This document shows, piece by piece, positions 1 to 64,000 of a stretch of DNA of 64,000 nt (positions within the stretch are counted from its first letter, which is position 1; every line of letters starts with the position of its first letter). The notes beneath the pieces were generated by a model, which ran no database searches, was not told where the DNA came from, and worked only from the letters and a program-made list of their open reading frames with translations. This DNA comes from an uncultured Verrucomicrobiales bacterium (GTDB lineage: Bacteria; Verrucomicrobiota; Verrucomicrobiia; Verrucomicrobiales; DEV007), in contig CALSSN010000006.1 of NCBI GenBank assembly GCA_943789025.1, positions 1-64,000 of the forward strand, given 5' to 3'. The position numbers and the translations under genes are program-made.

Positions 1-600
1 GTGGCGGAGCGCCTGGCAGGATGCGGGGCGGGGATCGTGCAGCTCCGCGCCAAAGGCTTCCACGAGGCGGAGGTCGAGGCGCTCGCGCTGGAGGTCCTTC
101 CTGTGTTCCGAAAGGCAGGGGTGCCGCTCGTGATTAACGATTTTCCTGAAGTCGCGGGGCGAGTAGACGCGGATGGGTTTCACCTCGGGCAGGATGACGG
201 GACGCTCGAGGAGAGTATTGCCTGCTACGCGGGTGCCCGGCACCCTACGATGCCGGAACGCATTCCGATCGTCGGTCGGTCGACGCACTCGGTGGCACAG
301 GCAGTGGCGGCCGAGGCCGAAGGTTTCGATTACATCGGGTTTGGTCCGCTCTTTGCCACCCCGACAAAGCCCGGGCGTCCTGGGATCGGAATAGAAAAAA
401 ATCGAGGCTGGTGCACCGGCTGGTTGCGCTGCCGATCTTTTGTATCGGTGGGATCAAAGCGGAAAACCTTGCCGAGGTAGTCGCTGCCGGGGCCCGGAGG
501 GTGGTGATCGTGTCCCGGCCTGCTCGAGGCAGGCGAGGAGGTCGCAGAAAAGGCGTCCGAGGTGTTGCAGGTGCTTGCGATTTCGGAAGCGGCAGAGTGA
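1..600 (+). CDS. thiE: Thiamine phosphate synthase, 5' end outside window, frameshifted
   Basis: ThiE joins the thiazole and pyrimidine phosphates to make thiamine phosphate in the cytosol. The reading opens mid-family at the segment AGIVQLRAKG, so the usual first 20-30 residues lie before base 1 and the GTG at position 1 is not the true start. Further along are the family blocks VINDFPEVA, DGFHLGQDD, FGPLFATPTK and, after a frame change, PIFCIGGIKAENL. Two indels break the frame. One lies at the A7 run near 387-393, where an eighth A restores the protein. The other is near 510-515, after which the frame reads GLLEAGEEVAEKASEVLQ to a TGA at 598-600. Both look like homopolymer errors. The next gene, gmhB, is convergent. 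The family call is secure; the coding status depends on resequencing. Confidence 0.85.
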
Positions 601-630
601 GAGCATGAAACCCTTGCGGCCCCCTTTTTC

Positions 631-1199
631 TCAGGTAGTAGCGCTTGTCTGCGTGAGGACGTGATCGACTGCTTCGCCGAGGGTATGACAGATGTGGTCC
701 GGGGAGGGGTGCATCTGGTAGTTTCCGACGAGCTGAATGGCGCCTGCGAGATGAGCGTTACGGGCAGCTTCGATGTCAGAGGCCTTGTCGCCGATCATCC
801 ATGAGCGGGAGAGATCCGTGTCGGGGAAATCATCCTTGGCTTGCAGGATCATGCCGGGGTGAGGGGCTTGCGGCAATCACAGGGGTCGGCGAAGCCTGGT
901 TTCTCCGAGCGCGGGTGGTGCGGGCAATGGTAGAAAGCGGCAATCTGGACGTGACCTGCACTTTCCTTGGCGAGTCGACGAGCGAGTTCGACATTGAAGG
1001 TGTGCATCTCTTTTTCGCTGTAGTAATCGAGGGCGATTCCACCCTGGTTGGTGACAACGATGAGCCGAAGCCCGGCATCGGCGGCGCGGGAAAGGGCGGC
1101 AGTGGCGCCGGGTGTGAGCTCAAGCTCATCGAGTCGGTAGGCGTAAGAGGTGTCGACGTTGAGGACGCCGTCGCGGTCGAGAAAAAGTGCCGGTTTCAC
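631..1199 (-). CDS. gmhB: D-glycero-D-manno-heptose 1,7-bisphosphate 7-phosphatase, frameshifted
   Basis: A HAD-superfamily phosphatase of the histidinol-phosphatase/GmhB class, which removes the 7-phosphate during ADP-heptose synthesis for the LPS inner core. The N-terminus carries the nucleophile motif FLDRDGVLN, then VVTNQGG. The zinc-loop region has CPHHP and CDCRKP, characteristic of GmhB. After a frame change near 865-875 the C-terminal part gives SWMIGDKASDIEAARNA, the acidic motif that binds Mg. The GTG at 1197-1199 is preferred because the family starts directly at the DRDG block; there is no clear ribosome-binding site. It lies 53 bp downstream of lepA on the same strand. The heptosyltransferase-like GT9 gene at 6486-7409 fits an LPS role. 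A histidinol-phosphatase function is the less likely alternative. Confidence 0.83.
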
Positions 1200-1251
1200 G
1201 AAGACAGAGAGAGAAGAAAAAAGGGTGGGGTGAAAAGGAATGTGCAGCCGC

Positions 1252-3069
1252 CTAGTCACCTGTCTTGAGGACTTTAATGAAGGCTTCCTGCGGGATGTTA
1301 ACCTTGCCGAACATCTTCATTTTTTTTCTTCCCCTCCTTCTGCTTTTCGAGAAGTTTTCGCTTCCTTGAAATGTCGCCGCCGTAGCATTTTGGCTAGTGA
1401 CGTTTTTCCGCATGGCTTTGATGTTTTCCCGAGCCACGATTTTTTCCCTCCCACCGCAGCCTGGATCGGAACCTGAAAGAGTTGCATGGGAATGACGTCC
1501 TTCAGCTTGGCACAGAGATTCCGGCCCGTGGTAGACGGCTTTTGTCCATATGGACGATCGAAGAGAAGGCATCGACGGGTTCTGCATTGATCAGGATGTC
1601 CATCTTGACGAGCTTGGACTGTTGGTAGTCGCTATGCTCGTAATCCATGCTGGCATACCCCTTGGAGGCGGACTTGAGGCGGTCATTGAAATCGACAAGA
1701 ATTTCGTTGAGCGGGAGGGTGCAGGTGAGCAGAATGCGTGTGGCATCGAGGGTCTCGGTATGCTCGACCTGGCCGCGTTTTTCAAGCACCAGATTCATCA
1801 TGTCTCCGATGTAATCACCCGGAGTCATCAGGAAGACACGCACGGTGGGTTCCTCGATCATGTCGATCTCTGCGGGGTCGGGTAAAAAAAGAGGGATTGT
1901 CCACTTCGACCTGCTCGCCGTTCGTTTTTGTGCACCCGATAGACCACCGACGGGTAGGTGGAGATGACGTCCATGTCGAACTCACGGCGCAAACGCTCTG
2001 GGATAATCTCCATGTGAAGGAGGCCGAGAAAGCCGCAGCGGAAGCCGAACCCAAGAGCAGCTGAGGATTCGGCCTGGAAAGAAAACGCAAGCATCATTGA
2101 TCTGAAGTTTTCCCATGGCGAGTTTGAGGGCTTCGAAGTCGTCGCTGCTGACCGGGTAGATTCCGGAGAAAACCATCGGTTGGATTTCCTTGAAGCCAGG
2201 CAGCGGATCAGTGGCTGGGTTTTCCCGTCCGGTGATGGTGTCGCCAATTTTGACCTCGGCGGCGGACTTCATGTTGGCGATCAGATATCCGACGTCACCT
2301 GAAACCAAGGTGTCTCGTTTCTCCTGTTTCGGGAGTAAAAACGCCGACCTCCTTGACTTCGTAGTTTTTCCCGGCAGCCATCGTCCTGATCGGGGAATTT
2401 CGACCCACCTCACCGGAGAAGATGCGGACGTAAGAGACGACGCCTCGGAAAGGATCGTAGAGGGAGTCGAAAACAGAGGCGCGGAGACAGCCGTCGTCTT
2501 CGACGTCGGCCGGCGGAGGAATACGGTCCACAATGGCGGTGAGGATGTCCTCAATCCCGGTGCCCATTTTGGCTGAGGCGGGGATGGCTTCTCTGGTGGG
2601 GGATGGTGAGGATGTCCTCAAGCTGCCTGTGGATGAGCGGGAGGTCGGCGGACGGTAGATCAATTTTTATTGATCACCGGGATGACGACGAGGTCTTGCT
2701 GCATGGCAAGTTGGACCGTTCGCCATGGTCTGGGCCTCGACTCCCTGGGCGGCGTCGATTAAAAGGAGTGCACCCTCGCAGGCCGCCAGCGAGCGGGAGA
2801 CTTCGTAGGAAAAGTCAACATGCCCCGGAGTATCGAGAAGGTTGAGTTTGTATTCCTTTCCATCGCTATGGTGGTAGGCCATCGTGACCGGGTGAGATTT
2901 GATGGTGATCCCGCGCTCGCGTTCGAGGTCCATGGCATCAAGGTGTTGATCCTGCTGGTCGCGCTTGGAAAACAGTCATGGTGGCCTCGAGAAGACGGTC
3001 AGAGAGGGTTGTCTTCCCATGGTCGATATGGGCGATGATAGAGAAATTCCTAGTGCGTGCGATGGACAT
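1252..3069 (-). CDS. lepA: Elongation factor 4 (LepA GTPase), multiple frameshifts
   Basis: LepA/EF4 is a translational GTPase that acts on stalled or back-tracked ribosomes. The start ATG at 3067-3069 gives [20 protein letters not shown], containing the G1 loop. It is followed by RERGITIKS, the G3 motif [11 protein letters not shown], an NKIDLP G4 motif visible only if one A is removed from the A5 run at about 2666, then [20 protein letters not shown] and the LepA C-terminal segment [16 protein letters not shown]. The tail matches the family end near [16 protein letters not shown]. The total span of 1,818 bp equals about 605 codons, the normal LepA length, so at least five small indels must cancel out. 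That pattern points to sequence error in an intact gene and not to decay. It is followed on the same strand by gmhB. Confidence 0.88.
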
Positions 3070-3245
3070 CTTGGGGACGCATATTGTCGATGCGAATAGC
3101 CTGAGGGCAAGAGGGGAGGTGAGTGACGGTGCAGGGAATTCCGCAGGGCTGGTATTCTGGAAAATCGAGAAGACGGAGAAGTTGGCTTTCTTGAGCCTCC
3201 ACGAGGATCTCAAGATGAGCGGCAAACTTTTTTTGGCAGCTGATC

Positions 3246-3512
3246 TTGAACAAGGCCTACGGAGGCTTGCCGGGAAAAGTAGAGCACATGAGCGTTGCTA
3301 CGATCATCAATGAGTTAGGAGAGAGTTATTATCAGATCAAGATCCGGGCAGATCGTGTCAATCTCGTCCGGGACAATCGAGGTCAGGAGTTGGAAATTCT
3401 TCCCGGGATGGTAGCCGAAGTGGACATTGTAACCGGTAAGAAGATAGTGTCTGAATTATATGCTCAAGCCTGTGGCAAGGGCACGTGAGGTGGCCCTGAG
3501 GGTTGTTGCCCG
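3246..3512 (+). pseudogene. C-terminal remnant of a HlyD-family type I secretion adaptor
   Basis: About 70 residues match the extreme C-terminal end of the HlyD/EmrA-type membrane-fusion adaptor of type I secretion systems: [12 protein letters not shown], the beta segment SYYQIKIRADR, and the family hallmark LPGMVAEVDIVTGKK. After a one-base frame change near 3455 the reading continues as MLKPVARAREVALR, which matches the normal HlyD end just before its final Glu-Arg. There the frame runs straight into dispersed repeat copy A (from 3501). No upstream HlyD domain, ABC transporter or TolC partner is visible. I read it as a genomic scar and not a working gene. Confidence 0.72.
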
Positions 3513-3630
3513 CATCCGGTGTGGGGCTTTGTTGCTCATTGGTCATGGATGTTTATCCACTTCCTCCTCGCGCCGTCCCACACAGAATTCGGACAACCAT
3601 GAAGGGGGCACCGCCATGAATCAGACCCCC
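3501..3630 (+). repeat. Dispersed structured repeat, copy A (right half only)
   Basis: About 130 bp homologous to the right half of two longer copies at 26308-26531 and 63257-63485. Shared landmarks are TTGCCCGCATCCGGTGTGG, a degenerate GGATG/ATCC hairpin, CACACAGAATTCGGACAAC and the right end CCGCCATGAATCAGACC. The left half, including the left terminal inverted repeat, is missing. The copy starts exactly where the HlyD-type remnant loses its last codons. It is more diverged than the other two copies, which suggests that it is older. Confidence 0.85.
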
Positions 3631-3793
3631 ATTAAAAATCACGCTTTGAGGGTGTTGTGTCAATTCAGTTCAAATGCGGCGTAATACGACGAAAGAAACC
3701 TGCTCGCTGCTTGCTGCAAATCTCGGGATTGGTGTAACATGTGAGGAGATGTCAGTTTTGTGCGTAAAAATGCTGGCAACCAGAAGGATTCGA

Positions 3794-4553
3794 ATGATGA
3801 AGATCCTGGTCGTCTCAGATATTCATTACAGCTTGAAGCAATTCGATTGGCTGGTTGCTCATCTAAAGCCGTATGACCTGGTGGTGATTGCAGGAGATAT
3901 GATGGAGCTGGGGTCTTATGTGGAATCAGATACCCAGGCAGCGGTCATGGAGCAGTATTTTCGAAAGATCTGTTCGGAGGTTCCTCTCGTTGTGTGCTCG
4001 GGAAATCATGATCTCGTGGATGACGGGGACGGCGTACGTTCGTCCGAGTGGTTGGCTGATATCGCGATTCCCGGTCTGGTGGTCGACCACGGGTGTTATG
4101 AGGATGAAAGTCTGCGTATTTTGTCATTTCCCTGGTGGGAAGAGGAAGCGGAGCGTGCTCGCGTTGATGACTGGCTTGCGAGCCAACACCGGCCGAATGA
4201 TGACAGGCCTGTCATCTGGGTCCACCACGCTCCACCGCGAGGCGCGAAGACTAGTTGGGATGGCAGGCGTGATTTGGGCGATACAACAATCCTGAAGTGG
4301 ATCGAGACGTATGGGCCGACGCTCGTGCTATCCGGTCATGTGCACAATGCGCCTTACTATCCCGAGGGGTCGTGGATCGACCGTATCGGTAAAAACAGTG
4401 GTGACCAACGGTGGGCAACAGATCGGAGATGCTCCTGCTACGATTGTTGTGGAATGGGAACACGGAGCGCTGACCTGGTGTGGGGATGGAGGGGTGCCAG
4501 GAGGATTCTCTTCGAGATTCAGTCTGAGAGAGAGCTTACGACTTTCTTTTTGA
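3794..4553 (+). CDS. Calcineurin-like metallophosphoesterase, one frameshift
   Basis: A binuclear-metal phosphoesterase of unknown substrate. The N-terminus shows the metal-binding series KILVVSDIHYS (D-x-H), VVIAGDMME (GD), VVCSGNHDL (GNHD) and later VIWVHHAPP and LVLSGHVHNAP (GH-x-H), all in the order of the family. The paired ATG at 3794/3797 follows an AGGA at 3785-3788, a good ribosome-binding site, so the longer upstream reading is rejected. Near 4390 an A5 run shifts the frame. With four A the protein continues as GKTVVTNGGQQIGDAPATIVVEW and ends at 4553. The last 35 bp overlap the convergent gene at 4519. The likely function is hydrolysis of a nucleotide or small phosphodiester, but the substrate cannot be told from the sequence. 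Confidence 0.8.
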
Positions 4554-4986
4554 GGTCGCGATGGACAATGGCGTCGAGGACACCATCAACAATTCCGATA
4601 TGATCTGAGGAGTCTTGGAGCTGCTCCTTGACGTCGACGAGATATCTGGAAGCGGCATCGAGGCGGCTGGCAAGCGTGCGTGAGACGTGGACGAGGATGC
4701 GCGGGTTGTCTCTGAGGAAGTCGAGCCCTTTGTGAGCGACTAAGAGCGTGGAGTCTTCAAGTGCCCGGACGGTAGCGGTGGTAGGAATGCCCAGGAGTAC
4801 GGAAATTTCTCCAAGAACGCTTCCTGGACTTTTGATTAGGGCGATCCGGCATCCATCGCGGACGACTTCAACTTTCCCGCATTTCAGGAAGTAGATCTTC
4901 TCTTGGCATACGCCTGCACGAATGAGCTCTTGATTCGAGGAAAAGGATTCGAGCGGGAGGTCTTTAAGCCATTCAAAGGGGAACAT
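4519..4986 (-). CDS. Stand-alone cyclic nucleotide-binding domain protein
   Basis: 155 residues that are almost entirely one Crp/Fnr-type cNMP-binding beta roll: an early FSSNQELIRAGVCQEKIYFL, then GKVEVVRDG, the phosphate-binding cassette region GSVLGEISVLLGIPTTATVRA, and a C-terminal helix with an SRTLASRLD block. No helix-turn-helix follows, so it is unlikely to bind DNA. In the cassette the usual Gly-Glu-x-(Ala/Ser) is present as GEIS, but the Arg that contacts the cyclic phosphate is not at its standard spacing (PTTATVRA does keep an Arg), so ligand binding is possible but unproven. The gene is followed by the convergent phosphoesterase. The FHA gene next upstream on the same strand may form a regulatory pair with it. 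Confidence 0.75.
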   Translation of the reverse strand: MFPFEWLKDLPLESFSSNQELIRAGVCQEKIYFLKCGKVEVVRDGCRIALIKSPGSVLGEISVLLGIPTTATVRALEDSTLLVAHKGLDFLRDNPRILVHVSRTLASRLDAASRYLVDVKEQLQDSSDHIGIVDGVLDAIVHRDLKKKVVSSLSD

Positions 4987-5126
4987 CAGATTTTTTCTGC
5001 GAGGCTTTGAGGGAAGGTCAAAGGGGATCAGGGCCGAGGATCCAGGGGGCGGGGCGGGGTCCGTTTTTCTTAACCGCAGTGCAGGATCCAGGGCGTGGTT
5101 GGTTCAGGCCTGCAGGACCGAGGTTT

Positions 5127-6317
5127 TTACTGGTTGGGTTTCTTCAGCTGAGGAGTGGCGGATTTCTTCTTGCTCTGGAGGACTGGAACGCCACCTTCTG
5201 TGCGGGTAAGCGGCACCGTGGGGGGAGAGCCAGCTCCCAAGCCTTGTGCTGCTGCCAGCTTTTTGGCGACTTGAGGGATTCCACCAGCTTTTCTGGCGAC
5301 CGGGACGGCTTTCTTGGCGGCAGGCGTGGCCTGGGGTGCGACCGGGACGGCTTTCTTGGCGGCAGGCGTGGCTTGGGGTACGACCGGGACAGCTTTTTTA
5401 GCAGCAGGCGTGGCCTGGGCTGCGACCGGGACGGCTTTCTTGGCGGCAGGCGTGGCTTGGGGTACGACCGGGACAGCTTTTTTAGCAGCAGGCGTGGCCT
5501 GAGCTGCGACCGGGACGGCTTTTTTAGCGCCAGGAGCAGCTTTACGTGCAGCTGGCACTGCTCTCTGCAGTCCTGGTTGAACCGGAGTGAGGGGAGCCAC
5601 AGAGGGCAAATTGGTTGCTGGGTCGAGAGTGCTGACCGCCACATCAAGGCTCTCGAGCTTCTGCTGTTGGCCTTTCACTTCGCTGGCCATGAGTTTCCAC
5701 TTGCGCGTCGTGGTGAGAAGCTCCTCTTCTAGAATGGCGACATCGGCTTCTGACGCTTTGCCTTCGGTAGCCTGACTTTTTTTTGTCTTCAGGTCTGCCT
5801 CCATCTTCTGGACCTTGGCCTCCATCATCGAGGCCTCTTTGAGGCGCTTCTGGAACTCAGCCTTCATTTGGACAATGCCGTCGGCAAGCTCTGCTTCCTG
5901 TCGCTTCATTTCCGCGATTTTGTCTCCGATGGCTGCGAACTGCGCGGCTGTCTGAAGCGATTTTGCATCGGTGTTCGCTGTCGCGCTAGCATCCGGAGGG
6001 GCCTGCCCGGCCTTTACCTGATAAAAGTAAATGGCGACTTCCTCGGAGAGCAGGATACGATCGCCGTCTTCCAGAGATACAGGATTGGATCCGATGGGTT
6101 CTCCGTTAACGCGTGTACCGTTGGTAGAACTGAGGTCGACAATCGCGTAGCTACTTGCTTTCTTCATGAGCTCGCAGTGCGATCCCGAGATGGAGTGAAA
6201 GTCGACCTGGATCTGGTTGTCGGCATCCCGTCCCATTCCGACTCTTTTGCCTTTTAACTGGAAAGGCCTCGGCTTCTTCTTGGGAATGGAAACGACGAGG
6301 TGAAACTCCTTGCTCAT
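5127..6317 (-). CDS. FHA-domain protein with coiled coil and 14-residue Ala/Pro/Lys repeats
   Basis: 396 residues. Residues ~20-100 form an FHA phosphothreonine-reading domain: GRDADNQIQV, SISGSHCEL and LSSTNGTRVNGEP carry the conserved Gly-Arg, Ser-x-x-His and Asn-Gly positions. Residues ~130-220 are a charged coiled coil rich in Gln/Lys/Glu. The C-terminal ~170 residues are low-complexity Ala/Pro/Lys/Val with five tandem 14-residue units (ATPAAKKAVPV core) and end in a basic tail. There is no signal peptide and no membrane segment. Basic Ala-Lys-Pro tails of this kind resemble histone-H1-like nucleoid binders, so a DNA- or polyanion-binding tail is a reasonable inference. A second FHA protein with an acidic-basic tract lies at 56948-58043. 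Confidence 0.8.
   Translation of the reverse strand: MSKEFHLVVSIPKKKPRPFQLKGKRVGMGRDADNQIQVDFHSISGSHCELMKKASSYAIVDLSSTNGTRVNGEPIGSNPVSLEDGDRILLSEEVAIYFYQVKAGQAPPDASATANTDAKSLQTAAQFAAIGDKIAEMKRQEAELADGIVQMKAEFQKRLKEASMMEAKVQKMEADLKTKKSQATEGKASEADVAILEEELLTTTRKWKLMASEVKGQQQKLESLDVAVSTLDPATNLPSVAPLTPVQPGLQRAVPAARKAAPGAKKAVPVAAQATPAAKKAVPVVPQATPAAKKAVPVAAQATPAAKKAVPVVPQATPAAKKAVPVAPQATPAAKKAVPVARKAGGIPQVAKKLAAAQGLGAGSPPTVPLTRTEGGVPVLQSKKKSATPQLKKPNQ
5299..5508 (-). repeat. Tandem 42-bp coding repeat, five units
   Basis: Five head-to-tail 42-bp units (5299, 5341, 5383, 5425 and 5467) plus a partial unit to about 5530 encode the 14-residue repeat of the FHA protein. Units 2 and 4 are nearly identical to each other, as are 3 and 5, so the array probably grew by duplicating an 84-bp dimer. 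Confidence 0.9.
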
Positions 6318-6485
6318 GAGGAGACTCTGGCGAGGAACGCGGCTTAGATCAACGAGAATTGAAAAAAAGCTGTGCGTTTTGATTCGTCAAGAAAATTGCC
6401 GCCGAGGAAGGGAAACGAATTTGGATACAGAAGCGGGAACAGCGGTGCCCTAACCTTCGTAAAAAAGGAGGTGAGTCGAGACGGT

Positions 6486-7409
6486 TCACATCGATGAAAA
6501 TGCCTCGAGAACGGTGCTCACCTCAATATCTTCGATGGCCTGAGTCTCTGAGCGAAGCGCGAGAACCGCCCTACCCCACGGCGACCAGACGGCAGGATCG
6601 GTCGGGCCGAAGAGGGCGAGGGTCGGAACGCCGAGGGCTCCAGCAAGGTGACTGATGCCGCTGTCATTTCCGAGAAAAGCATGGCACTGGGTGAGGGCAC
6701 AAGCCACCTCGGTGAGAGGCCTATGATCAAGGTGGGAGAGGGGAACCTTGTCCTCGAGACCGGCTCGCAAGGTGGTGTTGACACCGGTGGAGGCCTCTAC
6801 TTCGCCGGTGAGGAGGAGCACTTGATCTGCGAGTTTGCGGTCGATGCTTGTGGTAGCGAATTCGATCCATCGAGCGATAGGCCAGTTCTTTGCAGCGCTG
6901 CCACTTCCCGGGTGGAGAGCGAGAGTGCGGGCGGATGGGGTTGCTTTTCTTGCAGAGGGGATTTCGAGTTTTTCCGGAGTGTTGGCTTCGTTGGGATAGA
7001 GGGCGAGCGATTCAAGCGGCTGCGCAAGTTGGAGCGAGGCGTGTCCTTGCCCCTCAGCTGGCTTATGGATGCCTTGGAGGAGGGTCTTGACCTTGCTGCG
7101 CTCGAGGTTTTTTTCAAAATGTCCGTCAGGATCGAAAAGGTAGCTGACGACGACATTGAAGGATCCGAAGTAAGCCATCAAATCAGGATCGAGAATCGTT
7201 TGTCTGGCGAAAAATGGAGCGAGTCTTCCGTATTCAATGGATCGGGTAGCATCGACGAGGCCACCTGCTTCAGCGAGTCGAACGAACTGCTGGTAGCCGA
7301 GAACTTCCAGATGGGCCTTTGGAAAGGCCTCGCGGAGGAGCCGAATGACCGGAAGGGTCAGAATAAAGTCCCCGAGTGCCCCTCCACGGATGACGAGGAT
7401 TCTTCCCAT
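6486..7409 (-). CDS. Glycosyltransferase family 9 (ADP-heptose:LPS heptosyltransferase-like)
   Basis: 307 residues of GT-B fold. The N-terminus ILVIRGGALGDFILTLPVIR is the family 9 signature, with the GALGD loop. The C-terminal half has LALHPGSGSAAKNWP (donor phosphate region) and the hallmark FLGNDSGISHLAGALGVPTLALFG, followed by WSPWG. These enzymes add heptose, or a related sugar, to the LPS inner core at the cytoplasmic face of the inner membrane. The start lies 6 bp after the stop of the membrane-protein gene at 7416-7991, so the two are likely co-transcribed. Acceptor and exact sugar are unknown. The overall length is slightly shorter than E. coli WaaF/WaaC (~325-350). Confidence 0.87.
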   Translation of the reverse strand: MGRILVIRGGALGDFILTLPVIRLLREAFPKAHLEVLGYQQFVRLAEAGGLVDATRSIEYGRLAPFFARQTILDPDLMAYFGSFNVVVSYLFDPDGHFEKNLERSKVKTLLQGIHKPAEGQGHASLQLAQPLESLALYPNEANTPEKLEIPSARKATPSARTLALHPGSGSAAKNWPIARWIEFATTSIDRKLADQVLLLTGEVEASTGVNTTLRAGLEDKVPLSHLDHRPLTEVACALTQCHAFLGNDSGISHLAGALGVPTLALFGPTDPAVWSPWGRAVLALRSETQAIEDIEVSTVLEAFSSM

Positions 7410-7415
7410 CGGGTA

Positions 7416-7991
7416 TTAATAAGTGAGAACCGCGGCGATGAGGAGAGCCGCGCCATAAGCGATCCCTGAAAAGCAGCAGGCTTTCCATCTCAAGTTTTTT
7501 GCCGTGACCCAGTCGATGGCATCGCGGAGAAGGTAAGGCATGCCAACCCAGAAGAGCCCTTTGATGATCCAGGCGTAGGCAAGGACCGGGAGCAGGAGGC
7601 GAGTCATCTGCGGTTGCAGGAAGGCACAATCGAGAACCGGAGCAGCAAGGAGGAGGAGAGAGGCGCCAAAAGCCCGGACGGCTAAGAATTCCTCACAGAA
7701 GCGAATAACGAGGAAGGTGCCGACAGGTATGAGAAGCAGTATTTTTGTCCGAAATGCGAAAAATTCGCCCATGTCGATTTCGCTCATGAAAACGTAGGCG
7801 ATGAAGGAGACGAGAATTGTCAGGATGACACCGTAGCTTCTGTTGCGAGGGAATTTGATGAGCAGAGCCGCGACGCGGTCTCTTTGGAGTAAACAGAAAC
7901 TGTGAGAGCCGATGAGGCCCAGTCCGAGAAGAATTCCCGCCACCTTCATTGTAAGGGTTTCGAAGAGGAGCTCGTAGATCGCAGTGGTCAT
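7416..7991 (-). CDS. Polytopic inner-membrane protein of unknown function
   Basis: 191 residues with about six hydrophobic segments (for example VAGILLGLGLIG, VILTILVSFIAYVF, ILLLIPVGTFLVI and GASLLLLAAPVLD) and a final helix GIAYGAALLIAAVLTY. No catalytic motif was recognised. The only clear lead is position: it precedes the GT9 glycosyltransferase by 6 bp on the same strand, which suggests a role in LPS or envelope lipid handling. The family is unknown to me. Confidence 0.6.
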   Translation of the reverse strand: MTTAIYELLFETLTMKVAGILLGLGLIGSHSFCLLQRDRVAALLIKFPRNRSYGVILTILVSFIAYVFMSEIDMGEFFAFRTKILLLIPVGTFLVIRFCEEFLAVRAFGASLLLLAAPVLDCAFLQPQMTRLLLPVLAYAWIIKGLFWVGMPYLLRDAIDWVTAKNLRWKACCFSGIAYGAALLIAAVLTY

Positions 7992-8214
7992 CAGTTGATG
8001 AAAGTTAGGCGCAAAAGCATGGTGAGAGGCGGAGCCTAGCTGGTGGGAGTGAGATTGTCTACGGGTTAAGCCCTCTTGATCTTCCGGCTGATGGCTGCCT
8101 GGTGTCGGGACTGGTAGGCGCTTTCAGGAACTTGATGGTGAGAGAGAGAGGAGACGGCGCCACCCACTTTCCATAGAAGAAACCCCTGCGAGTGAGGCTG
8201 CAGAGGTGAGGTAA

Positions 8215-9576
8215 TCAGGCGAGAACCTGGGCGTTTCCGTAGAGGGTGAAATGCTGGGATTCCTCGATCTGAACATGAAAGAGTTGGCCGGTATGGCGGT
8301 GGAAGTCGCCTTCGAAGACGACGATCCGATTCTGCGAGGTGCGTCCCATCAAGCGGTTCCTGTTACGCTTGGAATACCCCTCACAGAGGATCTCGACCTG
8401 TTTCCCCACATGGGCATCGTAGCGCGGAAGAGCGATTTGATTGACGAGGGCGAGCAGGTCCTGGTTACGCTCTTCCTTCACCCGTTCGGGAACCTGAAGG
8501 GCGTCTTCCATTTCCGCGGCGGGGGTGGCCCGGCGCTTCGAGTAGCGGAAGACGAAAGCGTTATCGAAGCCAACTCGCTCGACGACTTCGCGCGTCTCCT
8601 GGTATTCGGCCTCAGCCTCGCCGGGAAAGCCGACGATGATGTCGGTGGTGATGGCCATGTCGGGCCGGGCTGACCGGATCTTAGCGACCAGATCTTCGAA
8701 TTTTGCTGCCTTGTAGGGGCGATGCATCGCCTTGAGAATCCGGTCGCTGCCCGACTGCATCGGAAAATGAACGTGGCTGGCAAGTTTTGGAAGGTAAGTG
8801 AAGGCCTCAATGAGGTCGTCTTTGTATCCAACTGGATGGGGTGAGGTGAAGCGGATCCGGTCGATACCTTCGACCTCGTGTAGTGCCTCGAGAAGCTGTA
8901 CGAAGGGGCTTTTGCCCGCAACTTTGGGGAACTCGTGGCGGCCGTAGAGGTTGACGATCTGGCCGAGCAGGGTGACTTCCCGCACTCCTCGATCAGCGAG
9001 ACGTCGGCACTCTTCGACGATTTCCGGGATAGGCCTCCCCCGTTCACTGCCTCGTGTGTAGGGAACGATGCAGAAAGTACACTTCATGTTGCACCCCTGC
9101 ATGATCGAGACGAAGGCGGTGGCCTGCTTCTCGGTAAGTTGGTGGTCGCGGATGGTATTTTGTGACGCCTCTTCTTCGTCCACGTCGACAATGGCACGGC
9201 GGAGGTCGTCCATCTCGCGTTCTTCCCTGGTCCGGATGATTGTATCGACATGGTCGACGACTCGATGGTATTTCTGGGTGCCGACGACAAGGTCGACCCC
9301 TGACTTCTTGATAAGCTCTTCTCCCCGGCTCTGAGCCATACAGCCCATAAATCCGGTGATGAGGAGCGGATCGCCCCGGCGTTTGATCATGCCCATTTTC
9401 CCAAGTGCCTTCTGCTCGGCCTGATCACGGACCGAGCAGGTATTGATGAGAATGACATCGGCGTCCGACTCGTCGCGGGTGACAGTGTATCCGCGCTCTT
9501 CGAACATCTGGGAAACCTGCTCCGAGTCGCGCTCGTTCATCTGGCATCCGTAGGTTTTGACGTAGACCTTGGGCAT
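8215..9576 (-). CDS. miaB: tRNA-2-methylthio-N6-dimethylallyladenosine synthase
   Basis: 453 residues, the normal MiaB length. It is a radical-SAM methylthiotransferase that modifies A37 of tRNAs reading UNN codons. The N-terminal UPF0004 domain has the three auxiliary-cluster cysteines in KTYGCQMNERDSE, INTCSVRDQAE and FMGCMAQSRG. The radical-SAM triad is in MQGCNMKCTFCIVPYTRG. FPGEAEAEYQ and a C-terminal TRAM domain (around GRTSQNRIVVFEG) complete the architecture. Start ATG 9574-9576 is chosen because the family begins at the KVYVKTYGCQ strand; the upstream in-frame extension has no family resemblance. The usual LGQNVNSY reads LGQIVNLY here, a small departure. No neighbour is obviously co-functional. 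Confidence 0.95.
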   Translation of the reverse strand: MPKVYVKTYGCQMNERDSEQVSQMFEERGYTVTRDESDADVILINTCSVRDQAEQKALGKMGMIKRRGDPLLITGFMGCMAQSRGEELIKKSGVDLVVGTQKYHRVVDHVDTIIRTREEREMDDLRRAIVDVDEEEASQNTIRDHQLTEKQATAFVSIMQGCNMKCTFCIVPYTRGSERGRPIPEIVEECRRLADRGVREVTLLGQIVNLYGRHEFPKVAGKSPFVQLLEALHEVEGIDRIRFTSPHPVGYKDDLIEAFTYLPKLASHVHFPMQSGSDRILKAMHRPYKAAKFEDLVAKIRSARPDMAITTDIIVGFPGEAEAEYQETREVVERVGFDNAFVFRYSKRRATPAAEMEDALQVPERVKEERNQDLLALVNQIALPRYDAHVGKQVEILCEGYSKRNRNRLMGRTSQNRIVVFEGDFHRHTGQLFHVQIEESQHFTLYGNAQVLA

Positions 9577-9827
9577 GGGTTCTGGATAAGGGGGGGGAAA
9601 TAGAAAACCACAGATTGCTGGAAATACCCGAGAAATTTCATCAAGTAAGCACGGTGGCGAGGAGAGAGTGGCGAGCCGCGGACGAAGCATGGGCAGGCCA
9701 GACCAACCCGAAGCGCCTTTGCCGAGTGCGGTGAGTAATGCCGGTTCTATGCTGCCTCAACTTACTCCTCCCTGTCTCAAATCTGTGGCGTCGAAACGAG
9801 GGAGAAAAAAGCCCACTTGCAGCGGTT

Positions 9828-12266
9828 TCATTTTCCGGTCGGCCGCAGGCAGAAGGTTCGCAGCGAGGCACCCTCGGGAAATACCAACGAGAGCACCAAA
9901 GTCCAGGTTTGGGTGTCGGGCGCGTAGTTGAACTGCGGGCCGGTCTCGACAGGAAAGCGCTGCCCGAGTGCTGTGAATCTCCCGTCGACGATCTCGCCAA
10001 ATTCCCAGAGCGAGGGGTCGGGCAAGCCAATCACGCGAACGGTGTCCATCTCCGAGCGACTTTCGACAGTGAATTCGAGCTGGGTGTTTTCAGGGGCAGT
10101 GACAGTGGCTGGGAATGACTGTGCCTGTCCGTCGATTTTGACCGCTTGGCAGGCGGCTTCGTGCGCCACCATTTCCCAGCTGTCGGGCGTGGTGGCCAGG
10201 CCGCTCTTCAGCACTTCGCTGGGGCCGTAGTAAGAGTCTGCAGTGGGAGGAAAGAGCGTCATCTGAACGAGAAATTCGACCGAATCACCTTTGCTTAGTT
10301 GATTGACCTCTGATGGTAGGACGAGTTCGGCATTGAGCGCGCCACCTCCGCGCCGTGCAGCGGCCACCTGGGCAAGCCGTTGCTCTTTTCCTCCGAGAAC
10401 GGCAACGTAGTCACGCACGATAAGGCTTCGCACCGGTGCAATCGGAAGGCCGCCTTTTGCTGCAACTCCATGGAGTGCGACCCACGGTGCCTCGCCCGGA
10501 AGGCCGACAGGCTCCATCACCTGTCCCCACTCCTTCCCTGGCATGGTGGGCGGATTTACACTTTTCGACCTCCCGGCTTTTGAGCCCCAGGTAATAGTGC
10601 GGGCCTTGACCTCGTTGTAGTAGTCGCTGCCGAGCTGGAAGAGCGCCAGTTCGTTGAATTCGAAGTCGTCGAGAGCCTCGAGTCTCACTTTGAAGTAACT
10701 GCGGGTCGACGAATTGCTGCGCGGAAGATAGGTGTCGACCGTCATGCGCAGGTGGCCTTCTTCCGACTGCTCGGTGACCTGCACGTGTGAGAGGTTCGGG
10801 CCGATCATGCGGAAAGTCGTTTCGGCATTCTTCCAGGCCAGTACTTTGCCGTCGCTGCCGATGATCCTGGCGATGTCGCCGCCTCCGAAGTTGGGTGTCC
10901 AGTCGTGCGTCAGCCCGCTCGGTCCATGCATCAGGAAGGGCCGCACGTCGGTGATGAAGGAGCGCCGCATGGTGCGCCCGGGTTGGACGCAGAGGGTCTC
11001 TCCCCATGAGCCGAGTGCCATCTGCACCCAGAAGCCGTTGAATTCCCAGCCGATGAGACTGAGCTGGGCCGCCGAGGAAGCAGGCACGCCCTGCCAGTGC
11101 GCGTGGATTGTGTCGTAGCGCAGGTCGACTGTCGAGCGGGGTTCGAGTCGCAGTACTGTGCTGACATGAATCCACGCGTTGTCGTAGGGCAGGGGAATGC
11201 CGGGCTTTACGTGCCAATTCTTGCTGCTCTGCAGCGGCAGTCCGGTCTGGGTGCCGTCAGCTCGCAGCATCATGGGCACGTAGCCGCTGATCGGGTGGTA
11301 GTCGTGGATGAGGCGCAGCCTCACCTCGCGCGGTTCATCCGAGCTGTTCTCCAGGCGCAGGGAAGAGCGTGAAATGCGGTCGAGCAGCTCCGGCAGATAG
11401 AGGGGAATGTCGTCCTGCGGTCCTTGGTCGAGCGGCCAGCCGGTCTGCCTGGCAATGCGGATTTCCCAGGCGTCGGTCACCGGGGAGTAGGCGACGGCGG
11501 GATCCTTGAGCGTGAAGTCGTCGAGGGTTTGCGCCGAGATGGTAATACCGTCGCGCTGCTCGCCCGCCGGCAGCAGTTCGCCATCGGCAAAGCGCACTCC
11601 GAGTCGCACCATGCTGGCCTCGGCGGTCGTGGCCTGTTGCTGGTCCTTGCCGGGCAGCGTGAGTGCAGCGCTGAGCTCCGCGGCTTTCTCACCAGCGGGT
11701 TTCACATGCCACTCGAAAAGGCAGCGGTCAGCCCAGGCACGGATTTCCAGGCGCGACACTGCATCGAGCTTAGTCCCCGAGTCGTCACGTAACTCGAGGT
11801 CATAGATGGCGACGTGCTGGAAAAAGTCACCGCTTTCGACAATACGCACCGGCATGGTGGTCGGGCTCTTGTTGTCGATCGGACCTCCTGATGGGCGGTA
11901 GACCTGGTTATCCACCGTGGCGTGAAGGTCGAGGAGCGAGGGCGTCCATTGTGAGAGGATGGCGTCGAGGACGTCTGCAGCCCCGTCTGCCTCGCGCGCA
12001 TTTTCACCGGCCACCCGCTCGACCTTAATTTGGCGAGGGTCAAGCAGCATGCCCCAGTTACCGCTGCGCAGAGCCAGCAGCGCATGGTCATCGCGAAAAG
12101 TCGAGAGGTGCTTGTCCTCCGGGCGCCATCCCTGCACGACCGGTGGCCCGTTGACCCAGCTGAGGCTGACCCTGTCAGCTTCCGCGGGCATTTTCCAGTC
12201 GCCTGCCGGAGCTTCAGCGTGGAGTAAGGTGACTGCGAGGCAGCAAGCAGGAAGCAATTTTCTCAT
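9828..12266 (-). CDS. Large secreted protein of unknown family
   Basis: 812 residues beginning with a signal peptide (MRKLLPACCLAVTLLHAEA). The ATG at 12264-12266 is taken because it starts that signal; the open frame extends to 12752 without family resemblance. The rest is beta-rich, with many Trp and Asp residues (for example WVNGPPVVQGWRPEDK, CLFEWHVKPAG, GWEFNGFWVQMALGSWGE, DWTPNFGGGDIARIIGSDGK, FNELALFQLGSDYYN). The look is that of a carbohydrate-active or carbohydrate-binding beta-sandwich protein of the periplasm or surface, but I recognise no catalytic signature. It stands alone, with about 250 bp to miaB downstream and the divergent xerD upstream. Confidence 0.6.
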   Translation of the reverse strand: MRKLLPACCLAVTLLHAEAPAGDWKMPAEADRVSLSWVNGPPVVQGWRPEDKHLSTFRDDHALLALRSGNWGMLLDPRQIKVERVAGENAREADGAADVLDAILSQWTPSLLDLHATVDNQVYRPSGGPIDNKSPTTMPVRIVESGDFFQHVAIYDLELRDDSGTKLDAVSRLEIRAWADRCLFEWHVKPAGEKAAELSAALTLPGKDQQQATTAEASMVRLGVRFADGELLPAGEQRDGITISAQTLDDFTLKDPAVAYSPVTDAWEIRIARQTGWPLDQGPQDDIPLYLPELLDRISRSSLRLENSSDEPREVRLRLIHDYHPISGYVPMMLRADGTQTGLPLQSSKNWHVKPGIPLPYDNAWIHVSTVLRLEPRSTVDLRYDTIHAHWQGVPASSAAQLSLIGWEFNGFWVQMALGSWGETLCVQPGRTMRRSFITDVRPFLMHGPSGLTHDWTPNFGGGDIARIIGSDGKVLAWKNAETTFRMIGPNLSHVQVTEQSEEGHLRMTVDTYLPRSNSSTRSYFKVRLEALDDFEFNELALFQLGSDYYNEVKARTITWGSKAGRSKSVNPPTMPGKEWGQVMEPVGLPGEAPWVALHGVAAKGGLPIAPVRSLIVRDYVAVLGGKEQRLAQVAAARRGGGALNAELVLPSEVNQLSKGDSVEFLVQMTLFPPTADSYYGPSEVLKSGLATTPDSWEMVAHEAACQAVKIDGQAQSFPATVTAPENTQLEFTVESRSEMDTVRVIGLPDPSLWEFGEIVDGRFTALGQRFPVETGPQFNYAPDTQTWTLVLSLVFPEGASLRTFCLRPTGK

Positions 12267-12575
12267 GCTGGAGAGCATCCTTGATGTTGCCTGGAGGTCA
12301 AGCCCGGTCGTCTTGGGATTACTGCTCCGAATTGTCGGCGCGATGCGCGCCTTCCCCAAGCCGATCGGTGCATGATTCCGCGAAGTCGGGGAGGCGGCCT
12401 TCTCCCCGGAAAGGTGAGGTAAAGAAATACTGGGAGCTCGGATTCGTGGTAGGCGGGAATGGCCATGCCCTCGGCGGTTCCGTCCCGCCCGTGCAACATG
12501 ATGCGCTTGGTGCTTGCCTCTCAGTCCCTGTCTTTCCGCGTGTATTCCAGCGGTTCCGTGGTTTCTTGTTCCTGC

Positions 12576-13493
12576 GTGTCCTTCGAAGATTCCATCGATT
12601 CGTTCGTCCTCTTTCTTGCCACAGAGCGGGGTCTTTCGGCCAGCTATCAAGTGAGCACGCGTGCGCACCTCGAGCGCTTTGCCGATTGGGCGAAGGAAGA
12701 GTGTGGAGTGGCTGATCCGAAGGGAGTGACCTTGGAACACCTCACCGGGCATCTCGCATCAAGGAAGGAAGGTGACCGCAAAAAGCAGGTGAACGGGATC
12801 TCTGCCTCCAGTCTTCGTCTTGTGGTCATCGCGCTGCAGGTCTATTTCCGTTGGATGCACGGCAGGGGCATCGTGCCGAAAGATGTGGCGGACGGTTTGC
12901 TCGCGCCTAGGCCAGAAAAGTCTCTGCCCAGGACATTGAACCAGAAAAATGTGGAACGGCTTCTCGAAGGTGTGGATGTCGAGGAACCCCTGGGCAAGCG
13001 CGACCGGGCGATTCTTGAACTACTCTATGCCTCGGGTCTTCGGGTTTCGGAACTGGTCGAGGCGACTCTCGACGCGCTTCGGCTCGACGAGGCTTTTATA
13101 CGGGTTACCGGGAAAGGAAAGAAGACACGGGTCGTTCCGGTGGGTGGAGCGGCGTGCGAAGCGATCACGAGCTACCTTCAGCACGAACGCCCGCGCCTGG
13201 TTGGTCAGAAAACGCGCGACCACCTGTTTCTCTCGCGCCGGGGCACCGGTCTGACCACCAATCGCATCCGTCAGATCATCAAGGAGCGGGCGAAGCTTGC
13301 TGGATTGGATGCAGGGATCTACCCTCATCTCATGCGGCACAGCTTCGCCACCCACCTGCTCGGGAACGGTGCCGATTTGCGAATCATTCAGGAACTACTC
13401 GGCCATGCGGATATCGCGACGACGCAGATTTATACCCACGTCGATGAGCAGCGGCTGCGGGACGCGCACCGGAAGTTTCATCCTCGGGGTTAA
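12576..13493 (+). CDS. xerD: Tyrosine site-specific recombinase XerC/D type
   Basis: Resolves chromosome dimers at dif together with its partner recombinase and FtsK. It has the N-terminal SAM-like core-binding domain (FVLFLATERGLSASY, ALQVYFRWM) and a complete catalytic set: Arg in LYASGLRVSELVE, Lys in GKGKKTRVVPV, the HLMRHSFATHLL box (His and Arg), the second His in LLGHADIATTQIYTH, and the nucleophile Tyr in that same block. GTG 12576 gives 305 residues, the family norm, and begins directly at the first helix. ATG starts at 12459 and 12501 would add a tail without resemblance to the family. Assignment to XerD over XerC rests on general look only. Confidence 0.86.
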   Translation: MSFEDSIDSFVLFLATERGLSASYQVSTRAHLERFADWAKEECGVADPKGVTLEHLTGHLASRKEGDRKKQVNGISASSLRLVVIALQVYFRWMHGRGIVPKDVADGLLAPRPEKSLPRTLNQKNVERLLEGVDVEEPLGKRDRAILELLYASGLRVSELVEATLDALRLDEAFIRVTGKGKKTRVVPVGGAACEAITSYLQHERPRLVGQKTRDHLFLSRRGTGLTTNRIRQIIKERAKLAGLDAGIYPHLMRHSFATHLLGNGADLRIIQELLGHADIATTQIYTHVDEQRLRDAHRKFHPRG

Positions 13494-13527
13494 TAAGGAA
13501 TAAGGGTCGATCTTGCGCCGCCGTCGG

Positions 13528-14598
13528 CTACGCGCGGATCGCCCAGCGCATCTTGGCGGACGAGGCGCGGAGGTTTGTGCGCTTTTCGGCGAAGGTCGGG
13601 CGGATCAGTGCATCGGCTACCTGGGAGTAGAGGCCGTCACGAAGGCCGTTACGGAAGTGGTGCTTGACGCGGCGGTCCTCGCCCGAATGGAAGCTGAGAA
13701 TGGCGACTCGCCCGCCGGGAAGAAGGCATGCAGGAAGCTGGGCAAGGAAGGAGTCGAGGGCACTGAATTCGTCGTTGATCGCGATGCGGATGGCCTGGAA
13801 GACGCGGGCACAGGTGGTTTTCTCCTCCTCCTCGTCGACTGAGTCGGGGAGGGCGGCGTGGATCACAGCGCGGAGCTGGCGAGTGGTCTCCATCTGAGCT
13901 GATTGTGCAGCGGACTTGATCATTTGTGCGATCTCAGGCGCCCGCGGTTCATCGCCGCCATCCACGAGAACCCGGGTCAGCTTTTCTACTGAGACTTTGG
14001 CCAGCCAGTCTTTGGCTGGGCTGCCGCGTTCCGAGCTCATACGCATATCAAGGGGGCCCAACGACTTATAGCTGAAGCCCCGGGCCGGGTTGTCGATCTG
14101 CATCGAGGAAAGTCCGAGGTCGGCGAGGACGAAGTCGAGGCCTTCGGTCCAGCTAAGGTCACCAAGAACCCGTGCCAGGCCCGCGTAGTTCGAGCGCCGT
14201 ACGATGAGGCTGGCCTCGCCGTAACCGAGTTCGCGAAGGCGGGCTTCGGTGATGGGGAGCTGACGCGTGTCGACGTCGAGGGCGAGGAGCTGGCCGTCTG
14301 AGCCCATCGCTTTGAGGAGGTGCTCGGCGTGCCCGCCGTAGCCGAGGGTGACATCGGCTCCTCGCTGACCGGGGCGGGGAGCAAGGTGCTCGAGTATTTC
14401 TTCGACCAGGATCGGTCGGTGCATGCCGGCGGGGGTGTCGCCCGAGGCGATGATTTTTTCCAAAGTAGCAGGGTCGAGCTCGGGGTCGAGTTCCTTGTAC
14501 TTTTCCTCGAAGCGACGCGGGTGGGTGCCTCGGTAACGCACGCGGCGTTGGTGGGTCTTCTCTGGCATGCGTGGGTCATTCTCCGACATCTGGGGCAT
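13528..14598 (-). CDS. rsmH: 16S rRNA (cytosine-1402-N4)-methyltransferase
   Basis: 356 residues; methylates N4 of C1402 in the ribosomal decoding centre with SAM. Characteristic blocks are HRPILVEEILEHL near the start of the domain, DVTLGYGGHAEHLL (SAM loop), LLALDVDT, DFVLADLGLSSMQIDNPARGFSY, LDMRM and the C-terminal AILSFHSGEDRRVKHHF. An extra basic-acidic N-terminal extension of ~55 residues precedes the domain, longer than in E. coli. In many bacteria rsmH heads the division/cell-wall (dcw) cluster with ftsL, but here none of those genes is adjacent, so it has moved out of that context. It lies 25 bp downstream of the Doc gene. Confidence 0.95.
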   Translation of the reverse strand: MPQMSENDPRMPEKTHQRRVRYRGTHPRRFEEKYKELDPELDPATLEKIIASGDTPAGMHRPILVEEILEHLAPRPGQRGADVTLGYGGHAEHLLKAMGSDGQLLALDVDTRQLPITEARLRELGYGEASLIVRRSNYAGLARVLGDLSWTEGLDFVLADLGLSSMQIDNPARGFSYKSLGPLDMRMSSERGSPAKDWLAKVSVEKLTRVLVDGGDEPRAPEIAQMIKSAAQSAQMETTRQLRAVIHAALPDSVDEEEEKTTCARVFQAIRIAINDEFSALDSFLAQLPACLLPGGRVAILSFHSGEDRRVKHHFRNGLRDGLYSQVADALIRPTFAEKRTNLRASSAKMRWAIRA

Positions 14599-14623
14599 GG
14601 GCTGTGAAATCCGGGGCGATTTG

Positions 14624-15031
14624 TCAGGATGACTCGGCGCGGGGTGCCGAGTTTTCCCTCAGCCACGTGCCGAAAGATTCTTCGGTGTGCTCGCCGGTGG
14701 CGAGGGCGAGATATTCGTGATATTTGGCATCCTCTCCGAGTTTGACCTCCATCTCGTGAATCTCGATGAATGCCTCGCAGATCACGGCTGCGGTGCGTTT
14801 GTTGCCATCGATGAACGGGTGGTTTTTCGCCAGTCCGAAAACATAGGAAGCCGCTAGTGCATAGAGGTCTGAATTCCCATAGGACCAGAGTTGGCGGCCC
14901 CCTGCGAGGGCAGATTCTAAGAGGGACTCGTTCCTGATACCCTCTGACCCACCGTGCTCTGCCAGTTGGCGGTCGTGGATGATTTTTACCACCTCCTTGT
15001 CGAACCAGAGGGGTTCGTCGAAGGGGGTCAT
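14624..15031 (-). CDS. Doc/Fic-type toxin of a toxin-antitoxin pair
   Basis: 135 residues of the death-on-curing branch of the Fic fold, which phosphorylates EF-Tu in phage P1 Doc. The active-site loop reads KNHPFIDGNKRTAA, matching the H-x-F-x-x-(A/G)-N-K-R consensus with the catalytic His and Arg. A typical Doc N-terminus (GIRNESLLESALAGGRQLW) precedes it. The start ATG overlaps the stop of the upstream antitoxin by 4 bp, giving translational coupling as in most TA operons. The terminal 25 bp spacing to rsmH suggests possible read-through. It appears intact. The Doc annotation is firm; the molecular target is inferred from the family. Confidence 0.88.
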   Translation of the reverse strand: MTPFDEPLWFDKEVVKIIHDRQLAEHGGSEGIRNESLLESALAGGRQLWSYGNSDLYALAASYVFGLAKNHPFIDGNKRTAAVICEAFIEIHEMEVKLGEDAKYHEYLALATGEHTEESFGTWLRENSAPRAESS

Positions 15032-15249
15032 TGCGATAGCTTTCTCAGCATGTTCCGGTTCCTACGCATCACTTGCTCTGCGACATCGATCTGCTTCTGC
15101 CGAATCTCATCGAACGGTGATAAGTTCACGCCGTCCGGGGTCTCCGTCACGGTCAGGGTGTCTCCTTTGCTGACACGCAACTTGGCGAGCACCTCCTTGG
15201 GGAGGACGATGCCGACGGAGTTGCCGATTTGGGTGACTTTGAGTTTCAC
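15028..15249 (-). CDS. AbrB/MazE-type antitoxin paired with Doc
   Basis: 73 residues with a swapped-hairpin AbrB DNA-binding domain: KVTQIGNSVGIVLPKEVLAKLRVSKGDTLTV is the family core (seen as two adjacent halves), followed by a short acidic-basic tail (DEIRQKQIDVAEQVM) expected to wrap the toxin. The GTG at 15247-15249 directly precedes KLKVTQIGNS and sits a few bases after a good -10 box, so longer starts are rejected. The stop overlaps the doc start (ATGA). Such antitoxins repress their own operon by binding inverted repeats, and one lies in the promoter here. Confidence 0.85.
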   Translation of the reverse strand: MKLKVTQIGNSVGIVLPKEVLAKLRVSKGDTLTVTETPDGVNLSPFDEIRQKQIDVAEQVMRRNRNMLRKLSQ

Positions 15250-15261
15250 GACCAGGCCAAT

Positions 15262-15289
15262 ATTATAACGTATGTAATAACGCGGGCAA
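15262..15289 (-). promoter_or_regulatory. Toxin-antitoxin operon promoter with embedded inverted repeat
   Basis: On the minus strand TTGCCC (15284-15289) and a perfect TATAAT (15262-15267) are separated by 16 bp. The stretch between and across the -10 forms an imperfect palindrome, TTATTACATACGTTATAA, a likely AbrB-type operator. Transcription would begin about 15255, only ~6 bases before the GTG at 15249, so the mRNA is predicted to be almost leaderless. Confidence 0.55.
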
Positions 15290-15432
15290 GAAAAGATTCT
15301 CCTTGGGGGTCGCAACAGCAGTTGGGCCCGAAGTCGAGAGAGACTCTGTTCAGGCGAGACGAATCTGACGTCGGGCCACTCTGCATCATTTCACCAAATG
15401 CGACCGGCTGTTGAGAAGGGCTTGGCAGTGGG

Positions 15433-15898
15433 GTGAGTGGCAAGACGCCACCTCGAGCACGGCCTCCCGCTCCTGCGGCAGAGTCTAGTCAGACTGGTGA
15501 GGCGGCGGGTTGTGTCGGTTTGCCAGGCCTCGATGCTGGCGACGACCTCGTAGCGCAGATCAGGCTCCACCCAGCGCCCCTTCAATTTTTTCCCAAGCGG
15601 CTTTTTTGCCTCTACCAGTTCCTGTGCCAGCTCGCCGATGACAGCGACTTTGCGGGTGAGTTCTTCCTCCAACTGACCGATCTTCTGGTCTCAGGGATCA
15701 GGCCGATGGCGAGATCGCGTGAAGGCGGCTGCTCCCTGCTCGAAAAGCGTCTTTTGCTACTGGTAGAAGAGGGGCGGGCTGATCTGTTGGGAGACGCAGA
15801 CCTCGCTTAACAGGGGGTGTCTTCGAGGAGGTGGAGGCGGAGGATTCTGACTTTTTCCTCTACACTGAACTGTCGCCTGTCGTCTTTTTCTTTTGGTC
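15433..15898 (-). pseudogene. IS3-type transposase remnant (OrfA-like), decayed
   Basis: On the minus strand an ATG near 15898 opens MTKRKRRQ. After frame changes come fragments SEVC, QQISPPLFYQ, QKTLFEQGAAAF and KKLKGRWVEPDLRYEVVASI. These match the helix-turn-helix OrfA of IS3-group elements and the start of the following WV(P/E)xxLRxEV block. Several stops and frame changes interrupt it, no DDE catalytic part follows, and no terminal repeats could be assigned. It is a genuine scar and helps to mark 14.6-18.1 kb as a plastic zone. Confidence 0.65.
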
Positions 15899-16056
15899 AT
15901 TTTGGTTCCTGATGGTGGTCAGAAACTCTGGTAGCAGGCAAGAGGGTTTTGTCTGATTTAGACTGAGGCGTCACCATGTAACCAAGCGCTGACCGACTCT
16001 GATGAACCTCGAAGATGCCACAAAAGAAATTTTTTCTTGCCATGCAGAATTTGAAG

Positions 16057-16074
16057 TGTAAGCATATACTTACA
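16057..16074. promoter_or_regulatory. Palindromic operator upstream of the TetR gene
   Basis: TGTAAGCATATACTTACA has perfect 6-bp arms (TGTAAG/CTTACA) around a 6-bp AT-rich centre. It ends 15 bp before the GTG proposed as the tetR start. Size and position are typical of an autoregulatory TetR operator. A TATACT (16065-16070) inside it could serve as a -10 element. Confidence 0.6.
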
Positions 16075-16089
16075 TTCAAGATCGGAGAC

Positions 16090-16647
16090 GTGAATGAGCA
16101 CAAATACATAGCAGGCATTTCGGAGCAATTTGTTCTTACTGGCTATCGTGGCACCACGACGGCACTGCTGGCCAGGCGGCTCGGTGTCAGGGAGAATGTG
16201 CTCTACCGAGTATGGCCGAGTAAACGCGCTATGTTCGTCGCGTCGATTCATTACATTCATGAGGTCACCTCAGCGTCGTGGCGGGATTACCTTGCGGATC
16301 GACCCGCGGAAACGGATCCAGCAGAGTGGCTGCTGGCGCATCAGGCGGCGAATCACGGACAAATGAGGCTCTACCGGATTATCTTTGCGGGAATCCTCGA
16401 GGATGATCCCGAAATACACGCCACCCTTCGGCAGGTGTATGGCGAGTTTCATCAGACAATCAAAGAAATACTCGCCTCCCGGCCCAATGCCTCCTCTTCA
16501 TCGCTGGATCCGGAGACAGCCGCATGGGCGATCATGGGGCTTGGCGCGATTGTCGATATACAGCGAGAGCTCGAGCTATCCTCCGGAGAAAATCGGCGTT
16601 CTCTCTTTTCTATGGGAGGTAACTTTTTGATCCATGGCAATAAATAA
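16090..16647 (+). CDS. TetR-family transcriptional regulator
   Basis: 185 residues. The N-terminal helix-turn-helix reads FVLTGYRGTTTALLARRLGV and VLYRVWPSKRAMFVASI, the normal TetR pattern with the Tyr-x-x-(F/W) recognition helix. The C-terminal ligand-binding half is helical (LYRIIFAGILEDDPEI, PETAAWAIMGLGAIVD). The open frame begins at 16015, but an 18-bp palindrome at 16057-16074 would then lie inside the gene, so the GTG at 16090, just before the first helix, is preferred. The regulated gene is unknown. The secreted protein at 16809 is the nearest gene downstream, about 160 bp away. Confidence 0.8.
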   Translation: MNEHKYIAGISEQFVLTGYRGTTTALLARRLGVRENVLYRVWPSKRAMFVASIHYIHEVTSASWRDYLADRPAETDPAEWLLAHQAANHGQMRLYRIIFAGILEDDPEIHATLRQVYGEFHQTIKEILASRPNASSSSLDPETAAWAIMGLGAIVDIQRELELSSGENRRSLFSMGGNFLIHGNK

Positions 16648-16808
16648 AAAAAACAGCAAAAATGACAACGAGAACAACGCAGTTCAAAAGATGTTTTAGA
16701 CCGCTTGTGATGCGGAGTTCAAAAGAGAAGCCCAAGGCAGGGAAGCACGGGGGCCAAACTGACTATTTGGGTGGTCGTCATGCAGCGCACCGAGGGGGCT
16801 TTCGGGCA

Positions 16809-17645
16809 ATGCTGCTGTGCCGGATCATGCTGGCATGCGTGCTTTGTCTGCTTGCCTCTCCGCCGGCGATTCGTGCCGATGAGTCGAGCGAAGAGCTGAA
16901 TCGGCTTCGTGACGATTTTCAAACAGCCCGGAACACCGTTGCCAGCAACCGTGAGTGGGACTACGAAGCGAGTAAGGAGCTGACACGATCCAGCCGTGCC
17001 TTGATTACCATGCTGCTCGATCACTGGGTCGCGTTGCCGGCCGATTCCAAAGACGCTCCTGCTGTCGGTAAGGAGATCCAAGTCGCGTTCGGGGGTCTGG
17101 CCGGCAGTTCGTCCACCGAAGGCAATGTCGACGCGCAATCGTTTCTGGCCCGGATCGCCTGGCCGCTGCTTGCGGATGCCACGCTAACCAAGCAGCAGAC
17201 GACGCTCCTGGCGGAGCTGATCAAGCCACGTCTGAGTTCCCGCTGGCTGGGCGATGTGCTGGCCCAACTCGATAAGCCTTCGGAGCCCTTTGCATGGGAC
17301 CTGCAGGTCACGTATGCCCTGGCACTCATGCGCATGGGCGAGGACAAGAGGGCGCTAAAAGAGGTCGCCAACTTGCAGCGCAAGGTCTTCGCTAATTTTA
17401 AGGCCAGCCCTGCAGGGAAACTTGATTATGGCCCGGAAGCTGGGGAAGCCCGTTATCGAGACTACGTGGACTACCTGCAAGCCTGCGAGCTGCTGAACGG
17501 GCTGCGGGCCGCCATTGCCGGCGACCACGAGGGGGCGGCAGGACGTGTCCAGCAGGCGCGTCAACTGCGCGACAGCCTATCTCCCGAAGCGGGGCAGTTG
17601 GTTGCAGAAATCGAGCGGCTGGCAGCGGCGCAGACCGAAGAGTAA
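16809..17645 (+). CDS. Secreted helical protein of unknown function
   Basis: 278 residues with a cleavable signal peptide (MLLCRIMLACVLCLLASPPAIRA is the hydrophobic start, cut near IRA-DE). The mature part is helical and rich in Leu, Ala and charged residues, with a TPR-like feel in DLQVTYALALMRMGEDKRALKEV and ELLNGLRAAIAGDHEGAAGRV. No enzyme motif is seen. ATG 16809 is preferred over 16662 because it starts the signal peptide. It follows the TetR gene on the same strand and might be its target. A transposase remnant begins about 20 bp after its stop. Confidence 0.6.
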   Translation: MLLCRIMLACVLCLLASPPAIRADESSEELNRLRDDFQTARNTVASNREWDYEASKELTRSSRALITMLLDHWVALPADSKDAPAVGKEIQVAFGGLAGSSSTEGNVDAQSFLARIAWPLLADATLTKQQTTLLAELIKPRLSSRWLGDVLAQLDKPSEPFAWDLQVTYALALMRMGEDKRALKEVANLQRKVFANFKASPAGKLDYGPEAGEARYRDYVDYLQACELLNGLRAAIAGDHEGAAGRVQQARQLRDSLSPEAGQLVAEIERLAAAQTEE

Positions 17646-17668
17646 CAAGTGATAACCCTGTAAGCACG

Positions 17669-17791
17669 AATAGGCTTGAGAGGGTGAACCAGAAACTTAC
17701 GCGTCGCACCAACCTCGTGAGAATCTTTTCCGACGAGGCGAACTGCCTGAGGCTGATCCGGGCGGTCGCCGCGGGGATGAACGACGGATAG
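17669..17791 (+). pseudogene. IS256-type (mutator) transposase C-terminal remnant
   Basis: One short frame reads NRLERVNQKLTRRTNLVRIF then SDEANCLRLIRAVAAGMNDG and stops at TAG 17789-17791. This matches the C-terminal end of IS256-family transposases (N-x-x-ER-x-N-x-E-x-x-RRTRVV-x-x-FP-x-x-x-SCLRL). Nothing before it resembles the catalytic domain and no inverted repeats were found, so only the last ~40 codons survive. Confidence 0.7.
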
Positions 17792-18106
17792 ATCGAGCAG
17801 TCTCCAAGTGACACACTTCTTCGCGCTGCAATCGCGTCTTTAAGTGCTGGGTCGCCTAGGGGCCCCAGAAGCTCGCTCACTACGGCTCATCTGAGTGGAG
17901 GGAGCGCTCCGCCCAACGATCAGCATGCTCTTTACTCTGGGGCGCGGCGCCTCCTGCGCTTAACTAGGACCCTGACGACCGAATAGATCTCTCCTGCATC
18001 TTCCCAGAGGCACTGGGTCCCGGGGCCATCCAAGCGGGGAGAGCTGACTCCTCCAACTCCTTTTTCGTCACTACTCAATAATTAGTTAAGAAACGTTAAA
18101 AATTGC
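17792..18106. other. Intergenic stretch without a recognisable gene
   Basis: About 315 bp between the IS256 remnant and the promoter region of the barrel gene at 18145. It is GC-rich with several short palindromes (GGAGCGCTCC near 17909, GGGGCCCC near 17860). It probably contains further debris of the insertion sequence. I see no open frame with family resemblance. Confidence 0.5.
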
Positions 18107-18136
18107 TTGCACTCCCCCACGAAAATTGGTTATAAG
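18107..18136 (+). promoter_or_regulatory. Candidate promoter of the outer-membrane barrel gene
   Basis: TTGCAC (18107-18112) and TATAAG (18131-18136) are separated by 18 bp, with an A/T-rich stretch upstream (18071-18103). The start ATG is at 18145, so the leader would be only a few bases unless the true promoter is further upstream. An AAGG at 18134-18137 could alternatively act as ribosome-binding site. Confidence 0.4.
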
Positions 18137-18144
18137 GTCGTACC

Positions 18145-18762
18145 ATGATTAAACACGTGCTCTCATCGTTCGTAGCCGCAGTCGCTCTCTTGGTCTGTGG
18201 ATCTGCATCTGCTCAGCTCAAGTACAATTTCATTGAAGGCGGTTACGCGTTCACTGACATTGATGACATTGGAGATGGCAGTGGCGTCAGGTTGGGTGCC
18301 TCTTTTTCCCCAATCAGGAACGTCTTCATTTTCGGCGGAGGGAAGTGGTCATCTGTCGATTTTGATGAGATTTTTGAGAATGCCGAGGGTGATCTGCTGA
18401 CCGGTGAGATCGGTGCTGGCCTTTATTTTTCGCTCTCTCAGAACTTTGATATCGTTGGGAAGGCAGGCTGGAATTTTAACGAGTTTGATTTCGATGATAT
18501 CGTCGACAGTGTCGACTCAAACGGGGTCGAAATAGAGATCGGCGTGCGCACTCTGCTTGGGTCACAGCTTGAGTTGGGTGCTTTTGTCGGATGGTCGGAC
18601 CTTGAGGAATTAGACAACGATGATGTGGACTTTGAGCTCGGTGATGTGGCAGTTGATCTTTATGGAATCTTTCACGTGAATCCGCTTCTTGGGATCGGTG
18701 TGGAAACGACGCTTCAGGACAATTCAAGCGAAATAGGAGCCTTCCTCCGACTGCATTTTTAA
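18145..18762 (+). CDS. Small outer-membrane beta-barrel protein
   Basis: 205 residues. A classical signal peptide (MIKHVLSSFVAAVALLVCG then SASA-Q) is followed by alternating amphipathic strands (GVRLGASFSPIRNVFIFGGG, LTGEIGAGLYFSLSQNFDIV, VEIEIGVRTLL, QLELGAFVGWSD, VAVDLYGIFHVNP). It ends in Leu-His-Phe, the terminal aromatic recognised by the BAM complex. Periplasmic turns and loops are very acidic (Asp-Asp clusters), which may bind cations. The barrel has about eight strands, as in OmpA-type or opacity porins. Function is unknown. A strong terminator follows. Confidence 0.75.
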   Translation: MIKHVLSSFVAAVALLVCGSASAQLKYNFIEGGYAFTDIDDIGDGSGVRLGASFSPIRNVFIFGGGKWSSVDFDEIFENAEGDLLTGEIGAGLYFSLSQNFDIVGKAGWNFNEFDFDDIVDSVDSNGVEIEIGVRTLLGSQLELGAFVGWSDLEELDNDDVDFELGDVAVDLYGIFHVNPLLGIGVETTLQDNSSEIGAFLRLHF

Positions 18763-18803
18763 GGAAGAGCAATCTTTAGAAAGCAACGGTTAACGAATCT
18801 CAG

Positions 18804-18840
18804 AGTCCCCATAGCGTCCGCGTCATGGGGATTTTTTTTT
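18804..18840 (+). terminator. Rho-independent terminator after the barrel gene
   Basis: The stem CCCCAT/ATGGGG, extended by A-T and G-T pairs, encloses a 12-base loop and is followed by a run of nine to ten T (to 18840). It lies 42 bp after the stop codon at 18762. Confidence 0.85.
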
Positions 18841-18903
18841 GAGCACATCGGTGGCCTCTCTCCGATCTTGCAGGTGGAGAGGTCAAGCTGATCCCTTGTC
18901 AGG

Positions 18904-19428
18904 TTAGCTCTCGGGAACCGGATGATCAGGCCTCGGAATCCCATCCGATCGTGTGATGCGTCGCAGAAGCTCCGCGCACCCTGCCTCGAGTAAGTCGAGG
19001 ACAATTTCGAATCCGTCAGCGCCACCATAGTAAGGGTCCGGGATAGAGGCATGGTCGCCAAGACCGGTGAACGCGCAGAAAAGGTGGATTTTTTGACGGT
19101 GGTGGTCGGCGCCGGGTAAAGCGAGGAGATCAGCGAGGTTTTCGTTGTCAGCGGCAAGGATGAGGTCAAAGTCCATCAGGTCTTTTGCTGCGACCTGCCT
19201 GGCGGCTCCGTCAATACTGACTCCGCGTGCTGCGCCGGCCTGACGCATCCGGTGGTCCGGGCGCTTTCCTGAATGAAAGTTGATTGTTCCGGCCGAGTCT
19301 ATTTCGAGTGGGGTTTCGATGCTCCGAGTCGTGGCGAGATGGCGTAGAACGCATTCCCCGGCGGGAGAGCGGCAGATATTTCCCATACAGACGAAGAGAA
19401 TGCGAAGTGGCTGTGGTGAAGCAGGCAT
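18904..19428 (-). CDS. Low-molecular-weight protein-tyrosine phosphatase
   Basis: 174 residues. The P-loop ILFVCMGNICRSPAGE carries the C-x5-R-S catalytic signature directly at the N-terminus, and the general-acid motif is SIPDPYYGGADGFE (D-P-Y). These enzymes reverse tyrosine phosphorylation, often on polysaccharide co-polymerases. A polyprenyl glycosylphosphotransferase is present at 61.9 kb but is not adjacent, so a polysaccharide role here is only inference. An insertion before the DPYY block makes it slightly longer than the ~155-residue norm. The next gene upstream on the same strand is the fluoride channel, 63 bp away. Confidence 0.9.
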   Translation of the reverse strand: MPASPQPLRILFVCMGNICRSPAGECVLRHLATTRSIETPLEIDSAGTINFHSGKRPDHRMRQAGAARGVSIDGAARQVAAKDLMDFDLILAADNENLADLLALPGADHHRQKIHLFCAFTGLGDHASIPDPYYGGADGFEIVLDLLEAGCAELLRRITRSDGIPRPDHPVPES

Positions 19429-19491
19429 GAGGAATAGAGAACAAAGTGGCGCTCGACAAAGGAACAGGAAAAATACCAGCCTATAGCTTGG

Positions 19492-19857
19492 TCACGAGGA
19501 GCGGGTCAGGAACATGCCCAGAGCGACCGCACTCAGACCGAGGATGAGATTCGCTGCGATGTTGGCCAGTCCGAGAACAGGAAAATCGCCCTTGGCGAGG
19601 TGGACCGAATCGATCCCGAAGGTAGAAAAAGTGGTAAATCCCCCCAGCAGTCCCGTGACGACAAAGAGGCGCCAGGCTTCGGGGAAGCGAGTGATTTGAG
19701 TTGCTAAGAGGCCGATCAGGAAGCATCCGAGAACATTCACAGCCAGCGTCCCCCACGGGAAGCGCCCGTGGGAAAGGCCTTGCAGCCACCCGCCCAGAAG
19801 GTGCCGACCGACAGCTCCGAGGAATCCTCCCAGACCGATGGCAAGGATCAGTTTCAT
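19492..19857 (-). CDS. crcB: Fluoride ion channel (CrcB/Fluc)
   Basis: 121 residues with four transmembrane helices: LILAIGLGGFLGAVGRHLL, WGTLAVNVLGCFLIGLLA, LFVVTGLLGGFTTFSTFG and NLILGLSAVALGMFL. The GGFTTFSTF stretch carries the polar track of the fluoride pore, and the Asn in LAVNVLGCF is the conserved TM2 position. It exports fluoride passively as an antiparallel dimer. I looked for a fluoride riboswitch in the upstream leader (19858-20000) and did not recognise its GGNGATGG core. Confidence 0.93.
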   Translation of the reverse strand: MKLILAIGLGGFLGAVGRHLLGGWLQGLSHGRFPWGTLAVNVLGCFLIGLLATQITRFPEAWRLFVVTGLLGGFTTFSTFGIDSVHLAKGDFPVLGLANIAANLILGLSAVALGMFLTRSS

Positions 19858-20164
19858 GGTGTCAGAAGAAACGGGCAGACGGTGCGTCAGACAGCAATGG
19901 TTTTGCGGTTCGAAGAAGGGCCAGAAAATCCGATCCGGACCTTTTGAAATGGGTTGGAAGATGGGGCCAATCTAGGTGCATTTCAACCCACGTTGTCTCA
20001 TGAAAGTCCCAAGACCCAGAGGTTTTTGAAAGAAAGGATTTGCTCTGCTGAGCAGAAAGCACAAAGCACAAAGCCCACAGCCAAGTGATCCAATCTTCAA
20101 GCCCATCTCATCCCGTGGGATTGAAAGTTTGTCGCGGTGGGATCTGTGCTTATGCTGCGGTTGG
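19858..20164. other. Divergent intergenic region
   Basis: About 300 bp between crcB (leftward) and the GIDE-LemA gene (rightward). No gene, terminator or riboswitch could be identified. A short CTGCTGAGCAG palindrome lies near 20045-20055. Confidence 0.4.
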
Positions 20165-22642
20165 ATGGGAGCGATTCAATGCAACAAGTGCGGTATGGAA
20201 CTGCCCGAGGTGGTAGTCGGTCGTGCGCAGGAGGCAAAGACGAGGGAGGAGACGGGTGGTGAGCATGTCTGTCCGCTCTGCGCTCCACCGGCGGGAGTTA
20301 AAGGGCGCCAGAGTATCTGGATAATACTACTCAAGCTTTTTCTTATCGTGGCTTTTGTCCTGCCGGGGTTTTTCCTTCAGAGGTGCAGTTATACCCGCAT
20401 TTCCGAACTTAGGCAGATCGCTCGGGTGCCTCGGACCAAGGTGATGGCTGCGGTAGCTGGCGAGGTGAATCTTTCAGGGAAAGCGCTGCAGAGCGCAGCG
20501 GGCGGGACTCTGCTCAAGGCGACCGACACCCAGACCTCCTGCCTCTATTTCCGTTATACGAAAGAGCGCGAAGAGCGGAACTCCGATGGCAAAACCAAGT
20601 GGGTTGTCATCGATCGTGACGAGCGTTACGTTTCCTTTGACCTCGCAGATGGCAGTGGGCGGGCGCGGATCGAGCCGTGTTCCAGAGTGAAGTTTCACGT
20701 CCCGCGGTCCCACCGGCGCCAGAGCGGAAATTATCGGTTTACCGAGTATCGGATCGATCCCGGCGAGCGGGTCTTTGTCTTCGGGTTTCTGGAAGAAACC
20801 GATAACAGCGGTGGTTTACCGGTGGTCTCCTTTCTCAGGGGTGGGGATTACCAACCTATCATTTCCAAGCGCTCGGAATTGGAAGAACGCCAAAATCGAG
20901 GGCTTGGTTCGATCTGGCTCTGTTGGGTGGCCTGTGCTTTGTCGGCCTGGCTACGGCAATTCTTTTTTCGTTGCTTGGCCTCCACAGAATGCTGGTGTTT
21001 TTCGGCCTGCTCAGTACGGTGGTCAGCGGACTACTCGTCTACCTTGGGACTCGCATGATGGTCGAGGACTTGACCACCTCGCAGCGGCGGGCAGTCCGGC
21101 AGGAGGAAGTGGTCAGAGAATTGATTCAGAAGGAACTGAAAAATCACGGTGAAAGGTGGTCGGGAACATGGGAGATACTTGGGGATTTCTCGAACTACGC
21201 GAAAATTCCAGCGCCCGCACGGACCCGCCTCAGGAGAATCAGGATCGATCAGGCATCCACCGCACGGCGCGTCCGCCGTCAGGCTACGAGTTTTCCATAC
21301 AGTTTCATTCGACCGTGGGTGAATGGTGCGCTGCCTTCGGAAATTCCTCTGACTGAGAGAGATGAAAAATTTCTTGAGAAAATAGACGCGCAGTTTGTGG
21401 AGGCCTCGGTTTCCGGATTCGGAGGAATGCTCGGAAGCGTGCTCGGCCTCGGAGTGGGCCTGGGAGCACTCCTGCTTGGTTTCCGCTCGGTGGCACAAAA
21501 ACGTCTGGCAGAAAATCTCCCTACCACTCCGACCTCAGGCGTCACCTACGGTCTGACCGAGGTCATGGGTCTGGTAGTTGCCTCTGAAGATGACGCTGAC
21601 GAGGAAGGCGACGAGGCTTTCCTGCGTGCGCCCTTAAGTGGTAAACCCTGCGTCGCTTACGAATACCAGATCAAAGAAAAACGGAGAAGCGGGAAGCGGA
21701 CGAGGTGGGTGACCATACATTCTGATTCGAAGCGCAGAAGATTTCAGTGTGTCGACCGGGAAGGCGCTCTCTTCGTTGACCCGGAGGGAGCGGAAATTGA
21801 CCCATGGCGGAAAGACTCCCGTCGCGAGGGGAAGCTGAAGCACGAGGAGACACGAATCGAGATCGGTGACCCGGTTTACATTCTCGCCCAGGCGCAAGTC
21901 GACCCAGAGCAGGTCGACACTCTTTATCTGGCCAAGCCAGTCGACTACGAGGAAAAAATCCCTTTTTTGATCTCAGGATTCCGGGAGTCGCATGTTCTCT
22001 GGAAAAAAGGCAGGCAGGCAGCATTGGTTCTGACCGCTGCCTTCGGGGGCTTTCTTTTTTCCGGTCTCATGCTGTTTGGAACACTGGGCTCGTTTAACCC
22101 GGCAAGTTATCTTCTGGCATCGCTGGTCGGCCCAGCTCTGATGTTGCTCATCGCCGTCGTTTTGCATTTTAATGACCTGATATTTCTTCGTGATCGCTGT
22201 CTGAGGAATCGCTCGAACATCGACGTAGCCCTTAAAAAAAGACACGACCTGATCCCCCGGATGGAAGAAGTGGCCAAGGGCATGATGGCTCACGAAAGCG
22301 GCCTTCAAGAACGGTTGGCTGCCCTTCGGTCAGCGGATGACGAGCAGGATATCGCCCGAAGAGTGACTGGAGGACATCAGGCAGTCAACCAGCTCTGGGC
22401 CCTCGGTGAGGCGTATCCCGAAATCCGATCCGGGGGTCTGATGGCGGCCCTCACGCAGCAACTCGTCGTGTGCGAGAATGAGATTGCCTTCATTTCTCAA
22501 AGTCTCAATGACGCCGTGGAGGTCTACAATGCGCGGATCGCCTGTTTCTCCCGACATCCTGCTTGCCCGCCTCTGCAGCTTTCGCCCGGCAGAATTTCTC
22601 ACCTGGGATGGTGACCGGATAAAGACGATTTCACTTCGATGA
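20165..22642 (+). CDS. Zinc ribbon - GIDE - GIDE - LemA membrane fusion protein, two frameshifts
   Basis: About 825 residues if two indels (near 20905 and 22545) are sequence errors. Order: a two-pair zinc ribbon (CNKCG ... CPLC); a transmembrane helix (IWIILLKLFLIVAFVLPGF); a first GIDE/MULAN-type domain (VAGEVNLSG ... TSCLYFRYTKEREER); two more helices (GLATAILFSLLGLHRMLVFF); a Gly-rich hydrophobic hairpin (GMLGSVLGLGVGLGALLLGF); a second GIDE domain (LSGKPCVAYEYQIKEKR); two helices; and a LemA domain (CLRNRSNIDVALKKRHDLIP, then a frame change, then FRPAEFLTWDGDRIKTISLR, the normal LemA end). GIDE domains occur in mitochondrial MULAN and in bacterial membrane proteins often encoded beside lemA; here all are in one chain. 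ATG 20165 starts at the zinc ribbon. If the first frameshift is real there would be two proteins, the second from TTG 20923. Confidence 0.72.
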
Positions 22643-22721
22643 AGTGCTGGTTTGGTTTCCGGCAGTAGATGCCTGCATCCCAGATCTTTGATTTTTTACC
22701 GCTCGCGGAGGTTCTAATGTT

Positions 22722-23828
22722 CTATCGCTTCCAGAACGGCTTCTTATTTGCCTTCACATGCTCGCGATAGCTTTCGGTAACGAAGTTCTTGTCCCGACAG
22801 TAATCGAGCGCAGTGGCGAGGGTAATTTTCTCCCCTGCTGCGAGTTCGACAAGGCAGTGATCACGTGTGTGCATGCCCTCATTGCGACCGATTTCAATGA
22901 GACCGAGCACCTGCTCGAGTTTTCGTTCCCTGATGCAGGTGCCGATGGAGTTGGTAACTCGCATGACTTCACTGAGAAGAACACGTCCGCCGCCTTCCTC
23001 AGTGGAGGGAAGCAGGTGCTGGGAGACGACTCCTTCAAGGGTGGTGGAGAGCTGTGAGGCGATTTGCTGTTGCTGTTCTCTCGGGAAGGTGTCGATGAGG
23101 CGGTCGACACTCTTAGGGGCGTCGACGGTGTGAAGGGTCGAAAGCACGAGGTGGCCGGTCTCGGCAGCAGTGAGCGCAACGCGAATCGTTTCAGGGTCGC
23201 GCATCTCACTGACGATAATGACGTCAGGATCCTGGCGCATAGCACTGCGCAGGGCCCCAGCAAAACTGTGGGTGTCAGTGCCGATCTGACGTTGCTTGAT
23301 GATCGATGTCGGGGTGTGCGGGAAGACGAACTCAATCGGGTCTTCGATAGTGACGACCACGGCGGAGCGTTCCTCGGTAATCCGCCTCGTCATGGCGGCA
23401 AGCGTCGTGCTCTTTCCTGATCCTGTGATTCCTGTAACCAGCACAAGCCCTTCATGAACATTGCAGAAAGCATCGACGACCGGGTAGTGCCCGAGGGACC
23501 CGAGTTCCGGAATCTCGTCGGGAATGAAGCGGAATGCCGCTTCAAGATTGCCTTGCGCGAAGTGGGCATTGCCGCGAAAACGCCCGAGATTCTCTACCTG
23601 TAGGGCGAAGTCCAGTTCGAGGTTCTTTTCAAGCTCGGCTCGTTGGGTGTCCTTGAGAGTCGCCATAATCAACTCTTTGGCCAAGGGGCCATCGAGCGAT
23701 TCCTCTCCCATTGAGTGCAGAACGCCGTGAATACGAATCTGCGGGGGAGCGCCGACAGTGATATGAAGGTCTGATCCGTCGTTTTCAAGAACCAGTTGAA
23801 GATAGTCAACGAGATCATAATCGATCAT
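22722..23828 (-). CDS. pilT: Type IV pilus retraction ATPase PilT
   Basis: 368 residues, full length. Hexameric secretion ATPase that depolymerises type IV pili for twitching motility. Walker A is GITGSGKST (residues ~133-141). The Asp box is VVTIEDPIEFV, Walker B is DPDVIIVSEMRDPET, and the His box is TGHLVLSTLHTVDA. The PilT-specific AIRNLIRE helix is not conserved exactly (a degenerate C-terminal region is seen), so a PilU-like paralogue is possible. No other pilus genes are in the window. It is divergent from the DUF58 gene at 23939. Confidence 0.93.
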   Translation of the reverse strand: MIDYDLVDYLQLVLENDGSDLHITVGAPPQIRIHGVLHSMGEESLDGPLAKELIMATLKDTQRAELEKNLELDFALQVENLGRFRGNAHFAQGNLEAAFRFIPDEIPELGSLGHYPVVDAFCNVHEGLVLVTGITGSGKSTTLAAMTRRITEERSAVVVTIEDPIEFVFPHTPTSIIKQRQIGTDTHSFAGALRSAMRQDPDVIIVSEMRDPETIRVALTAAETGHLVLSTLHTVDAPKSVDRLIDTFPREQQQQIASQLSTTLEGVVSQHLLPSTEEGGGRVLLSEVMRVTNSIGTCIRERKLEQVLGLIEIGRNEGMHTRDHCLVELAAGEKITLATALDYCRDKNFVTESYREHVKANKKPFWKR

Positions 23829-23938
23829 GAAAGAGTTTAAGGGAATTTTTCCGATCTGGCTAAGAAAATCCTTAGGAACCTGTGGCGCTAGGGTTTCTTT
23901 TTGCCAAGTGACGGAGCGGGGCGCATGGTCTGAGAGCT

Positions 23939-24826
23939 ATGGAAGAAATCTCGGAGATTCTGAAGCGTGTGCGGCGGATTGAACTGCTGACGCGCGGTCT
24001 TGTCCGCGAGAGCCTCGGTGGTGAATACCACAGCTCGTTTAAAGGGCAGGGGATGGACTTCCATGACCTTCGGGAATACCAGGCTGGAGACGAAGTACGC
24101 GTGATCGATTGGAACGTCACGGCCCGGATGAGTGCCCCTTTCGTGAAAACTTTTCGGGAAGAGCGCCAGCTGACGGTCTTTCTGCTCGTCGATGTGAGTG
24201 CCTCAGGCAACTACGGTGGGAGTAGTCAGAGTAAGAGAGAACTGGCGGCTGAGGTGGCAGCCTGCTTCGCGTTCAGTGCCATCCACAACCAGGATCAGGT
24301 CGGGCTGATTCTTTTCAGCGATCATGTGGAACTCTTTCTCCCTCCTCGCAAGGGAGCGGGGAATACACTCCGGCTGATCCGTGAGATTCTGGCCTGGGAG
24401 CCGCGGGGCCGGACGACAGCATTGAATGCCGCGACGGACAGGCTGGTTGCTTCGGTAGCTCGCCGGGCGCTTTGTTTTATGGTTTCAGATTTTCAGATGC
24501 CGATGGAGGAGATGGACGAGGCGGTTCGGGTGGCCGGCGTGAAACACGATCTTGTCGCTGTGCAGATCAGCGATCCGAATGAAGAGGAACTCCCCCGTAG
24601 TGGGTGGATCAGTCTCGAGGATCCGGAAACTGGCGAGCAGGTAACGATCAATCCATCCCGACCAGGATTGCGCGAAAGCTATCAAAGCCTGAGGAACGCG
24701 TGGCAAGGCGAACTCAAAACAGTGCTGCGCCGGCGATCCATCGACCATCTTCACCTGCGCACAGGCAGTGATTATCTCCCGGCGATGCATACATTCTTCC
24801 AAAGGAGGGCCCAAAGGCATGCCTAA
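23939..24826 (+). CDS. DUF58 / VWA-like protein
   Basis: 295 residues. The N-terminal DUF58 region has FHDLREYQAGDEVRVIDWNV, the family core (R-x-Y-x-x-G-D-x-x-R-x-I-D-W). It is followed by a von Willebrand-like fold with a MIDAS metal site (LLVDVSASG, D-x-S-x-S) and VSDFQM. DUF58 proteins normally work with MoxR AAA ATPases as adaptor or maturation factors. The only MoxR gene in the window is 19 kb away, in a second cluster that has its own DUF58 member (42175-43101), so this is a stand-alone paralogue. The downstream neighbour is the YkgJ-like gene, 56 bp away. Confidence 0.88.
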   Translation: MEEISEILKRVRRIELLTRGLVRESLGGEYHSSFKGQGMDFHDLREYQAGDEVRVIDWNVTARMSAPFVKTFREERQLTVFLLVDVSASGNYGGSSQSKRELAAEVAACFAFSAIHNQDQVGLILFSDHVELFLPPRKGAGNTLRLIREILAWEPRGRTTALNAATDRLVASVARRALCFMVSDFQMPMEEMDEAVRVAGVKHDLVAVQISDPNEEELPRSGWISLEDPETGEQVTINPSRPGLRESYQSLRNAWQGELKTVLRRRSIDHLHLRTGSDYLPAMHTFFQRRAQRHA

Positions 24827-24882
24827 GTCTCTGGAGGAAAGAGAACTCTCGGGCTCTCATGGATCCTAAGTGATCTCTGGTT

Positions 24883-25347
24883 ATGAGGAAATCCAGAATG
24901 TCGGAGGTGCAGCGTCAGGCAGTGGCTGAAGTGGAGGAAGTCTATCGGGAATTAGAAGAGCTCGGTCTTGCCAGAAACTGCGTGGGACGAACCCGATGCT
25001 GCAGGTTTCGTCTCACTGGAAGAACGCCGATGCTGACTGCCGGAGAGGCTTTGGTCGCTGCGCGGGGGGTGCGGGCAGCCGGGCGCAAGACCCTGCCTGA
25101 GTCGGGCACTGCCGCTGCGGCCAGCGAGGGAACCTGTCCGCTGCTTGGACAAGACGGGCGATGCAGTATCTATCTACAGCGTCCTTTCGGATGCAGAACC
25201 CATTTCTGCGAGGCAGCCGGTGGAAACTATCCACGTTCTGTGGTTCGCAGGCTCATCCACAGACTTGAGGAGGTAGCAGAGCGTCTGGGTGACAGCGATG
25301 TACGCGCCCTCGAGAGTGCCGTCAGTAGGGTTCTTCAAGAAAGATAG
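24883..25347 (+). CDS. YkgJ-family cysteine-cluster protein
   Basis: 154 residues of the YkgJ/UPF0153 family, whose eight or so conserved cysteines are thought to bind zinc or an Fe-S cluster. Cysteines lie in NCVGRTRCCRF, GTCPLLGQDGRCSIY and RPFGCRTHFCEA, with the family phrase C-x-I-Y-x-x-R-P-x-x-C. It precedes a helical C-terminus (VVRRLIHRLEEVAERL). Substrate and function of the family are not established. ATG 24883 has no strong ribosome-binding site; a second ATG at 24898 is an alternative. Confidence 0.85.
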   Translation: MRKSRMSEVQRQAVAEVEEVYRELEELGLARNCVGRTRCCRFRLTGRTPMLTAGEALVAARGVRAAGRKTLPESGTAAAASEGTCPLLGQDGRCSIYLQRPFGCRTHFCEAAGGNYPRSVVRRLIHRLEEVAERLGDSDVRALESAVSRVLQER

Positions 25348-25888
25348 AAGGGATTACCGGGAGCCCTAGCGGTTTTTCTCACTGACTGGTCACAAGCGCC
25401 GAATTGCTTCACCAGTATTAATACCGGGAGGTGAAATTGTGAAGACCCTTCCTGATATTCTTGCGTCCAAATGAATGGCGCCATTTTGGTTTTGAGCCTA
25501 CATAAGTTTTTTGGGGTTGGGTAGCAGGCGACGTGTATGATCTCACCGGGTGATCCCTTGGCGATCGCCTCTGAGATGCCCGATACTAAACCCACTAAAT
25601 CATCGAGGCGGTTGCTCACTGCTCAGAGTACGATCACCAGCAACTACCGATCGCCGGGGATTTGCTTGATACTCCAGATTACCGTCGATCGTGACAAATA
25701 CGTCGAACTCGTCTTTAATCGCACGGAGCAAATTGCCGTTACTTAGGCCCGCGATGCCCGCGATGCCCGCGATGCCCGCGATGCCCGCGATGCCCGCGAT
25801 GCCCGCGGCGGGAACGGTGGTTACCTGGTGACCGGAAATGTGCAGCATCAAACAGTTGGGCAGGCACTCATCAAGAAATAACCTTCAT
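25335..25888 (-). pseudogene. DUF5615 PIN-like toxin gene, decayed, with microsatellite expansion
   Basis: DUF5615 proteins are small PIN-like putative nucleases usually paired with DUF433 antitoxins. The minus strand gives MKV then, after an extra T near 25878, ILDECLPN ... SGHQVTTV. Next comes (Gly-Ile-Ala)n from a 9-bp microsatellite, then LSNGNLLRAIKDEFDVFVTIDGN. Near 25640 a stop (TGA) and a frame change separate this from SNRLDDLVGLVSGISEAI, the normal family end. Typical members read one Gly-Trp-Ala-Gly where the repeat sits, so the tract is an expansion in an exposed loop. Because of the nonsense codon as well as frameshifts I consider it truly inactivated. The frame then runs on to 25335 without a domain. 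Confidence 0.7.
25747..25806. repeat. 9-bp tandem repeat (GCCCGCGAT), six copies plus partial
   Basis: Six perfect copies (25747-25800) and a partial seventh. Nine-base units keep the reading frame, so copy number can change without a frameshift inside the DUF5615 gene; on the minus strand they encode Gly-Ile-Ala. Confidence 0.95.
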
Positions 25889-25891
25889 GCC

Positions 25892-26122
25892 TCAAGCGGC
25901 TTGCGCTTCTACGGCCACCTCCGCGGCCCGGAGAATCGGCCGGACCTGCTCAAACGAAACGGCAGGAAAATCCACGAGGAATTCCTCCACCGTGCCGCCG
26001 CGCATGAGGTAATCGAAGAGATTCCTGAGCGGCACCCTCGTCCCTCGGAACACGGCCGCGCCGACGAGGATCTCGGGATTTCTTACGACTTCGCTGCTAC
26101 GCTCTATTCCAGGTCGGCACAA
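25892..26122 (-). CDS. DUF433 antitoxin
   Basis: About 70 residues of the DUF433 helix-turn-helix family. The core is RNPEILVGAAVFRGTRVPLR then NLFDYLMRGGTVEEFLVDFP and a final VSFEQVRPILRAAE. It acts as the antitoxin of the DUF5615 toxin, whose start codon follows the stop by only 3 bp, a typical TA operon order. The true start is uncertain. The frame opens at 26122 (MCRPGIERSSEVV...), and the family normally starts 6-8 residues before the Arg-x-Pro-Glu block. This partner appears intact while the toxin is broken, as expected when the toxin is lost first. Confidence 0.78.
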   Translation of the reverse strand: MCRPGIERSSEVVRNPEILVGAAVFRGTRVPLRNLFDYLMRGGTVEEFLVDFPAVSFEQVRPILRAAEVAVEAQAA

Positions 26123-26167
26123 TCGCTGTCATTCTTCAGCGCCACCTCCACGTTCTAAGTATCCCCG

Positions 26168-26296
26168 TCAAGACAGTTGGCGGGGGTGGTGCGGCCGAGG
26201 ACTGCCAATCTTGGTGATTGCACGCGGGCCCTTGAGGGCCCCGAGCGTCACGCGTGCTTTGAATTGATTCGCTTCGCTCGCCTTTCGGATAGCCAT
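26168..26296 (-). pseudogene. IS3/IS911-type OrfA N-terminal fragment
   Basis: A 42-codon frame starting at ATG 26294-26296 reads MAIRKASEANQFKARVTLGA then LKGPRAITKIGS. This is the opening of IS3-group OrfA proteins (F-K-A-x-V-x-L-E-A-L-K-G-x-x-T-x-x-E-x-A). After it the frame degrades and stops. Repeat copy B begins about 12 bp beyond the start codon. Confidence 0.55.
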
Positions 26297-26307
26297 GCGT
26301 TTAACCT

Positions 26308-26531
26308 AAGAAGGTCTGATCAATTGCTCCACCCGCCACTTGGAATGGAATTGGATTGAAATCAGCATCGCTGCGCTCTGGGCCCACTCAAAAAACTCTT
26401 CGGGTTGCTGCCCGCATCCGGTGTGGCTATGTTGCTCGTTGGTCGTGGATGCTCATCCACCTCCGCCTCACGCTGTGCCACACACAATCCGGACAACAAT
26501 GACGGGCACCGCCATGAATCAGACCCTCCCT
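26308..26531 (+). repeat. Dispersed structured repeat, copy B (full length)
   Basis: About 220 bp, ~90% identical by eye to copy C at 63257-63485. Left end AAGGTCTGATC and right end GAATCAGACCCT form terminal inverted repeats (GGTCTGAT/ATCAGACC perfect). Inside are nested inverted repeats: GTGTGGC (26421-26427) with GCCACAC (26477-26483), and the perfect hairpin GTGGATGCTCATCCAC (26445-26460). It has no coding capacity of its own. No clear target-site duplication is seen. Confidence 0.88.
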
Positions 26532-26829
26532 AAAATGGCAATGGGGTGTCGCAACGTGTCATCCAGAGGAGCTTGCGACGATGTATCTAGGGCCTGCAGA
26601 CGGCCTGCGTAACCGCGCACACCACAGGCCAATCCAGAGATATTTCACTCTCGCTTGAAGCTCGATGCAAGATGACAAAATTAGATTTTCCTCACAGAGG
26701 GGCATGCATGCTATGGGTGAAGGGGAGATTCCTCGGAACTCGCTGATTATGACTGTGCCTTTGAGGAGAGGTGGTCTCTCTTGCCGTTTTGAGGGTAAAA
26801 CTTGGGCGACGGACGGCGAGCGGCGCGGT
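26532..26829. other. Intergenic stretch without a recognisable gene
   Basis: About 300 bp between repeat copy B and the stop of the thioredoxin-fold gene. I see no conserved frame or convincing terminator. Confidence 0.4.
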
Positions 26830-29800
26830 TCAGTTGATGCGTATGGCAGCGGAGAGGATTTTTCTGGCTTTCGTGGCCAGCAATTGCGCAGTTCCTGAGG
26901 TGTGGCCTGATGTGACGGCTGCTACCTTGCCATCAGTGTCGATTAGAATGGTTACGGGGAGGTTTTCGACGTCGAATTTTCTGGCTCCGGCTTGATCGGG
27001 GTCGAGGGCTACAAGAAGGTCGTGGTCCCATTCCCGGCCTTGAAGAAATTTTCGCACCACGGAAGCGGGTTCGGCCTGGTTGACGGCAAGGTGGACAAGC
27101 TCGTAGTCCTCAAAGCTATGAAAAGCCTTGATCATTTCGGGCATGCTTGAAACACATGGACCGCTCCAACTGGCCCAGAATTCAAGCACGACCACTTTTC
27201 CGCGGTGCTCTGAGAGGACGAATTCGTCACCGTCGAGAAGAGGTAAAGTAAGGTCTGGAGAGCGTTTGCCTACCAGCGGAGAATTTTCCTCATTGCTGTT
27301 AGAGCCCTCGGGGAGCGGTTCCGGTGCTGCCCGAACCTGCCAGCCTGAAAAGGCATTACTTGCAGGAGAGGGATCAGGGGTGCGGTTGCGAATTTTGAAA
27401 ATCTGGCTGGTTGGGATTTCACACGGACCGAGGGCCTGCGATGTTCCAAGAGCGAGTCCATCGCGGAACCCTTCGAGATCGAGATGGATAAGCCCGCCAC
27501 CGCGCAGAGAGAACCAGTGGTGGTGGTTTTTGTGGTTTTCGGGTATGGCAGGAGGGTGCGGGCTTCGCTGCCATGGAGTCCTGGGGGAGGACTTTTTGTT
27601 GGCTGGTGTTGCTTCCTGCTCGAGGTCTGGTTGAATCCAGACGATTGCAGAGGTGAGATCACGTGGGATTTCGACGGTTTCGAGGCGGGATCGAAAGCTG
27701 AGGTGGGTAGGGGTGAGTGACTCGAGGGAACCACTGAGCAGGTCACCATTTCCTGCTACCAGGATGTGCCGTGGCGGGTCGTCTCGACGGAATCTTGGCA
27801 GGAAAAGAGCGCGTTCTCGGGCCTCGGGCGCGATGGCAGGAACCCAGGTCTGACCAGGTGCCTGGGTGAGAGAAAATGACGAAACTAGTGAACGTCCGGG
27901 ATCATTCCCCCAGATAGGGCAGCACTCGAAGAGGAGTCCAGTTCCAGAGCGGGGTGCTTTGTGTGGGTCGAGAGCAATCGAACCTCCCGGGCTGCCGTTG
28001 ACGAAATATTGCAGGTTGCGGGTGTCCCAGGTGATGCGGACGTGGGCTGGTTGGTTGTTGGAAATGCTGGTCTGGAGGTAGGCCCCCTTGAATTCACCTT
28101 CCGCTGCGGAGATTCCGTGGTAGACACGGTTATCCCAGTTGGCGACCAGGAGGTAGGTGGCTGGGAGAGCGTGGTCGCTGCCATTCCCAAAGAGCCCTAT
28201 TTTGACGCCTCCGTGGCCTTTGACTCGAGTGATATCAAAGCTGATTTCCTGACCAGCGAGAATGGCTGGGTGACCCCCACGAGTGTCTGGGGTCGATGGC
28301 GACGGTGCCACCTTTATCGCTGCGAAACGAGTCGGAGTCGGGCTTATCGGTGAGAAACCGCCAGCCGGAGTCGGAGAATCCCTCGGTCTGCAGCGGCTTT
28401 CTCGGCAACTGGATGGCCGCCACTACTGCAGCAGGGAGATCCCGCCGACCGAGAACCTCACTGTCGATAATGAGGTTTCCTTCGCGCGTCATGGACAGGA
28501 TTTCCCCCGGGATGCTCTGCCCGTCGACGAGATGGATGAGGCTGGTGGATGACTTTGGAGTCACGTCGTCCTTGTGAGCCCGCGTGAGTGAGAAACTGGT
28601 GGTTTTAGGAAACGCGACTGGAACAGGCTCAACCCCTCCCAGAGGCAGCCACTGGAGCGCGGTGCCGTCTTCGGCTTTCCACGTTCCAGAGAGGGTCGTC
28701 CGACCAATGCTCAGCGTATCGAAGGATTTCGGGTCATCGACTGCTTCCGGCGGGTTTGTCCAGACGAGACGTTTGAGCGCGGTGATCGGAACAAAAACAG
28801 GTTCGACAGAAGAGGAAATGTCCAGTGGGATTACCGCTTCGTCTGTGGGGGGGGCGACCGGGGTGGTTCCTTGGACAATGCTGCCGTCCTGAAGTCTGGC
28901 ACGGAGCGCGGCTTCCGTGGCCTCGTTGCTTTTGGAATTTTCGGGAAAGCGAAGGGAAAGAAGTTGCTGGAGTTTATAAGACTGGGTCGATCCGTCGGCG
29001 CTGGTGATCAGGACATTGTCTTGCGCGATGGAAGGAAACTCAGAGGCGGTATGATGCTGCGCTGGCCCGCAGAATTCGAGAAGGTAACGGGCAGTTTCCT
29101 TGTCTGATTTTTTTCTAGTGGGTTGGGTTTGCCTTGCCATGACCTCGGCAGCGTTGAGTTCGCGGATCCGGAGGAGGTTGAGGTTGAGTTCTTTTCCCGT
29201 GTTTTGCAGGGTGATCGAGGTGAGTGGTCTGGTGCGGATTTCGGAAGATTTTCTTTTACCTATTCCAGATTCTGACGGCAGAAAGCGGGTGTCCCTGCTC
29301 TTGTTATCAGGCCGGCTGTTATCGTCACCTGAGGAAGCCACTCCCCAACGAGTCAGAGTGGCGCCATTCTCTGTCAGGACTGATCCTCTGCCACCATCCT
29401 CGGGACTGCGAAGGATACGGAGGGTAATTTCGTGCTCGTTGTCTTCCATCGGCCGGAGGGCGGTAAATCGATGTTCCTGACGGAGGACGAGAAGATTGTC
29501 CCAGGTACAGAGCGTGATCGGAGGCTCGCCCGGGGAGTTCAGGTGAAGCGCGAAACCGGGCCGCAGGGACGGAGCCGAGAGGGTCAAGATAATCTCAATC
29601 CTCTGGGTCGAGGCCTCAAGCGGAAGCCTGATTTCGCCTTGCGTGCTGATGCTGCGGAGCGAGCCGTTCTCGGCTTCGATCCAGGTTGTTTTTGCGCGAT
29701 GGCTTGCATCTCGAGAGTTCCGAAGCTGCCAGCTGTCAAGCCCTCGCGGGCCTGCCCAGAGAATGCCGGAGCCGGTGATGCGATCGATTCTTTGCAGCGA

Positions 29801-30313
29801 TTTCGTCTGGAGGTGAATTCGGCCGAGCAGAGCGGAGGTGAGGAGAAGCTCGTTTCTGTCGAGCGCCTCAATCTGACCGAAGATTCGGTCTCCGTTCTCC
29901 ATGGTAACAGAGAAGGTATCTTCCGGGAGTTTTTGTTCCTTTGTGGGGAGGGTGATGTCATAGATCTGTGCGGTTCCGATTCGTGCGGGACGGGAAAAAA
30001 CAGGATGCTGCCACGCGATTTCTTTCCTCGCTGCAGCTGTGAGTTTTCCTTTGAAAGTCTGGCCGTTCCACCACCGGAGCCGATCCGGAGTGGAGGTGGT
30101 AAAAGAGGGTGTTCTATCCGACGAGAAGCCCTTGATCGCGGCATCTTTTTCGGCGGCAAAGGGGTTCAAAAACCCAAAGGGTTCAAGCTGCGCGCGTGCG
30201 GGCGCTGGCCCGAAGAATCCTGCGAGGAAAAGAACCAGTCCAGTGACGATCCCTGCGAGAGGTTGCGCCGACGCAGATGGCGCCCTTCTCATGGCATGTC
30301 GATCAGCGTTCAT
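26830..30313 (-). CDS. Giant secreted protein: repeated Gly-Asp beta modules, LamG-like domain and thioredoxin fold
   Basis: About 1,160 residues once one indel near 28290 is bridged. A signal anchor (IVTGLVLFLAGFFGPAPARA) starts it. Beta modules of the form (D/N)GD-x-(I/L)-x-G-x-I/L recur four times: VTMENGDRIFGQIEAL, ITSADGSTQSYKL, HLVDGQSIPGEILSM and AGNGDLLSGSLESL. Between them are concanavalin-like segments (VKIGLFGNGSDHALPA, HVRITWDTRNLQYFVNG). The C-terminal ~150 residues are a TlpA-type thioredoxin fold, with FWASWSGPCVSSMPEM and FDVENLPVTILIDTDGKV. The first active-site Cys is Ser (codon AGC), so it cannot form the usual disulfide. ATG 30311-30313 overlaps the stop of the preceding gene by 11 bp, implying translational coupling. 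It is the last gene of the MoxR cluster. Confidence 0.7.
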
Positions 30314-31369
30314 AGACGGGAAGGAGCCGGTGATTGAGGGCGAGGGCGAGGAGAGACATCGACGTCTGGTAGGGGTCGTTCTTGAAGCTCCCGTTCTTCG
30401 CCTGCCGCTTTGTGAGCTTGCGGATGGTGGCGGCGTTCCACTTCTCCCACGCCTCGTAGTCACCTTGGAAAAGGGCTTGTGCCATGTAGTAGAGAAAATA
30501 ATGGGGTGCGTAGTTTCTTCGTGTTCGAGTCGCTCGGTGATATGCTTAAGAGTGGCCTGGTATTTCGCGGTCTCCGCCTTCCCGGAAACCGCGTAGACCA
30601 AGGCGGCGACGGCGGAACGGGTCACGGACTCGTCGGATGCTCCAAAGCCCCCACTGTAAGTAACGTAACCGTTCACTCCGGTGCTTCGTTGCAGGTAATC
30701 AAGAGCGCCAACAAGGGTGGCATCGGGGACGGTAAGGCCTGCATTGCGACAGGCAAGGAGTCCCATCAGAACGGTCCCCGTGGCTGAGGGATCGGCGTCC
30801 GTTTTATCCGGCAAGTAGCGCCATCCTCCAAGTGCATTCAGTCGTTGTGAGTTGACGGCGCAGCGGATTGCGAGGTCGAGAGAGCGCGCAATACTGCGTT
30901 CATGGGTGGGTTCGGTTTCATCTGAGCTGTCATGTTCATCAGAAGAATCGTCCCCATGCCAGAGGAGGGAGTCGTTGACGGCGCCATAGGCCTCTGCCAG
31001 AGCGAGCATGGCAAACGCGTGGTGGTACATGCTGCTGCCGAAGTACCCGGTCTCAACGTCCTGCTGGGCGATGATGTGGCGGATGGCGCGACGGATGCTC
31101 GGGCCGTAGCGGCTGAAGTTCGGGTCCTCGCCCGCGGCGAGAAAGGTCATAGCGCAGAGTGCGGTCACGCCAGGGCCAGAGTGGGAAGTCCTCCAGGAAC
31201 CATCTACACTCTGGACAGAGGCGAGCCAGGAAAGTCCGTTCTCGTAGATGGTCTCAACCTCCCGGGGAACATGGGCGCCGAAGCGGAGTGCCTGCGAGTG
31301 AAGCTTGGAGGTGCTGAGGGATGTGATGAACACGAGCAGGGTGAAAAAGCGGACCTGTGTGGTGGTCAT
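30303..31369 (-). CDS. Secreted terpene-cyclase-fold (prenyltransferase/squalene-oxidase repeat) protein, one frameshift
   Basis: About 355 residues. The signal peptide MTTTQVRFFTLLVFITSLST is followed by alpha-alpha barrel repeats of the squalene-hopene cyclase/prenyltransferase type: GLSWLASVQSVDGSWR, AIRHIIAQQDVETGYFG, ALGGWRYLPDKTDADPSATG, ALDYLQRSTGVNGYVTYSGG and, after a frame change near 30500, YYFLYYMAQALFQGDYEAWE ... QAKNGSFKND. The cyclase catalytic DxDD motif is absent, so it is probably a binding scaffold and not a cyclase. Such proteins are frequent companions of MoxR/VWA genes in planctomycetes. It starts at ATG 31367-31369 and its stop overlaps the next gene. Confidence 0.78.
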
Positions 31370-31539
31370 CGAAGTCCGCCGGAGAGGTGGAATGCCTCTT
31401 CGTGATGTGGCAGGTCTCACGTCTGGGAGTTGCTTAGACTGCGCCCCGGTACATCCGGGTGGAGCAGCGCTGTGGAGGGTGGATGGTATCATGATTGCTT
31501 CCGAGCCTGGAGGGTTTTTTCTCTGGTTTTCACCGCCTT

Positions 31540-33693
31540 TCACCGCGCATTCTTTTTCTCCTGAAGGAGGCGATTTTCGTGATGTCCTTGCACAACCTTC
31601 CAGTATCCACGGCCAAGTGACTGGAGCTTAGTGACCCACGCTAAGTAGGCTTCTTCGTGGACAATTGCTTTCAATTGCGCCTCTTCTACCATGTGGAGGC
31701 CGATGAGAGTGTAGTAGGAGTTCAGGTACCAAGGAGTCTTGTTCCACCCCTGAAACGTGGCGGCAAGGTCGGGGGCATAGCGATCCATTTCTTCCGCGAT
31801 TCTGGCCGCCAGTGTGTGGACTTGCTGGAGAGAGAGGCGTGTTCGAGCGGAGAGCAGGTGCGCGTTGACCAGTCCCAGAGTCTCAAACCTGAAGCGCCTG
31901 CGGTCTTCCTCGTCTTTTTGCATTGCAGCCAGCTGGGGAGCAGTGAGAACCGCTTGCAGTGTGGAGTTCCAGAGTTTTGCGGAAGAGGTATCGGCGGTGC
32001 GTCTCAGTCGAGAGTCCCTCATTTCGTTGATCCGCTGGGAAATGGAGGCGGGGTCTACTGTATCTTGAAGGTTTTTGCGGACGTGTTCGTCGAAGCGGAG
32101 GACCCAGTCGGAGCGTTCAAGTTCGGTGGCGCCTCGAGCCGCTACTTCGAGAGTCGCCCACCCTGCTTCGTCGAGATTGGTGATGGTTGCAGTACTGTGC
32201 AGGCGTCCCTCATAGCGTTTCTCGGCTTCGGCCTTGAAGCTCTCAGCGGCCTCGAGAATGTGGGAGCTCAGGGTGGCTTCCAGGAGTTCTTCCGCGCCCC
32301 AGGGAGGTGGGATTGACTGCTTCGTGCTTCTGGTCTTCCCGCCCGGAGGATTGCCATGCTTGTCTGGCAGATGGTCGAAAGCATTCGCCCCTTTCAGAGA
32401 ACGGTCAAGATGCTTGTCCCAGAGGCTATACTGCCAGTCGAGCAGGATGGTTCTGAAATGCTGCCGACTTACTGATTCCGCATATCGAGTGACCTCCGAG
32501 GTGGTCATGCTGAGACTGTAGTTGGGCTCGGTGAGCGTGCGGAACAGATGCTTTTCGGACGGCTCCATGAGAATCTCAGTCATGTTCTGGCGCTGTTTTT
32601 CACTGAGCAGGAGCATGTCGTCGAGGGCAGTGGTGAGGAGTCGAGCGCCGGTTTCGAGAGCACTTTGACGGCGGAGCTTGGCGGAATGTTTCCATGTGGC
32701 CTGTTCCTCCGGGCTAAGAATTCGGCTCAGGGTTTCTGACCACACCTTGGACTCGGATGGGTCCGTGACCTGGACTGATCCGTTGCCTACGTATCCGCGA
32801 CGGAGAAGGTATCTCCGCTCTTTCGGGCTCTTCTTCATCAGTGTCTTGAGATGCTCCGCAGCGAGGTTCTCCACCGCCTGATCAATGAGGAATGTGACGG
32901 TCTCGGCGATCTGCTGGCTGCGCTCTTCACCGAGGGCGATCGCGGCCTGGATCTCAGCTGAGGTCTGTTCAATCTTCTGTGATAAATGATGCCGATAACG
33001 GCTGGCGGACTGTCGGGAAAGATCTTTGTAGTATTCAGTTAGAAGCTTCCGCGGTGCTTTGAGCGAGGCGAGTTGCTGGTCGTTCAGGTGCTTGTCCAGC
33101 TGGGCTTCCCAGATGGCTGTGGCCGTGGGCGAAATGTCGGGTGTGATGCGAAAGTTTTTGGGAATTTGACCAGGGTTTTTGATCGCTTGGTGGAGGCTTC
33201 TGATCAGCTCGTCAACGACCGGCTCAGGATAGTCTTTTCCTGCGTAAAGTCGCGTGACGGAATCTCGTGCGTTTTGCTGCCATTGTTCTGATGCCTCCTT
33301 GAGAGCCTTTGGTAGAGTGGCTGAGAAATCTCCCATGGCTTCGGGCGTAAGCTTCTTTTCAAAAAGCAAACTCAGGGTTTCGAAGCTATCCTCCAGCACC
33401 TGGCTGGCTCTCGCGTCGTGGGCACGACGGAGCGTGGCGATAAATTCCTCCAGAGCTTCCAGAAGACGCGGGTGAATTACCTTGGTGTTCGGATTTTCCG
33501 GCTGGGCCTCAGGTTTCTCCGGGTCGTTTCCGTTGGCTGCCGCCGCTGTCTGGGAGAGAGCTATGGGGCTCAGCGCGAGGGCGGCAAACAGGGTGATTCC
33601 TGCGACTGCGGAAAGGGTTTTTACTGCGTCGGGACGTGGCCGCGGATGCCGGATCCGAGCTTCGGGAGGAGCTTGCGTTTTATCTCTCTTCAT
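31540..33693 (-). CDS. Secreted or anchored helical protein of unknown family
   Basis: 717 residues. A basic N-terminus (MKRDKTQAPPEARIRHPRPR) precedes a hydrophobic segment TLSAVAGITLFAALALSPIAL and an Ala-rich cleavage zone. The rest is strongly helical, with many Arg/Glu/Gln-rich heptads and several repeats of a short theme ending in L-S-x-x-Q (ILSPEEQATWK, LLSEKQRQNMTEIL, VLTAPQLAAMQKDE, RLSLQQVHTLAARI). That theme resembles the LTxxQ helices of Spy/CpxP-type periplasmic proteins, so an extended periplasmic chaperone-like rod is plausible. The gene lies between the DUF4175-like gene (20 bp) and the terpene-cyclase-fold gene (170 bp) in the MoxR cluster. Confidence 0.6.
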   Translation of the reverse strand: MKRDKTQAPPEARIRHPRPRPDAVKTLSAVAGITLFAALALSPIALSQTAAAANGNDPEKPEAQPENPNTKVIHPRLLEALEEFIATLRRAHDARASQVLEDSFETLSLLFEKKLTPEAMGDFSATLPKALKEASEQWQQNARDSVTRLYAGKDYPEPVVDELIRSLHQAIKNPGQIPKNFRITPDISPTATAIWEAQLDKHLNDQQLASLKAPRKLLTEYYKDLSRQSASRYRHHLSQKIEQTSAEIQAAIALGEERSQQIAETVTFLIDQAVENLAAEHLKTLMKKSPKERRYLLRRGYVGNGSVQVTDPSESKVWSETLSRILSPEEQATWKHSAKLRRQSALETGARLLTTALDDMLLLSEKQRQNMTEILMEPSEKHLFRTLTEPNYSLSMTTSEVTRYAESVSRQHFRTILLDWQYSLWDKHLDRSLKGANAFDHLPDKHGNPPGGKTRSTKQSIPPPWGAEELLEATLSSHILEAAESFKAEAEKRYEGRLHSTATITNLDEAGWATLEVAARGATELERSDWVLRFDEHVRKNLQDTVDPASISQRINEMRDSRLRRTADTSSAKLWNSTLQAVLTAPQLAAMQKDEEDRRRFRFETLGLVNAHLLSARTRLSLQQVHTLAARIAEEMDRYAPDLAATFQGWNKTPWYLNSYYTLIGLHMVEEAQLKAIVHEEAYLAWVTKLQSLGRGYWKVVQGHHENRLLQEKKNAR

Positions 33694-33713
33694 CGTCGGA
33701 TGGTGCGCGGTGA

Positions 33714-36700
33714 TCAGCGGAGGCTTGAACCCTCCTCAAGAGCATTAAAATAAGCATCAAGCCCCGAGCGAAATTCTTCAGGGAGATCTTTCCCGGTGCG
33801 ACCGGTGGCCTGATTGACCTCGCGTGTGGAGCGGCCCGAAGGCATCTCGCTGCCCGGCCCGAGTGCGGCCAGAGCAGCGGCTCGCAGAGCGCCACCTCCG
33901 CTGCCACCTCCCCCCCCTGGGGCGCCGCCGGATCCTCCGCCAGATCCTGAGCCTGGGTTGTTGCGGCGCGCCTGGTAGAGCAGTTCAATCGCTTCAGTTT
34001 CGGCGGCGATGGCGTCCGGGCCAGTGTCGGGTCTGGCGAGAATTCTGGCGGCGTCTTCCATGACTTTTTCCACGGCCTGCAGGAGTCGGATCTCTTGCTG
34101 GTAGTCGTCAGGGTGGTCGAGCATCCGGATGTCCTCGAGGGCTGAACGGATGTCGGTGGTGATACCTTCCTGCTTGCGCGAGAGGAGCTCTGCCGTCATC
34201 GAGGGCCTCTGGCCATCTGGAGTTACCTTTGCTTGTTCAGATGAGTCGGAAGGTCGGGTGTTTTCGACTTCACGCGTCTGGTCGCGGAGGTCGATCTCGT
34301 CGCGGAGTGCCTGCATGACTTTGAGGACGATTTCTGGAGAAAGACCGGCCCGGCCTTCGGGTGACCCTTGTCATGGCGGACCGGTGGTTGCGGCGACGAG
34401 CTCTTCCGCCCAGCGGTCGAGGGTGTCAGACCAGAACTCGGCGCTGGCGATTGCTTGCCCGCTGAGGTTTTTATGCATCGTCTTAGGGAGAGTCTCGAGT
34501 TCGTGAACGACACGTTCTTCCTTCATGGATTTGAGAAGTCCGGTGAAGCGTCGGTCCGGTTTCCGGGCAATGAAGGCAGCGAGGTCGCTCTGAATGAGTT
34601 GGACATGCTTGCTCTCTGTTCCGGCCTGGTCGGCGAGGAGACGCGTGGCCGCGGCGGAGTCAGCCGGCAGGTCGTCGTGGTCGGCAGAAATCCCGAAAGC
34701 GGAGAGAGCTCGCGTATTTAGTCCCGTGGAGATTTCCATCTGCGCTTGGGAAGCTGTTTTGAGGCGTTTGACAAAAGTGCTTGCTTCAAAGCTGCCGAGC
34801 AGTTTTGCGAGCAATTCTGCGACAGCCGGAACTCGGCAAGGAGTGCGTCCTGCGCGCTGATAGCTCGGTCGAGTCGTTCTTCGGCGGGTGAGGGGGGATG
34901 ATCGTGTCGCTTGGGCTCTGACTCGCCGGGGATGAAGCCGAGGGTGGGGCCAGGAATTCTGAGATCGCTGCTTGGAGGAGGAGGGGGCTCTTCGGAATCG
35001 GGGTCGTTGTAGGATGGATCGAGGTAGCTTGTTTCGTTGGCCTTGATAGGAGGGACGGAGGGTGCCTCGGGCGGGCCGTTTTGGTCGGAGGTTTGCGGTC
35101 TGTCTTTTGCTTGTTGCGGCGATGAAGGATCGCTTTTCATGGCAGGAGACACCGGGTTTTTCTCGCCACTCGTCTGTGCCTGCGAGGCCTCATCCAGCAG
35201 GTCCGCAACCGTGGGCATACGTTCATCGGCGAGGGCTTCTAGGCTTTCGATCATGGCAGCCCAAGACTCAAGTTGCCCAGCGTTGAACTCGGGATTTCTG
35301 GTGCCCTGTTCGACAAGGCGTTTGCCCGATTGGTTGACCTGTTCGAGGCGAGCTGCGTTGGCCAGTTCTTCGGCGGCCTGCCTGGTGATGAGCCGGCGGT
35401 TTTCAGTACGATCGAGATCAGCTGCTCCCAGAATGCGGAGTTCTCTGTTCATGATATTGAGTTGCTGTTCACGCTCGTAAATTTCGCGTGCAGAATTCAG
35501 CCATTTGGCGAATTCTTCAGTCAACCAGAGTGCGTGGTCGGTGGTGTCCAGAACCCGGAGAATGACGGCGGGAGAGTAGCATGGGTAGCGTTTCGGAAGA
35601 TAGTCTTTTGCCCATGCACGGATTTGGATGACTCCTGGCGCGACGCCCTCGTCCTGAGCGCAGAAAGTGGCTCGCGGGCTTATTCTCTTCAGCTCGGGCG
35701 CACCGCGGGCAGTGAGCTTCTGTCCGGAGCTGCTGGATTTCGTGTCATGGGGTCCTTGCGAGGGTCCCAGCCGCGTCCATTCCAGCCCGACCTGGCGGAT
35801 GCCGAAGTCGTCGTTTGCGGTAATATCGAAAGCGAGGACCTCGCTGGCGAGAACGACTTGCTCGATAGAGTCCCGCTGGACCGAGATCACCGGCGGGGCG
35901 TCATCGACCGGTTCAAGGTTCATCGTGATGGGCGTGCGGGGTGAAAGTCCGAGCGAGTCGACCCATTGGAACTGGTGTTCACGAGGCGAGTCGACAGCAA
36001 CGAACCGAGTAGTGAGTTGGCCTGCGTCATCGACGGTTTCGGGGCGTCCATCGACGGTAGCCTTTACCATCGCGCGGCTGGCAATCGCCCGCCACGAGAC
36101 TTCGGCTCCTTGGAGGAAACGAGCATTCGCGCCATGAATTTCGATGCTTGGCTGCGAACTGTATTGGAGGTATTCGGGGAGGCGCAGAGTGGCGACCATG
36201 CTGGTGAGTTCCGGGCGGGTTCGTGGATGAAGGGCCACCTCTGCGCGATCATCGCCGACGCGGAGCTTGATCATGGAATCTTCCTTCTGAGGTGGGAAGG
36301 CAAAAGGGTAGCGTGTGTTGGCGTGATCGAGCGGTGAGCGGAGTTTCGGTTGGTCGGAGATGCGCGCGGTGGCCGAGGCAGGGCGCCACCGGGAAGAGGG
36401 ATCAAGTTCGACTTCGAGTGGGAAAGGTTCGGCGTAGGGAACAACCAGTGGCTCAGCAAGGTCGTCGACCTGAGCGAAGGTGTAACGCGGGGTGTCGGCC
36501 CACGGTAGGAGCCAGCGGACGAGGGCGTTTCCGGCGGCGGGAGGAGCGAGGACTGTGGCGGCAGCTGAGATCACGGCGAGTACCCCGAGAGCTGCCGCCC
36601 AGTGGGAGTGATGGGAGGTAGGGATGGCAGCGGAGAGGTCCTCGTCCCGGATGCGCTCTCCGGCTTGTTCGATCGCCGCCTGGATCAGGCGGGGAGATTC

Positions 36701-37090
36701 TTTGGCAGTGGTGTTGGCACCGTGTGCCAGTTCGATAGTGCCAAGGAGTTGGTCCCCGATACGGGGGAAACGATGACGGATGACGCGGGCGACATCCTCG
36801 AGATGCCGTTGGCCGCGGACCCAGCGGTGCCAGATGAGCGGAAGGCCGATGGCGAAGACCGACATGCCGGAAAAAAGAAGGGCGGCGCGGAGGATCTGCG
36901 GTGTCTCGATGAGACGGTCGAGGGAAAAGAGAGCTATCAAAGAGAAGAGGAGCCCGGTGAGTCCAGCGCAAAAAACCTCGAGGAATTTTACCCTCCGGAG
37001 ACCGGACCGGAAGTCGACTAGTTTCCTGGTGATCGTTTCCGGAAGAGGAAAGGATCTCTCTGAGGGTGTGGCTGAGCGCCGGCGTTCCAT
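33714..37090 (-). CDS. Giant membrane protein, DUF4175-like, two frameshifts
   Basis: About 1,125 residues after bridging indels near 34800 and 34370. Two transmembrane helices near the N-terminus (VFCAGLTGLLFSLIALFSL, ILRAALLFSGMSVFAIGLPL) are followed by a third (HWAAALGVLAVISAAATVLA). A long periplasmic beta-rich region follows (YTFAQVDDLAEPLVVPYAEP, LRLPEYLQYSSQPSIEIHGA, DITANDDFGIRQVGLEW), then helical segments and a Pro/Ser-rich stretch. The end is a Gly-rich tract (residues coded around 33900-33960) and a helical tail. This build matches the DUF4175-type proteins linked to MoxR/VWA loci in planctomycetes and proteobacteria. The molecular role is unknown. Confidence 0.68.
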
Positions 37091-37251
37091 CGCCTGTAAC
37101 CTACCTTATGAGGGGAGGGAGGGGAAGTGTTCAGTAGCAGATTCTGTGGTTGGAGATGCGACAGGTCTCTGAAACAGAAACGCTTTCCTAGGTTGAGAGA
37201 AATCCCGAGCTGGGCCCGGTAATCTCCACTGCAGAGAAGTTCAAAGGGGTG

Positions 37252-37647
37252 TCAACTCGATACGCCAGCGTCTTTTTTCTCCTGGCAGGAAATACAGAGC
37301 GAAGCCGAGGGCCGGGCAAGAAGTCGGGCTGTGGGGATTTTGCCGTTGCAGTCGGCGCAGAGATGGTAAGTGCCTTCATCAAGGCGCTTAAGGGCAGAAT
37401 CGATTTTTTCGAGAAAGTGCCCGTCATTCATCATGATCTTGTCATCGACCCAGAGATCTGCGATGGCAGCAGCTTGGTCTTCGGGATCGCGTATCTCACG
37501 AGTGATGCTTTGGTCTCGCGTTGCCCCGTGAAGTTTGATCTCATCGAGGATCTGATCTCGCTGATTCTCGAGAAGAGTACGGATTTTTTTTTGATCGTGT
37601 GTGTTCACAGCATCAAAGTAGCAAGTGTCGAGCGTGTTTCTCCGCAC
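37252..37647 (-). CDS. DksA/TraR-type zinc-finger protein
   Basis: 131 residues. An N-terminal coiled coil (KKIRTLLENQRDQILDEI) precedes the C4 zinc finger CADCNGKIPTARLLARPSAS, LCISC (C-x2-C-x17-C-x2-C), the standard TraR/DksA layout. Acidic Asp pairs at the coiled-coil tip (NDGHFLEKIDSALKRLDEG) resemble DksA positions that reach into the RNA polymerase secondary channel. A transcription-regulating role is therefore likely. It is unusual to find it in the middle of the MoxR cluster, 161 bp after the DUF4175-like start and 57 bp before the VWA gene stop. GTG 37608 is a possible alternative start. Confidence 0.83.
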   Translation of the reverse strand: MRRNTLDTCYFDAVNTHDQKKIRTLLENQRDQILDEIKLHGATRDQSITREIRDPEDQAAAIADLWVDDKIMMNDGHFLEKIDSALKRLDEGTYHLCADCNGKIPTARLLARPSASLCISCQEKKDAGVSS

Positions 37648-37704
37648 TTTTTGTGCAAAACCACCCGGTTTCTGTCGCGGTGGCTCGGATTCGATTCGAG
37701 CGAA

Positions 37705-39922
37705 TCAGAACATTCCCAGGCGTTTGCGAAGGATCCAGAAAGTGCTGAGTAATAGGAGCAGGGTGGCGGCCCACGCCGGGTGCGCCCAGAGGGGAACTCG
37801 GCGAATCTCCGGTCCGGGCTCTGGCAGGCTGTCCAGTGCAGTGATGACCTTGGCTGCTTCGCTGGTGAGGAGAAATTGTCCTCTGGTGAGTTGCGCGATC
37901 TCTTTGAGAACGTCGTGTCTGGCTGGTCGGCCGCGTTGTTCAAGTGGCGTGCTCTGAACCGGAATCTCGGCGTCGAGGTGGGACGCGCTTTCCGCAGACG
38001 AAAGGCGAAGCTGGTGGGTGCCGCCCCTCAGTCGGCTTGAAAATGCCAGAGAATAGTCCCCAAGCCTCTTCCCCTGCAGGGCTGAGACGGATGCTGGAAA
38101 TGCTGCCCGGATGGCGAGGTGATCTCGGCGATCACTTTCCCCTCGCGAAGAGGTTCTCCGGCAGCCGACATGACGTTGGCGTTGAGGGTAATGGTTTCGT
38201 TGGATCGAGGACGGTCCGGCGAGTAGAACAGTCGCATTCTGTCGCTCGATGCAATGTTGCGCTGGTAGGCCATCCACCGGACGACCTGACCCCAGAAGCG
38301 ATAGTGGGTATCTGTCCTCGACCCCCTTTCCTCCACCGCCAGGCACCGTCACTCCCCATGTAGAGGACCTTTCCGGCGCCGAAAGTGCGACTGACAAGAA
38401 GTGGGACGCGACCGAAACGGGTGGAATCGTTCCCGTGCGTGGCAAGAACCTCGGTGCCTGCTTTGGCGCGGAGTGCGGGGGCGTACCAGTGGAAACCTGG
38501 CAGCGCAGACCAGGCCAGAGTTGAGCTTTCGCCGTCGTCCTCGAGTCGTGTGAGGAGCGATCGAGTACCCGCCTCGGTGAGTGTGAATCTGCCCGGGACC
38601 GGAGTGCCCCAGCCACCCGGCTGACTGGGGTCAAGAACGACAGGAATCAGCTCTTCGAGGTCAGAGCCGAGAAGGGTGTGCTGGAATCCACGGAAGCCAG
38701 GGAGGAAAATCAGCCCGCTGGCCTGGTCGTGGACGAGCCTGCGGAGTGAGGTGGCCTGGCTTTGCTTCAGTTGCCCAGGAGCCAATCCGAGGTCGCCGAG
38801 GAAGACGACGTCATAGGTGGAGAGGGCGGCGTCGTCAGGGAAGTGGTTGAGGTATCCCGGGCCGCTTGCGGGCGAGGAGATTTCGGGGTGGAGGAGAAGG
38901 CAGTCGACCTCGACTCCGGGGGTCGCGTTGGAGGGCGTTTCGGAGGTATCGGTATTCCCACCGTGGATAGGTTTCGAGGACCAGCACGCGCAGTTCTTCT
39001 TCCCGAACGTCGACGGATGCGGTCAGTGTGTTGTTCTCGGTGTAGAGTTCGCCACCGGTGCGTGGAGCCAGCAGGGGTGAGGTCGAGTTTGCCTTTTCTG
39101 GATGGGCGCCAGAGGATGGTGTCGCGGGTGGATTCCATCGCCGGGACGAGAATCTGGTGGGTGGTTACTGCACCTCCCGAGGTGGCCAGTTCGAGAGTGA
39201 CGATTTCGTCGCGCGGCAGGGTAGAGAGAAGCGTGTAGGGGATGCGGAGGGGCTTGCCGGTTACAGCGAAGACAGGGACTTCAAAGGAGGTGAGCTCGAT
39301 GTCGGGCAGGGCATCGGGCGAACCTGCGGCCAGAGCGAAGACAGGGACCTTTGCCATGCGAAGTTGTGCGGCAGCCCCGGAGGGCGGGCCTCCTATATTC
39401 CAGTCGCCATCCGATATTAGAACCACCCGCGCCAAGCTGAGAGTGTTTCTCAGGAAGAGCTTCGAGGGCGGAACGAAGATCTGTGGCCTCTTCGGGGTGG
39501 GCGGGAAGCTCGGAGTTGAAAGTGCTGATCACCACCTTGAGGCGAGGTTCGAGGGGCGCCCAGGTATCGGGACGGGTCAGGTGGGCGACGTGCTTCGCGC
39601 GGGAGAAAGCTACCGTTTCAGGTGAGCCCGTGAACTCCATGACATCCCGAGTCTCCATGCTACCGGAGGAGTCGACGAGCACCGCAAGAGTGGGTTTCTC
39701 CTCAGGGAGAAATGTCTGCTTCCACTCGGGTTGGAGGAGAGTGAGGGCGATTCCGATAGCAATGAGGATGCGGAGGCATTCGACGAGCACTGGGCCGCGA
39801 CGGAATTTCGAGCGCTGTGCCGAGAGATAGGCCAATCCGGAAATAAGTACGAGAAAACTGATCCCGACCGCGAGGGTGGTTGGGGTGGTAGAGAATTCCA
39901 GGCCCTGGGATGTGGGAGTCAA
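37705..39922 (-). CDS. Membrane VWA and glutamine-amidotransferase-like protein, many frameshifts
   Basis: About 739 residues reconstructed across at least four indels (near 39430, 38960, 38330 and 38040). Order: two N-terminal helices (TLAVGISFLVLISGLAYLS, LRILIAIGIALTLLQP); a VWA domain with MIDAS LAVLVDSSGSME and VVLISDGDWN; an Ig-like linker; a class I amidotransferase-like fold (YDVVFLGDLGLAPGQ, HDQASGLIFLPGFRGF, GAGKVLYMGSDGAWRWR, with no catalytic Cys seen); a beta segment (RMRLFYSPDRPRSNETITLN); and a C-terminal helix (HPAWAATLLLLLSTFWILRK). This architecture is a known companion of BatA/MoxR clusters. The frameshift density is the highest in the window, so exact residues should be verified. 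Confidence 0.72.
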
Positions 39923-40013
39923 AGGTGGGAGAAAATGAGAATGCTTCGGGCTGGGATTCGGGGGCTGATCTGGAGGAAAAGTGAGAGTCGTGTGGAATGG
40001 CGTGAAGAGCGTC

Positions 40014-42114
40014 TCAGAGGGAGGATGGCCGGACCGATGTCCTGGCGTCGCTGATGCGAGGGAGCGAGAGGATGGTTTCTACGAGAAGCGCAACAGCCAT
40101 CAGCATTAGGCAGCTTTTCCAGATTTCGGAAGCGAGCGAGGAGTCGTCTTCGATGGTGTCGACGATGATTCGATGCTCGAGTCCTGCGAAAAGTTCGGAA
40201 AGGGTGGCTGCGGCGAGGAAGCGGGGTTCGTCTTCGTTCCGAGGGCGATTGAGAGCAGTGAGCAAGGGAGTTGTGGTATCGTCGTTGCCGATCGTGGATG
40301 CGGTGGAATAGACGCCGGCACGCAGGCCTCGCTGGTCATGTGTCAGGCCGGGTGCATCCGCTTTCATCGATCCGGGTTCCGCCGCCCAAAGGTCGGGAGA
40401 AAGACCAAGGGCGTTCCATCCCGCGCTGCGCTGACGTGCTGTTCCCAGTGAGGCTGTTCCAGCATCGAGTGACCGATGGAGAAGGGCGTAGAGGATGACA
40501 CCGTCACGCGCCAGTGTTGAACCTCCCGGGCTGGGCGGAGTGGCGAGAAAGGCGGCCAGCCCCTTGTTCGTTCGGTCCGCAGCATCTGCTCCAGCGACCA
40601 GAAGCAGCGGGCTGTTGTCTGAGGCCACCCGAGCAAGAGGAATCGCGTCTGATTCTCCTGCTACCAGCAGTTTTCTTCGCATGGTGATTTCGACTTCACC
40701 CACCGGGAGCGGCTTGCCGGAACGTGTCTTCGCCAGCAACCCCGAATCACTTCGCCACCACGAGATGCTTTCGGGAGTTGCGGGGGTCGCTGTTGACCTC
40801 GGCGCCCCAGGAAATTCCCAGAAAACTTTCAGCTGCGGGTGTGGCGGGTGGAAGAAACAGAAGGCTTCGCCCCTCCGCGAGATGTGCGCTGAGAAGTTGG
40901 CTGGTGTTCGAGTTGGTTGCCGGCAGGGGGATTTGCCAGACAATCAGACCGGTTTCGTCCCAGGCGATCTCAGAGACCTGTTTAGAGGGCAGGAGGTCGA
41001 CCTGGTAGTTGCGGGACGGGTCGGCTGGCGCGCCGAGAGCAGCCATGACCGGGGCGATGCCGGATGGATCATCGGAGATCACCGCGCTCCGCATCACCGG
41101 GGGAGCATCGAAGACAAAATGCCAGACATTGTCTGCCGGTTGTGTGTCAGCCGGGATCTCAATGCGACCCCAGCCACGAATCGAGCCGGATCCGAGTGGA
41201 ATGGTGTGTCCTTTGATCGCGAGTTGCCCGTTTTCAAGTTTGCTACGCATGGCACTTGCGCTGCCGTTGATGACGAAGCGGATGGGAAGTTCAGATGGGA
41301 ATAAAGACCGGGTTTTTGGAGTGATGGTCGGGGTGACGTTGAGGTCGAGAGTGATCTCAGTGCCTTGAGCGCCGCTTCTGACGCGAAGGTGCTCAATATT
41401 CAGGCTAAGATTTCCGCCCGCGGGACCAGGGTAGGTGAGGAGGTGAAACTTGACACCTGGCAACAAAGAAAATCCGGAGCGCAGTGTCTCCCACCTTCCG
41501 CTTGTGGGATCCCAGTCGGTACATTGAAGGTCCGAGACGATCCAGATGTCGGTGCGGCCGGTTTTGTTGGCAGTGGTGTAGTCGAGAGCGTCCTGGAGAA
41601 GTCCGGGCAGGTCAGCGGTGGTATCAGTCCCCTGGGATGTGGGCAGTTGAGTCAGATCGGATGCATGTCGGACCGCTTCCGGACTGCGGGATGCTGAGTC
41701 GATGAGAACAATCCGGGAACGTCCTCGGTAAGCTTTCTCCAGAGCCTCTGAGAGTTTAGTCAATCCGGCCTGCCGTTTCGAGACGCCGGTGCTCAGGTTC
41801 TGTTGCTCCATGGAGGCCGAGCGATCGAGGAGCACCAAGACCGTGTTTGGCGCTCCGCCAGTAAATCCGAGGAGTCCACCGGCCAGCGGGCGGCAGACCA
41901 TCAGAATGAGGGCGGCGACGGCGAACACCCGAAGTAGAAGGATGAGAATACGACGCAGGCGGGAGTAACCCTGATTCATCTTCTGGGCGGCAAGCAGGAA
42001 GCGGGTAGCGGCCCACTCCACTGTCCTCCGCCGGTGCAGGTGGATGAGGTGGATGAGAATCGGAAGGAGGGCCAGAGGAAGGGCCCAGAGGAGGATGGGC
42101 TGGAGGAATGACAA
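40014..42114 (-). CDS. BatA-type membrane VWA protein, one frameshift
   Basis: About 699 residues. The N-terminal BatA anchor MSFLQPILLWALPLALLPIL has the family's short basic motif HLHRRRTVEWAATRFL. It is followed by a second helix (LRVFAVAALILMVCRPLAGG), a VWA domain with MIDAS VLVLLDRSASMEQQ and DIWIVSDLQCTDWD, and a beta-rich region. A one-base change at about 40748 (LVVAK to DSGLLAKTRSGK) leads to the C-terminal end, which has one more helix (SCLMLMAVALLVETILS). BatA-family proteins sit in the inner membrane with the VWA part in the periplasm and work with MoxR ATPases. It lies between DUF58 (60 bp) and the VWA/amidotransferase-like gene (91 bp). Confidence 0.8.
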
Positions 42115-42174
42115 ATTATAAAATGATGTATCGCAGATCAGAGGACGGTTTTTTCCCTGCTGAATTGGAAAAGC

Positions 42175-43101
42175 TTAGCGGGCACTCTTTTTCGGGGTGC
42201 GGGCGAGGAGGAAGCGGGTCAGAACCTCGGTGTAGTTTTCATCGAGCATGACCCTCAGGTAGTCGATGCCCGCTGAACGGACGATACCATCAATCTGAAG
42301 AGTCCAATCAGCGAAAGCTTTGCGGTAAGCTGCCGCCATGTCTTCAGGATCGGCGAGGACGAGATCAGCGCCTTCGAGGTCGATGAAGCGCGCGGGCCGG
42401 TCAAAATCGAATGCAATCTCCTGCTGGTCGAGGAGGTGGAAGACGACGACGTCGTGCTTGCGGAAGCGCAGGTGCTGGATGGCGGACCGGAGTTCGGCCG
42501 GGTCGGCGAAGAGGTCGGAAAAAATGACGATCACGGCGCGTTGTGAAATCTGCTCAGCGGCTTCGTGGAGCGAGCTGATTAGGGTGGTCGGGCCTCCGGC
42601 CTGGACGTCGCCGATGGTGTCGAGGACCGTCCCAAGGTGGGTGGCTCCCCTGCGGGCTGGGAGGCTGGTTGGGATCTGTTTGTTCTTTTTTTTCTTGCCC
42701 TGGTTGCCAGCAGTCCAGAAGCCGACAGCATCTCCCTGCCTGGCGGCAAGATAGGCGAGAGTTCCTGCCAGTTTCCTCGCGTAGTCGATGCGGTTAAGCC
42801 CGTTTTCCTCAGTGTTCCGAAAGTTCATCGATCCGCTGATGTCGAGGAGGACGATGAGACGGAGGTTGGTGTCAGCTTCGAATTCTTTGACGTAGTGGCG
42901 GTCAGAGCGTCCCCAGGCGCGCCAGTCGAGCCTCCGGAGGTCATCACCGGGAACATATTTTCGATACTCAGCGAACTCCAGAGACGAGCCGCGGACCGGG
43001 CTGCGGTGGAGGCCGGAGACACTTCCGATCACAGCCTGACGGGCGCAGATCGGAAGGGCCATGAGCCTGGAAAGAACGGCTGGGTCGAGGTAGTCGCGCA
43101 A
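42175..43101 (-). CDS. DUF58 protein of the MoxR cluster
   Basis: 308 residues. The DUF58 core FAEYRKYVPGDDLRRLDWRA is followed by a VWA-like fold with complete MIDAS (IVLLDISGSMNF) and VIVIFSDLFADPAEL. The N-terminus LHRSPVRGSS is the common lead of the MoxR-linked branch. It is thought to be the cytosolic adaptor that couples the MoxR ATPase to its membrane VWA partners. A distant paralogue is at 23939-24826. It is 89 bp downstream of moxR. Confidence 0.92.
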   Translation of the reverse strand: MRDYLDPAVLSRLMALPICARQAVIGSVSGLHRSPVRGSSLEFAEYRKYVPGDDLRRLDWRAWGRSDRHYVKEFEADTNLRLIVLLDISGSMNFRNTEENGLNRIDYARKLAGTLAYLAARQGDAVGFWTAGNQGKKKKNKQIPTSLPARRGATHLGTVLDTIGDVQAGGPTTLISSLHEAAEQISQRAVIVIFSDLFADPAELRSAIQHLRFRKHDVVVFHLLDQQEIAFDFDRPARFIDLEGADLVLADPEDMAAAYRKAFADWTLQIDGIVRSAGIDYLRVMLDENYTEVLTRFLLARTPKKSAR

Positions 43102-43190
43102 GACGGTCGGAAGCTTGAGGACGGTGAGGAATAAGCAGCGGTGGAGAAGGTCGTCAGAGTGCCTGAGTAGAGGGTGATTCTCTCTTCTCT

Positions 43191-44282
43191 CTATTTTTCT
43201 TTGATCAACTCATCAGCGAGACGACGTGCAACTTGGCTGCTGTCGATGCCCTCGGATTCGGCGGTGAAGGTGGTGAGGATTCGGTGGCGAAGAACTGCCT
43301 CAGCCACTTCAAGAACGTCCTCCAGCTGCACCATGAAGGATCCATGTAGCGCGGCACGGGCTTTGGCACCCAAGATGAGGTATTGCACAGCGCGCGGCCC
43401 GGATCCCCATCCAACCAGGGGGCGAAGCCAGTCTGGCGCATCCTTGTCGGCCGGCCGGGTGCGTCGGACAAGATCGACAGCAAAGTGATAGATATGCTCG
43501 GGAACCGGGACGCGGCGCACAAGTTCCTGATATGCCTCGATGGTCTCGCCATCCAGGATCTGATTCAGTGGGCCTGGAGTTGCTCCGGTAGTGGTGCGCG
43601 CGATGGTAATTTCATCTTCGCGGGTAGGGTAATCAACGCCGATCATGAACATGAAGCGGTCGAGTTGAGCCTCAGGTAAGGGGTAGGTGCCTTCCTGTTC
43701 GATTGGGTTCTGAGTGGCCAGGACGAAGAAGGGATGAGGAAGCTCGTAGGTTCTCCCGGAGACTGTTACCCGGTGCTCCTGCATGGCCTCCAGCATGGCT
43801 GCCTGGGTCTTGGCCGGTGCGCGGTTGACCTCGTCTGCCAAGATAATGTTGGCGAAGAGTGGGCCTTTGACGAATTCGAAGTGACGTCTTCCGGCCTCTG
43901 TTTCCTGCAGAATATCCGTGCCTGTGATGTCCATAGGCATCAGGTCCGGAGTGAACTGGATTCTGCTGAAACCCAGAGACAGGGTTTCGGCCAGACGGCT
44001 GATAAGGAGGGTTTTGGCTAAGCCGGGAACCCCCATGAGAAGAGCATGCCCGCGGGCAAAGAGGCAGATGGCGAGTTGCTCGGTGACGGTGTCCTGGCCG
44101 ACGATGATTTTTCCAAGCTCTCCTTTGAGCCTTTGGTAGTCGGCTTGCAGCTGGCTGATGGCATCGACGTCGTCGGCGGGGAGAATCGCTGAACGTTCGT
44201 CGCGTGTGCTCGATGCTTCTTCCGCTGTGGCAGGCTCATTGTTAGGGTCCTGCGGGTCGCTGTGAGTGGCAGTCTTGTGCAT
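43191..44282 (-). CDS. MoxR-family AAA+ ATPase
   Basis: 363 residues. Walker A GVPGLAKT (residues ~84-91), Walker B IILADEVNRAPAKTQ, sensor 1 ATQNPIEQEGTYPLPEAQLDRF and the arginine-finger region are typical MoxR. The family acts as a chaperone that inserts cofactors or metals, or assembles complexes, by working on VWA-domain proteins. Start ATG 44280-44282 begins a ~40-residue polar N-terminal extension that precedes the ATPase fold; the longer frame to 44471 has no resemblance to the family. It is the first gene of a nine-gene minus-strand cluster that reaches to 26830. The promoter should lie in 44283-44515, shared with the divergent ankyrin gene. Confidence 0.93.
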   Translation of the reverse strand: MHKTATHSDPQDPNNEPATAEEASSTRDERSAILPADDVDAISQLQADYQRLKGELGKIIVGQDTVTEQLAICLFARGHALLMGVPGLAKTLLISRLAETLSLGFSRIQFTPDLMPMDITGTDILQETEAGRRHFEFVKGPLFANIILADEVNRAPAKTQAAMLEAMQEHRVTVSGRTYELPHPFFVLATQNPIEQEGTYPLPEAQLDRFMFMIGVDYPTREDEITIARTTTGATPGPLNQILDGETIEAYQELVRRVPVPEHIYHFAVDLVRRTRPADKDAPDWLRPLVGWGSGPRAVQYLILGAKARAALHGSFMVQLEDVLEVAEAVLRHRILTTFTAESEGIDSSQVARRLADELIKEK

Positions 44283-44515
44283 CTGAATGAAAGGATAGAG
44301 TAGGAGAGGGAAGTCGCTCAGGCAAATCTGCAGTGAATTTCTTCCATGTGGTTGGCGGTGCAGTCTCAGGAAGCCGAGGTCGCAGAAGAGGATCGCCCTG
44401 CAAAGCGGCTTTGTCCCGAAATTCTCATGAAAATGCCAGGAAATCGAGATGGAGGTCCTTGATTCTATCACATTGACATTCAGGTTGTCTTAAGCAAGTT
44501 GACGGCAGCGATAAC

Positions 44516-46276
44516 ATGAAGCGAAAAAAAGCGTTATTTTTGATGCAGCTGGTCTGGCTTGTCGCTGTCGGCCTTGCATCCTGTTCAAGACAGGAGAAGA
44601 CGGCCTTGGAGCGTTTGAGTGATCAGGGGTATGCGTTTCATGTCCACGATTTTCACCGTGCTGCGGAGGCTGGTAAGGTGGAAGTAGTCGAGTGGTTTGT
44701 CGAGGCGGGTATGGCGGTTGACTCCGTAAATGAGACCGAAAAAACAGCCTTGTATCAAGCCGTTACCGGTGGTCACTCCGAGGCGGCCATTCGACTTATC
44801 GAGTTGGGAGCCTCCCACAGGTGGGTGGATGCTGATGGGCGTTCGCCCCTGTTTCATGCGGTGGTGGCGGGTGATGCTGAGCTGGTCGAGGCGCTTCTGG
44901 GAGCGGGAGCCGACCCTTGTCTCGCCGACCGCTCGCGGTGGACGCCTCTGAGCGAGGCGGCCTTCAAGGGGCATGCTGCTGTGGTGGCGCTGCTCGCTCC
45001 GCGAGACGAAAACGGTTTGGATAAGGCGCTTCACCTCGCATGTGTCGGGGGGGATGTCACCACAGTGGGAATTCTCCTCAAGGAGGGCGCAAGTGTGTTT
45101 GCCCGAAGTTCGGAGGAGAAGACAGCGCTGATGTATGCAGCTACCCATGGCCACCTGAGCTCCGTAAAGCTTCTGATCAGAAATGGAGCAAACAGGTTTG
45201 CTATGGATGCCCAGGAACTGACCGCGTTCCAGTTGGCGGACAGAGCGGGATTTTCTGAAGTGGCTGCGTTGCTGGCTGAGCCGCTACCCGACCTGAGGTC
45301 GGATCCTGAATTTCCCAGCCTTGTCCGGGCTTCCGGTTTCAAGGATCGTGAGAATTCTCTTCAGTCGGTGGAGTTGCCCGAAGGGTTCGTTGATTTTGCA
45401 GAGAAGTTGTCGGCGGCAGAGCGGGCGGCTTCGGGGGGTGTTGGCAACGCTGACCTTCATGTTTCGGGGCAGAGGATGCCGCGCAACACCGATTCTGTGC
45501 GGGCGCGGGCCATGCGGCCCTTGCACACCGGACAGGTTAGTCTTGGTGGACTCGGGGCAAAAGCCTCATTCTATTCTCTAGGGGCAGGGGGGGCTCCGGC
45601 TCGGGAAGTCAGCACGATAGGCACAAGCAAGAGGATGCCAGTTCCCAGCCTCGAAATGCCTCGCCGTGGGAAAGCTGGTCGACCTCAAAGGGTTGACGGC
45701 TTGGCTTTGGATCGCCCGCTGATGACTGCGGGAGAGCGGGCCGGGGATGCGAGCGGAGCATCTCGGAAGCCGTCACTGCGGATGCACCGCTATCGGGAGA
45801 GTCAGCTGCCTGTCATGCTGCTCGATGTGGAGTCAAAGGAAGAGCAGCGGGCAATCATCAGGCTTCTATACGGAGACTCTGAAGAGTTGCTCAAAGCGGG
45901 TCCCGGCGAAATGATCGCCAGCACCGGACTCCGGGTTGTCGGAATAGAGCGTCGCTTTGCGCAGATCAAGCATGGAAAGGGTGAGTCGGTGAATGTGTCT
46001 CAAATGATTGTCGAAGATACGGCCTCTGGTCACAGACATCTTGTTGTGCGTGGACTCCCAGCCATGTCGAATAATGTCTATGCTCTCGTTACCTTGGGCG
46101 ACGATGATAAGGTCTACTACGACGCACGAATCGGGGATCGATTCACTGCGGATGCAGGCAGTGAGTCCTACCGGGTGCTTGCGGTGCGCCCGAAGCAGAT
46201 CGTGATTCAAGAGGAACGATCAAGGGAGGTCTTTGCGGTCTTAAGAACGCATCGCCAGGCATCGGTCGACTTTTGA
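44516..46276 (+). CDS. Ankyrin-repeat lipoprotein with C-terminal beta domain
   Basis: 586 residues. A lipoprotein signal (LVWLVAVGLASC, lipobox L-A-S-C) anchors it to a membrane. Residues ~40-260 are six or seven ankyrin repeats (AAEAGKVEVVEWFVEAGMAV, AVTGGHSEAAIRLIELGAS, AVVAGDAELVEALLGAGADP, AAFKGHAAVVALLA, ACVGGDVTTVGILLKEGA, AATHGHLSSVKLLIRNGAN). A Ser/Arg/Pro-rich linker (~290-430) leads to a C-terminal domain with two SH3-like repeats ending LRVVGIERRFAQIKHG and YRVLAVRPKQIVIQEE. The latter looks like the small periplasmic adaptor domains of secretion pilot proteins. An upstream TTGACA (about 44474) hints at a promoter, but no good -10 follows. Confidence 0.78.
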   Translation: MKRKKALFLMQLVWLVAVGLASCSRQEKTALERLSDQGYAFHVHDFHRAAEAGKVEVVEWFVEAGMAVDSVNETEKTALYQAVTGGHSEAAIRLIELGASHRWVDADGRSPLFHAVVAGDAELVEALLGAGADPCLADRSRWTPLSEAAFKGHAAVVALLAPRDENGLDKALHLACVGGDVTTVGILLKEGASVFARSSEEKTALMYAATHGHLSSVKLLIRNGANRFAMDAQELTAFQLADRAGFSEVAALLAEPLPDLRSDPEFPSLVRASGFKDRENSLQSVELPEGFVDFAEKLSAAERAASGGVGNADLHVSGQRMPRNTDSVRARAMRPLHTGQVSLGGLGAKASFYSLGAGGAPAREVSTIGTSKRMPVPSLEMPRRGKAGRPQRVDGLALDRPLMTAGERAGDASGASRKPSLRMHRYRESQLPVMLLDVESKEEQRAIIRLLYGDSEELLKAGPGEMIASTGLRVVGIERRFAQIKHGKGESVNVSQMIVEDTASGHRHLVVRGLPAMSNNVYALVTLGDDDKVYYDARIGDRFTADAGSESYRVLAVRPKQIVIQEERSREVFAVLRTHRQASVDF

Positions 46277-46380
46277 GCCCAACAACCTAGAGGCAGAGCC
46301 TGTCGCTGCGCTGCCAGGAATGTGCAGGTTCACGCTTTCCAAAGAAGCGTCCAGATTCGCGACACGCTTGATCTGTCAGG

Positions 46381-47148
46381 TTAAAACTCCCAGCCAAAGA
46401 CCAGGCGCGTGACAAAGTCAGGTGCCGAGTCCACATCGCTGAGCTGAAAGGTCGGAGCGATGACGAAAGACCATGCGCCGCCCGGCTTGACGCGAAAGCT
46501 CGGTCCGAGGTAGACCGTGCTGTCCTCCCAATCGCTCCAATCTGCATATTCGATCTCGTGGAAGCCTTCGATGCCTCCGTAGAGCCAATCGTTGAGCTTA
46601 CGGTGGATGCCCAGCGTCTGTTGGAACTCACCTTTGGAATCGGAGAGGTCATCGCCCTCCCACTCAGCTTCCACCACGTTGTTGAAGACGAACTTCCAGC
46701 GGCCGACGTTCTTTTGGAATAGAAGCTTGTTCTCGAGGATAAAGAGATCATTGCCGCCGCGGATCTCATTGTAGAGGCTAAAGCCAACTGGGTCGGTGCT
46801 GGGGTCAGTGAAGTTGTAGATCAGCTCCACCCCGACATCTCGGAAACTCGCTTCGCTGCCACTGCTGTTTTCTTCATAGCGCCAATCGGGAAGATAGATC
46901 CCTAGCAGCATGCGCTCGGAAAGACCGTATTCAATTTCATGTCGGAAATCGAAGCGCGTGAAGTCAGAATCACTGTCCTTCCCGGTCTTCCAAGTAACCC
47001 AGGTCTCGATCTCGACCTCGCCTTTGGTTGCCGGTTTGGCTGAGTTAGAAAAGGCGAACTGTCGCGCCTCCACCTGAGGGAGCAGGACGGTAGTGAGAGT
47101 GAGGGCAGCTGCCCAGATGAGAGGGAGAATGTTGGCTCGGATGTGCAT
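46381..47148 (-). CDS. Outer-membrane beta-barrel protein of unknown function
   Basis: 255 residues. The signal peptide MHIRANILPLIWAAALTLTT leads to PQVEA-RQ. The mature protein alternates amphipathic strands rich in Trp, Tyr and Phe (VEIETWVTWKTGKDSDSDF, FRHEIEYGLSERMLLGIYL, VGVELIYNFTDPSTDPVGFS, WKFVFNNVVEAEWEG) and ends in Gly-Trp-Glu-Phe, the terminal aromatic of outer-membrane proteins. The pattern fits a 10- to 12-stranded barrel of the DUF6662-like type. ATG 47146-47148 starts the signal; an upstream ATG at 47184 is rejected because it puts a second hydrophobic stretch first. Function is unknown. Confidence 0.7.
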   Translation of the reverse strand: MHIRANILPLIWAAALTLTTVLLPQVEARQFAFSNSAKPATKGEVEIETWVTWKTGKDSDSDFTRFDFRHEIEYGLSERMLLGIYLPDWRYEENSSGSEASFRDVGVELIYNFTDPSTDPVGFSLYNEIRGGNDLFILENKLLFQKNVGRWKFVFNNVVEAEWEGDDLSDSKGEFQQTLGIHRKLNDWLYGGIEGFHEIEYADWSDWEDSTVYLGPSFRVKPGGAWSFVIAPTFQLSDVDSAPDFVTRLVFGWEF

Positions 47149-47483
47149 GGTCACGAATATTATGAGATTGAATCTCATTAGCAATAAAAATTTGGATTTT
47201 TTGAGAAGGAGCGCGAGCAGACGCAGGCGTGCCCGCGATGAGATCGCCGCAGGAGCATTCAGGCGCAGCGGATTAATGCCTCTGCTGCCTGCCCCTGCCG
47301 GCGCTGAGGAACGAGAGATCCTGGAGTTTTTCCGGGCGAGAATCGAGGTGCTGGTGACACCTTTTTAGGAGAAAAATCAGAAAGGTGGGAGAGCTGTGAA
47401 AACACCCCTCTTTTCAGTAGCCTCAGGCCTATTTCTCGCTACGGTTCGATGATAAGGATACAGGATGTATCCAGTCTTGAATT
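47149..47483. other. Divergent regulatory region between the barrel gene and gyrA
   Basis: About 335 bp. It contains a perfect inverted repeat GGATACAGGATGTATCC at 47456-47472, ending 11 bases before the gyrA ATG. A 204-bp open frame (47164-47368) has no family resemblance and is not called. No clear -35/-10 pair could be fixed. Confidence 0.45.
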
Positions 47484-50180
47484 ATGTCCGTAGAATCACC
47501 GGAAAAAGAAGAGTTCATCAACGTCGATGAAGAGGTGAAAAATTCGTTCCTCGATTATTCGATGTCCGTGATTATTTCGCGCGCATTGCCAGATGCTCGC
47601 GATGGATTGAAGCCCTCACAGAGGCGTCTTCTCTATGCGATGTCTAATGACCTTTCCCTCTCTCCGGCCAAGGCGCATCTGAAGTGTGCACGGATTGTGG
47701 GTGAGACGATGGGTAAGTACCATCCCCATGGTGACGGCGCCATTTACCCGACGCTGGTCAACATGGCACAGAACTGGTCGATGCGGGATATTCTCGTCGA
47801 AGGACAGGGAAACTTCGGTTCGGTAGAAGGTGATCCCCCGGCCGCTATGCGGTATACCGAGGCGCGGCTCACTCACCTCGGGGTGTCCCTGATGACGGAC
47901 ATGGACAAAGCTACTGTCGACTTTGTTCCCACTTACGATGAGACGAGGAAAGAGCCCTCGGTGCTCCCCGCAGCGTTCCCCAATCTTCTTGTCAACGGAG
48001 GCACTGGTATCGCTGTGGGTATGGCCACCAACATTGCCCCTCATAACCTGGGCGAGGTGATCTCGGGGATTATTGCTCAAATCGATGACCCGAATATCAC
48101 CATCGACGGATTGATGGAGTATATTAAAGGGCCGGATTTTCCGACCGGGTGTACGATTCTCGGGACCAAAGGGATCCGGGATTATCTGCATACGGGCAGG
48201 GGCCCGGTGCGCGTGCGTGGTCGGGCTGAGGTCGTGGAGGAGAAAAATCACGAGCAGATCATCATCACGGAGATTCCCTACAACGTGAACCGCGCGACTC
48301 TCGTCGAGAGGATCGCGGAACTGGTCAATACCAAGGTAATCACCGACATCAGCGCAATCCGCGACGAATCGGACGAAAACACGCGGGTCGTCGTTGATCT
48401 CAAGCGGGAGGCCCGCGCCCAGGTGGTTCTCAATAACCTTTACAAGCATACTCAGCTTGAAACCACCTTTTCATCGAACATGCTTGCGATCGATGACCGT
48501 CGGCCGCGGCTGCTCAACCTCAAAGATGCGATCAACTGTTACATCGAGCACCGGCGTGAAGTTATTCTCCGCCGGACCCGTTACCTCCTCGAGAAAGCAG
48601 AGCACGAGGCGGAGAAGCTGGAGGCATATCTAACCGCGATCGGTGACCTCGATGATGTGATCAGGATTGTGCGCGGTTCGATGAATCGTGACGAGGCCTT
48701 TGGAAAGCTCAAAGAGAAAAAATACAGCATCGAGGAATCTCAGAGTTACGGCATACACCTGCGCGACCAGCCGAGTGTCGACGGCAAGTTTTACCGCCTG
48801 ACAGATAACCAGGTGAACCATATCCTTGAATTGCGCCTTTATCAGCTCACCGGTCTGGAGAGGGATAAGATTAAGGGAGCCTACGAGAAGGTTCTTGAGG
48901 AGATTAAGGATTTTCTCGACATTCTTGATCGCGAAGAGCGCGTCCTCGGGATCATCAAAGACGAGCTTCGCGAGATCTTGGAGAAATATGCCACTCCGCG
49001 ACGGACCGACATCCAGCCGTGGGATGGAGATATGGACATCATCGACCTCATTGCGAATGAGGGAAACGTGATCACCATCTCGAAGCGAGGCTTTATCAAA
49101 CGGACGCTCTCCGCCGAGTATCGCACCCAGGGGCGCGGAGGAAAAGGACTCAAGGGAATGGAGACCAAGGAGGCGGTCGACGCCACCGACGAGGCAGATT
49201 TTGTCGAGCACCTGTTCTCTGCTGGAGCTCACGACTACCTCATGTTTTTCACCAACACCGGGCGGGTCTACGTGCATCGTGCTTACGCGATTCCGGAGGG
49301 CGGGCGAACCGCGAAGGGACGAAGTATCAGAAATCTTCTCAATCTCCAACCAGAAGAGTCGATTGCTTCGGTTCTTCGTCTCGAGGGGACTAAAGACGAA
49401 GAAGGCAACGACACCACCTTCCTCTCTGATACCTGCCTGCTCTTTGCGACGAGAGACGGGACGGTGAAGAAAACCAAGCTTACCGCGTATAAGAACCACC
49501 GGAAAGACGGCATCATCGCGATTCGCATCGACGAGGGAAATGAGTTGGTCAACGTCATGCTGACCTCGGGGAATGACGATATCTGTCTGCTCACGAGAAA
49601 TGGATTCTGTGTGCGCACGAACGAGGAAAACATTCGCACAGTGGGGCGCCCGTCACGTGGTGTCTGCGGGATCAAGCCGCGGGGAGACGACTACGTGGTC
49701 GCCTTGGCTGTGGCTGATGATGAGGCCCAGTTTCTTATTGTTTCGGAGCGGGGGATCGGGAAGCGCAGCCCGTTCACCGACTTCCCGACCAAAGGGCGGG
49801 GGGGCAAAGGGGTCATCGCTATGAAGATCACCGACCGCACCAGTAAGGTTGCGGGCGGCATTGTGATTCACGAGGACGATGAGGTCATGTTTATGACCAG
49901 CACCGGACAGAGTGTCCGCATCGCCGCGCCTTCCATCAGTCTTCTCAGCCGCTCTGCTCAAGGAGTGCGAGTCATGAATCTCAAAGAGAATGAAACGATC
50001 CAGGACCTTGCCCGGGTCGTCCAGTTCGAAGGAGATGGGGAGAGTGTAGAGGAAACCTCTGCTTTGGAAGGTGAGCCGGAAGCTGATGCCGCAGGGGACG
50101 TCGATGCTGCCGCAGTAGGCGAGAGCCAGCCGGCGGAGACCGAAGATGCCGAGAATACCGAAGATTCTGCGGGAGTTTAG
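47484..50180 (+). CDS. gyrA: DNA gyrase subunit A
   Basis: 898 residues, intact. The DNA breakage-rejoining subunit, working with GyrB (not in the window). The winged-helix domain has ISRALPDARDGLKPSQRRLL and the catalytic Tyr124 in AAMRYTEARL. The C-terminal pinwheel carries the GyrA box as QGRGGKGLKG, which distinguishes it from ParC. The quinolone-binding loop reads YHPHGDGAIYPTLV, so the E. coli Ser83 and Asp87 positions are Gly85 and Pro89 here. A Glu/Ala-rich acidic tail of ~55 residues follows the last blade. The gene is not next to gyrB or dnaA; the next gene is recF on the opposite strand. Confidence 0.97.
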   Translation: MSVESPEKEEFINVDEEVKNSFLDYSMSVIISRALPDARDGLKPSQRRLLYAMSNDLSLSPAKAHLKCARIVGETMGKYHPHGDGAIYPTLVNMAQNWSMRDILVEGQGNFGSVEGDPPAAMRYTEARLTHLGVSLMTDMDKATVDFVPTYDETRKEPSVLPAAFPNLLVNGGTGIAVGMATNIAPHNLGEVISGIIAQIDDPNITIDGLMEYIKGPDFPTGCTILGTKGIRDYLHTGRGPVRVRGRAEVVEEKNHEQIIITEIPYNVNRATLVERIAELVNTKVITDISAIRDESDENTRVVVDLKREARAQVVLNNLYKHTQLETTFSSNMLAIDDRRPRLLNLKDAINCYIEHRREVILRRTRYLLEKAEHEAEKLEAYLTAIGDLDDVIRIVRGSMNRDEAFGKLKEKKYSIEESQSYGIHLRDQPSVDGKFYRLTDNQVNHILELRLYQLTGLERDKIKGAYEKVLEEIKDFLDILDREERVLGIIKDELREILEKYATPRRTDIQPWDGDMDIIDLIANEGNVITISKRGFIKRTLSAEYRTQGRGGKGLKGMETKEAVDATDEADFVEHLFSAGAHDYLMFFTNTGRVYVHRAYAIPEGGRTAKGRSIRNLLNLQPEESIASVLRLEGTKDEEGNDTTFLSDTCLLFATRDGTVKKTKLTAYKNHRKDGIIAIRIDEGNELVNVMLTSGNDDICLLTRNGFCVRTNEENIRTVGRPSRGVCGIKPRGDDYVVALAVADDEAQFLIVSERGIGKRSPFTDFPTKGRGGKGVIAMKITDRTSKVAGGIVIHEDDEVMFMTSTGQSVRIAAPSISLLSRSAQGVRVMNLKENETIQDLARVVQFEGDGESVEETSALEGEPEADAAGDVDAAAVGESQPAETEDAENTEDSAGV

Positions 50181-50275
50181 AAAACGCAGGACACTTTTTT
50201 TTCGCCGCTTGGGAGGTGAAGAACAGGTGTTCAGCGCTTTTAGGGCGTTACAGGACCTGCCTCGAGGGAGCACAC

Positions 50276-51349
50276 TCAAGAGGCCTGATGCCTCGACAAC
50301 TGCCCTGCTTTGACATCATAGATGTCGCACTCGATACGTTCCATTTCGGCCCAGTCGAGGTGGGTGGTGGTGATCAGCTTCTGGGAATCCTCGGGAAGGT
50401 AGGCGAGGAGAGCATTGCGGCGGGTGACGTCGAGCTCACCGAAGATGTCGTCGATGAGGAGAATCGGTTTCTCGGCGTCGTCTCTCTCGGCGAGGAGGCG
50501 CGCCTGAGCCAGCTTCAGAGCGAGGGCGAAAGTGCGTTGCTGTCCCTCCGAGCCGAAGGTGCCGGCTGGGTGGCCGTCGATCTCGAGTGCGAGTTCGTCG
50601 CGGTGCGGACCGACGATGGTCTGACCGCGCCGGGCGTCGGCCTCGCGGGATTCTTCAAGTGCCCTCGCCAGCGTCCCCAGAACGGCTTTGGGCTGGTAGG
50701 CGATGGAGGCGGTCTCGGTGCTTCGGCTGAGGCTGGATCCAGCATCGGCGACCCACGGCTGGAGGAGAGTGACGAGCTCGGTGCGACGCCGGAGGAGGAC
50801 TTCGCCGTGCTGCACGAGGAGCAGAGTGTAGGCATCGACCTGCGCCCACGGGACAGGCATATTTTTGAGAAGATTGTTTCGGGCTCTGGTGGCCCGTTCA
50901 TAGCAGCGCAGGGCGCTAAGGTAGTCGGGGAAGATCTGCGAGCCAATAAAGTCGAGGTAGCGCCGCCGACCCTCCCCGCGCCCGTTAATGAGCTGGAGAT
51001 CACCATTGCCCATCCAGACTACATGGCCGGAGCGACCCAAGTAGTCGCTTGTCTTGCGGGTGGTCGACCCGTCGACAGAGAGTTTTTTCAGGCGCCTCCC
51101 GTATCCGAAGTTGAGCTGTCTGTCTGACCAGTTTCCTCCAATGAAGAACCCCTCGTTGGATTCGAACGAGACCATTTCGCGCAGGGTGCCAGCACGTGGA
51201 CTCTGGAGACGGAGGAGGACGCAGATTGATTCGAGGATCGAGGTCTTACCTTGTGCGTTCTGTCCGATGAAGACCGCATCCTTCCCGTCCAGATGGAGAG
51301 AGGTCTGTCCGAAGCATCGGAAGTCTCGAAGTTGGAGGGAATGGAGCAA
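50276..51349 (-). CDS. recF: RecF recombination mediator
   Basis: 357 residues. An SMC-like ABC ATPase that loads RecA at single-strand gaps. Walker A is FIGQNAQGKTSILESI and the N-terminus shows the LQLRDFRCF start. The signature motif is FGSEGQQRTFALALKLA, and Walker B with D-loop is PILLIDDIFGELD. The family is typically adjacent to dnaA/dnaN/gyrB; here it lies convergent to gyrA and divergent from hisS (58 bp), an unusual position. The frame has no disruption. Confidence 0.95.
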   Translation of the reverse strand: MLHSLQLRDFRCFGQTSLHLDGKDAVFIGQNAQGKTSILESICVLLRLQSPRAGTLREMVSFESNEGFFIGGNWSDRQLNFGYGRRLKKLSVDGSTTRKTSDYLGRSGHVVWMGNGDLQLINGRGEGRRRYLDFIGSQIFPDYLSALRCYERATRARNNLLKNMPVPWAQVDAYTLLLVQHGEVLLRRRTELVTLLQPWVADAGSSLSRSTETASIAYQPKAVLGTLARALEESREADARRGQTIVGPHRDELALEIDGHPAGTFGSEGQQRTFALALKLAQARLLAERDDAEKPILLIDDIFGELDVTRRNALLAYLPEDSQKLITTTHLDWAEMERIECDIYDVKAGQLSRHQAS

Positions 51350-51407
51350 GTCAGCCTTTCATTTTGAATTCCTGTGTCCGAGATGCAAGGTATGGCCACT
51401 CGAACCG

Positions 51408-52661
51408 ATGGCCACCTTTCAGACCATACGCGGCTTCCGCGACTTTTACCCCGACGATTGCGCCCTGCGCAACTACCTCTTCGATACCTGGAGGGACTTG
51501 GCCATGCGCTATGGTTTTGCCGAATACGAAGCTTCGCCGTTGGAGCCGACTGATCTCTATCGCAGAAAGTCCGGGGACGAAGTTGTGGAACAGCTCTTTC
51601 AGTTTCAAACCCGGGGCGGCGAAGACGTCTCCCTGCGTCCCGAAGTGACACCCTCGGTGGCCCGGATGATCGGGGCGAAGATGCGGGATTTTCCGAGGCC
51701 GGTGAAGTGGTTTGAGATCGGTCAGTGCTTTCGTTACGAGAAGCCCCAGAAAGGGCGAGGTCGAGAGTTCTACCAGTGGAACGTCGATATTCTTGGTGAG
51801 GAGTCACCCGGGGCGGACGCGGAGGTGATAGCTTTGGCTATCGACTGCATGAAGGCCTTCGGATTGGGGCCAGATGATTTCAGTGTGCGAATCAGCGACC
51901 GTCGGATCTGGGATGGCTTTGCTGTAGAGAAAGGAATTGGCGCGGAAGAATTCGAGGGGTTTCTTCGAATCATCGACAAGTGGGAAAAACTTCCTGAGGA
52001 GAAACTTGCGGCGATGCTCAAGCCGAGTGGAGTGAGCTACCGTGAAGTGGTGGACTTCATGGCGGACCCTTCACTGCTGGATGCTGTTTTGGAGCCCGTC
52101 AGTGCGTCGTTGGCGGCGCGGGGGCTTGGCGGGTTTCTCAAACAAGACCCGACCATTGTTCGAGGCCTTGCCTACTATACCGGAGTCGTCTTCGAGATTT
52201 TTGATCTGCGAGGTGATTTACGCGCCATCGCAGGAGGTGGCCGCTATGATAGTCTGGTCAAGCTGATCGATGGAAAGTCGGAGATGCCGGCTGTTGGATT
52301 CGCTATGGGAGACATGGTGATCGGACTTCTTATTGAGCAAGCTGCTGCTTCTGCTGCGCAGTTGAAGGATGCTCTGCCGGCCCAGGCAGACGCCTATGTG
52401 GTCGTGGGCGATGAACCGCAACGTCCCGACGCCCTCAGGCTGGTGCAGGAACTCAGGGAGGCCGGTGTGCGGACGGACATGCCACTTTCGGCAGTGAAAT
52501 TCGGCAAGCAATTCGGCATGGCCGAGGCACGTGGCGCTCGGGTCGCGGTGATTGTAGGTCGTGACTTTCCTGTGGTAAAAGTGCGTAACCTGGCTGCCCG
52601 TGATGACCTTGAGGTCGACGTCACCGATGTCCTCGATGCCGTGGTTACTGCTCTCTGTTAA
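51408..52661 (+). CDS. hisS: Histidyl-tRNA synthetase
   Basis: 417 residues. A class II aminoacyl-tRNA synthetase charging tRNA-His. Blocks: IRGFRDFYPDDCALRNYL (N-terminal), motif 1 around GFAEYEASPLEPTDLYRRKSG, motif 2 SLRPEVTPSVARM and CFRYEKPQKGRGREFYQWNV, the His-specific RGLAYYTGVVFEIF and GGGRYDSLV, and a C-terminal anticodon-binding domain (DAYVVVGDEPQRPDALRL). ATG 51408 is chosen since the family begins with (M)xxFQ-x-x-R-G-x-R-D-F; the frame stays open upstream to 51054 as a shadow of recF. It is followed by aspS at a 173-bp distance, the common hisS-aspS pairing. Confidence 0.96.
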   Translation: MATFQTIRGFRDFYPDDCALRNYLFDTWRDLAMRYGFAEYEASPLEPTDLYRRKSGDEVVEQLFQFQTRGGEDVSLRPEVTPSVARMIGAKMRDFPRPVKWFEIGQCFRYEKPQKGRGREFYQWNVDILGEESPGADAEVIALAIDCMKAFGLGPDDFSVRISDRRIWDGFAVEKGIGAEEFEGFLRIIDKWEKLPEEKLAAMLKPSGVSYREVVDFMADPSLLDAVLEPVSASLAARGLGGFLKQDPTIVRGLAYYTGVVFEIFDLRGDLRAIAGGGRYDSLVKLIDGKSEMPAVGFAMGDMVIGLLIEQAAASAAQLKDALPAQADAYVVVGDEPQRPDALRLVQELREAGVRTDMPLSAVKFGKQFGMAEARGARVAVIVGRDFPVVKVRNLAARDDLEVDVTDVLDAVVTALC

Positions 52662-52834
52662 AAACTTTACGTGAGTTGGCGTGAGCGATCTTTTTAAGAT
52701 TCCCCGCCATGCTTCTTGAAAATTACATTCTTGGTGATGAGGCTTTCGGTAATTGAGCAAGCAAGAGTCGGGGAGTGGTCATTGACGGCAGGGCAAGTAG
52801 GGTGCTATTTGGCGATCCTTTTGAGGATAGATCA

Positions 52835-54697
52835 ATGATTCAGCAAGCTCCCATGTACCGCACACACCATTGCAATGAACTTCGAAGCTCTCACGTCGGA
52901 GAAGCCGTCACTCTCTGCGGATGGGTCAATTCCAACCGCGACCATCACGGGGTGATTTTTATCGATCTGCGCGATCGCGAGGGTGTGACCCAGGTGGTCT
53001 TCAGGCCTGAAGAGAGTGCAGAAGCTGCGACTGCCTCTCACAAACTTCGGCACGAGGACTGTGTCCGCATCAGTGGGCAAGTGGCGGCGAGGCCGGAATT
53101 TGACGGTCAGAGCACCGTCAACGAAAATATCGAAACTGGTGAGATCGAGGTGGTGGCAACAGGTCTGGAGGTTCTCAACAAGTCGGAGGTATTGCCCTTC
53201 CAGTTGGATAAAGAACTTTCTAATGAAGACCTGCGGATGACACATCGTTATCTTGATCTGCGTCGCCCGCGGATGGCGGCGAACCTGAAAAGCAGGCATA
53301 AAATCATGAAGGCGGCTCGGGATTTTCTCGATGAAACAGGCTTTATTGAGGTCGAGACGCCCGTGCTTTCCAAGTCGACGCCCGAGGGCGCCCGGGATTT
53401 CCTTGTCCCCAGTCGCTTGAATCCCGGAAAGTTCTACGCCTTGCCCCAGGCCCCCCAACAGTACAAGCAACTCCTGATGGTGGGCGGTGTGGAGCGGTAT
53501 TTTCAGTTCGCCCGCTGCTTCCGGGACGAGGATCTGCGGGCTGATCGCCAACCTGAGTTCACACAGATCGATATCGAGGCGTCTTTCGTGACGGAAAATG
53601 ACCTGATCGCGCTCACCGAAGGCCTGCTCGCAAAGATGTTCAAGGCGGGGCGCGGCGTAGATGTTGCGGTTCCTTTTCCCCGGATCACCCACCAGGAGGC
53701 GATGGACCAATTTGGATCCGATAAGCCGGAACGGAGGATCGGAATGGAGATTGTTGATTTCAGTGACACTTTTGCAGGCTCTGGTTTCGGAGTCTTTAAG
53801 GGGGCGATCGAAAAAGGTGGCAAAGTGCGAGCGATCAATGCGAAGGGGTTTGCCGGCGTGACTACCGGGCAGATCAAGCGGCTGGAAGAAGTTGCCAAAG
53901 AGGCAGGTGCCGGAGGCATGGCCTACATCAAAGCCGAAGGTGGCGAGTGGAAGTCACCGATCGTGAAGTTCTTCAGCGAGGGGGAAAAAGAGGCGATCAG
54001 AACGCGTCTCGAGGTGGAGGAAGGGGATCTCGTTCTCTTTGGATGTGATTGCTGGGAAACCGTGTGTGAGGTGCTCGGACGTCTGCGTCTTGAGGTCTGT
54101 CACATGCAGAACCTTCTGGCAGGAAAAGAGGATGAACTGGACTTCCTCTGGGTGACTGAATTTCCTCTCCTTGCGTTCAGCGAGGAGGAAGAGAAGTGGA
54201 ATGCTGTCCACCACCCGTTTACCCGCCCTCATGCTGAGGATGCCCATCTTCTGGCAGGAGATGATACCAGTGTTTACGGATCCATTCGCTCGCAGGCCTA
54301 CGACGTCGTTCTCAATGGCGTCGAACTGGGTGGTGGCTCGATCCGGATCCACGAGGGAAAGCTGCAAGAGCAGATGTTTAAAGCTCTGGGGATCGATGGC
54401 GAAGAACAGGAGCTCATGTTCGGACATATCCTCGAGTCCTTCAGCTTCGGTGCTCCCCCCCACGGTGGCATTGCATTGGGATTTGATCGGATTGCCATGC
54501 TCGTGGCCAAAGAAGACAGCATTCGCGAGGTGATTGCCTTTCCCAAAAACAATAAGGGAGCAGACCTGATGTCGGCGTCGCCTTCAGGTGTGGATTTCAA
54601 GCAGCTGCGAGAGCTTTACGTGAAGACGACATTCCGCGAGCAGAAGGAGCGGCAGACCCAGCAGCAGCCGGAGGCCGAGGGAAATAAAGAGCGGTAG
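52835..54697 (+). CDS. aspS: Aspartyl-tRNA synthetase
   Basis: 620 residues. Class IIb synthetase of the long bacterial type, with an OB-fold anticodon domain (GWVNSNRDHHGVIFIDLRDR), motif 1 FLDETGFIEVETPVLSKSTP, motif 2 FARCFRDEDLRADRQPEFTQ, the bacterial GAD insertion domain (FSDTFAGSGFGVF ... INAKGFAG) and motif 3 GIALGFDRIAML. ATG 52835 has an AGGA seven bases upstream, so the longer frame from 52775 is rejected. Whether it is discriminating (Asp only) or non-discriminating (Asp and Asn) cannot be decided from the sequence in view. Confidence 0.96.
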   Translation: MIQQAPMYRTHHCNELRSSHVGEAVTLCGWVNSNRDHHGVIFIDLRDREGVTQVVFRPEESAEAATASHKLRHEDCVRISGQVAARPEFDGQSTVNENIETGEIEVVATGLEVLNKSEVLPFQLDKELSNEDLRMTHRYLDLRRPRMAANLKSRHKIMKAARDFLDETGFIEVETPVLSKSTPEGARDFLVPSRLNPGKFYALPQAPQQYKQLLMVGGVERYFQFARCFRDEDLRADRQPEFTQIDIEASFVTENDLIALTEGLLAKMFKAGRGVDVAVPFPRITHQEAMDQFGSDKPERRIGMEIVDFSDTFAGSGFGVFKGAIEKGGKVRAINAKGFAGVTTGQIKRLEEVAKEAGAGGMAYIKAEGGEWKSPIVKFFSEGEKEAIRTRLEVEEGDLVLFGCDCWETVCEVLGRLRLEVCHMQNLLAGKEDELDFLWVTEFPLLAFSEEEEKWNAVHHPFTRPHAEDAHLLAGDDTSVYGSIRSQAYDVVLNGVELGGGSIRIHEGKLQEQMFKALGIDGEEQELMFGHILESFSFGAPPHGGIALGFDRIAMLVAKEDSIREVIAFPKNNKGADLMSASPSGVDFKQLRELYVKTTFREQKERQTQQQPEAEGNKER

Positions 54698-54816
54698 ACT
54701 TGCGAGGGAAGGGATCAAGAGAAGGGCAGTGCTCTGGTTTTGCCGCTGGTTGGGGCTTGCGATTTCTTCTCATGGAATGATTGCCCATTTGGGGCTAGAT
54801 CTCTGATGTTGAGGAG

Positions 54817-55617
54817 ATGGCAAAAGGGGAAAGTGAGGCGCACCAAGACCTGAAGCGGGCAGCTCTACGCTGGGCCTTCAAAAAAGGGTTTACCTGCGCG
54901 GCGATGGAAGTTCGTGCGATCCGGTCGAATTTTCGTTGTGATGTGGTGGGCTACGCATCCGATGCTCGTGGCCTGGGGCCTCTGGTCGCCAGTACGGGAT
55001 GTGAAGAAGGAGTCAGTGCGATCTTCGAGTGCAAGCAGTCGCGGCCGGATTTTCTGAATCATGCCTTTGTTGAGACAGGAACTGGAGCGGAACTGGAGGC
55101 ATTGGTAAGGCGAAAGCACCGGCTTGAGAGACTTCTCGCCACCCACCATCCGACACTGCGTGGCGGAGAAAGCCTGTTCCCGGAGTTTGATTCTGTGTTT
55201 GGCGTGGAGGCGATCGGTCACAGTGGTTACCGCCGTCTTTGTCGAGAGATCAGCAGGCTTCAGAGAGGGATTTTTGAAAGGAGCAAGTTCAGTCGTTTGA
55301 TCCGTTACCGGTCAGCCAATCTCTCTTATCTTGTGGCTCGGGAAGGAATTTTCAAGGACCATGAAGTGCCCGAGGGTTGGGGGGTTCTCAGCTGGGATGG
55401 CAGCACCTTTCTTGATGACAATTCGAATGGCGGGATGGCTTCAGGCCGGCCGCTTCCTTATCTGCGACTCGTAGCGAGGCCGCGGTTTCAGGAAACAGGG
55501 GAGAATGACACCAAAGAATTCCTTCGTCGCATCGCGAGGGCAGCGACGCGCGAGACCGCCAGAAATCAAAAAGTTTTCCTCGGTAGGCTCGTAGATGACG
55601 AGGCCGAAGACTTGTGA
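54817..55617 (+). CDS. PD-(D/E)XK-fold nuclease-like protein
   Basis: 266 residues. The N-terminal half fits a restriction-endonuclease-like core: HQDLKRAALRWAFKKGFT (helix), MEVRAIRSNFRCDVVGY (strand with a metal-binding Asp), AIFECKQSRPDFLNHAF (E-x-K with following Arg/Asp). The same arrangement appears in MmcB-type DNA-repair proteins. The C-terminal part holds basic helices (EISRLQRGIFERSKFSRLIR) and a beta segment WGVLSWDGSTFLDDNS. It starts at ATG 54817 with GAGGAG immediately upstream. No methyltransferase or specificity subunit lies nearby, so a DNA-repair or phage-defence role is open. Confidence 0.55.
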   Translation: MAKGESEAHQDLKRAALRWAFKKGFTCAAMEVRAIRSNFRCDVVGYASDARGLGPLVASTGCEEGVSAIFECKQSRPDFLNHAFVETGTGAELEALVRRKHRLERLLATHHPTLRGGESLFPEFDSVFGVEAIGHSGYRRLCREISRLQRGIFERSKFSRLIRYRSANLSYLVAREGIFKDHEVPEGWGVLSWDGSTFLDDNSNGGMASGRPLPYLRLVARPRFQETGENDTKEFLRRIARAATRETARNQKVFLGRLVDDEAEDL

Positions 55618-55621
55618 GAGC

Positions 55622-55862
55622 TCAGCGGCTTGGTCGCGCGTTTTTCAGGCGGCGTAACTCGGCTTGGGAATTCTGAAGCTGAGCTTTGCCTCGTAGCGGT
55701 CAGATCGGATGAACTGTTTCTGTTGTTTGGGCTTTGCTACAGGACCCATGAGATGGGGTGGCACGATGCTCTGAGAGCAGACCGGACAGGGCCCGGGAGT
55801 AGGATTACGGTTGTTGTGTGGGGCAATGAGAGCGCCGGCGTAGGCTGGACACGCAAACTCAA
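55622..55862 (-). pseudogene. Small zinc-ribbon protein, broken
   Basis: Minus-strand fragments combine into a zinc ribbon: FACPAYAGALIAPHNN then GPCPVCSQSIVPPHLMGPVA, then a basic tail KPKQQKQFIRSDRYEAK and, after a frame change near 55682, LQLQNSQAELRRLKNARPSR to a stop at 55622. Verrucomicrobial and planctomycetal proteins often carry the pattern F-x-C-P-x-C-x-G-x-(5)-A-P ... C-P-x-C. Here the second Cys of the first pair is Tyr. A TTG at 55860-55862 with GAGG upstream would be the start if one T is added. Two frame changes plus a lost zinc ligand suggest a decaying gene. Confidence 0.4.
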
Positions 55863-56102
55863 GCCTCGTGGATGAAGGAGGGGTTCTCCGGAACTTACAG
55901 ATAGCGAAAGTGCCTTTGAGGAAAACGGGTTTCTATTGCCGTTTTTAGGCTAATACTCGCAGTGCATCAAGGGCTGGGCGATTTTCACCCAGTTTCTCGC
56001 GGCTAGGCCAAGAGGATCTCTCCTGAGTCCAGAGCCAAAAAGTAATGACTTCATGCCCCATTTCATCTCCTATGGCGAGGGGAGGAATGGTTCAGAGCTT
56101 CC

Positions 56103-56849
56103 TTAATTTACCTTCAACAATTCGACTTCGAAAACGAGGGTCGAGTTAGGCCCTATATCCGGCCCGGGGCTTTTGCTGCCGTAGGCGAGTTCGGAAGGGA
56201 TGAAGAGTTTCCACTTGGAACCTTCGGCCATCAGCTGGAGAGCCTCAGTCCATCCCGAAATGACTTGGCTGACACCAAAAGTTGCGGGTTCTCCGCGCTG
56301 CACTGAACTGTCGAAAACGGTGCCGTCGAGAAGGGTTCCGGTGTAGTGAACGGTGACCGACTTTTCGGCGGTGGGTTTCGCTCCGCTACCGGCGGTGAGC
56401 ACTTCGTATTGAAGACCGGAGGCTGTGGTGTTCACTTCGGTTCGCTTGCCGTTCTTCTCGAGAAAAGCGGCGCCCTCTTTGGAATTATTGTCTGCTGTCA
56501 TTTCTTTTTCTTTTGCGGCCTTGAGTTGAAGCTGGGTCTGGTAAGTCATGAGAGCTTCTTCAAGTTCTTCGCGTGGAAATTGAGTCTCTTTTCCCTCGAG
56601 GGCGTCTTGGGTTCCTTGCAAGTAGGCGTCTTTCTGGACGTCGATGCCGCCTTTTTTCAATCTTGCGATCGCATCGGAGCCGAGAAAGTAAGAAACTTTC
56701 TCAAGCATGCCTTCCTGGTCAGGAGCATCGGAAACGACAGGCTGATCGGTCTCGCTATTTTTTTCGGCTCGTAGAGATGCTGTGAGAGTAAAAGAGAAGA
56801 CAGCGAGGAAGACACCGAGCGTGAGAGCGTGACGAGTTTGAGCATTCAT
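56103..56849 (-). CDS. Periplasmic FKBP-type peptidyl-prolyl isomerase
   Basis: 248 residues. The signal peptide (ALTLGVFLAVFSFTLTASLRA) is followed by a helical N-terminal dimerisation domain (residues ~45-125, VSYFLGSDAIARLKKGGIDV, YLQGTQDALEGKE), as in FkpA/Mip. The C-terminal FKBP domain has GLQYEVLTAGSGAKPTAEKS, VTVHYTGTLLDGTVFDSS, VISGWTEALQLMAEGSKWKL, FIPSELAYGSKSPGPDIGPN and the terminal LVFEVELLKV. All FK506-pocket aromatics (Tyr, Phe, Asp, Trp) are present. It folds outer-membrane and periplasmic proteins. Confidence 0.93.
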   Translation of the reverse strand: MNAQTRHALTLGVFLAVFSFTLTASLRAEKNSETDQPVVSDAPDQEGMLEKVSYFLGSDAIARLKKGGIDVQKDAYLQGTQDALEGKETQFPREELEEALMTYQTQLQLKAAKEKEMTADNNSKEGAAFLEKNGKRTEVNTTASGLQYEVLTAGSGAKPTAEKSVTVHYTGTLLDGTVFDSSVQRGEPATFGVSQVISGWTEALQLMAEGSKWKLFIPSELAYGSKSPGPDIGPNSTLVFEVELLKVN

Positions 56850-56947
56850 GGGTCAGGCGCGAGGTTAGGGGACTGATGCGCGGAGTCAACAGGAATTGAA
56901 GGCAGGGGTTTTCGCAGCTTGTCTACGCACGATCAATGGAGGGCGCC

Positions 56948-58043
56948 TCAGTCCGAGGGGTCTTTTACTAGGTTGCCCTCTGAATCATGGATGGGACCCT
57001 GCACTTCGATATACCGGCCTTTCTCGAAGGCATCGAGGAGGAAGAAGCCCCCCGTCTCAATACTGTGCCGCACAGATAAGCCGAGAAGAGCAACGGCGAT
57101 GGTAAGGCACAGCATCAGGAAAAGATAGAATCCGGTGTCTCCCTGCGTGTCGTAGGGGCTGCCGTTTGCATTTTTTCCGAATACCTGAGCACTGCGGGAT
57201 CCGCCTCCTGGCGGTTGGAAATGCGGGCTGGGTGTCGCTGGGAGGCGTGGGTTCCTTAATACGGGCGCGGAGGCTCTTTTGATGGCTGGGCTGGGTGCCG
57301 GAGCGGATGCCACCTGGATGTTGGCTGGAGTGGGTCCGTCCGTGGCGGGTGCTGGGGCAGGGGTAGGAAAGTTCTTTTCTAACGTAGCATCCGCTAATGT
57401 CTCCTGCGAAATCGAGGAAGGGTCTTGTTTTGGTGAGCTGGAGTCCTTCGCTTTATCAGTGTCCTTGTCCTTAGTGTCCTCCTTGCCCTTGGTGTCCTTG
57501 GTGTCCTTGGTCCTCCTTGTCCTCCTTGTCCTCCTTGTCCTCCTTGTCCTCCTTGTCCTCCTTGTCCTCCTTGTCCTCCTTGTCCTCCTTGTCCTCCTTG
57601 TCCTCCTTGTCCTCCTTGTCCTCCTTGTCCTCCTTGTCCTCCTTGTCCTCCTTGTCCTCCTTGTCCTCCTTGTCCTCCTTGTCCTCCTTGTCCTCCTTGT
57701 CCTCCTTGTCCTCGCTGTCCTCGCTGTCCTTGGTGTCCCTAGTTTCGGGTTCGTCTCCAGAGGCGTAAAATTTTCCTTTGATGGTGCCTATCTCGATACG
57801 ATCTCCCGAGGCAAATTGGTGTTTCGAGATGGTTTGGCCATTGATTTCAATTCCATTGGTAGAGCCAAGATCCACAATCGAGAAGAACCCGTTGTCGAAA
57901 GAAATTTTCCCGTGGTGTCCCGAGATGGTGCCGTCCTCAAAGACGATGTCATTGTCGTTGGCTTTGCCGAAAGAGATGGTTGCTGCGACAAGTTCGATGC
58001 GAACTTCAGAGTTGTCTCCTTGTTGGAAAATAATGCAGGGCAT
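56948..58043 (-). CDS. FHA-domain protein with (Lys-Glu-Asp)22 tract and membrane anchor, frameshifted
   Basis: About 365 residues. The N-terminal FHA domain has ATISFGKANDNDIVFEDGTI, SGHHGKI and LGSTNGIEINGQ (Ser-Gly-His, Asn-Gly conserved; the usual first Arg is Lys). From residue ~106 a 22-fold Lys-Glu-Asp repeat forms an alternating-charge, probably single-helix rod. The frame changes at the end of the tract, near 57480-57510. The coherent continuation is a Pro/Ala-rich linker (KNFPTPAPAPATDGPTPANI), a basic segment, a transmembrane helix (FYLFLMLCLTIAVALLGLSV) and a short C-terminal part ending at 56948. The FHA end is therefore held at the membrane by an extended stalk. An Arg-to-Lys change may lower phosphopeptide affinity. 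Confidence 0.75.
57510..57707. repeat. 9-bp tandem repeat, 22 units, coding Lys-Glu-Asp
   Basis: Twenty-two units of GTCCTCCTT (plus strand). On the minus strand each reads Lys-Glu-Asp. The first two units after it in the sequence (57708-57725) are variant GTCCTCGCT (Ser-Glu-Asp). Perfect identity between units points to recent slippage. On the plus strand the same DNA reads Leu-Val-Leu, a false frame. Confidence 0.95.
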
Positions 58044-58623
58044 GGCAGGGAGGTGGTTGATCAGGAAAGCTTGAGGGTCTTCCTCGGATTTAAAATTGTG
58101 GTTCGCAGCTCAAAGTCCCGTCTCGTTTGAGTTGAGTTGCTGGAAAAAATGTAGCCAGTTACGCGGCAGGTTCTCAGCGGTAGGGGAACACATCAGACGG
58201 AACGGAGATAAAACAAAATGCCGAGAGCTTTCATGAGAGCGTTGAAGCCGATGAGCAGTCATATCTGTGTTTTCTAGAGAGGCGTTCGGAAGTCGCACTA
58301 AGCATGGCCGATTCGGCCGTGAGAACAACCAGCTTTCTTCATGATTATTTTGCTGCGGTGTCCTATTTTCTGGTTGTCACGAATGGCGGCTTTGAGCCTT
58401 GCATGACTGGCACGACCGGAGGGAGAGTGCCATGTTTCGGAGTGATGTCCGAATTGCTTCTCGTCTTTCCGATCAGGTCTGCTCTGGCCCCTGACATTTA
58501 CCCCAGAGACTCCTCTGGTCAGGCGCGATGTGGTATCTTACTTTCGGGTTGCCATGTTTGGCAGCGCGAGGTCAGGCTTGTTTTTCTTTCTACTACGCAC
58601 TGTCGGGCAGGGAGGGAAGAAAG
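58044..58623. other. Intergenic stretch without a recognisable gene
   Basis: About 580 bp between the divergent starts of the FHA protein and the large membrane orphan. Open frames here (for example 58304-58633) have no family resemblance and no good ribosome-binding site. A GCATGGCCGATTCGGCCGTG inverted repeat lies near 58303-58322. It probably contains two divergent promoters. Confidence 0.4.
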
Positions 58624-60867
58624 GTGCAGGTAGCAAGCAGCAACTCGGCGGACTCGGGAGGTGTTTCTCAGGGCGGAAGGCTGGTGATCTGGGTGCCTCT
58701 GCTCTGTGGAGGAGTGGCCGTTCTTCTTTCTTCATTCCTACTTCTTGTCGTGCCGGTGCGAGAAGCTCTTGGAGGATGGGCGTGGGGAGTCGTAGCGATC
58801 GGTTTTTCAGGTTTTCTGGGGGCCTTGTTTTCGTGGAGAAATCTCTCAATACAGGAACTGGATATAAAAAAAGAGCGTCAGGGCCTGGAAATCATCCGAC
58901 GTGAACTGGCCTCCGAGATGGGGCAGCTGGAGGTGCGTCGGCAGCGGTTTGAGCGCCGCCTGTTAACGTATGGGGAATGGATGGAGTTTCCAGATGAAGG
59001 CACTGCACCTGTGCCAGAGAAACCTGAGCAGGCAGAGGCAGTGAGGGCCCAGGACGAAGCAGTTGCCAGGATCGTGCGCGAGCGGTCCGAGAGCCTCCTG
59101 GAACGGTTTCGTAGCGAGGATTTTCTGGTCGATGGAACCTTCAGTGCGGAGCTTCTAATGCGCGAGGCAGGAGAGTTTCTCGAGGATATTGCGAGAGTCT
59201 ACCAGCCAGGGGTGACCAGTCCGATTCTGGAGACCAACGTGGAGAAGCTGCTCCAAGCGATCAATCGCCTAAGTATGCAGCTGCTGTTTCAGATCGAGCA
59301 GCTTCCGATCAATCTGAAGGACTACAGCCTTGCACGGATGGCAGAGCACGTCCGGACGGCGAGTCGTTTCTATGGATATTACCAGAGCCTGCAGCCTTAT
59401 CTTCCCATTGCGAATTACACCTGGCAGTTAGGCAGAGTGGTTGCAGGGACCAACCCACTGACTGCTGGAACCCTCTTTCTTGGCTCGGAGGCCTTGCGCC
59501 GAGGCGGTAAACGAGTGGGGAAGTTCTACCTCGAACGCTACAGCCTGAAGCTGACTCAAGAAGCGGTGAGATTACTCGGTAATGAGGCTGCAACCGTGTT
59601 TGATCCGGGCTATCGGCACCGCGATTCTTCCTGGATCTACGGCGTCGAGTTGGCCGAGTTAGTGCATGCTTTTGCGCCATCGGTCAAGACTCTCGAGGCA
59701 GCATTTCAAGAACTGGGGGCTCTTCCGCTCCGCGGAAGCTACGACAGGGTCTATCTCTACCGGTGTCTGGCAGCTCACGCTTCCCCGGAGCCTCACAAGT
59801 TTGGAGTAACAGGGCACTTAAGCTCCACCGAGCGGCATGAGATTGCTCGAAGACTGGAGGTCTTTTTTGAGCGTCATGCACACGGTCGGCATCCAGAGAG
59901 GGTTCAGGGGTGGGCAAAAGGGGTGGAAGAGCGGCTGGGGGTGGCAATGCGGGTCGTGGCGGGGCGGGTGGCCATCTCTCCTGCCGAAGAGGCCCTGGCC
60001 ATGGTGCAATCGCTGGCTGGCTTCCTCGTGGAGATACGCGGACACGAGCCCGGCGCTTTGGAAGCACTTCTGAAGAAGACCGAATCCTGGAAACGATGGC
60101 AAGGAATTGCCGGTAAAGAGGGTGCTGTTGGTATGCAGGACGAACCCTGGCCTTCACTCTTTGGTTATCCCGAAATCGCTGAAGATAGCCATCTGCTGAG
60201 AGTGTTTTTTAATGATCTCCTCGACCTTGAGCGGAAGGCTGAAACGGTGGATCCTGTCGCATTTATTGCCATCTCTGAGGTGGCGCGCTTTCTGGGTGCT
60301 CCCGAGAACGAGGTGGAGGAGCCGCTGTCGGAAATCTACGGGAGGCGGCTTGGAAAAAGACTGCTCTCAGGTGAGCGGGGGGAACGCCGGGTGCCCGGAT
60401 CGCTTGCCGTGGCACTGGCGGCAATTTTGCCGCCCGGAGAGAATGTGGATCTCCTTTACTGCGCAGAGTTCGATGGGTCGAAGCGTCATCTCCGAGGTGG
60501 CCCGATGGAGGGGGCAAATCTCTGGTTGGTGGGAGCTGGCTCGCAATGCTGGGTGCTCGCCGAGCAGTCTGTGAAAAAGAAACGAGCGCTTCCAGGGGCT
60601 GGGGTTGCCATGTGTTGGGCTGCGCGCGCGGGGGAGTTTTCGGTCTCGATGGACGCTAGAGGCGGTTTCGCGGTAATCGAAGGAGGAAACTGGCGGGTTC
60701 CTGTTTCGGGAGCGGGTGGCGAGATTGAGGGCGCAGGACCTGCTGGATTCAAGGTGGTGGCCCCGAAGAAACGATGGGGAAGAGGAGCGTCCATGGCCGA
60801 AGCCGGTGCTTATTTCGATGCACTGAGAGCGGTGGCTTCGAAAAGCAGCAACCGTGAACTGGGGTGA
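58624..60867 (+). CDS. Large membrane-anchored protein of unknown family
   Basis: 747 residues from GTG 58624, which has GGAGG eight bases upstream; the frame extends to 58528 but lacks a ribosome-binding site there. Two transmembrane helices at residues ~20-70 (VIWVPLLCGGVAVLLSSFLL, GWAWGVVAIGFSGFLGALFS) precede a coiled coil (KKERQGLEIIRRELASEMGQ). The rest is a long cytosolic helical region with a hydrophobic patch (TNPLTAGTLFLGSEALRRGG). It ends in a beta-rich domain of ~150 residues (ENVDLLYCAEFDGSKRHLRG, LWLVGAGSQCWVLAEQSVKK, GFAVIEGGNWRVPVSGAGG). No catalytic motif was recognised. Confidence 0.65.
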   Translation: MQVASSNSADSGGVSQGGRLVIWVPLLCGGVAVLLSSFLLLVVPVREALGGWAWGVVAIGFSGFLGALFSWRNLSIQELDIKKERQGLEIIRRELASEMGQLEVRRQRFERRLLTYGEWMEFPDEGTAPVPEKPEQAEAVRAQDEAVARIVRERSESLLERFRSEDFLVDGTFSAELLMREAGEFLEDIARVYQPGVTSPILETNVEKLLQAINRLSMQLLFQIEQLPINLKDYSLARMAEHVRTASRFYGYYQSLQPYLPIANYTWQLGRVVAGTNPLTAGTLFLGSEALRRGGKRVGKFYLERYSLKLTQEAVRLLGNEAATVFDPGYRHRDSSWIYGVELAELVHAFAPSVKTLEAAFQELGALPLRGSYDRVYLYRCLAAHASPEPHKFGVTGHLSSTERHEIARRLEVFFERHAHGRHPERVQGWAKGVEERLGVAMRVVAGRVAISPAEEALAMVQSLAGFLVEIRGHEPGALEALLKKTESWKRWQGIAGKEGAVGMQDEPWPSLFGYPEIAEDSHLLRVFFNDLLDLERKAETVDPVAFIAISEVARFLGAPENEVEEPLSEIYGRRLGKRLLSGERGERRVPGSLAVALAAILPPGENVDLLYCAEFDGSKRHLRGGPMEGANLWLVGAGSQCWVLAEQSVKKKRALPGAGVAMCWAARAGEFSVSMDARGGFAVIEGGNWRVPVSGAGGEIEGAGPAGFKVVAPKKRWGRGASMAEAGAYFDALRAVASKSSNRELG

Positions 60868-61080
60868 TCGCATCGGCTAAGACCCTCAGTCCCCGACTGG
60901 AATCTTCAAGGTTTTTGCTGCTCGTTGGGGAGGAACAGTTCATTGTGAGAACGCCGCCGCCAAGGAAGAGGGTGAAGGTCTTGAGAACACCCGCAAGCAT
61001 CCGCGAAATGGCGGGTCGAGGCGTGAAAAGCAAAGCTTTGAGCGGATTCCGAAACAAGGAAAGAGCAAAAAAGTCACCTC

Positions 61081-61794
61081 TCACCGAAGCCGTGCGACCA
61101 GTTCGTTTGCCTGCCACTGACCAGGGGCGGATTGTTCGGCGGCAAAGCCGTAATTGAAGAAGGAACCTTTCAGGGCAAGTTGGACACGGGAATCCTTGCC
61201 GAGTTCTCCCATTCCCATCACGGCAAGAGGAACGGGAGGCGAGTCGAGCAGAGCTTCGAGCCTGGACATGTCTTCCGGGGAATGAAGGCGGGTGGCAATC
61301 TTGACGAGATCAACGCCGGTCTGGACTCCCCGGTTGATGATCCCAGTAAGCTCCTGGCTTGAGGGGGTTGATTGAAAATCATGAAATGACCCGACAATCT
61401 GTATTCGAGGTGTCTGAGACCTGGCTTTTGCGATTACCGTGTCCCATCTCTCTGCCTCGAGACTGCGGATTTCGATGTCGATAAAGGAAGCATGATCAAG
61501 GTGGTTGAGGATCAGGTTTTTGCGGGCTTCAGAGGTGAGATCTCCAGCCCCGCCTTCGTCACCCCGTCGTGCAGTGATCAGAACGGGCGGAGCGGTAGCG
61601 AGCTGGGCGATACCATCGAGAGCTTCACCAATCAAATCTCTCAGAAGGTCGAGGCGTAATTCGAGAAGGTCAGGCCGGTGGGTATCGGCCATGACTTGGG
61701 AGAGCTGCGAGAGGTCTTTGCGAGAAATGATGGTGCAAACCACACTGGGATGGTGTAAATGCTGAAAAATCTCTCTCGATGAGTTTGATTTCAT
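61081..61794 (-). CDS. aroD: 3-dehydroquinate dehydratase, type I
   Basis: 237 residues. The shikimate-pathway enzyme that dehydrates 3-dehydroquinate through a Schiff base. Key blocks: LLELRLDLL (Glu and Arg of the substrate pocket), PVLITARRGDEGG, IVGSFHDFQSTP (general-base His) and GVDLVKIATRL (Schiff-base Lys), then PLAVMGMGELGKDSRVQ. The C-terminal GFAAEQSAPGQWQANEL matches the closing loop with Gln and Pro. ATG 61794 leaves a 65-bp divergent promoter space to the next gene; the upstream ATG at 61845 would leave only 14 bp. The length fits the class I family (~230-250). Confidence 0.92.
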   Translation of the reverse strand: MKSNSSREIFQHLHHPSVVCTIISRKDLSQLSQVMADTHRPDLLELRLDLLRDLIGEALDGIAQLATAPPVLITARRGDEGGAGDLTSEARKNLILNHLDHASFIDIEIRSLEAERWDTVIAKARSQTPRIQIVGSFHDFQSTPSSQELTGIINRGVQTGVDLVKIATRLHSPEDMSRLEALLDSPPVPLAVMGMGELGKDSRVQLALKGSFFNYGFAAEQSAPGQWQANELVARLR

Positions 61795-61859
61795 TAATAA
61801 TTGCTTTTCCAATTTGGATCTTCTAAACGACTGAAGGATAGGCATACGATCTCATAAGC

Positions 61860-63257
61860 ATGCTGGGTAAGAAACAGGAGATCAACCTCCAGCTCAGTCA
61901 GATTATTGACGGCATCCTTGTCGCGGTTGCTTTCTGGTTGTGTCATAGCACACGGTTTTATCTTCTCCCGTTGATCTTTCCGGACTTGCCTCCGATTCCC
62001 GGACTTGACGGGTTTATCTGGATGATGGCCATTGCGATTCCGTTTACTCCCATCTTTCTCGAGTTTGAAGGGTTTTATCAGCACCCGATGAGGAAGAAGG
62101 TGTTCGACTCGATCGGCCAATTCATCCGGGTAGGTGTGTGGTTGATGTTGGCACTTGGTAGTTGTGTCATTTTTTTTAGATGGCAGGCAAACAGTCGCCT
62201 TGTCATGCTGATGTTACCATTTGCAGTTTCGGGCCTTCTTCTTCTCAGGGAGGCGATGATGAAGCGTTATTTGAGGTGGGGTGTCACAGGCGGTGATAAA
62301 GGGAAGGAGCGGGTCGTTGTAGCCGGTTTAGACAAGGATATTGAAGGATTTCTTTCCGAGATGACTGAGGATGATGCGGAGCTGATGCAGGTTGTAGCGA
62401 GATATGATTTGGAGTGTCACAGTGTCGACGAATTCATAGAGATGCTTCATCAGCACTCGATAAACCGCGTGATTTTTGTAGCGATTCACACACAGTTCGG
62501 GAAAGTGCAGGAGGCAATCCATGCGTGTGAGAGAGAGGGGGTGGAAGCTTGGCTGTCGACCAACTTTTTTCAAACTTCCATTGCGCGACCGACTTTTGAC
62601 GTCATGGGAGGGCGTTTGATGCTGGTTTTTTCCGCTACGCCACCGGTATCGTGGGCAATTCTTGTGAAAGAGATATTGGACCGCGTCGTGGCCTTTCTTG
62701 CGATTGTTGTTACGAGCCCGTTCTGGTTATTGGTGGCGCTCGGAATTAAGCTTTCGTCACAGGGTAAGATTTTTTATCTCCAGGAACGCTGCGGTCAGAA
62801 TGGATTGCCATTTAAGATGCTTAAGTTTCGCACAATGTTTTCGGATGCAGAGACGCAGCAGTTGGAGCTTGAGGAAAAAAATCAGATGGAGGGGCCGGTA
62901 TTTAAACTCAAAAAGGATCCGAGAGTTTTTAAATTAGGCTCCATCCTGCGAAAGCTGAGCATCGACGAACTGCCCCAGCTCGTGAATGTTCTCAGGGGGG
63001 AGATGAGCCTGGTCGGGCCGCGTCCGCTGCCGGTCGAGCAGATCAAGCAAATTGAGGATAAGGCTCAGCGTCGGCGGCTTAGTGTGAAGCCGGGAATTAC
63101 CTGTCTCTGGCAAGTCAGCGGTCGGAACCAAATCAGCCGATTCGAGGACTGGGTAGCGCTGGATCTTGAATACATCGATAACTGGTCGCTCTGGCTGGAT
63201 TTTAAAATTCTCTTACGAACGATTCCGGTTGTCGTCTCTGGAAAGGGAGCGAGCTGA
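61860..63257 (+). CDS. Polyprenyl glycosylphosphotransferase (initiating exopolysaccharide transferase)
   Basis: 465 residues of the WbaP/WcaJ type, which transfer a sugar phosphate to undecaprenyl phosphate to start capsule or exopolysaccharide synthesis. Four N-terminal transmembrane helices ([64 protein letters not shown]) and a Rossmann-like CoA-binding domain ([20 protein letters not shown]) precede the re-entrant helix ([20 protein letters not shown]). The catalytic domain carries [47 protein letters not shown] and [19 protein letters not shown]. It is intact. No further polysaccharide genes are next to it, and repeat copy C starts at its stop codon. Confidence 0.94.
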
Positions 63258-63485
63258 GGAAGGTCTGATCCATTGCTCCACCCGCCACTTGGAATGGAAT
63301 TGGATTGAAATCAGCATCGCTGCGCTCTGGGCTCACTCAAAAACACCTTCGAAGGTTGCTGCCCGCATCCGGTGTGGCTTTGTTGCTCGTTGGTCGTGGA
63401 TGTTCATCCACTTCCGCCTCGCGCGCGCCGTGCCACACAGAATCCGGACAACAATGACGGGCACCGCCATGAATCAGACCCTCCT
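63257..63485 (+). repeat. Dispersed structured repeat, copy C (full length)
   Basis: About 229 bp. Terminal inverted repeats: left AGGAAGGTCTGATCCAT, right ATGAATCAGACCCTCCT (GGTCTGAT at 63262-63269, ATCAGACC at 63473-63480). Inner inverted repeats: GTGTGGC (63372-63378) with GCCACAC (63432-63438), and the perfect hairpin GTGGATGTTCATCCAC (63396-63411). It lies immediately after the stop codon of the glycosylphosphotransferase. It has no gene of its own; its size and ends resemble a miniature inverted-repeat element. Confidence 0.9.
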
Positions 63486-63528
63486 TGAGTTTTTTCAAGA
63501 TGGTTGGAGGAAAGTCATGCAGGGCCTT

Positions 63529-64000
63529 TCAAGTGATCCGGGCATGTTTTTCGATCAGGTAGCGATCAGTCATTCCCGCTACGTAGTCGCACACACAACG
63601 TTCAAGGGTTTCGGATTCGACGCGCTCTCGAGTGATGTTTCCCATCTGATCGGGGTGCTGAAGAAAGTATCGAAAAACTTCGGAGATTCTGCGGCGACCG
63701 AGCGCGTTGGTTGAAGCAATTTCAGGGTGCCGGTAAAGGTTTTCGTAGAGAAAGTTCCGGAGCTGTCTGTTTCGAGTGCTCAAGTCTTGAGGATACCCGG
63801 CTAGGGGGAAGGACGATCGGCGTGCCATGTCAGCTGAGCCCGTCGCGAAATGTTTAAGGGTGGCGTGGGTGTGCAGGGTGAGTTCCTCGACTTCGCGGTC
63901 GATGAGGTTTCTGACAGTGAGACGTACGAGATCGGTTTCGTCGATCCCCTTGTGGTTCGCTTTGCTTTCCTCCATACACTCTCGCCAGAGGGGTATCTCG
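63529..64000 (-). CDS. dgt: Deoxyguanosinetriphosphate triphosphohydrolase-like protein, C-terminal part
   Basis: The minus-strand frame stays open through the window edge (PLWREC lies before the ATG at 63975), so the HD-domain catalytic half is outside. The visible ~157 residues match the C-terminal half of dGTPases: LVRLTVRNLIDREVEEL, NRQLRNFLYENLYRHPEIAS, VFRYFLQHPDQMG and RVESETLERCVCDYVAGMTD, then RYLIEKHARIT. The enzyme cleaves dGTP to deoxyguanosine and triphosphate and can limit dNTP pools, sometimes as antiphage defence. The stop at 63529 is about 43 bp from the right end of repeat copy C. Confidence 0.88.
   Translation of the reverse strand, partial: EIPLWRECMEESKANHKGIDETDLVRLTVRNLIDREVEELTLHTHATLKHFATGSADMARRSSFPLAGYPQDLSTRNRQLRNFLYENLYRHPEIASTNALGRRRISEVFRYFLQHPDQMGNITRERVESETLERCVCDYVAGMTDRYLIEKHARIT

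Follow-up and report, generated by a model that had tools for sequence, protein, structure and literature searches.

Duplicated GIDE modules and a LemA domain in one predicted inner-membrane protein of Verrucomicrobiota

The GIDE and LemA domains are each already known. In eukaryotes, a GIDE (BAM) domain is combined with a RING finger in MAPL/MULAN/MUL1 of the mitochondrial outer membrane, and Wideman and Moore (2015) did not find a RING in any prokaryotic BAM protein (PMC4457424). The LemA family includes MamQ and T. maritima TM0961 (2ETD), and the published model for MamQ is one of membrane organisation, not of control of proteolysis (PMC4902198). Single-GIDE–LemA fusions may be present as an architecture in domain databases. 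Our literature search found no paper describing a GIDE–LemA fusion, an inverted tandem module or a shared M48 tail, and co-mentions of LemA and HtpX were uninformative at the level of titles and abstracts.

Here, we describe a gene from the first 64,000 nucleotides of contig CALSSN010000006.1 of an uncultured Verrucomicrobiales bacterium (the window). A first-pass annotation of this DNA had claimed zinc-ribbon cysteines, GIDE-like modules, hydrophobic hairpins and a LemA tail, all of which are present in the sequence (Table 1). Judged from sequence comparison, the gene almost certainly encodes a single inner-membrane protein that unites a zinc ribbon, duplicated TM-GIDE-TM-TM modules and LemA, with the parts in the order zinc ribbon–TM–GIDE–TM–TM–TM–GIDE–TM–TM–LemA and a helical linker between the TM2-TM3 hairpin and TM4. 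The internal duplication with inverted topology, the PDZ inserts and the M48-peptidase tail in relatives go beyond that annotation. As assembled, the gene is read as three stretches in two frames between 20165 and 22642 (+). The ATG at 20165 agrees with the starts in relatives (MNTLLCEKCG/MGAIQCNKCG) and the stop codon lies at 22640-22642; no promoter-like site was found for the gene, nor does a clear ribosome-binding site stand out 5' of it. By eye, from the translations, the 5' neighbour is fluoride-channel-like and the 3' neighbour PilT-like, both on the opposite strand. These flanking genes look unrelated to the tandem gene, which in the loci checked has no conserved neighbours beyond close relatives. 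Elsewhere in the window, a forkhead-associated-like protein (57471-58043 (-)) has a long (K-E-D)n tail that reads as Leu/Val repeats on the other strand, and the C-terminal part of another (5127-6317 (-)) contains recurring units of the AAKKAVPV..QATP type.

Table 1. Coordinates of the tandem GIDE–LemA gene and its parts in the window
Feature	Position	Strand	Basis or remark
Tandem GIDE–LemA gene	20165..22642	+	two frame breaks, ~826 codons in all
Zinc ribbon CNKC ... CPLC, N-terminal	20180..20281	+	four Cys kept in L036, L037, L046, L047, L048
TM1	20321..20377	+	hydropathy 2.73; helix 45-78 in AF2 model of relative L047
GIDE module 1, predicted periplasmic	20387..20908	+	profile E=4e-67; homologous to GIDE2
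Frame break 1, private to source assembly	20918..20932	+	comparison with uninterrupted L003/L047
TM2-TM3 hairpin	20929..21045	+	hydropathy; helices 224-257, 262-313 in L047 model
Helical linker between modules, predicted periplasmic	21046..21420	+	alignment; helices in L047 model
TM4	21427..21483	+	hydropathy; K/R 0 before, 3 after
GIDE module 2, predicted cytosolic	21484..22020	+	Pfam PF12483 24.5 bits; profile E=4e-69
TM5-TM6 hairpin	22021..22164	+	hydropathy, K/R pattern
LemA domain, predicted cytosolic helical bundle	22168..22600	+	Pfam PF04011 5e-22
Frame break 2, private to source assembly	22540..22555	+	frame change in conserved segment at LemA end

The same architecture was sought in 96 genomes of relatives, then in 387 of the order and 388 of the phylum. 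Complete one-frame matches were found in 21 genomes, of which 16 belong to the order and 5 lie beyond it, spread over three additional groups of family rank (f22, f32 and f63), and the single frames of the intact homologues span 753–1129 aa. Those relatives that carry a name are MAGs assigned to Verrucomicrobiales, Roseibacillus and Akkermansiaceae, apart from one Deltaproteobacteria record that is probably a misnamed bin. The plasmid matches listed span the LemA part only, and none of the records reaches 80% coverage of the query. One group of the family carries the zinc ribbon (the window protein, L046-L048, and L036/L037 with an added C-terminal domain), a second, from other classes, has a C2HC-like finger together with the C-terminal domain (L060-L063), and a third has no finger, with or without a PDZ domain (L031-L035, L039-L044 and the divergent L064). 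In the tree, the window protein groups with L046-L048 in a clade of four rows (support 100/99), which is nested in the finger group. The Pfam GIDE model scored over its cut-off in 18 genomes of the 388-genome phylum sample, and LemA was also present in all GIDE frames whose context was inspected, 10 of them single-GIDE and 9 tandem. The first-pass annotation had treated GIDE and LemA as known neighbours. Their physical partnership is upheld by the presence of LemA in all GIDE-carrying long frames checked, but it was understated, as the two are fused in Verrucomicrobiota.

Alignment to these relatives places break 1 near 20925, inside TM2, and break 2 near 22545, inside LemA. The first break had thus been correctly recognized but was put at ~20905; the window's first frame still matches relatives as far as about GSIWLCWV. 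The core GIDE1-TM-GIDE2-TM lies in one stop-free frame in at least 21 other Verrucomicrobiota genomes, and therefore the breaks in the window are not gene boundaries. All 21 complete homologues are uninterrupted across the break-1 site and, where they extend that far, across the break-2 site, which bears out the single continuous polypeptide proposed across the two indels; relatives split into two proteins, which would have spoken against it, were not encountered. A literal reading of the frames as two or three separate proteins follows the assembly sequence as it stands, but these continuous homologues, and the position of the breaks, one within a TM helix and the other within LemA, make it extremely unlikely, and for the family it was rejected. 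The two indels are likely sequencing errors. We consider it quite unlikely that both are real and that the window copy is a decaying, inactive pseudogene. Two frame breaks in a single gene might point that way, as might the share of sites conserved in other members that the window protein keeps (100/109, or 0.917), which is slightly under that of most relatives (87-100%, mostly 0.93-1.0). However, apart from the two breaks there is no other stop in the gene, and its codon-position GC is gene-like, similar to that of gyrA, in all three segments. Moreover, lepA, a highly conserved gene, is spread over four frames in the same window, which points to assembly errors; this split, together with the conserved residues kept, makes sequencing indels likelier than decay. 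Along with lepA, a thiE-like gene and a metallophosphoesterase gene are frame-broken in the window (1500-2663 (-), 1-480 (+) and 3674-4603 (+)). Given so indel-rich an assembly, split genes in the window call for caution.

Both GIDE-like modules withstood closer comparison. GIDE2, in the second frame of the window, exceeds the Pfam PF12483 cut-off of 23.6 bits, whereas GIDE1 reaches 12.2 bits in the window and stays under it. With profiles built from the relatives plus the window itself, the first frame scores E=4e-67 against GIDE1 and 1e-16 against GIDE2, and the two profiles match each other with an HMM–HMM probability of 99.6% over 157 columns, compared with ≤0.5% for the controls (LemA, the linker, ten column-shuffled profiles and one reversed profile). 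In relatives G400 and G527, both modules score over the Pfam cut-off within one ORF, and PF12483 was detected at E≤0.001 in 19/20 family rows. The Pfam GIDE search of the window's own genome gave no match at E≤0.001, since the window's modules are divergent. On this sequence evidence GIDE1 is a true GIDE domain, and the matches to GIDE are significant. As modules 1 and 2 align over 243 columns, TM segments included, the alignment further shows that the whole TM–GIDE–TM–TM module is duplicated. Eight columns (G22, G28, F93, D97, G100, P106, E148 and E190 of alignment A4) are invariant among GIDE1, GIDE2 and single-GIDE proteins. For relative L047 (810 aa), AF2 gave a model (pLDDT, 85.7; pTM, 0.75) with two beta-domains of identical strand order, and the placement of GIDE/BAM between TM helices is evident from hydropathy and from this model. 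The isolated GIDE domain of the single-GIDE relative L131 was modelled at pLDDT 90.5. Sequence and fold searches of the PDB with the GIDE domain gave no significant match, the best fold matches including OB-fold SSBs at E=0.02. The fold of the L131 model also recurs in giant-virus proteins (Tupanvirus, Klosneuvirus, Satyrvirus and Hyperionvirus; Foldseek E 1e-4 to 7e-9, TM up to 0.63) that are uncharacterised, so that a GIDE domain in giant viruses is possible on the basis of modelling.

Six hydrophobic segments, three per module, are found in the window protein and in nearly all full-length members, with TM1 or TM4 under the hydropathy cut-off in a few. Typical K/R counts are 1-3 before and 4-5 after TM4, 2-3 before and 0 after TM5, and 0 before and 4 after TM6, a bias from which GIDE2 and LemA are predicted to be cytosolic. 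Six TM segments combined with this K/R placement would then leave the N terminus in the cytosol and GIDE1 in the periplasm, and the odd number of TM segments per repeat (three) implies that the second copy is inverted. We therefore regard a topology with six TM segments, a periplasmic GIDE1 and a cytosolic GIDE2, LemA and zinc finger as probable. TM1 is its weakest part: the N side of this segment is usually the more positive one, but several members show a weak charge bias there. In L005 and L006, a PDZ domain is inserted after GIDE1, a position that fits a periplasmic GIDE1, since the periplasm is where many bacterial PDZ proteins act. Opposite to the cytosolic placement given here, the soluble domains of LemA proteins are predicted to be extracytoplasmic in one review (PMC3905215).

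The LemA part has the features of its family (PF04011), namely the profile match and a helical bundle after a TM segment, which in the L047 model matches LemA 2etd (Foldseek E=6.6e-4). A score of 42.5 bits against the MamQ model NF040966, well under its equivalog cut-off of 250, is general LemA similarity only. Six relatives (L036, L037 and L060-L063) continue beyond LemA in a C-terminal extension of ~230 aa. The extension matched no family in Pfam but does match the C-terminal domain of LemA-adjacent M48 (HtpX-like) peptidases (E=2e-27 to 2e-40), and in the reverse direction the peptidase-tail profile picks up the extension of the tandem proteins (6e-40 to 2e-9); Pfam gives a weak TerB match in the tail of the M48 peptidase. 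When eight plain LemA loci were extended, each had an M48-plus-tail gene after LemA on the same strand; one of these loci is in the window's own genome, where this canonical LemA-M48 (HtpX-like) pair lies at G000:C19, about 22100-24730 (L104, L149). It follows from the shared tail and this pairing that LemA in some members is covalently followed by a domain otherwise found in its partner peptidase. The tandem proteins contain no M48 domain (HExxH), only the tail being common to both, and this in relatives; the tail is absent from the window protein and from L046 and L047, its closest relatives, L048 having been left out of tail scoring as it reaches a contig end. Because tail-bearing clades lie around the window's clade in the tree, the M48-type tail was probably lost in that subclade.

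From these observations we infer, tentatively, that the tandem protein may well be a protease-free scaffold or sensor of the envelope within the LemA–M48 (HtpX-like) membrane quality-control system. Conceivably, GIDE1, in some members aided by a PDZ domain, would monitor the envelope from the periplasmic side, and the paired hairpins would relay the signal to GIDE2 and the LemA bundle. The bundle might then organise or regulate the M48 peptidase or compete for its LemA partner, and LemA, with the tail in some members, would engage or regulate the LemA–M48 machinery. We count in favour of this proposal the open frames in 21 genomes, the 243-column module alignment, the K/R bias, the L047 model, the M48 tail, the LemA-M48 pairs and the PDZ insert. 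Against it, none of the loci checked has an M48 gene beside the tandem gene, whose neighbours are not conserved, and the window protein has no M48 tail; the MamQ model, the extracytoplasmic prediction for LemA and the weak TM1 bias also count against it. The link between the tandem protein and an M48 protease in particular is held with somewhat more reserve, as a homologous tail is no proof of contact between the two. It seems unlikely, at this stage, that the protein is an inverted-repeat membrane-spanning sensor that controls membrane proteolysis by M48 through the coupling of a periplasmic GIDE to a cytosolic GIDE-LemA. If it were, bacterial GIDE, LemA, PDZ and M48 would constitute one envelope stress module, with a functional parallel in the mitochondrial set of MAPL, the M48 protease OMA1 and HtrA2/Omi.

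A scaffold that organises the membrane with no tie to proteolysis is possible, if rather doubtful, by analogy with MamQ, which is needed for normal magnetosome membranes and has been proposed to act as a hub at the cytoplasmic membrane (PMC4902198). Here, a LemA hub would gather membrane proteins or shape the membrane, with the GIDE domains as extra binding barrels on either side. The lack of a conserved adjoining enzyme gene and of an enzyme domain within the protein (Pfam) would suit such a role, but the M48-peptidase tail fused in six members and the LemA-M48 pairing in all eight loci examined would not. The patchy distribution of the family might suggest a component of anti-phage defence; this is very unlikely, as no PADLOC family matched at E of 0.01 or better (0 families) and the neighbours are not conserved. 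Finally, the first-pass annotation had likened the zinc ribbon to the RING of MULAN, a comparison that we do not follow: the window's finger is a plain CxxC...CxxC ribbon, and since the finger is C2HC-like in another subclade and roughly half of the family does without one, it is accessory. In one member (alignment A3, N terminus, probably one of L060-L063) the finger weakly matches zf_UBZ, a ubiquitin-binding zinc finger of eukaryotes (E=9e-4), a likeness that is probably convergent. An E3-ligase-like activity of the kind seen in eukaryotic MULAN/MAPL, in which the ribbon would stand in for the RING, could appeal to this match, to GIDE/BAM homology and to the zinc finger in part of the family. 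It is nevertheless hardly credible, given that the finger is so often absent, that Pfam detects no RING in any family row, the C terminus being LemA with or without the M48 tail, and that a RING was likewise not found in prokaryotic BAM proteins by Wideman and Moore (PMC4457424).

Among known systems, plain LemA proteins such as MamQ and TM0961 share with the tandem protein a helical bundle that follows a TM helix, but they have one TM segment and no GIDE. Single-GIDE–LemA proteins (frames of ~420-577 aa; L131-L139 and L150) correspond, as TM-GIDE-TM-TM-LemA, to its C-terminal half over 374 aligned columns, whereas they have one module, no inverted first module, no M48 tail and, among those inspected, no zinc finger. 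In G120, a plain LemA gene directly adjoins a single-GIDE–LemA gene on the same strand (L134, 6328-8320 (-)). The LemA-linked M48 (HtpX-like) peptidase has its weakly TerB-like tail domain in common with six tandem GIDE–LemA proteins, which in contrast lack the peptidase domain; the tail is absent from the window's subclade. Together, the consistent fusion of GIDE with LemA within one phylum and an M48 tail on some copies provide a concrete, testable partner set for two orphan domains. In MAPL/MULAN/MUL1, as in the tandem protein, TM helices flank GIDE/BAM, one GIDE is predicted on the outer side (intermembrane-space-like) and the zinc-binding domain is cytosolic. Unlike MAPL, the tandem protein is bacterial, has no RING, contains two GIDE copies and ends in LemA, and its family is a candidate for the ancestral context of the domain of human MAPL/MUL1.
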